Source: Micromonosporaceae bacterium
GTDB lineage: Bacteria; Actinomycetota; Actinomycetes; Mycobacteriales; Micromonosporaceae
NCBI GenBank assembly: GCA_007130245.1
Contig: SLSW01000128.1
Coordinates: forward strand, 1 to 33,308
Direction of reading: 5' to 3'
DNA length: 33,308 nt
The notes under the pieces are model-generated. The model saw only the letters and a list, made by a program, of their open reading frames with translations. It searched no databases and had not been told where the DNA came from. Of the stretch, positions 1 through 33,308 are shown piece by piece; positions within the stretch are counted from its first letter, which is position 1; the number at the start of each line of letters is the position of its first letter. A program made the position numbers and the translations under genes.

Positions 1-6
1 ATCCAC

Positions 7-843
7 TCAGTGGTGGTGCAGCGAGCTGACCACGGCCACCGGACGCGCCGCATGCCGCAGCAGGGCACGGGTGAGCGTGCCGAGCAACATGCTGCTACGG
101 CGGCCGTACCGGCGGGCACCGACAACCAGCAGCCCCGCCCCGTCGCTGGCGTCCAGCAGCGCCTGCGCCGGGTTGGTGTCGTACAGCGGCATCCGACGGA
201 CCTCGACGTCCGGGTACTTGCTGGACCAGCCGGCCAGAGTCTCGGCGATCAACCGGTCCGCCGACTCCTCCGCGCGACGCAGGTCGTACGCGAACGGGTC
301 CACCGACGCGACCGCGGTCGCCGGCACACCTGACCAGACGTGGGTGGCTACCAGCGGTACGCCGCGCAGCGACGCCTCCTCGAACGCCACTCCCGCGATC
401 GTCTCATCGTCCGGGGACATGCCCAGTGCCAGCAGCACCGGCTGGTCGATCAGGGCGGGTGCGTCCTGTGGCACCACGATCGTCGGGCACATCGCGTGCG
501 CGGCGATCTCGGCGCTGACCGATCCAGGGCTCTCGTCACTTATGTGTCCACGTCGGCCGGTCACCAGCAACGCCGCCCGGCGGGAGGCCTGGATGAGGGC
601 GTCGGCCGGATCCGCGGTGATGTTTCGCGCGCTGGTGCGCACACCCGGCCAGATCGTGCACACCCGGCGCATGATCGCGGTCAGCGTCAGGTGCGGGCCG
701 ACCGCCCCGGCCACCGGGTGCGCCGACAGCAGCAACAGCGGCAGACCCCGCGCATCGGCCTCGGCCGCCGCCAAGTCCACCGCGGCCAGCGAGTCGTCAT
801 ATCCGTCGACACCGACGACGATGGTGCGCTCGAATGGATTCAT
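7..843 (-). CDS. Universal stress protein, two USP domains
   Basis: ORF 7..942; start trimmed to MNPFERTIVVGVDGYDDSLAAV. First domain has an ATP-loop-like GRRGHISDESPGS; second is degenerate (GARRYGRRSSMLLGT). Confidence 0.9.
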   Translation of the reverse strand: MNPFERTIVVGVDGYDDSLAAVDLAAAEADARGLPLLLLSAHPVAGAVGPHLTLTAIMRRVCTIWPGVRTSARNITADPADALIQASRRAALLVTGRRGHISDESPGSVSAEIAAHAMCPTIVVPQDAPALIDQPVLLALGMSPDDETIAGVAFEEASLRGVPLVATHVWSGVPATAVASVDPFAYDLRRAEESADRLIAETLAGWSSKYPDVEVRRMPLYDTNPAQALLDASDGAGLLVVGARRYGRRSSMLLGTLTRALLRHAARPVAVVSSLHHH

Positions 844-891
844 CATCTCAACCTCCACCACCAGCGTGCGCCGGTCCGGTGACCGTCGGCA

Positions 892-905
892 GGGCCGCTC
901 GCCCC
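892..905. promoter_or_regulatory. Candidate DosR/OsdR-like palindrome GGGCCGCTCGCCCC
   Basis: Imperfect palindrome in the 111-nt gap upstream of the USP gene starting at 843/846; resembles the dormancy-regulator box recalled from memory. Confidence 0.3.
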
Positions 906-957
906 GAGGTCTGTGGCCGGTCGGCCCGGGCAGTCGGTGCAACTCGGCGGTGTCATG

Positions 958-1827
958 TCAGCGCACCACCGCGACCGGGCAGGTGGCGTGATGGACGACC
1001 TGCTGGCTGGCTGAGCCCAGCAGCCCCGTGAACGCGCCCCGGCCGCGGGAACCGACCACGACCAGCGTGGCGTTCCGGCCCGCCTCCACCAGCACACCGG
1101 CGGCGTGGCCGGCGGCGAGCGTGGTGGTCACCGGCACCTGCGGGAACTTCTGCTGCCACGGCCGCAGCCACTGGCCCACCTCGTGCAGTTCGGCGGCCTC
1201 CAGCTCGCGGCGGTCGAGCCGCACGTCGCCCAGCGGCGCCGGCGGCGGCTGCCATGCGTGCACCGCCTGCAGCGGGACGCCACGCAGGTCCGCCTCCTCG
1301 AACGCGAAGCCGATCGCGGCGTGCGAGACCACCGAGCCGTCCACCCCCACCACTACCGGCGCGGCTGCGGACGGCGGTGACGGCCGCCCGGCACGGGTCA
1401 CGATCACCGGGCCCGGCGCGTGGGCGGCGAGCTTGGAGGCCACCGATCCGAGCAGCAGCGAGACGAACCCGCCGTGGCCGCGGTGGCCGACCACCACCAG
1501 GTGGGCCCGGCCGGACAGCTCCACCAGAGCGTCCCCGGCGGGCCCGGTGGCCAGGTCACCGTTGACCACCACGTCGGGCCCTTCCCGGCGCGCCACGCGC
1601 ACCGCCCGCTCCAGCACCGCCTCCGCCGCCTCGCGGGAGGCGTCCTGCTGCCAGTCGTACGGCGGCGCCAGCACCGGCGCGGTCACCAGCGGCACGCTGT
1701 ACGCGTGCACCAGCCACAGTGGCCGGCGGCGCAGGCGTGCCTCGGTGACGGCCCATTGCACCGCCGCGATGCTGTGATCCGACGCGTCCACACCGGCGAG
1801 CACCGGCAGGTTCTCCGCCGGGCTCAT
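958..1827 (-). CDS. Universal stress protein, two USP domains
   Basis: ORF 958..1959 trimmed to MSPAENLPVLAGVDASDHS; GHRGHGGFVSLLLGS and GSRGRGAFTGLLGS ATP-binding loops; start overlaps the upstream gene's stop by 4 nt (ATGA). Confidence 0.93.
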   Translation of the reverse strand: MSPAENLPVLAGVDASDHSIAAVQWAVTEARLRRRPLWLVHAYSVPLVTAPVLAPPYDWQQDASREAAEAVLERAVRVARREGPDVVVNGDLATGPAGDALVELSGRAHLVVVGHRGHGGFVSLLLGSVASKLAAHAPGPVIVTRAGRPSPPSAAAPVVVGVDGSVVSHAAIGFAFEEADLRGVPLQAVHAWQPPPAPLGDVRLDRRELEAAELHEVGQWLRPWQQKFPQVPVTTTLAAGHAAGVLVEAGRNATLVVVGSRGRGAFTGLLGSASQQVVHHATCPVAVVR

Positions 1828-2342
1828 GGCGCGTCCTGCCCGCCCGACCCGGCGGTCGTGCGTGCGGCCTTCTCCCGGGTGGCGGGCGTGGCGGACGGGC
1901 GGGCCACCTCGTGCGCTACCGGGATCACCACCACCGGGCAGGCAGCCAGGCGGATGCACTCCTCGGCGACCGAGCCGAGCACGGTGTGCCAGACCCGGCT
2001 GTGGCCGTGACTGCCCAGGACCAGCAGATCCGCATTGCGGGTCGCGGCGGCGAGCACCTCCGCCGGTCGCCCTTCCATCGTCTGTATGGCCACCGGCACC
2101 CGGCTGGGCACCGTGCCGAGCTCGTGTTCGAGCATCTCCTCGGCCAACCGGGCACTGTCGGCCGATCCCTGCCGTTCGATCGCCGCAACCCCCAGGCCGC
2201 CCCCGGGCAGATCCCAGCGCCAGGCGGCGACGGCCTGCACCGTCCCGCCGCGGTCAGCAGCTTCCCGCACCGCCCATTGCAGTGCTCTGCGGCCGCCGTC
2301 GGACCCGTCGACTCCCACCACGATCACCCGCTCGCCGGTCAT
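1824..2342 (-). CDS. Universal stress protein, single USP domain
   Basis: MTGERVIVVGVDGSDGGRRALQWA..., GSHGHSRVWHTVLGS loop. Confidence 0.93.
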   Translation of the reverse strand: MTGERVIVVGVDGSDGGRRALQWAVREAADRGGTVQAVAAWRWDLPGGGLGVAAIERQGSADSARLAEEMLEHELGTVPSRVPVAIQTMEGRPAEVLAAATRNADLLVLGSHGHSRVWHTVLGSVAEECIRLAACPVVVIPVAHEVARPSATPATREKAARTTAGSGGQDAP

Positions 2343-2344
2343 CG

Positions 2345-3238
2345 CTACACCTCCCCGTGCTCGGCTCTGTCAACCCGGTGACGGATTACCGCCACCGGAC
2401 AGTGGGCGTGGTCGATCAGTTTGCGGACCACCGAACCGAGCGCCTGGCCTGGGAACCCACCACGGCCACGCGCACCGACCACCACCAGTTGGGCGTCCGC
2501 CGAAGCGGTGATGAGGGCGTCAGCGGCGGTCGTGTGCACCAGGCGCACGTTCACCGTCACGTCCGGATGTTTCTCCCGCCATCCCTGCAGCGCGGCATCC
2601 ACCAGCCGGCGCTGGGCGCGGTGCAGTTCCTCGCGGTCGTAGGTCGGCGGCGCCGCGTCGCGGCGTCTCGGCACCGGCGGCGGTTGGCAGGCGCGCACCG
2701 CCACCAGATCCACCCCCCGCGCGACGGCCTGGTCCATCGCGAAGGCGACCGCCTCGGCAGCGTCGGACGAGTCGTCGATACCGACCACCACCGGAAGGCG
2801 CGGCGGCGCACAGCCACGTACCATGATCACCGGACACTGGGCGTGCGTGGCGCCGCCGACGGCCACCGACCCGGCCCGCAGCCCGATGAACCCGCCGAGC
2901 CCCCGGTCACCCAGCACCAGCAACTGCGCCCCCTCGGACAGCTTGCGCAGGGTGGCGGTGACGGTGCCGTCGACGACCGCGCCGGTGACCGGCACCTCGG
3001 GACGCACCTCGCGGGCATGGTCGACGGCCTCGTGGATGGCGGCGGTGACCTCATGCCGCACGTCCGGATCCGGCCAGCTGGAACCCGCCGGCACCGGCAC
3101 CACGGACGTGGCCCACTCGTAGACGTACACCAGCCGCACCGGCGCCGACCGCCGGGCCGCCTCGTCCTGCGCCCACTTCAGCGCGGCACCGGCAGCCAGG
3201 GAGCCGTCGTACCCGACGATGACGGGGCGCTCAATCAT
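2345..3238 (-). CDS. Universal stress protein, two USP domains
   Basis: ORF 2345..3322 trimmed to MIERPVIVGYDGSLAAGAAL; GDRGLGGFIGLRAGS and GARGRGGFPGQALGS loops. Confidence 0.93.
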   Translation of the reverse strand: MIERPVIVGYDGSLAAGAALKWAQDEAARRSAPVRLVYVYEWATSVVPVPAGSSWPDPDVRHEVTAAIHEAVDHAREVRPEVPVTGAVVDGTVTATLRKLSEGAQLLVLGDRGLGGFIGLRAGSVAVGGATHAQCPVIMVRGCAPPRLPVVVGIDDSSDAAEAVAFAMDQAVARGVDLVAVRACQPPPVPRRRDAAPPTYDREELHRAQRRLVDAALQGWREKHPDVTVNVRLVHTTAADALITASADAQLVVVGARGRGGFPGQALGSVVRKLIDHAHCPVAVIRHRVDRAEHGEV

Positions 3239-3381
3239 CCGTACCTCCCCCGGCGGCGGCCCGGCACGTCCGCAGGCCGGTCCACCACTCCAGCGTCGGT
3301 CCCGCGACCAGCTACGGGACACGGCCGAATGTCACCTCTTGCCCGGGCCGGCGGTCCTGCGGCGCCGGTCGTGGCGGGCGG

Positions 3382-3395
3382 CGGGACCTTCGGCC
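3382..3395. promoter_or_regulatory. Candidate DosR/OsdR-like box GGGACCTTCGGCCC
   Basis: Imperfect palindrome (longer form GGCGGGACCTTCGGCCCGCC) in the divergent intergenic region between the USP operon and the CBS gene. Confidence 0.4.
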
Positions 3396-3475
3396 CGCCG
3401 GCTGGTAGCCGGGTGGCTCTGGCCGGCCGCGGCGGGACGGTGTGCCATGAACGTGAGGATGCAAGGAGGTGTGCC

Positions 3476-4168
3476 ATGCGTACGTGGCGCGTGGAGGATG
3501 TCATGACCACCGACGTCGTGGCGGTGAAGGAGAATACGCCCTACCGGGAGATCGTGGACACGCTCAACGACCGTCGCGTGAGCGCGGTACCGGTGGTGGA
3601 CGAGTTCGGTCAGGTGACCGGTGTGGTCTCCGAGGCGGACCTGCTCCACAAGATCGAGCTTTCCGGCGCGGAGGGCGAGCGGCGCATCTTCGCCGGCCGG
3701 CGTCGCCGCACGGCCCAGCAGAAGGCGGCCGGGGCGGTCGCCCGGGACCTGATGTCCACGCCGGCGATCACGGTGCGTCCGGGCACGCCGGTGCCGGCCG
3801 CGGCCAAACTCATGGACGACGAGCGGGTCAAGCGCCTGCCGGTCACCGACGACGCCGGGCGGCTGAGCGGCATCGTCTCGCGGGCCGACCTGCTGCGGGT
3901 GTACCTGCGACCGGACGCGGAGATCGAGCGCGAGGTGGTCGAGGAGGTGCTGCACCGCACCCTGTGGGTCGACCCGGAGACGGTGCGGGCGAGCGTGCAC
4001 AACGGTGTGGTGACCCTGTCCGGACGCGCCGACCGCCGCTCCACCGCGGAACTGGCGGTCCAGCTCACCCGGGCGGTCGCCGGCGTGGTCGACGTGGACG
4101 ACCGGCTGGGGTTCGAGCTCGACGACCGTCGGCTCACCGAGGCCGGCTACGGCCCGTTCGGCGCCTGA
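3476..4168 (+). CDS. CBS-CBS-BON domain protein
   Basis: Start MRTWRVEDVMTTDVVAVKENTPY preceded by AAGGAGG; two CBS motifs (VSAVPVVDEFGQVTGVVSEADLL; VKRLPVTDDAGRLSGIVSRADLL) and C-terminal BON (VRASVHNGVVTLSGRADRRSTAELAVQL). Confidence 0.93.
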   Translation: MRTWRVEDVMTTDVVAVKENTPYREIVDTLNDRRVSAVPVVDEFGQVTGVVSEADLLHKIELSGAEGERRIFAGRRRRTAQQKAAGAVARDLMSTPAITVRPGTPVPAAAKLMDDERVKRLPVTDDAGRLSGIVSRADLLRVYLRPDAEIEREVVEEVLHRTLWVDPETVRASVHNGVVTLSGRADRRSTAELAVQLTRAVAGVVDVDDRLGFELDDRRLTEAGYGPFGA

Positions 4169-5028
4169 GCCTCGCGGCGCGATCGCCGACGCCACAGGTA
4201 TGCCGCCGTCGTGGCCCCCAGCAGGGCGGCCACGGCGGCGAGCAGCCCCACCGCGCCGATCCGCTCGAGCGCCCCGGCCAGCGTGCCCTGCACGGCGGCC
4301 GCGGCGTCGATCACCGGATCGGCGGTGCTGCCGCCGCGCCACACCCGGATCTCGTACCACCCGTAGTAGGCCACGTATCCGCCGGCCACGGCCAGCAGCG
4401 CGCCACCGCCCCGGGTGAGTGCCGGGCCCCACCGCCGCACCCGGCTCAGCGGTGACCCCTGCGCCACCGCGACCGCCAGCGCAGCCGCCCCCACGGCCAG
4501 GCCCATACCGCCGGCGTACGCGAAGAACAGCGCGATGCCGGACGGCACCGAGCCGGCCCGGAAGCTGGTGACCACGATCGCCATGAACGGCGCGATCGTG
4601 CAACCGAGGGAGGCGATGGCGTACGCCGCGCCGAACGTCATCATGGACGGCCAGGTGCGGCGGACCGCAGGTCCGGTGCCGACCCGGATGGCCGGCATCG
4701 GCAACTGCCGGCCGGCCAGCAGCCACACCCCGACCGCCGCCACCGCCAAGCCGAGCCCGATGGTGAACCACGGCAGGTGCTCCTGCACCGAGGCGGCCAC
4801 CGGCGCCACCGCCAGGCCGAACACCCCGAACACGGTGGCGAACCCGGCGGTCATGGCGGCCGCGGCGACCAGCGCGCGGACCACCGCCGCGGCGCGGCCG
4901 GGGTCGGCCGCCCCGACGTCACCGCGCACCAGCAGGGCCAGGTACGCCGGCAGCAGCGCGAACCCGCACGGGTTGGCCGCCGCCAGGATTCCCGCGGCCA
5001 GCGCCAGGCCGAGCGGAGCGTCAAGCAT
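4147..5028 (-). CDS. CcdA/DsbD-type cytochrome c biogenesis membrane protein
   Basis: Polytopic membrane protein from MLDAPLGLALAAGILAAANPCGFALLPAYLALLVRG; conserved cysteines in NPCG and SLGCTIAP contexts. Confidence 0.88.
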   Translation of the reverse strand: MLDAPLGLALAAGILAAANPCGFALLPAYLALLVRGDVGAADPGRAAAVVRALVAAAAMTAGFATVFGVFGLAVAPVAASVQEHLPWFTIGLGLAVAAVGVWLLAGRQLPMPAIRVGTGPAVRRTWPSMMTFGAAYAIASLGCTIAPFMAIVVTSFRAGSVPSGIALFFAYAGGMGLAVGAAALAVAVAQGSPLSRVRRWGPALTRGGGALLAVAGGYVAYYGWYEIRVWRGGSTADPVIDAAAAVQGTLAGALERIGAVGLLAAVAALLGATTAAYLWRRRSRREAQAPNGP

Positions 5029-5029
5029 C

Positions 5030-5626
5030 TCAGCCCACCAATAGATCGAGCCGGTGCGGCAGTTCGGCGGTGCGGGTGATGCCCCGCTCGACCACCGCAC
5101 CGGACTCGTCCAGGATCACGAAGGTGCTCTGGGCGGTTACTTCGTACAGTCGCCACACCGCGCCGTCCGGGTCTGCCAGGTGCGTCACCTCCTGCAACCC
5201 GTGACGGTCGATGAAGCCACGCATGGCCTCGACACTGTCGTCGAGGCCCGCCACGCCGACCACGGAGACCGCACCGGCGTAGTCTTCGGCCAGGGCGCGC
5301 ACGTCCGGCGCCTGGCCCGCACAGATCCCGCACCACGGGGCCCAGAACCACAGCACCACCGGCTGTCCGAGCAGTTCGTGGCCGTCGAACGAACCACCGT
5401 CGACAGTGGTCGATGTGAAGTCCAGGTGGGCCGGGGGTGCGGGTGCCTGGTTGTCGGCCTCCCCCGTCGGGCCGGGATCGGTCGGTGAGGTGGGAGCGCG
5501 CTCGGGTGCCGGATCCATCGTGTCACCGGTGGGCCCGTTGTCCACACCCGCGCAGCCGGCGAGCAACAGTGCGCCGACGGCAACGACCGCCAGTGTGGTC
5601 CGCCGTACGCTCATTTTCACCTCCAT
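5030..5626 (-). CDS. TlpA/thioredoxin-family lipoprotein
   Basis: Signal peptide with lipobox LLAGC; redoxin-fold APWCGICAGQAPDVRALAEDY with a CxxC active site. Start may be 5614 (MSVRR). Confidence 0.9.
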   Translation of the reverse strand: MEVKMSVRRTTLAVVAVGALLLAGCAGVDNGPTGDTMDPAPERAPTSPTDPGPTGEADNQAPAPPAHLDFTSTTVDGGSFDGHELLGQPVVLWFWAPWCGICAGQAPDVRALAEDYAGAVSVVGVAGLDDSVEAMRGFIDRHGLQEVTHLADPDGAVWRLYEVTAQSTFVILDESGAVVERGITRTAELPHRLDLLVG

Positions 5627-5712
5627 CTGTCGATCGACCGTGTGATCACCGTAACTCCGGGCGGCGGCGGCGTCACCGGTGTGCGGGCGCTCGTCACCAC
5701 CCCGTAATAGAT

Positions 5713-6072
5713 GGCGGCGGATACGCAGGCCGGCTCCGGAGCGCCGCCACCGCCGTCGCGCGCGCCGAGTCGGTGGGGCTGGCCGGTGAGCTGCTTACCC
5801 GCTATCCGCACGAGGTCTCCGACGGGCAGTTGCCGCGTGCCGCGCTGGCGCGGGCGCTGGTGCTCGCGCCGCGCTACCTGGTCTGCGACGAGCCGACCGC
5901 CGTGCTCGACGCCTCGTCAGCAGCATCCTTTCTGGACACTCTCGCCGTACAGCAGTCGCGTCACGGCACCGGGATCCTGCTCATCACCCACGACCGGCTG
6001 CTGGCGGAGCACCGGCCCGACCGCCTGGCAGACATCTCGCATCTTAGCGGACACATCGGAACAGCTCCGTAG
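5713..6072 (+). pseudogene. Truncated ABC transporter ATPase, C-terminal half (Opp/Dpp-like)
   Basis: AESVGLAGELLTRYPHEVSDGQLPRAALARALVLAPRYLVCDEPTAVLDAS...LLITHDRL: degenerate signature, Walker B, D-loop and H-loop, but no Walker A upstream. Left boundary approximate. Confidence 0.65.
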
Positions 6073-6179
6073 CACGTGTGTCTGAGGTCCACCGAACGTT
6101 AGGTTAGAGTGGCACAAAGAACGGGGCGCGGGACTGGGCGAAGCGCCACCCCAACACCACCTCTCGGGAGTTCTCGGAC

Positions 6180-7316
6180 GTGCAGGCCACTCGCCGGTCA
6201 CCATTGTGGGCGAAGCTGCTGGTTATCGCCGGAGCGGTGCTACTGCTCACCAGCGGCACCGCGCTCGCCGGCGTGGGTCAGCTGCTGCACCGCTACGAGG
6301 GCGCGATCGAGCAGCGGGACCTGTTCGGTGAGCTCAACCCCGGCGAACAGTACGGCCAGGACATCACCGGGCCGCTGAACATCCTGCTGGCCGGTCTGGA
6401 CACCCGTCCGAGCCGGCCGCATGAGCCGCCGCGCGCGGACGCGATCATGGTCGCGCACATCACCGAGGACCTCGACCGGGCGTACCTGATCTCCCTGCCC
6501 CGCGACAGCCTCGTCGACATCCCCGCGTACGAACCGACCGGCTACCGCGGCGGCCGGGGACGGCTGAACTCGGCGATGGCCATCGGCTCCCGCCAGCAGC
6601 CCGGCGAAGAACTGCCCGACATCGGCCGGGGTTTTGAGCTGCTGTCCCGCACGGTCAGCGACCTGACCGGCATCGACTACTTCAACGCCGGGGCGGTCGT
6701 GAACTTCACCGGCTTCACCGACATCGTCGACGCGCTCGACGGCATCACGATCGAGCTCGACCAGCGGATCGTGTCCCGTCACCGGATGCCGGACGGCAGA
6801 CATCGCCCGGTCAACCCCAGCGGCCACGGATACTACGGCGAGCAGATGGTGTATGAACCCGGCTCACCCCCATGCCGGTTCGCGGATCACGAGGACGTGT
6901 TCCGCTGCGAGCTCAACGGGTGGCAGGCGCTCGACATCGCCCGTCAGCGGTACGGCGTGGAGGGCAGCGACTACGGGCGGCAGCGCAACCAGCAGGTGAT
7001 CCTCAAGGCGATGCTGGACAAGGCGCTCAGTCGCGGGGTGGTGACCGACCCGGTGCGGCTGGACGAGGTGCTGCGCGCTGCCGGAGGGTCGCTGATCTTC
7101 GACGGGCGCGGCACCAGGCCCGTCCATTTCGCGTTCGCGTTGCGGCATCTGCGGCCCAGCGAGGTGGTGACGGTGCAGGTGGAGGCCGAGAGCGTCGGTA
7201 TCGGCAACGCCTACCAGGGCGAGCGACTCACCGAGGATTCCCAACGCCTGTTCCACGCGCTCGCGCAGGGGCGCCTGCCGGAGTTCCTGCTGTCGAACCG
7301 GCAATTCCTGGACTGA
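6180..7316 (+). CDS. LytR-CpsA-Psr (LCP) family cell-envelope protein
   Basis: N-terminal TM; GPLNILLAGLDTRP...RADAIMVAHITEDLDRAYLISLPRDSLVDIP...GRLNSAMAIG, FTDIVDALDGITIELDQ. GTG start. Confidence 0.92.
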   Translation: MQATRRSPLWAKLLVIAGAVLLLTSGTALAGVGQLLHRYEGAIEQRDLFGELNPGEQYGQDITGPLNILLAGLDTRPSRPHEPPRADAIMVAHITEDLDRAYLISLPRDSLVDIPAYEPTGYRGGRGRLNSAMAIGSRQQPGEELPDIGRGFELLSRTVSDLTGIDYFNAGAVVNFTGFTDIVDALDGITIELDQRIVSRHRMPDGRHRPVNPSGHGYYGEQMVYEPGSPPCRFADHEDVFRCELNGWQALDIARQRYGVEGSDYGRQRNQQVILKAMLDKALSRGVVTDPVRLDEVLRAAGGSLIFDGRGTRPVHFAFALRHLRPSEVVTVQVEAESVGIGNAYQGERLTEDSQRLFHALAQGRLPEFLLSNRQFLD

Positions 7317-7348
7317 AATCGGCGACCCCGGCGCCGGCACCGCCCCGC

Positions 7349-7846
7349 TCAGCCGTCCCCGGGCTCGTAGTGGACCTGCCGGAGTTCGTTGCTGCTGGTC
7401 AGGGCCCAGCGCAGACCGTTGGTGTCGGTGAACTCCACCTCGATCATCGCCTGCCGGGGATCCACCAACCGGGCCGCTTTGAAATCCACGCGCAGGTCCG
7501 CGTGCCCGCCGACGAACGGTGGGTGCTGCCTGACCGGGTAGATCGCGATGCGGTCCAGCTCGCCCTCCGCGTTCGGGGCGAGCAGCGTGTAGGACAGGTT
7601 GCGGATCGGCCCGTCACCGTCGTTGCGGATGCTGAAGCGGCCACCCCGGCCCTTGGCGATCCCGCCGCCGACCGACACCAGCCGGGCGTGCGCGGCCATC
7701 CGGTCGTACCACTGTGCCTCGACGCGCGCGTCAGCCAGGCGCCGCATGTGTATCTCATACAGCAGGCCGCCACCGATGACCGTCGCCACCAGCAGCGACC
7801 CGAGCGCCCCCACCCAGGCGGGCAACGTTCCCCAGTCCACGCGCAC
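7349..7846 (-). CDS. Hypothetical membrane-anchored protein
   Basis: N-terminal TM segment WVGALGSLLVATVIGGGLLYEI followed by a soluble domain (FSIRNDGDGPIRNLSYTLL). GTG start chosen at VRVDWGTLP. Confidence 0.7.
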   Translation of the reverse strand: MRVDWGTLPAWVGALGSLLVATVIGGGLLYEIHMRRLADARVEAQWYDRMAAHARLVSVGGGIAKGRGGRFSIRNDGDGPIRNLSYTLLAPNAEGELDRIAIYPVRQHPPFVGGHADLRVDFKAARLVDPRQAMIEVEFTDTNGLRWALTSSNELRQVHYEPGDG

Positions 7847-8001
7847 ATCATCCGATGCCCCCGGTGGGAACGGGAAGAGGGGGTGTCGACCCGATGAGAA
7901 CGCCCGGTCACCATGTGAACCGGCACGGTCGTACGCCCTCATGCGGTGGCAATCGGGTGGCTGGGGCTCGATGGCCGACCGATCGTGCTATTGTGTGCCC
8001 C

Positions 8002-8607
8002 GTGGGCAAGGGTGACGACACCCGGGCGGCCGCGCTCTCCGAGGCCACCGAGATCGCCGCCCGACTGGGGCTGGCCGGGCTGACGATCGGCGACCTGGCC
8101 ACCGCCGCGGGCATGTCCAAGAGCGGGCTGTACGCACACTTCCGGTCCAAGGAGGCGCTGCAGCTGGCGACCCTGGCGTCCGCCCGCGAGTCGTTCAACG
8201 ACACCGTGATGCGCCCGGCCCTGGCCACTCCCCGCGGCGAGCAGCGGGTGCGGGCGCTGTTCGAGCGCTGGATCACTGCCGCCCGCGACGACTGGCCCGC
8301 CGGCTGCCTGTTCGTGTCGGCCGCCACCGAGTTCGACGACCGACCGGGTCGGGTGCGTGACCAGCTCGTGCGTGACCACCTCGACCTGCTGGACGCGATC
8401 GCCCAGGTCTTTCGCACCGGCGTCAGCGAGGGCCAGTTCCGTTCTGACGCGGACCCGATGCAGTTCGCCCAGGACCTCAACGGCGTCATGCTGGGGTTCC
8501 TGCACGCCCACCGGCTGCTGCGCGACCCGGATGCGCAGGCGCGGGCGCGCCGGGCCTTCGCACTCCTGCTCGCCGGCGCGAGGAATCTGGAGTCGCAGGC
8601 CGCCTGA
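8002..8607 (+). CDS. TetR/AcrR family transcriptional regulator
   Basis: N-terminal HTH: AARLGLAGLTIGDLATAAGMSKSGLYAHFRSKEALQLATL. GTG start. Confidence 0.93.
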   Translation: MGKGDDTRAAALSEATEIAARLGLAGLTIGDLATAAGMSKSGLYAHFRSKEALQLATLASARESFNDTVMRPALATPRGEQRVRALFERWITAARDDWPAGCLFVSAATEFDDRPGRVRDQLVRDHLDLLDAIAQVFRTGVSEGQFRSDADPMQFAQDLNGVMLGFLHAHRLLRDPDAQARARRAFALLLAGARNLESQAA

Positions 8608-8655
8608 AGCCGCCATGGGACGGAGCCGATGAGACGACCGACGTGACGCTAAAGT

Positions 8656-8667
8656 ACGAACGTTCGT
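8656..8667. promoter_or_regulatory. Perfect 12-bp palindrome ACGAACGTTCGT, candidate TetR-family operator
   Basis: Perfect dyad in the gap between the TetR stop and secA2. Confidence 0.4.
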
Positions 8668-8793
8668 TTGTTATCGCGTTGGCGGTCGCCGATGGGGCAC
8701 GCCGCGTTCGCCGCCGTGGAACGCCCTCCACCCGACCTCGGCGCCGGCGGGACGCTGCGGGTGTGGCTAAGGCCACCACCAGGTCCGGTTCCC

Positions 8794-8799
8794 TATACT
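8794..8799 (+). promoter_or_regulatory. Candidate -10 element TATACT for the secA2-like gene
   Basis: TATACT 60 nt upstream of the SecA start, bracketed by an 8-bp inverted repeat GCCACCAC (8772-8779)/GTGGTGGC (8810-8817). Confidence 0.35.
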
Positions 8800-8858
8800 G
8801 ATCAACAAAGTGGTGGCGTGCGTGACCGGTGCCCGCGCGTGACGTACCGTTGCCCGAC

Positions 8859-11141
8859 ATGAGCCTCTCGCGCCGCATCCGTGCCCGGTTCCGGCGGTTC
8901 ATGGAACGCCCCGGCACCACCGTGAACCTCAACCCGTTCCGGTCGCAGCTGCCCAAGATCGCCGAACGCGGTCAGGAGCTGGCCGACCTCGACGACGACG
9001 CGCTGACCGCGGCCGCCGGCGAGGCCACCGACATGGTCGACATCTGCGCGATCGGACGGGAAGCCGCGCACCGGGCGCTGGACGAGCGGGCCTACGGCGA
9101 GCAACTGCTCGGAGTGATGGCGCTGCTGTCCGGCCACGTCGCCGAGATGGCCACCGGTGAGGGCAAGACCCTGGCCGCCGCCATGGCCGCGTACGGGCAC
9201 GTGCAGCGCGGCAACGGTCCGGTGCACGTGCTGACCGTCAACGACTACCTCGCCCGCCGGGACGCCGAGTGGATGGCACCGGTCTACCGCCTGCTGGGCC
9301 TGTCGGTCGGCTGGGTCACCGAGACGCGCAGTCCGCAGCAACGCCGCGAGGCGTACGCGGCCGACGTCACGTACGTGTCGGTGAGCGAGGCCGGCTTCGA
9401 CTACCTGCGCGACCGGCTGGTCACCGACGTCGCCGACCGGGTTCAGCCGCCGCTGACCACCGCCATCGTGGACGAGGCCGACTCGCTGCTCATCGACGAG
9501 GCTCGGGTGCCACTGGTGCTCGCCGGTGCGGTGGCCACCGAGATGGACCCGCTGCACGCGGCCACCGCCCTGGTGCGCACCCTGGCTCCGGAGACCGACT
9601 ACGTGGTCGCCGAGGACGGCCGCAGCGTCGCGCTGACCTCCGATGGCACCGCCCGGGTGGAAGAGGCGCTGGGCGGCATCGACCTGTACGACGACGCCAA
9701 CGCCTCGCAACTGTTCGCGGTCAACGTGGCCCTGCACGCACACGCGCTGGTGCAGCGGGACGTCGACTACATCGTGCGCGACGGAGCGGTGCAGCTGGTC
9801 GACGAGTTCCGCGGCCGGGTCGCGCAGCGCCGCCGCTGGCCGGACGGGCTGCAAGCGGCGGTGGAGGCCAAGGAAGGGCTGGCGGCCACGGCCGAGGGCG
9901 AGGTGCTGGGCACCATCACCGTCCAGTCGTACCTCAGCCTCTACCCGCACGTATGCGGCATGACCGCCACCGCGGTGCTGGTCGGCGACCAGCTACGGGA
10001 GTTCTTCACACTTGAGGTCGCGGTGATCCCGCGCCACAAGGAGCTCATCCGCATCGACGAGCCGGACCGGCTGTACGCCAGCCGGGAGGAGCGCGACGCC
10101 GCGCTGGTTGCGGAGGTCGCCGCCGGGCACGCCGACGGCAGGCCGGTGCTCATCGGCACCCTGGACGTCAAGGAGTCGGAAACCCTCGCCGGGGCGCTGC
10201 GCACCGCCGGAGTCGAATGCGTCGTTCTCAACGCGAAGAACGACGCCGAGGAAGCGGCCATCATCGCCGAGGCCGGCACCTACGGGCGGGTCACCGTGTC
10301 GACGCAGATGGCCGGGCGGGGTGTGGACATCCGCCTGGGCGGCAGCGACCAGTCCGACTGGGACCGGGTGGCGGCGCTGGGCGGCCTGCTGGTCATCGGC
10401 TGCGGCCGCAACGACAGCCGGCGCATCGACGACCAGCTGCGAGGCCGGGCCGGGCGGCAGGGCGACCCGGGAGGCTCCATGTTCTTCGTGAGCCTCGAGG
10501 ACGAGCTGGTGGTCCGCCACGCCTCCGACATGATCCCGCCCTCGCCGCGAATCCACCCGGACGGGTTGATCGACGATCCGGACGTGGACTACGCCGTGGA
10601 GCACGCGCAGCGGGTCTCCGAAGGGGTCAGCTTTGAGATCCACCGCAACACCTGGCGCTACCACGTGGTGATCGAGCAGCAGCGCAAGGACCTCGCCGAG
10701 TGGCGGGAGCAGATCCTCACCGGCGACGCCGCGGTGGCGCTGCTGAGCGAACGTGCCCCGCAGCTGGTCGAGGACGCCGATGAGAAGGTCCTGGCCCGGA
10801 TCGCGCGGTCGGTGGCCCTGCACCACCTGGACCGGGCCTGGGCCGAGCACCTGGCCTACCTGTCGGAGGTGCGGGAAGGCGTGCACCTGCGCGCGCTCGG
10901 GCGCCTGGATCCGCTGGACGAGTTCCACCGCGCCGCGGTGCCGGCGTTCCTGCAACTGCGCGAGGAGATCGAGCGTCGCACGGTCGAGACGCTCTCCGAA
11001 ACGGAGATCTCGGCCGACTGGCAGCCGGCCGACGCGCAGCTGCTGCGGCCGTCGGCCACCTGGACCTACCTGGTCAACGACAACCCGTTCGGCTCCGACC
11101 TGGACCGCCTGGTCAGCTCCGTGTCCCGCCGCCTCCGCTGA
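8859..11141 (+). CDS. secA2: Accessory preprotein translocase ATPase SecA2-like
   Basis: MATGEGKTLAAAMAAY (Walker A), LTVNDYLARRDAEWM, IVDEADSLLIDEAR (DEAD), STQMAGRGVDIRLGG, QLRGRAGRQGDPGGSMFFVSLEDEL. Lacks the C-terminal zinc-binding tail of housekeeping SecA. Confidence 0.88.
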   Translation: MSLSRRIRARFRRFMERPGTTVNLNPFRSQLPKIAERGQELADLDDDALTAAAGEATDMVDICAIGREAAHRALDERAYGEQLLGVMALLSGHVAEMATGEGKTLAAAMAAYGHVQRGNGPVHVLTVNDYLARRDAEWMAPVYRLLGLSVGWVTETRSPQQRREAYAADVTYVSVSEAGFDYLRDRLVTDVADRVQPPLTTAIVDEADSLLIDEARVPLVLAGAVATEMDPLHAATALVRTLAPETDYVVAEDGRSVALTSDGTARVEEALGGIDLYDDANASQLFAVNVALHAHALVQRDVDYIVRDGAVQLVDEFRGRVAQRRRWPDGLQAAVEAKEGLAATAEGEVLGTITVQSYLSLYPHVCGMTATAVLVGDQLREFFTLEVAVIPRHKELIRIDEPDRLYASREERDAALVAEVAAGHADGRPVLIGTLDVKESETLAGALRTAGVECVVLNAKNDAEEAAIIAEAGTYGRVTVSTQMAGRGVDIRLGGSDQSDWDRVAALGGLLVIGCGRNDSRRIDDQLRGRAGRQGDPGGSMFFVSLEDELVVRHASDMIPPSPRIHPDGLIDDPDVDYAVEHAQRVSEGVSFEIHRNTWRYHVVIEQQRKDLAEWREQILTGDAAVALLSERAPQLVEDADEKVLARIARSVALHHLDRAWAEHLAYLSEVREGVHLRALGRLDPLDEFHRAAVPAFLQLREEIERRTVETLSETEISADWQPADAQLLRPSATWTYLVNDNPFGSDLDRLVSSVSRRLR

Positions 11142-11150
11142 CCGCACTGG

Positions 11151-11573
11151 TCACTCAGGTGGGCGACGGTCGCGCTTGAGCTGGGCGCGGCGGCGCTTGG
11201 CCTCCAACCGGCGCTGCACCGCTCCCCGCGACGGCCTGGTGGGGCGGCGCGGCGGCGCCGGCGGGGCGATCGCCTCCGCGAGCAGCCCCGCCAGCCGGTC
11301 CTCGGCCGCACGCCGGTTCCGAAGCTGCGAGCGGTGCTCCGAGGCGACGATCGTGATCACTCCGTCGACCAGGCGGGACGCCAGCCGTTGCCGGGCGCGG
11401 TCCTTGAGATGCTCGGGCAGCGCGGTGGTGGCGGCCAGGTCGAAGCTCAACTCGACCCGGGAGTCGGCGGTGTTGACCGACTGCCCGCCCGGGCCGCTGG
11501 CACGGCTGAACCGCCAGCGCAGCTCCGCCCGCGGCACCGTCACCTCGTCGTTGACCCGTACGGCGTCCTCCAC
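11151..11573 (-). CDS. arfB: ArfB/YaeJ-like peptidyl-tRNA hydrolase (codon-independent release factor)
   Basis: GGQ motif in FSRASGPGGQSVNTADSRVELSFDL; basic C-terminal tail RRLEAKRRRAQLKRDRRPPE. Start codon uncertain. Confidence 0.85.
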   Translation of the reverse strand: MEDAVRVNDEVTVPRAELRWRFSRASGPGGQSVNTADSRVELSFDLAATTALPEHLKDRARQRLASRLVDGVITIVASEHRSQLRNRRAAEDRLAGLLAEAIAPPAPPRRPTRPSRGAVQRRLEAKRRRAQLKRDRRPPE

Positions 11574-11582
11574 ACCTCCAGC

Positions 11583-11753
11583 ATGACGCACCGGGCCCGC
11601 CGGCCGGCATTGCAGGCCGCCATCCGGCGGCCGGACGAGTTCCTGGTCGAGCAGGCACACCGCGCCCGCGACAACAACGTGCCGTACGACAGCTGGCGCC
11701 GGGCGCTGCCCGACATCCGCCAGGGTGGCGGCGGCATCGTCGGCGGCGGCTGA
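11583..11753 (+). CDS. Possible small protein (56 aa), hypothetical
   Basis: MTHRARRPALQAAIRRPDEFLVEQAHRARDNNVPYDSWRRALPDIRQGGGGIVGGG; lies between arfB and the response regulator with no competing gene on the other strand. Confidence 0.4.
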   Translation: MTHRARRPALQAAIRRPDEFLVEQAHRARDNNVPYDSWRRALPDIRQGGGGIVGGG

Positions 11754-11776
11754 TCCGCCACGCGTTGGCGTCCCGC

Positions 11777-12442
11777 TCAGCCGCCCGGGGTGACCAGGCC
11801 GCTCTCGTACGCGAACACCACCGCCTGCGCCCGGTCCCGCAACTCCAGCTTGCTGAAGATCCGCCCCAGGTGGGTCTTGACCGTCTGCTCGGCCACCACC
11901 AGCTCAGCGGCGATCTCCGCGTTGGACAGTCCCCGCGCCACCAGCCGCAGCACCTCCTGCTCCCGCGGGGTCAGCCCGTCCACCGCGTCCGAGCCCACCA
12001 GTGGCGGCCGCGCCCGGGTGGCGTAGTCCTCGATCAGCCGCCGCGTCACCGACGGCGCCAGCAGCGCGTCGCCAGCGGCGACCACCCGCACCGCCGCCAC
12101 CAGTTCGTCGGCGGTGGCGTCCTTGAGCAGAAAACCGCTGGCGCCGGCGCGCAGCGCCTCGAACACGTACTCGTCGAGGTCGAACGTGGTCAGCACCAGC
12201 ACCCGCGGCCGGTGCGCCTCGGCCGGCACGTCCAGCAGCCGGCGGGTCGCGGCCAGCCCGTCCAGTCGAGGCATCCGGATGTCCATCAGCACCACGTCCG
12301 GACGGTGCTCCCGCGCCAGCGCCACCGCCTCCTTCCCGTCGGCCGCGCCGGCCACCACCTCGATGTCGCCCTGCGCGGACAGCACCGCGCCGAACCCTTC
12401 CCGGACCATCGCCTGGTCGTCGGCGAGCACCACCCTGATCAC
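11777..12442 (-). CDS. NarL/LuxR-family response regulator
   Basis: REC domain (VVLADDQAMVREGF...DVVLMDIRMPRLDG) and LuxR HTH (LTPREQEVLRLVARGLSNAEIAAELVVAEQTVKTHLGRIFSKL). Confidence 0.95.
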   Translation of the reverse strand: MIRVVLADDQAMVREGFGAVLSAQGDIEVVAGAADGKEAVALAREHRPDVVLMDIRMPRLDGLAATRRLLDVPAEAHRPRVLVLTTFDLDEYVFEALRAGASGFLLKDATADELVAAVRVVAAGDALLAPSVTRRLIEDYATRARPPLVGSDAVDGLTPREQEVLRLVARGLSNAEIAAELVVAEQTVKTHLGRIFSKLELRDRAQAVVFAYESGLVTPGG

Positions 12443-13893
12443 TGCGCACCCCCGGACAGCGGCAGGCGGGCCGTGACCTCGAACCCGCCGTCGTCGGTCG
12501 GTCCGACCTGCAGCTGGCCACCGAGCATCGCGATCCGCTCCCGCATCCCCCGCACGCCATGGCCGCCTTCGCCGGCAGCCGGCGGTGCCCCGTGGTCACC
12601 ACCGGCTGCCGTCTCGCGCGGGCCATTACGCACCGACAGCGCCAGGTGGGTGTCCGTACGGTCCAGGCGCAGGTGCACCGGTGCGCCGGTGGCGTGCCGG
12701 GCCGCGTTGGTCAGGGCCTCCTGCAGGATCCGGTACGCCGACACGTCCACGGCCGCGGGCAGCCCGGACATCGACCCACGCATCTCCAGCGTCACCGGCG
12801 TGCCCGCCGAGCGGGTCCACTCCACCAGCTCTGCCAGGTCGGCCAGGCCCGGCTGCGGCGCGGTCGGCGCGGGCGCATCGCTGCGCAGCACCCCGAGCAG
12901 CCGGCGCATCTCGCCCAACGACTCCCGCGAGGCTTGCGAGATCTCCGCGAACTCGGTCCGTGCCTGCTCCGGCAGCTCACCGAGCCGGTACGGCGCGGTC
13001 TCGGACCGCACCGCGATCATCGACACGTGGTGGGCGACCACATCGTGCAGCTCGCGGGCGATCCGCGCCCGCTCGTCCAACAGCAGACCGCGCTCCTGCA
13101 CCTGCGCCAACTGCTGCCGGGTCCGGGACTGGTGCCGCGCCAGCTGCCCGGCCAGCACCACCGCGGTCACCAGCACTACCCCGCCCACCTGGAACGCCTC
13201 CAGGTTGACGATCGGGCCGCCGAGGACGGTCCCGCCCGGCAGCGCCTGCGGCTGCGGCACCATCTGACGCACGACGCCCTCGAGATGAAGTGGCCAGTGC
13301 AGTGGCGCCGCCCAGACCAGGGCCGCAGAGACGGCCCACACCCAGAACACCACACCGCGCGCCTGGCTGGCGGCAGCCGCGAGCAGCACCAGGAAGAAGA
13401 CCAGCACCTGGATCTCGGAAATGAACAGTGGCGGGAACCAGTCCGGCACGTACGCCGGGGGAATATACGACGCTCCGTAACTTCCGGTCTCCGCGTCGAT
13501 CCGGCGCTCCACTGAGCCCAGCATGGTCAGCTCGTACAGCAGCGCGAGGGCGCCGATGCGCCACGCCAGCAGCGGCCGGCGGACGACCACCAGCAGCAGC
13601 ACGACCGTGAGCACCATGATCAGCGGCCACCACCATCCGCCCATCTCGAGCGGCATGTGGGCGAGCACCGACATGTACACCAACGAACCGATCAGTGCCA
13701 GCAGTAGGCCGAACCCGATCAGCTGGCGGAACGACGCGCGCCGGAGCCGGCGCAGGATCGGCACCGGCTCCTCGGGCCCCCACACGAGAGCGTTCCGCAG
13801 GTTTCTCAGTTGTTGCCGGAGCACCCTTGCGGCCGTTGCTGCCAGGGACACGGCGTGACCTCCATCCACGGGGAGCGGGACGTCTCCGATCAT
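12439..13893 (-). CDS. Sensor histidine kinase (NarL/DesK type, HisKA_3)
   Basis: Multiple TM segments, RARIARELHDVVAHHVSMIAVRSE, HATPase C-terminus GEGGHGVRGMRERIAMLGG; 4-nt overlap with the response regulator. Confidence 0.93.
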   Translation of the reverse strand: MIGDVPLPVDGGHAVSLAATAARVLRQQLRNLRNALVWGPEEPVPILRRLRRASFRQLIGFGLLLALIGSLVYMSVLAHMPLEMGGWWWPLIMVLTVVLLLVVVRRPLLAWRIGALALLYELTMLGSVERRIDAETGSYGASYIPPAYVPDWFPPLFISEIQVLVFFLVLLAAAASQARGVVFWVWAVSAALVWAAPLHWPLHLEGVVRQMVPQPQALPGGTVLGGPIVNLEAFQVGGVVLVTAVVLAGQLARHQSRTRQQLAQVQERGLLLDERARIARELHDVVAHHVSMIAVRSETAPYRLGELPEQARTEFAEISQASRESLGEMRRLLGVLRSDAPAPTAPQPGLADLAELVEWTRSAGTPVTLEMRGSMSGLPAAVDVSAYRILQEALTNAARHATGAPVHLRLDRTDTHLALSVRNGPRETAAGGDHGAPPAAGEGGHGVRGMRERIAMLGGQLQVGPTDDGGFEVTARLPLSGGAQ

Positions 13894-13965
13894 GGACGGC
13901 GGTGGCCACCGCACACATCACCCTGGGGAGCCAACCTGCCGTACGGCTGTGGTGGCACCAGCGGC

Positions 13966-14673
13966 TCAGTACGGGTCGCGGCGCGGGATCGGCGGATGCA
14001 GCACGCGGGCCGGACCGGGCCGGTAGAGCGGGGCCGGACCGCCGGCGCCACCGCTGGTCGTACCCCCGGTCGCGACCACAAACCCCGCGGCCGAGGCGAC
14101 GGCACGGTGGAAGTCGGCCGGGTCGAGCCGGGTGCCCCAGATCGTCTCGTACGTCTCGCGCAGCTGGTCGATCGTGAACTCCGGCGGGCAGAAGGTGGTC
14201 GCCAGCGGCGTGTGTTCCAGCATGGACCGTGCCCGCTCCACCGCGTCGGCGAGGATCCGGTGGTGGTCGAACGCCAGATCCTCGGCGTCGATGTCGGCGA
14301 CCGGGCGCCACTGTGCGGCGGCCGCGTCGGTGCCGGCGGTCGGGGTGGGCAGGTCGGGCAGCAGGGCCAGGTACGCCACGGTGACCACCCGCCCGCGCGG
14401 GTCCCGCCCCGGGGTGCCGTAGCTGGCCAGCTGCTCGAGGTGCCCGGCCGGCTCGGCCAGCCCGGTCTCCTCGACGAGCTCCCGTTCGGCGGCGGTGTCC
14501 AGATCCTCGTCGACGCGGACGAACCCGCCCGGTAATGCCCACCGGTCGGCGTACGGCTCGGTGCCGCGCCGGATCAGCAGCACGTTGAGCGCGCCGCCGA
14601 CGATGGTGAACACCACAAGGTCGACGGTGACCGCGAACGCCGGATGCTCAGACGACACCGGAACAATCACCAC
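13966..14673 (-). CDS. NUDIX domain protein with C-terminal winged-helix-like region (NrtR-like)
   Basis: NUDIX box GGFVRVDEDLDTAAERELVEETGL; C-terminal TFCPPEFTIDQLRETYETIWGTRLDPADFHRAV, as in NrtR-type regulators. Confidence 0.85.
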   Translation of the reverse strand: MVIVPVSSEHPAFAVTVDLVVFTIVGGALNVLLIRRGTEPYADRWALPGGFVRVDEDLDTAAERELVEETGLAEPAGHLEQLASYGTPGRDPRGRVVTVAYLALLPDLPTPTAGTDAAAAQWRPVADIDAEDLAFDHHRILADAVERARSMLEHTPLATTFCPPEFTIDQLRETYETIWGTRLDPADFHRAVASAAGFVVATGGTTSGGAGGPAPLYRPGPARVLHPPIPRRDPY

Positions 14674-14719
14674 CTTTCACCGGAAAGCTAGCACCTTTGC
14701 TGCCCGCTCGGCGCCCGGT

Positions 14720-14792
14720 GATCGGTGCCAGTGGACGCGCTACTCGACGATCCGCGCCGGATCGTGGGGTAGCCGGTCCACCGGCGCCGATC
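14720..14792. repeat. 73-nt hairpin repeat, copy A
   Basis: GATCGGTGCCAGTGGACGCGCTACTCGACGATCCGCGCCGGATCGTGGGGTAGCCGGTCCACCGGCGCCGATC; 31 of 35 symmetric positions pair (2 as G-U) around a CGC loop; 69/73 identical to copy B; overlaps the stop codon of the DUF559 gene. Confidence 0.93.
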
Positions 14793-15753
14793 ACGCGAGT
14801 GGGACCGGGCCAGCGGCTCCGACAGCGGCACCAGACAGCCTCGCGGCCACGATCGCGCGGACCTGCGCCCGTACCACTTCCGGGGTGAACACCAGCTGGT
14901 CGTGAGTGAAACGGACCACCATGATCCCCATCGCGGCCAGTTCCGCGTCCCGCCGCGCGTCCCGCTCCCTGGCCGCCGTCGAGTGGTGCCACTTGGCGCC
15001 GTCGAGCTCGAAGTTCACCCGCGAACGCGGGCAGTAGACATCAAGGTAGACCGATCGGGCCCCTACCCTCACCCGTACCTGGCGGACGAGCCTCGGCATG
15101 TCCGGACCGGTGAACACGCGCTCGTATCCCCACAGCTCGAGTTCGCTGCGGCAGCCCAGGTCCAGCAGGTTCACCAGCCGCAGCAACTCGAATCGACCCG
15201 GGACGTTGACGTTCGCCTCAGCCGCCGCACGCAACCGCGCCGGTGTGGTGAGCCGGTCGCCGACCGATGCGATCACCGCCGCGCGGCGCGCGTCCCGCGG
15301 CAGCAGCAGCCAGGAGTCGACGGCGGCCTGCTCTACCCGGCACACCGGTATCCCGCGGCGGACCACGACGCCTGAGCCGGTCGGGTGGAATCCGCGACGT
15401 CGGTGCACGACGACCCCGGCCGTCCCGCGCGGGCGCTGGCTGGCGGGCACCAACACGTGCACCGGGACGCCTGAAGTCCCTGCCCCGTCGTGCGGACCGG
15501 GAAGGTTCCACACCCGCAACGCCGTGAGGTGGCTCAACGCCGCCGCGGGACCGCCGTAGCGCACGGCCGCCCGCGCCTGTGTCCACCACTCGCCGGCCCG
15601 GGCGGGATCCACGTAGACCCGCGGGAACATCCGGAGCACCGCACCGGTGCGCACCGCATGGTCGAGCACGTGATGCGGCATCCGCGCCAGCGCCTCGCCA
15701 CGGGACACCACACCCTCGTTCTCCGCGAGCAGCGCGGCCAGACTCCGGTTCAC
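14791..15753 (-). CDS. AbiEi-like N-terminal domain / DUF559 (PD-(D/E)XK-like) C-terminal protein
   Basis: N-term SLAALLAENEGVVSRGEALARMPHHVLDHAVRTGAVLRMFPRVYVDP; C-term VNFELDGAKWHHSTAARERDARRDAELAAMGIMVVRFTHDQL typical of DUF559/Vsr-like folds. Confidence 0.87.
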   Translation of the reverse strand: MNRSLAALLAENEGVVSRGEALARMPHHVLDHAVRTGAVLRMFPRVYVDPARAGEWWTQARAAVRYGGPAAALSHLTALRVWNLPGPHDGAGTSGVPVHVLVPASQRPRGTAGVVVHRRRGFHPTGSGVVVRRGIPVCRVEQAAVDSWLLLPRDARRAAVIASVGDRLTTPARLRAAAEANVNVPGRFELLRLVNLLDLGCRSELELWGYERVFTGPDMPRLVRQVRVRVGARSVYLDVYCPRSRVNFELDGAKWHHSTAARERDARRDAELAAMGIMVVRFTHDQLVFTPEVVRAQVRAIVAARLSGAAVGAAGPVPLA

Positions 15754-15894
15754 GCCGCGGAGTCAACCGGGGTAGGCCGGACAGGTCCACCGGCGAGGGC
15801 GGCACGTGTGGACACGCGGGTTGCTGTGGACAGTCACCGGACCGGCCGGGAATGTGCTAGGGAGGTTGAGCGGGAACCGCCCAGTTCCGTCAGA

Positions 15895-15967
15895 GATCGG
15901 TGCCAGTGGACGCGCTACTCGACGATCCGCGCCGGATCGTGGGGTACCGGGTCCACTGGTGCCGATC
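15895..15967. repeat. 73-nt hairpin repeat, copy B
   Basis: GATCGGTGCCAGTGGACGCGCTACTCGACGATCCGCGCCGGATCGTGGGGTACCGGGTCCACTGGTGCCGATC; 32 of 35 symmetric positions pair (3 as G-U); first 52 nt identical to copy A. Confidence 0.93.
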
Positions 15968-15984
15968 ACCCGCCGGTGGGCGGG

Positions 15985-17208
15985 TCAGCCCTGGCGGGGA
16001 ATCCCGTACGGTTCGCCCTTGCCCTCGTCCAACCATGCGCTGACCGCGACCTCGTCACTCGGGTCCACGCCCTCGGCCACCATCTGGCTCGCGGCCGACA
16101 CCGCCGCGCTGCGCCGCTCACCGGTGCGGTGCAGCCGTGCGAACTCGGGCGCCATCGAGTCGATCGCGCGGGCGATCTCCGCCACCGCGGCCGGTGGCAG
16201 GCCGCGCCGCTCCGCGGCCCAGCTGGTCCAGGCACGCAGCACCGGCGGCAGCGCGGTCACGTCGTCGTCGTCCAGGATCGCGCGGCGGTGCACCCAGTCC
16301 AGCAGGAACAACCCGACCACCGCGGGGCTCCACCGCAGCGGGTCGGTGTCCGGGGCGTCGCGCGCGAAGTCGAGGATCAGCTGAACGGCGTACCGGAGCG
16401 CTGCTTCCGCCTGGTCGCTGTCGCGGTCCAGGCCGGCGGCGTGCGCCGAGCCGAGGAACGCCCGCGCCAGTGCGTCCGGGTCGGGCGACGCGCCGGCAGC
16501 GTCCCCGCTACCCGGCGCGGCGCCGTTGGCGGGCATCCCGGCCAGCCGGGCCGCCACCAGCGCCCGGTCGGTGGCCAGCTCCCCCTCCGACGGCAGCGCC
16601 GAGAGGCGGTCCGTGATCTCCAGATAGAAGCTCACCTGCGCCCGCCAGGCCGCCGGGTCCACCTCGGTGAACCAGATCATCTCGTCGGTGCCGGCGGCCG
16701 CCCGCACCTCGTCCAACACCGTGTGCGCCGGACGGCCGACGAACAGGTCCTTGACGATGCCGACGTTGTGGTCCACCAGCGCCACCACGGCGTGCTCGCC
16801 CCCGCCGACGTCCGGATCGTCGTAGGTGAACACCGCCAGGTAGCTGGTCTGGTCGCCGTACACATCGCCGTACGCCCAGGTGCCCACCGTGCGCGCCCGG
16901 CCGAGCTGCCCCGCCCAGGGCGCCGGGTCCGTGCCGGGTATGACCCGGGCGGCACCGGTGGCGTCGGGCACGAGCGCCGCGAAAACGCTGCGGATCGCCC
17001 GCGCGGACACGGTGCGCCGGCGGGAGGTGGCGGCGAGGAACTCGCCGACGAAGTCGCGCACCGCCTCCGGCCGGGGCGCGTCGGCCACCGCGTACACGCT
17101 GCCCAGTAACGCCGCGCCCAGCATCTCGGCGTCCAGCGCGGTGGGCACCTTCGCGAGGTCACGGGCGGCGTGCAGGACCGCTTCGTGTGGGGTCCGGGGT
17201 GTCGCCAT
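15985..17208 (-). CDS. Hypothetical protein (407 aa)
   Basis: Long ORF 9 nt downstream of the membrane-protein gene stop; MATPRTPHEAVLHAARDLAKVPTALDAEMLGAALLG...; no family assigned confidently. Confidence 0.8.
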   Translation of the reverse strand: MATPRTPHEAVLHAARDLAKVPTALDAEMLGAALLGSVYAVADAPRPEAVRDFVGEFLAATSRRRTVSARAIRSVFAALVPDATGAARVIPGTDPAPWAGQLGRARTVGTWAYGDVYGDQTSYLAVFTYDDPDVGGGEHAVVALVDHNVGIVKDLFVGRPAHTVLDEVRAAAGTDEMIWFTEVDPAAWRAQVSFYLEITDRLSALPSEGELATDRALVAARLAGMPANGAAPGSGDAAGASPDPDALARAFLGSAHAAGLDRDSDQAEAALRYAVQLILDFARDAPDTDPLRWSPAVVGLFLLDWVHRRAILDDDDVTALPPVLRAWTSWAAERRGLPPAAVAEIARAIDSMAPEFARLHRTGERRSAAVSAASQMVAEGVDPSDEVAVSAWLDEGKGEPYGIPRQG

Positions 17209-17217
17209 GGTCCGACC

Positions 17218-17664
17218 CTACGCGCCCGACCGGGCGGACGCGCGTACGCTTCGGTGCGGCGTGCCCTGGTTGATCCACAGCAGCGCGAGCGGCACCAGCA
17301 CCCCGAGCAGCAGCGAGACCAGGCTCGCCGCCAGCGTCGCGCCGGCGAGGTCGCCGTGGCGCACCGCGTGGTAGCCGAGGTGGATCGCCGAGAAGACCAC
17401 CACGCCGGTCAGCACCACCGCCGTCACCCGCCGGTCGACCAGCGTCGCCGCCAGCAACAGCAGTACGCCGAAGGCGGTGAACGCGGCGCCGACGTCGACC
17501 ATCAGGTGCTCGTTGAACGGCGGGTACGCGGCCGTCCAGCCGGGGCCGAAGCCGGGGAAGGCGTCGAAGAAACGCCGTGGTGCCGCGACCGCGGCCACGC
17601 CCCAGATCAGGTGCAGCAGGCCCAGCACGGTCAGACCGCCACGCAGCAGGCGGCGGCGGATCAT
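17218..17664 (-). CDS. Small polytopic membrane protein (148 aa)
   Basis: MIRRRLLRGGLTVLGLLHLIWGVAAVAAPRRFFDAFPGFGPGWTAAYPPFNEHLMVDVGAAF...; four predicted hydrophobic segments; start overlaps the GTPase stop by 4 nt. Confidence 0.82.
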   Translation of the reverse strand: MIRRRLLRGGLTVLGLLHLIWGVAAVAAPRRFFDAFPGFGPGWTAAYPPFNEHLMVDVGAAFTAFGVLLLLAATLVDRRVTAVVLTGVVVFSAIHLGYHAVRHGDLAGATLAASLVSLLLGVLVPLALLWINQGTPHRSVRASARSGA

Positions 17665-19412
17665 CCGTCCCGCCCCCGGGCGTCGGCGAGCGCATCGCGG
17701 GCCTCCGCGTAGGCGCGCAGCACCTCGGCCACGGGTGCCACCACCCGGGTGCGCCCCAGTTCGGTGATCGCCGCCCGGAGGCGTGCGGCTTCCCGTTCGC
17801 TGGCCCGGCGGGCCGCCCACGTGGCCAGTGGCCGCGCCGCCAGCGCCAGCAGCAGTCCCACTCCGACGCCGCCGACCAGCAGCAGCACCGGAACCGACAG
17901 CGGTCCCGCCTGCGGCGGCTCGGTCGGGATCCCGAGGGCCGCCAGGAGCCAGCCCAGGACCAGCCAGCCGGCTCCCACCAGTGCGGCTGCCGTGGCCAAC
18001 CACTCGCCGGCGCCGACTGCCCGCCACCACCGTGGCGTGTGGTGGGCGCGGGACGCGGTGGTGGCCACCGCCTGGTCCAGCGCCTCCGGCAGCCCGTCCA
18101 GTCGTGACCGGGCCGCGGCGGACACCGCCTCCGGCCACGGCTCGGGCAGCCCGGCGGCCGCCCGGTCGCCGACGGTGCGGGCGACGAGGCTGGCAGCGGC
18201 GCGCGGCCCCTCGGCGGTCTCGGGTGCCGTGACCGGTGCGCCGAACCCCGACATCCGCGGGCCGGCCACCCCGCCCGGTGCACCGGTGATGCCTGGAGCA
18301 CCTGGACCACCGCCGGCGCCCAGCGCCGGCCCATGGGGACGCCGCCACGGATCGGGTCCGCGGCGACGCAACGAACGCAGCAGCGGCCAGATCATCGCGG
18401 CACCGGCGCGGTAACGGTACGAGGTGACCATCGCCTGGACCACGGCCTGCGCACCGGCCACGTCGGCCAGCCCGCGCGCTACCTGGCGCACCGCCGACGG
18501 TCCCACCAGCTCCTCCGCGGCCGGCGGTCCCACCAGCTCTGACAGGTCTTCCACCGCCAGGTCCACGTCGGCGGCCAGTCGCTGCGCCACCGCCCGCCGA
18601 CCGTTGACCACCTCCTCCAGCCGGGCCTGCAGCTCGGCCAGCCCGGCCGGTGCGTCCACGGCCGAGGTGGCGATGGTCGCCACCCCGTCCAGCCCGTCGG
18701 CGTTGAGCAGCCGGCGCAGGTCGGCCATCAGCTGTTCCAGGTCGGGGGCGCTGAGCAGGTCCGCCTGGTTGAGCGCGACCAGCGTGACCTCGCGGTGGCG
18801 TCGGAACCTGGGCAGATGCCGCTCGTGGATGACCTGGTCGGCGTACTTCTGCGGGTCCACCACCCACACCACCAGGTCGACCAGTCCGAGCAGGCGCGTG
18901 ACCTCGGCGGCGTGCTCGCGCTCGACCGAGTCGAAGTCGGGCAGGTCCAGCAGCACCAACCCGCGCAGCGGCGACTGGCCGTCCACCACCTGCGCCTGCC
19001 GGAACCAGTGCGCCGGGGTGACCTTCAGCCATTCGAGCAGGTCGGTGACCTCCTCCGGGGCGCCCCACACGCAGGCGTACGCCTCGCTGGTGGTGGGACG
19101 GCGTACGCCGACCGGCGACAGCTCCTGACCGGCCAGGGCGTTGAAGAGGCTGGACTTGCCACCGCCGGTGGCCCCGGCCAGGGCCACCACGGTGTGCTCG
19201 CGGGACAGCGCCAGGCGCTGCTCCGCGTGTGCCACCACGGTGTGCGCCCAGGAGAGCCGTTCCGCCGGCAGGTACGCCTCGCCAGCGCGCAGGAAGCGAC
19301 GCAGGCCGTCCACCCTGGCCGTCAGCGCGGTTGCCTCGGCGTCGCCTCCGTTGTCTCGCGCCCGGACACCGACCCCGTGCAGCGTGGTGTCTCGCAGGCG
19401 CTGGGCGGTCAC
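17661..19412 (-). CDS. Dynamin-like GTPase with C-terminal TM segments (DynB-like)
   Basis: P-loop VVALAGATGGGKSSLFNALAGQ; LLDLPDFDSVEREHAAEVTRLLGLVDLVVWVVDPQKYAD; ALNQADLL; two C-terminal hydrophobic segments. Confidence 0.87.
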   Translation of the reverse strand: MTAQRLRDTTLHGVGVRARDNGGDAEATALTARVDGLRRFLRAGEAYLPAERLSWAHTVVAHAEQRLALSREHTVVALAGATGGGKSSLFNALAGQELSPVGVRRPTTSEAYACVWGAPEEVTDLLEWLKVTPAHWFRQAQVVDGQSPLRGLVLLDLPDFDSVEREHAAEVTRLLGLVDLVVWVVDPQKYADQVIHERHLPRFRRHREVTLVALNQADLLSAPDLEQLMADLRRLLNADGLDGVATIATSAVDAPAGLAELQARLEEVVNGRRAVAQRLAADVDLAVEDLSELVGPPAAEELVGPSAVRQVARGLADVAGAQAVVQAMVTSYRYRAGAAMIWPLLRSLRRRGPDPWRRPHGPALGAGGGPGAPGITGAPGGVAGPRMSGFGAPVTAPETAEGPRAAASLVARTVGDRAAAGLPEPWPEAVSAAARSRLDGLPEALDQAVATTASRAHHTPRWWRAVGAGEWLATAAALVGAGWLVLGWLLAALGIPTEPPQAGPLSVPVLLLVGGVGVGLLLALAARPLATWAARRASEREAARLRAAITELGRTRVVAPVAEVLRAYAEARDALADARGRDG

Positions 19413-21178
19413 TGTCCGTCCTCCTCCGCGTCCGCCCGCGTCTGCTCCGCCGCTGGTGTGCTGGCCATCGCGTCGCTGAACGCGGCTGCCCGGACCCGCT
19501 CCAGTGCCGCAGCGCGCTCCCGCAGCCGCCGGGCGACGCTCGTGTCCAGCGAAGATCCCGCCAGCCGATCCAGGTAGCGGGCGGCCTCACCGTCGAGGAG
19601 CACACTGATCCGGTCCAGCAGGTCGTCACGCGCCTTGGCCGCCAGCTTGCGCACGACCTCGTCTTCGAGCACCGCGGCCAGCACCTGCCGGTCCTCGTCG
19701 GTGGTGACGGCCGGCGGCACCGGTGGCGCGGCCACCGCCATCAGCACCAGCGCCGCGGTGGCTTCGGTGGCGTAGGCCGGCCGGGCCGCCTCGGTGGTCG
19801 TCTCGCTGCGCACCAGGTCGAGCGTGTCGTCACGCCAGTGGGCGACCATGCTGGCGACCGGATCCTCGCCCCGGGCGCCGGCGGCCGGGGCGGGGCGGGG
19901 CGCCGACAGGTCCGCTCCGGTCTCACCGGCCAGCAACGGCTCGGCGCCCACGTGGGCGTGCCAGGCCCGGTAGGTCTGTTCCGCGGCGTCCACGGTCACC
20001 GACCGCACCAGCGCCACCAGACGGGACTCGACGGCGGCGGCCAGTGGCCGGCCGGCCCCGCTGGACCTGGTGACGGCGGCCGCCAGCCGGTCGCGTAGCC
20101 GTCCGGCCGCGGCCAGCGGCGTGCGCAGCCACTCGTCGGTGGCCACGAACTCCTGCCAGCGGGCCATCACCTCGCCGCGCAGCAACGCGCCGTCCCGGAT
20201 GCCGCGTTCGGCGGCCGAACGCGCCGCGCCGTACGCCATGCCGACGTGCTCGGCGAGCACTTCCGCGACCGCCACCTGCTCCTCTACCGCGCTGGCCAGC
20301 ACCTCCACGCTCGGCGAGAGTGCGGCGACCGCCCCGTCCAGGGTCTGCCGCACCAGCGCGGCGCGGGCCGCGGCGTCGGCGGCCAGCGCGTCGAGCCAGT
20401 CCCGCAGTGGGGTGAGCGCGGTCTCCGGCAGCAGGCCGTAGTCGTCGACCCGGGTCTCCGGCACCACGAACAGGGGCGTATCGGCCAGCCCGTTGGCGGC
20501 GAGCATTTCGCGGATGTGGTCGACCACCTCGGCGGTCGCGTGGTCGCGCACCCGCCCGAGCACCAGCGCGACCACCGTGCCGCGCTCGCGCGCGGTGTGC
20601 AGCAGCTGCCACGGCACGGCGTCGGCGTACCGGGCGGCGGTGACCATGAACAGCCACAGGTCGGCGGCGGCCAGCAGCTGGTGGCTGACCGCGCGGCTCT
20701 GCCCCACTACCGAGTCGATGTCCGGCGTGTCGAGGAAGGCGCAGCCGGCGTCGAGCGCCGGTGCGGTGACCAGGTGCAGCCGGCCGGGGTCAGCGGTGGG
20801 GCTGCTGGTGCGGGTGAAGCGGCCGAGCAGCGTGGTGCCGCGGAACCAGGTCGCGTCGGTGGGGTGGCAGACCAGCACCGGCGCCCGGGTTGTGGGCCGC
20901 AGCACTCCGGCCGCGCTGGCCGGGGCCCGGATCAGGCTGTTGACCAGCGTCGACTTGCCGGCACCGGTCGGTCCGCCGACCGCGGCCAGCAGCGGCGCAT
21001 CCGGGTGGGCCAGGCGGGGCAGCAGGTAGTCGTCGAGCTGTGCGCGCACGCCGGCGGCTATCCCGTCGGCGTGCTCAGCAGAAGGCAGCGCCAGCGGAAG
21101 GGGCGTCTCCGCTACCGCCGCTCGCAGCTCGCGCAGCGCCTGCTCGAGGTCGCTGCGCGCGTCGTCCGGCATCACCAC
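19409..21178 (-). CDS. Dynamin-like GTPase (DynA-like)
   Basis: P-loop LLAAVGGPTGAGKSTLVNSLIRAP; CAFLDTPDIDSVVGQSRAVSHQLLAAADLWLFMVTAARYADAVPW; 4-nt overlap with the downstream GTPase gene. Confidence 0.87.
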   Translation of the reverse strand: MVMPDDARSDLEQALRELRAAVAETPLPLALPSAEHADGIAAGVRAQLDDYLLPRLAHPDAPLLAAVGGPTGAGKSTLVNSLIRAPASAAGVLRPTTRAPVLVCHPTDATWFRGTTLLGRFTRTSSPTADPGRLHLVTAPALDAGCAFLDTPDIDSVVGQSRAVSHQLLAAADLWLFMVTAARYADAVPWQLLHTARERGTVVALVLGRVRDHATAEVVDHIREMLAANGLADTPLFVVPETRVDDYGLLPETALTPLRDWLDALAADAAARAALVRQTLDGAVAALSPSVEVLASAVEEQVAVAEVLAEHVGMAYGAARSAAERGIRDGALLRGEVMARWQEFVATDEWLRTPLAAAGRLRDRLAAAVTRSSGAGRPLAAAVESRLVALVRSVTVDAAEQTYRAWHAHVGAEPLLAGETGADLSAPRPAPAAGARGEDPVASMVAHWRDDTLDLVRSETTTEAARPAYATEATAALVLMAVAAPPVPPAVTTDEDRQVLAAVLEDEVVRKLAAKARDDLLDRISVLLDGEAARYLDRLAGSSLDTSVARRLRERAAALERVRAAAFSDAMASTPAAEQTRADAEEDGQ

Positions 21179-21227
21179 GAACTAAGCCTGCCCGATTCGC
21201 GTACAGGTCCACAAGCTTCGTGACAAT

Positions 21228-21248
21228 CTTGCGCAGGGTTGACTCAAC
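21228..21248. promoter_or_regulatory. Second, degenerate HAIR-like site CTTGCGC-N7-ACTCAAC
   Basis: Half-site spacing (7-7-7) matches the HAIR format CTTGAGT-N7-ACTCAAG; right half nearly perfect. Confidence 0.5.
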
Positions 21249-21281
21249 CCATTGTTTGACGATCAGCCAGCATGTGGCAGG

Positions 21282-23940
<2,659 letters not shown>

Positions 23941-23945
23941 GCGCC

Positions 23946-25142
23946 ATGAGCTCGAAGGACTGGTTGGAGAAGGACTTCTACCAGGTCCTCGGTGTGCCCA
24001 AGAGTGCCTCCACGAGCGACATCAAGAAGGCCTACCGCAAGCTCGCCCGGGAGCTGCACCCGGACCACAACCCCGGTGATGCGCAGGCCGAGACCCGGTT
24101 CAAGGAGGTCTCCGAGGCCTACCACGTGCTCTCCGACGAGGGCAAGCGCAAGGAGTACGACGAGATGCGCTCCCTGTTCGGGTCCGGCGCGTTCCGGCGC
24201 GGGGCCCGGCAGAGCGCACCGGGCGGTTTCGACGTGTCCGACCTGTTCGGCGGGGCGGATCCGCGGACCGCCGGCGGCGACCGGCGGTTCGGCGGGGGGA
24301 GCTTCTCGGACCTGTTCAGCTCGATCTTTTCCGGTGGTGCCGGGCAGCGGCGCCCGACCCGCGGCCGTGACGTGGAGACCGAGGTCACGCTCGATTTCTC
24401 CGACGCGGTGCGTGGCACCACCTTGCCGCTGAGCCTACGTGCCCCGGGGGTATGCGACACCTGCGGCGGCGACGGCGCCAAGGCGGGGACCCAGCCGCGC
24501 ACCTGCACGCAGTGCCTCGGCACCGGGCTGGTCACCCGCAACCAGGGGTCGTTCAGCTTCTCCGAGCCGTGCCGCGAGTGCCAGGGCGTGGGGACGGTCG
24601 TCACCGAGAAGTGTCCGGAGTGCAAAGGCACCGGCGGGGTGACCAAAACCCGGCGGCTGAACGTACGCATCCCGGCAGGGGTCGCCGACGGGCAGCGCAT
24701 CCGGCTGGCCGGTCGTGGCGAGCCGGGTGTGCGGGGCGGACCGGCCGGCGACCTGTACGTGCACGTGCGGGTCCGCTCGGACGTACTGTTCGGGCGCACC
24801 GGCGACCACCTGACTCTGACCGTGCCGATCACCTTTGCCGAGGCGGTGCAGGGGGTGGACCTGCGGGTGCCCACGTTGGACGGGCAGGTGACGTTACGGG
24901 TGCCTGCGGGCACACCGTCGGGTCGTACCCTGCGCGCCCGCGGCAAGGGCGTCACGCGGCGCGACGGCACCAGCGGCGACCTGCTGGTCACCGTGGAGAT
25001 CGTGGTCCCGACCGAGCTGTCGAAGGACGCTCGGGTGGCGCTGGAGTCGTTCGCGGAGGCGACCGGCCCGGCACCGCGCGAGAATCTCGAGCGATCCACC
25101 ACCCGCCAGCACACCACCGGGAAGGGAGCGACCAGTGGGTGA
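23946..25142 (+). CDS. dnaJ: Chaperone DnaJ (type I)
   Basis: J domain with HPD (LHPDHNPG), G/F region, four CxxCxGxG zinc-finger repeats. Confidence 0.97.
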
Positions 25143-25554
25143 CAGTTCCACGGCTGACCAGATGCCGGACGCGAAGGTGCTGCTCATCTCGGTAGCGGCC
25201 AAGCTGGCCGGGATGCATCCGCAGACGCTGCGGCAGTACGACCGGCTCGGGTTGGTCGAGGCGGAGCGCACGCCGGGCGGCGGGCGCCGCTACAGCGTGC
25301 GCGACGTGGCCCTGCTGCGTGAGGTCCAGCGGCTGAGCCAGGATGAGGGCATCAATCTCGCCGGGGTGAAGCGGATCATCGAGCTGGAGCGGCTCGTGTC
25401 CGATATGCGCCAGCAGATGGACGAGATGGGGGACCGGCTGGCGATGGCACACCAGCGGATCGGTGAACTGGAGGCGCTGTCGGCGTTCCCGCGTGGTGAC
25501 CTGCTGCCGACGGCCCGCGCCTCGACCGAGGTGATGCTCTACCGCCGCCGCTGA
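25135..25554 (+). CDS. hspR: Heat-shock repressor HspR (MerR family)
   Basis: [70 protein letters not shown]; 8-nt overlap with dnaJ. Confidence 0.96.
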
Positions 25555-27107
25555 CCTGCGGCCGGTCCACCGAGCCGCAACAGCGCGCGCCGGCCCAGCA
25601 GGGCAAGCGCCCCACCGGAGAGCGCTACGCCACCGGCGACGAACCCGACGCCCGGTGCCTCCCACAGTGACCGCAGCACCCACCACGACGGCACGACCGC
25701 GAGCAGCCAGCCGGCCGGGCCGTCCAGCCACCACGCGGCCACCGGCGCGTACAGCGGGAGGCCAAGCAGCTTGAGCACCGCGACGCCCTCCACTTTGTTG
25801 CCGGCGACCGCGAGCGTGGCCAGCATGGTGAGCGGGGCGAGCAGCACCGCCGCCGCCAGGGCCGGCACCGCGGCGCCGAGCTGCCCGCCGGGCACCAGGC
25901 CGCTGAGGGGCACCGCGATCGCCAGCCCGAGTCCGGTCGCCGTGGTCACCAGGGCCGCGCGGTAACCGAGGAACCGGGGCAGCGTCAGGGGCGAGACCCG
26001 CAGCACCGTCAGTGCCCGGCTGTCGATGTCGTCGAGCACCATCAGCGCACCGACCATCCCGAAGGTGAAAGGGACGTGCAGCACGACCGCGAGGCCGAGC
26101 AGCAGCGGCCGGTAACCGTCGAGGTCGAACCCGTACGCCCCGGCGAGCCACGCGTGTGCAGGCGGGTAACCGCCCCGCAAGGCCAGCCCCAGCAGCAGCG
26201 GGCTGAGCCCGATCAACAGCAGCAGCGGGTCCCGGCCAAGCCGGACCAGGTCGTGGCTCAGGATCGCGCGCACCCGGCTTGTCCGGCGCCGTCCCGGTGC
26301 GCGCGTCACCGGCGCCAGCGCCACCGGCGACGTGGTGGTGGAGCGCCTTTGCTCTGCACACACATACGCGCGCACGGCGCCGCTGGGGCGGAACCGGTGG
26401 CGTGCCCACCACCCGGCGCCGGCGCACGCCAGCGCGAGCCAACCGACCGTCGCCCACACCGGCGGGCTGCCCGGCGACCCGGCCGGCGTGCCGTACCCGG
26501 CCGCGATCAGATCCATGCCGCCGACCGTGGGCACCGCGTACAGCAGCCGATGCCCCAGCCCGGCACCGCGCGCCAGTGCCGGCACCAACAACGGCAGCAA
26601 CACCAGCGGCAGCACGGTGATGTAGGTGATCAGGGACTGACGGCGCGCGGCCACCGCCACCGCCACCAGCATCGTGAGCACCGCGACCAGGCCGACCCCG
26701 GCCACCGTCGTCAGCGCCCCAACGGCGGAGACCGGGCGGCCGGCCAGTGTGACCGGCACCGCTGCCGCGACCACCAGGGCCGCCAGCGGGCCCACCTTGG
26801 CGGCCACCCGTTCGCCGACCCGCGCCGGGCTGACCTCCGCGGCGGCTCGCATTCCACGGTCCCGTTCCAGGAGCACCAGCGCGCCGACCAGGGTGGTGCC
26901 GAGCACCGCGGTGTCGAGCATCAGCACCCACGGTGCGGCCGCTCTCGCCACCGCCGTCGGCAGCGCCGCCAGCACCGCCGTCCACGCGAGCGTGACCACG
27001 GCGACCAGCGCCACAATCCCGTACCGCCACAGCAGCCGCGCCTCCAGCACCGCCAGCCGCCGCACTCGTACAACGCGGGCGCGGGCGGCCGGAGCCGGGG
27101 TGGTCAC
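25539..27107 (-). CDS. ABC exporter permease
   Basis: Many hydrophobic segments; coupled to the ATPase gene by a 4-nt overlap. Confidence 0.88.
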   Translation of the reverse strand: MTTPAPAARARVVRVRRLAVLEARLLWRYGIVALVAVVTLAWTAVLAALPTAVARAAAPWVLMLDTAVLGTTLVGALVLLERDRGMRAAAEVSPARVGERVAAKVGPLAALVVAAAVPVTLAGRPVSAVGALTTVAGVGLVAVLTMLVAVAVAARRQSLITYITVLPLVLLPLLVPALARGAGLGHRLLYAVPTVGGMDLIAAGYGTPAGSPGSPPVWATVGWLALACAGAGWWARHRFRPSGAVRAYVCAEQRRSTTTSPVALAPVTRAPGRRRTSRVRAILSHDLVRLGRDPLLLLIGLSPLLLGLALRGGYPPAHAWLAGAYGFDLDGYRPLLLGLAVVLHVPFTFGMVGALMVLDDIDSRALTVLRVSPLTLPRFLGYRAALVTTATGLGLAIAVPLSGLVPGGQLGAAVPALAAAVLLAPLTMLATLAVAGNKVEGVAVLKLLGLPLYAPVAAWWLDGPAGWLLAVVPSWWVLRSLWEAPGVGFVAGGVALSGGALALLGRRALLRLGGPAAGQRRR

Positions 27108-27967
27108 AACCGCCCGCCGGTGAGCGCGATGAACACGTCACGCAACGTCGCCTCGCGGGTGTGGATGGTCTCGATCGCCGCGTCGCGCAGCAGCGCGACC
27201 AGGTCGGGGTCGGTCGGCTCGGTCAGCGGGAGCTCCACGGTGCGGGCGTGGCCGTCCACGCGGCACTCCACCCGGACCCGGCGATGTCCGTGCGCCAGCC
27301 GCAGCGCCCGCGGGGTGTCGATGGCCGAGATACGGCCGCCGAGCAGGAACGCCACCCGGTGGCACACCTCGTCCACGGTGGTCATGTCGTGCGTGGTCAG
27401 CAACACGGTCCGGCCGGCGCGGGCCTGGTCCCGGATCAGGTCGTGCACTGCGTCGGCGTGGGCGGGGTCGAGTCCGGCGGTGGGCTCGTCCAGGAACAGC
27501 ACGTCCGGCCGGTGCAGCAGCGCCCGCGCCAGGTTGAGGCGCATCGTCATGCCCTTGGAGAAGGTGCCGGTGCGCTGGTCGGCCACGTCGGCCAGGGCGA
27601 CGAGGTCCAGCGCCTCGGACGGGGTCATGGCGGCGCTGCGGTACAGCCCCGCGACGGCGGCGAGGTTCTCGCGCGCGGTGAGCTTCGGGAAGTGCGCGGG
27701 CAGCTCAAAGGCCACGCCGATCCGCTCGTACAGGTCGGCTCCCCACTCGGCGACCTCGCGCCCGAGCACCTGGGCGAGGCCCCGGTATCCCGGCAGTTGC
27801 CCGGTCAGCACCTGCTGGGTGGTGGACTTGCCGGCGCCGTTCGGGCCGAGCAGGCCGAAGATCTCGCCGGGGGCCACCTCGAACGAGACGCCGTCGACCG
27901 CGTTGGCGCGGCTGCCGCGGTGGCGCACCCGCAGCTGGTCGACCCGGATCACCGGCGCTTGTGTCAC
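27104..27967 (-). CDS. ABC transporter ATP-binding protein
   Basis: Walker A GPNGAGKST, signature FSKGMTMRLNLARAL, Walker B VLFLDEPTAGLDP, H-loop TTHD. Confidence 0.96.
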   Translation of the reverse strand: MTQAPVIRVDQLRVRHRGSRANAVDGVSFEVAPGEIFGLLGPNGAGKSTTQQVLTGQLPGYRGLAQVLGREVAEWGADLYERIGVAFELPAHFPKLTARENLAAVAGLYRSAAMTPSEALDLVALADVADQRTGTFSKGMTMRLNLARALLHRPDVLFLDEPTAGLDPAHADAVHDLIRDQARAGRTVLLTTHDMTTVDEVCHRVAFLLGGRISAIDTPRALRLAHGHRRVRVECRVDGHARTVELPLTEPTDPDLVALLRDAAIETIHTREATLRDVFIALTGGRL

Positions 27968-28004
27968 CCCACTATCAAATCACAGTGAGTGCAACTTTGC
28001 AACT

Positions 28005-28020
28005 TGTGCAATATTGCGCA
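28005..28020. promoter_or_regulatory. Candidate TetR operator TGTGCAATATTGCGCA
   Basis: 16-bp dyad with one mismatched pair and a perfect core GCAATATTGC, in the divergent ABC/TetR intergenic region. Confidence 0.6.
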
Positions 28021-28040
28021 GGGAGCAGTATAGTGACGCC

Positions 28041-28667
28041 ATGAGCGAACCGGGCCTTCGGGAGCGCAAGAAGCAGCGCACGCGCCGGGCACTCATCGAG
28101 CAGGCCGCCCGGTTGTTCGAGGAGAAGGGGTACGACGACACGACCGTGGCCGAGATCGCGGCAGCGGCCGACGTGTCGCCCCGGACGTTCTTCGGCTACT
28201 TCGCCGGCAAGGAGGACGTGCTGTTCGCCGACACGGCGGCGCGCATCCGCATCGCCCTGGACGTGGTGGCTGACCGGCGCCCCGGAGAGCCGGTGGACCA
28301 GCTGTTATTGCGCGTGGTGGGCGAGATGGCCTCCTCACAGGCGTTCGCCGCCGACTTCGGTGGCCGTGCCGCGGCCGTCCGGCTCCACCTGCTGCCGTCC
28401 CATCCGACCCTGCAGGCGGCCGCGGTGCGAAGGCTGCTCGACTTCCAGGTCGAGCTGGCTCGCGCACTTGTCACGGTGTACCCGGATGAACTAGATGAAT
28501 CGACCGCGGCCGCGATGGTCGGTGCGCTGCTCGGGGCCCTGGTGGCCACCGGCATGGACGGCCTACGGCGCGGCCGTGACCTGGTCGCGCTGCAGTCCGA
28601 CCTGCAGCGCGCCACCGGCATCGTCCTGCACGGGATCGCTTCCCCACCACCCCCTCCCCCGCGTTGA
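28041..28667 (+). CDS. TetR/AcrR family transcriptional regulator
   Basis: RERKKQRTRRALIEQAARLFEEKGYDDTTVAEIAAAADVSPRTFFGYFAGKEDVLF. Confidence 0.96.
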   Translation: MSEPGLRERKKQRTRRALIEQAARLFEEKGYDDTTVAEIAAAADVSPRTFFGYFAGKEDVLFADTAARIRIALDVVADRRPGEPVDQLLLRVVGEMASSQAFAADFGGRAAAVRLHLLPSHPTLQAAAVRRLLDFQVELARALVTVYPDELDESTAAAMVGALLGALVATGMDGLRRGRDLVALQSDLQRATGIVLHGIASPPPPPPR

Positions 28668-28695
28668 TCTAGGGGTGGCGCGGAGTTGGGGAGGG
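28652..28695. terminator. Candidate bidirectional hairpin between convergent genes
   Basis: CCCTCCCC (28652-28659)/GGGGAGGG (28688-28695), with inner CGCG/CGCG; overlaps the TetR stop. Confidence 0.4.
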
Positions 28696-28701
28696 CTCAG
28701 G

Positions 28702-29139
28702 TCAGGCGAGGCGGCGGGGGTTGCGCACCAGACCGCCCTCACACCAGTCGTGGTAGTCGAACAGGTCCGGCCGCGCGATCAGCACCCGGGTGTTGTACGC
28801 CCAGACCCCGACGACCTCGTCACCTTCGGCCTCGGCCTGCTCGACCATCTTGCGTAGCTTGCGCTTCGGGTGGGCGCGGAAGCCGGTGCGGACCGCGTCG
28901 GCCGCGTAGATGTACAGGCAGTGCATCGCGAACCGACGCGCCGGGCAGGTCTCGTCGAGTGCGAGATCGAACAACGTCCCGACGAGCCGATCGCCGGAGA
29001 TGAGCAGATCCCAGTCCGACGGCATGGTGTGCAGGGGCACCGAGTCCGGCTGATACGCCCACTCGCGCAGCTCCGCTGGCGTGGGGTCGACCGGATTCGC
29101 GAAGCCACGAAAGGCCGTCTGTTGCGCGCTCACGGTCAC
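28702..29139 (-). CDS. Hypothetical protein (145 aa)
   Basis: MTVSAQQTAFRGFANPVDPTPAELREWAYQPDSVPLHTMPSDWDLLISGDRLVGTLFDLALDETCPARRFAMHCLYIYAADAV...; protein-like composition. Confidence 0.82.
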   Translation of the reverse strand: MTVSAQQTAFRGFANPVDPTPAELREWAYQPDSVPLHTMPSDWDLLISGDRLVGTLFDLALDETCPARRFAMHCLYIYAADAVRTGFRAHPKRKLRKMVEQAEAEGDEVVGVWAYNTRVLIARPDLFDYHDWCEGGLVRNPRRLA

Positions 29140-29201
29140 TCCTGTAGCAGGGGGTTTCGCCGCGATACGCTACAGCGTCGACCGCGATGATCGGAACCCA
29201 T

Positions 29202-29217
29202 GTCACGGTTTCGTGAC
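29202..29217. promoter_or_regulatory. Perfect inverted repeat GTCACG-GTTT-CGTGAC
   Basis: Dyad in the divergent intergenic region, followed by TTGACA at 29224-29229. Confidence 0.45.
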
Positions 29218-29298
29218 GTGGCGTTGACACGTAATACCCGCAAAACCGTCCATTCGCACTAGCCGGCCTGATGCGGCCGGCCGATAGCATCATAAGTC

Positions 29299-29580
29299 GT
29301 GAACGCCCCGCTGCCGGACCGGCCGGAACCCCGCATCTCCGACGCGGACCGCGAACGCGCGGTCCAGCGACTCAGCGACGCGGTCACCGAGGGTCGGTTG
29401 ACCGTTGCCGAGTTCGACGAGCGGGTCGCGGCGGTGCCGGCCGCGCGCACCGCCTCCGAGCTGGTCCCCCATCTGGCCGATCTGCCCGGCCCCGTGCGGC
29501 TCGAGGCCGCCGCGGGAAAGACGCTCATGATCCGCCGAGAGGCGCCTCGATGGACGTTTCACCCATCGAGATGGAGATGA
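29299..29580 (+). CDS. DUF1707 domain protein
   Basis: RISDADRERAVQRLSDAVTEGRLTVAEFDERVAAVPAARTASELVPHLADLP is the DUF1707 signature. GTG start. Confidence 0.88.
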   Translation: MNAPLPDRPEPRISDADRERAVQRLSDAVTEGRLTVAEFDERVAAVPAARTASELVPHLADLPGPVRLEAAAGKTLMIRREAPRWTFHPSRWR

Positions 29581-29624
29581 TCGCCAGCACGGTGAAGTCG
29601 CCGGGGCGGGTGTGGCGACCCTAG

Positions 29625-29645
29625 GTTGAGTCGGGTACGCTCAAG
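29625..29645. promoter_or_regulatory. HspR operator (HAIR-like) immediately upstream of clpB
   Basis: GTTGAGT-CGGGTAC-GCTCAAG: two mismatches to CTTGAGT-N7-ACTCAAG. Confidence 0.78.
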
Positions 29646-29649
29646 TCTT

Positions 29650-32238
<2,589 letters not shown>

Positions 32239-32311
32239 CCCGGCTGCACCGTGTGAGGTGATCGGGTAGCGTGTGTGCGGCCCTTCATGGTCGACCGTGC
32301 AGGAGGACACA

Positions 32312-32935
32312 ATGTCGTACCCGATGCCAGGCCAGCCACCGGCACCCGAGCGTAAGCCCAGGCCCGGCACGGTGAGCGCGGCGTCGTGGCTGCTGTTCCT
32401 GGTCGCCGCGATCTACGTGGCCAGCTTCGTGGCCACGCTCATCACGCTGGACGTGTTCGTCAACGCTACCCGGGAGGCCTACGCCGGCACCGAGCTGGAG
32501 GGCCAGGAAGACTTCGCGGTCATCACCACCGTCGCCCAGAGCGTGATCTTCCTGCTCGTCGCGGGCGGCCTGGTGGCGCTGGGGATCCTGAACAACCTCG
32601 GCAAGAACCCCGCCCGCATCGTCACCTGGGTGGTCGGTGGCCTGGTGCTGTGCTGCACGGGTGCGGGCCTGGCCCTGCAGGGCGTCATGACCAGCGTGCC
32701 GGTGCCGGAAGACGTCGAGGGTCCGGATCCGATGGAGGTGCAGCGGCAGATCGAGGCCGCGTTGCCCGACTGGTACATCACGCTGAGCTGGATCGGCTCG
32801 GTGGTCGCTATCCTGGCGCTGATCGTGGCGCTGATCCTGCTGGCGCTGCCGCCGTCGAACGAGTTCTTCCGCAAGACGCCGCCGCAGGCCGAGCCGCCGA
32901 CCTACCCCCCGCCGCCGTACCCACCGGCCGGGTGA
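32312..32935 (+). CDS. Hypothetical membrane protein with proline-rich termini
   Basis: AGGAGG upstream; four hydrophobic segments; tail PPTYPPPPYPPAG. Confidence 0.85.
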   Translation: MSYPMPGQPPAPERKPRPGTVSAASWLLFLVAAIYVASFVATLITLDVFVNATREAYAGTELEGQEDFAVITTVAQSVIFLLVAGGLVALGILNNLGKNPARIVTWVVGGLVLCCTGAGLALQGVMTSVPVPEDVEGPDPMEVQRQIEAALPDWYITLSWIGSVVAILALIVALILLALPPSNEFFRKTPPQAEPPTYPPPPYPPAG

Positions 32936-32941
32936 CGCACC

Positions 32942-33308
32942 GTGCCGACGCCCCGTCGCACCGCCCTGGTCACGGGCGCGACCGCCGGCATCGGCGCCGC
33001 GTTCGCCCGCCGGCTCGCCGCCGACTCGTACGACCTGGTGCTGGTGGCCCGCGACGCGCAGCGGCTGCAGAAGACCGCCGGTGAGCTGACCGGGACGCAC
33101 GGCGTCGCGGTCGAGATCATCGCCGCGGATCTGGCGACGCAAAAGGGCCAGCAGGCGGTGGAGGCGCGGTTGCGCGACCCGGCCGCCCCGGTGGACCTGC
33201 TGGTCAACAACGCCGGCATGAGCCTGAACCAGTCGTTCCTGCGCTCGAGCGCGCAGGCCGAGGAGACGCTGCTGCGCCTGAACGTGCACGCGGTGATGCG
33301 GCTGACCA
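32942..33308 (+). CDS. Short-chain dehydrogenase/reductase, partial (runs off window)
   Basis: VPTPRRTALVTGATAGIGAAFARRLAADSYDLVLVARD...VDLLVNNAGMS: TGxxxGIG and NNAG motifs. Confidence 0.92.
   Translation, partial: MPTPRRTALVTGATAGIGAAFARRLAADSYDLVLVARDAQRLQKTAGELTGTHGVAVEIIAADLATQKGQQAVEARLRDPAAPVDLLVNNAGMSLNQSFLRSSAQAEETLLRLNVHAVMRLT

Follow-up and report, generated by a model that had tools for sequence, protein, structure and literature searches.

Predicted DUF559 nuclease genes recur between cognate, dispersed palindromes in soil actinobacteria

We find that a predicted nuclease gene of the DUF559 family lies alone between two near-identical palindromes in a Micromonosporaceae genome, and that such pairs of gene and palindrome recur across actinomycetes. 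DUF559 proteins are common in actinobacteria and are labelled 'unknown function' or orphan antitoxins. The window, meaning the whole 33,308-nt stretch of DNA analysed, is contig C132 of an assembly of 4.15 Mb in 377 contigs (genome G000). We put at roughly 60% the probability that it contains an instance of a recurring two-part system, in which an AbiEi-DUF559 gene sits between cognate palindromes, further copies are dispersed in the genome, and the nuclease homes through the palindromes and homogenises them. Below we document the architecture, its recurrence, the specificity of the association, the dispersal of the palindromes, their presence/absence polymorphism and the concerted change of their arms.

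Results

Two hairpins enclose a single DUF559 gene

The initial annotation described two 73-nt hairpins with 69 matching positions that bracket the DUF559 gene alone, and the sequence, a repeat search and folding bear this out. Copies A and B match at 69/73 positions, with the first 52 bases identical by eye, and the repeat search lengthened the pair to 95 nt (87%). When folded as DNA, both strands of A and B are far beyond dinucleotide shuffles (z -4.4 to -6.0). A comparison of the palindromes with Rfam gave zero matches. The DUF559 gene is the single gene between the two copies (Table 1). Its stop codon (TCA on the plus strand, 14791-14793) had been placed within copy A; two of its three bases lie in the 73 nt, and all three are included once the stem is extended by one further base pair per side (14719-14793). 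Neither an AbiEii-type partner nor a transposase adjoins the gene in the window, as was stated initially.

Table 1. Features of the window that make up the palindrome-gene-palindrome cassette
Feature	Position	Strand	Basis and remarks
Hairpin copy A	14720..14792	.	Imperfect palindrome overlapping the DUF559 stop codon; same family as B and five other genome sites
DUF559 nuclease gene, 320 aa	14791..15753	-	ORF; Pfam DUF559 E 1e-8; AlphaFold pLDDT 93.6
Vsr/EDxHD-like nuclease domain (predicted), residues 202-303	14845..15150	-	3hrl aligned at profile positions 202-303; Foldseek 3r3p, 3hrl
AbiEi-antitoxin-like N-terminal part (predicted), residues 5-180	15214..15741	-	PADLOC AbiEi E 1.1e-10; Foldseek 6y8q E 3.5e-6
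Hairpin copy B	15895..15967	.	142 nt 5' of the DUF559 start; direct repeat of A

Adjoining the cassette is a gene for a NUDIX protein with an NrtR-type winged helix, of the ADP-ribose-responsive repressor kind (13966-14673). The other neighbour, at 15985-17208, encodes a 407-aa protein with no Pfam or NCBIfam match. The 407-aa gene is conserved in Micromonosporaceae, beside two GTPase-like genes and dnaK; it is kept in relatives, and its downstream side is different in each relative read. A NUDIX/NrtR gene adjoining the 407-aa gene was not found in the same-genus genomes G001 and G002. In G005 alone the two genes follow the window's order, separated by other genes and with no DUF559 gene. The neighbourhood is rearranged in relatives, and none of those read offers a clean empty site for the window locus.

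The protein is predicted to join an AbiEi-like domain to a nuclease

According to profile and fold comparisons, the product of the gene between the hairpins begins with a domain resembling the AbiEi antitoxin and continues into a DUF559 nuclease, whose fold is that of Vsr and the EDxHD homing endonucleases. The AbiEi/DUF559 identity given in the initial annotation was thereby upheld, by Pfam for DUF559 (E 1e-8) and by PADLOC for the AbiEi-like N-terminus (E 1e-10). The best PDB matches of the AlphaFold model found by Foldseek were 6y8q (AbiEi, S. agalactiae) and 3r3p (I-Bth0305I catalytic domain, prob 1.0), and a further match, 3hrl, spans the nuclease domain (TM 0.80 of target). Pfam reports AbiEi_4 in 25/54 relatives, and DUF559 in the window protein. 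Residues E206, D238, E249, D251, H256 and R268 are conserved in the nuclease domain, and catalytic residues are retained in palindrome-flanked members. AbiEi antitoxins bind inverted repeats and autoregulate through them (PMC7319586, PMC3985639), which suggests by analogy how the AbiEi-like part might recognise a palindrome.

Flanking palindromes recur at DUF559 genes

The sample consisted of DUF559 relatives from 60 relative genomes and 80 named loci (Micromonosporaceae, Geodermatophilaceae, Frankiaceae). We aligned the 500 nt upstream of each gene, on both strands, with the stretch that begins 40 nt ahead of its stop codon and ends 500 nt past it; other genes of the same loci served as controls, and the cut-off was a score of at least 36. 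Of 118 DUF559 loci, 33 reached this score (about 31-33, as 2 of them are duplicates); among the 662 control genes, 5 did so (2/348 counted and 3/314 read off the list of top controls; Fisher p = 3e-24). A few pairs above the cut-off (e.g. at locus L052) resemble similarity of coding sequence more than palindromes. Both subsets of the sample agree. Likewise, a measure of hairpins only, requiring at least 13 net pairs on each side, picked out 20/119 DUF559 loci and 0/150 controls. The case that would have spoken against the initial annotation, hairpins scattered with no link to DUF559 genes, thus did not arise; the link is recurrent and statistically strong.

Alignments show that the palindrome is different at each gene and near-identical on the two sides of that gene. 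Its total length is about 40-75 nt, and several families, the window's included, end TGATC...GATCA. In most loci the 3' copy overlaps the stop codon or lies directly against it (in Catellatospora it is at about +75 nt), and in most positive loci the 5' copy precedes the start by 60-350 nt; their mutual orientation is direct at some loci and inverted at others. Counting against our reading, some 70% of DUF559 loci, most Micromonospora sensu stricto included, are without flanking palindromes at the sensitivity of the test.

Each gene has its own palindrome family

The hairpin family of the window has seven strong sites in G000 (two in the window, two on contig C198 and one each on C89, C200 and C123), making it a small dispersed family. 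A search of the kind suggested in the initial annotation recovered these seven sites in the own genome and, at full length, none in the 149 other sampled genomes of the bacterial family, so that at full length the hairpin family was seen in one genome among 150.

Three DUF559 relatives accompany the window gene in G000. The paralogue on contig C189 has GATCCAGTTCCC...GGGAACTGGATC upstream and a degraded copy downstream, which begins inside the stop codon. The paralogue on C343 has AGGGTCCCTTC-type hairpins on either side. The palindromes of both genes differ in sequence from the window hairpin. The fourth DUF559 gene of the genome reaches a contig end. Around the gene on C343 (locus L032) GGGTCCC-centred hairpins form clusters, several per side and not one, at positions 1310-1440 and 2590-2760 of that locus.

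Seventeen palindromes were concatenated and searched in eleven genomes, and all matches listed came from the genome that carries the corresponding gene; several of the 17 families reach dozens of copies. Furthermore, genomes with two or three such genes each (G018, G052, G053, G059) hold a separate palindrome family per DUF559 gene. Together the results show that one gene corresponds to one palindrome family, dispersed in its own genome.

Two observations on assemblies belong here. On the closed chromosome of G002, of the same genus, a near-perfect 66-nt palindrome (GTGATCAACTTCCCTGGAGCTGTACGACACGC...) surrounds a DUF559 gene (L093/L041) and has further chromosomal copies. Draft assemblies break immediately beside the DUF559 gene at the starts of loci L112, L122, L143, L157 and L164, as is expected if the flanks are repeats.

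Dispersed palindromes change in concert in Catellatospora

C. coxensis, C. sichuanensis and C. methionotrophica each carry some 40-60 palindrome copies with stems of 23 bp. These copies align across the palindrome alone, and their flanks are unrelated. In the alignment 99.4% of cells are paired, and three pairs carry double changes (covariation, 0/500 shuffles). The DUF559 gene itself occupies an identical position in all five Catellatospora species. At one dispersed site (L233) all five species have a palindrome; in C. sp. KI3 and C. tritici its inner arm is that of the palindrome linked to their own DUF559 gene, and the remaining three species likewise carry theirs. The dispersed palindromes thus undergo concerted change, both arms changing together and tracking the lineage's own DUF559 type. 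A second site (L234) is occupied in C. coxensis, empty in C. sichuanensis, KI3 and C. tritici, and holds a different palindrome in C. methionotrophica. Intergenic sequence at orthologous sites has diverged so far that insertion junctions are unreadable, as are any target-site duplications of the kind that a MITE or other non-autonomous DNA transposon would leave.

Other palindromes are seen at such sites as well. In C. tritici, loci L259 (G064 C1:833300-834300) and L247 (G064 C23:525400-526200) hold GCCGGGCAATCGGGC...GCCCGATTGCCCGGC where relatives hold the common palindrome, which may mean that sites of this kind are also used by a second family. A further long palindrome, the third, is AAGATCGCTGCTTCGGGTC...GACCCGAGGCAGCGATCTT at L242 of C. 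methionotrophica (G062 C14:51400-52300); the corresponding spacer of C. coxensis holds the common family.

Occupied, single-palindrome and empty sites in Geodermatophilaceae

Geodermatophilaceae carry DUF559 at a shared site, D. Some species also have it at sites A, B and C; in other species the two flanks of such a site adjoin each other (a gap of 410-630 nt versus about 1500). Two genomes with DUF559 at A or B also carry it at D, indicating that the genes at A and B are extra copies. Site A reads palindrome-gene-palindrome in Geodermatophilus sp. DSM 45219 and G. chilensis. In G. tzadiensis the spacer lacks the gene and holds a single palindrome of the type concerned, and in G. poikilotrophus and G. 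telluris it has neither. At the empty sites B and C no single palindromes were found. The three states of site A fit arrival of the gene in a resident palindrome, or its loss by recombination between the two copies. A site with a single hairpin and no gene, which the initial annotation had envisaged for the window locus, is therefore present in a Geodermatophilus relative and was not seen at the window locus. In most lineages the position of the gene is conserved, i.e. inheritance is largely vertical, which counts against our reading.

Discussion

In the mechanism that we favour, the AbiEi-like part would bind the inverted repeat and the Vsr/EDxHD-type nuclease would nick or cut within the palindrome or next to it. 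With another copy as the template for repair, the palindrome family would be homogenised. Where the donor is the palindrome-gene-palindrome cassette, the gene would occasionally be copied into a palindrome elsewhere, a homing event with the palindromes as homology arms. Insertion of new palindromes would need an extra joining step, such as capture of a hairpin at a break during repair, and this is the least certain step; that a nuclease without strand-transfer activity cannot alone explain insertion at new sites counts against the mechanism, as do the modest dispersal of the window family (7 copies), the failure to find an empty site for its locus in the relatives read, and the unreadable junctions in Catellatospora. 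The initial annotation had proposed a cassette at a resident hairpin, or dispersed palindromes exploited by the gene. The dispersal and the DUF559 link were both found, and the action of the protein on the hairpin is a step that we infer.

The palindrome could instead be an autoregulatory site of the AbiEi-like domain, its dispersed copies forming a regulon or decoys, with the nuclease acting elsewhere, for example on foreign DNA. We consider this operator model improbable. AbiEi antitoxins do autoregulate via inverted repeats (PMC7319586, PMC3985639), and most positive loci do have a palindrome upstream of the start; the second copy, however, lies at the stop codon and not in the promoter, and the Catellatospora stems far exceed what an operator needs. 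Among the dispersed copies, 27 of 29 examined sites are intergenic (four of the 29 belong to the window family in G000), and 13 of these 27 lie between convergent genes but only 2 between divergent genes, which argues against operators. The presence/absence polymorphism and the three-state Geodermatophilus site do so too.

An equally doubtful alternative takes the palindromes for common dispersed repeats or terminators, in or beside which the DUF559 gene tends to land by one-way homing, without spreading them. Their intergenic position, often 3' of genes, and the existence of a single-palindrome site without a gene agree with such hitchhiking. Against it, genomes with several DUF559 genes hold one palindrome family for each, dispersed palindromes track the DUF559 type of their lineage, and the window family is found in its own genome alone among 150; moreover, multi-copy sequence families are unlike ordinary terminators. 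It is very improbable that a classical HUH transposase (RAYT/TnpA-REP), or another transposase elsewhere in the genome, spreads the palindromes as REPs: the layout resembles REPtrons (PMC8266576) and Y1_Tnp genes are present in Catellatospora genomes G060-G062, but Y1_Tnp is absent from 10/14 palindrome-bearing genomes, the window's included, so that a HUH transposase is rejected as the cause for most genomes, and the Y1_Tnp proteins of G061 and G062 have the size of IS200 transposases (150-157 aa).

The REPtron is the closest known system to the proposed pairing of nuclease gene and palindromes, which shares the REPtron layout without being a REPtron itself. In a REPtron, a TnpA-REP/RAYT gene lies between cognate REP palindromes that are dispersed intergenically; gene and palindrome co-evolve, and the gene is mostly single-copy and vertically inherited (PMC8266576). 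Similarly, the DUF559 gene is flanked by cognate palindromes, and its genome has more of them scattered between genes. In contrast, the DUF559 gene is predicted to encode an AbiEi-DUF559 fusion of Vsr/EDxHD fold with no HUH (Y1) domain, and many of the palindrome families have TGATC ends instead of the GTAG/CGTC foot; inspected by eye, alignments and pair listings showed no shared GTAG/CGTC tag at the foot.

EDxHD homing endonucleases such as I-Bth0305I resemble the DUF559 protein in the predicted Vsr-like C-terminal fold, with conserved E206, D238, E249, D251 and H256, and in the presence of the gene at extra sites alongside empty and single-palindrome sites in relatives. A homing endonuclease gene is copied into an empty allele once that allele is cut; for the DUF559 gene, the empty and single-palindrome sites are the observations that bear on such copying. 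The DUF559 gene differs in lying outside any intron, intein or phage gene and in being associated with a palindrome family spread over the genome, not with a single conserved target. With AbiEi, the antitoxin of the type IV system AbiE, the protein shares its N-terminal two thirds by profile and fold, but the window protein appears fused to a nuclease and has no AbiEii nucleotidyltransferase partner at the locus, where the neighbours are the NUDIX/NrtR-type and 407-aa genes. Stand-alone DUF559/Vsr-like proteins (PRK09767, 3hrl) have the catalytic domain in common with it and lack the AbiEi-like domain. Our literature search, which covered sources other than preprints and most subscription journals, found nothing linking DUF559 to palindromes or to actinobacterial REPs.

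The odds are about even that these pairs represent a class of element, selfish or domesticated, that has not been described before: a nuclease without transposase chemistry would spread palindromes throughout the genome, keep them alike and use them for homing, with a separate palindrome for each nuclease gene. For DUF559 proteins, the association supplies a concrete candidate substrate, the matching palindrome of each gene. If the proposed mechanism is true, REP-like palindrome systems would have evolved repeatedly around unrelated enzymes, and the palindromes scattered between genes in high-GC genomes without HUH transposases would be accounted for. Together our data on recurrent pairs of nuclease gene and palindrome in soil actinobacteria suggest that short palindromes spread, and stay alike, in a manner not described before.
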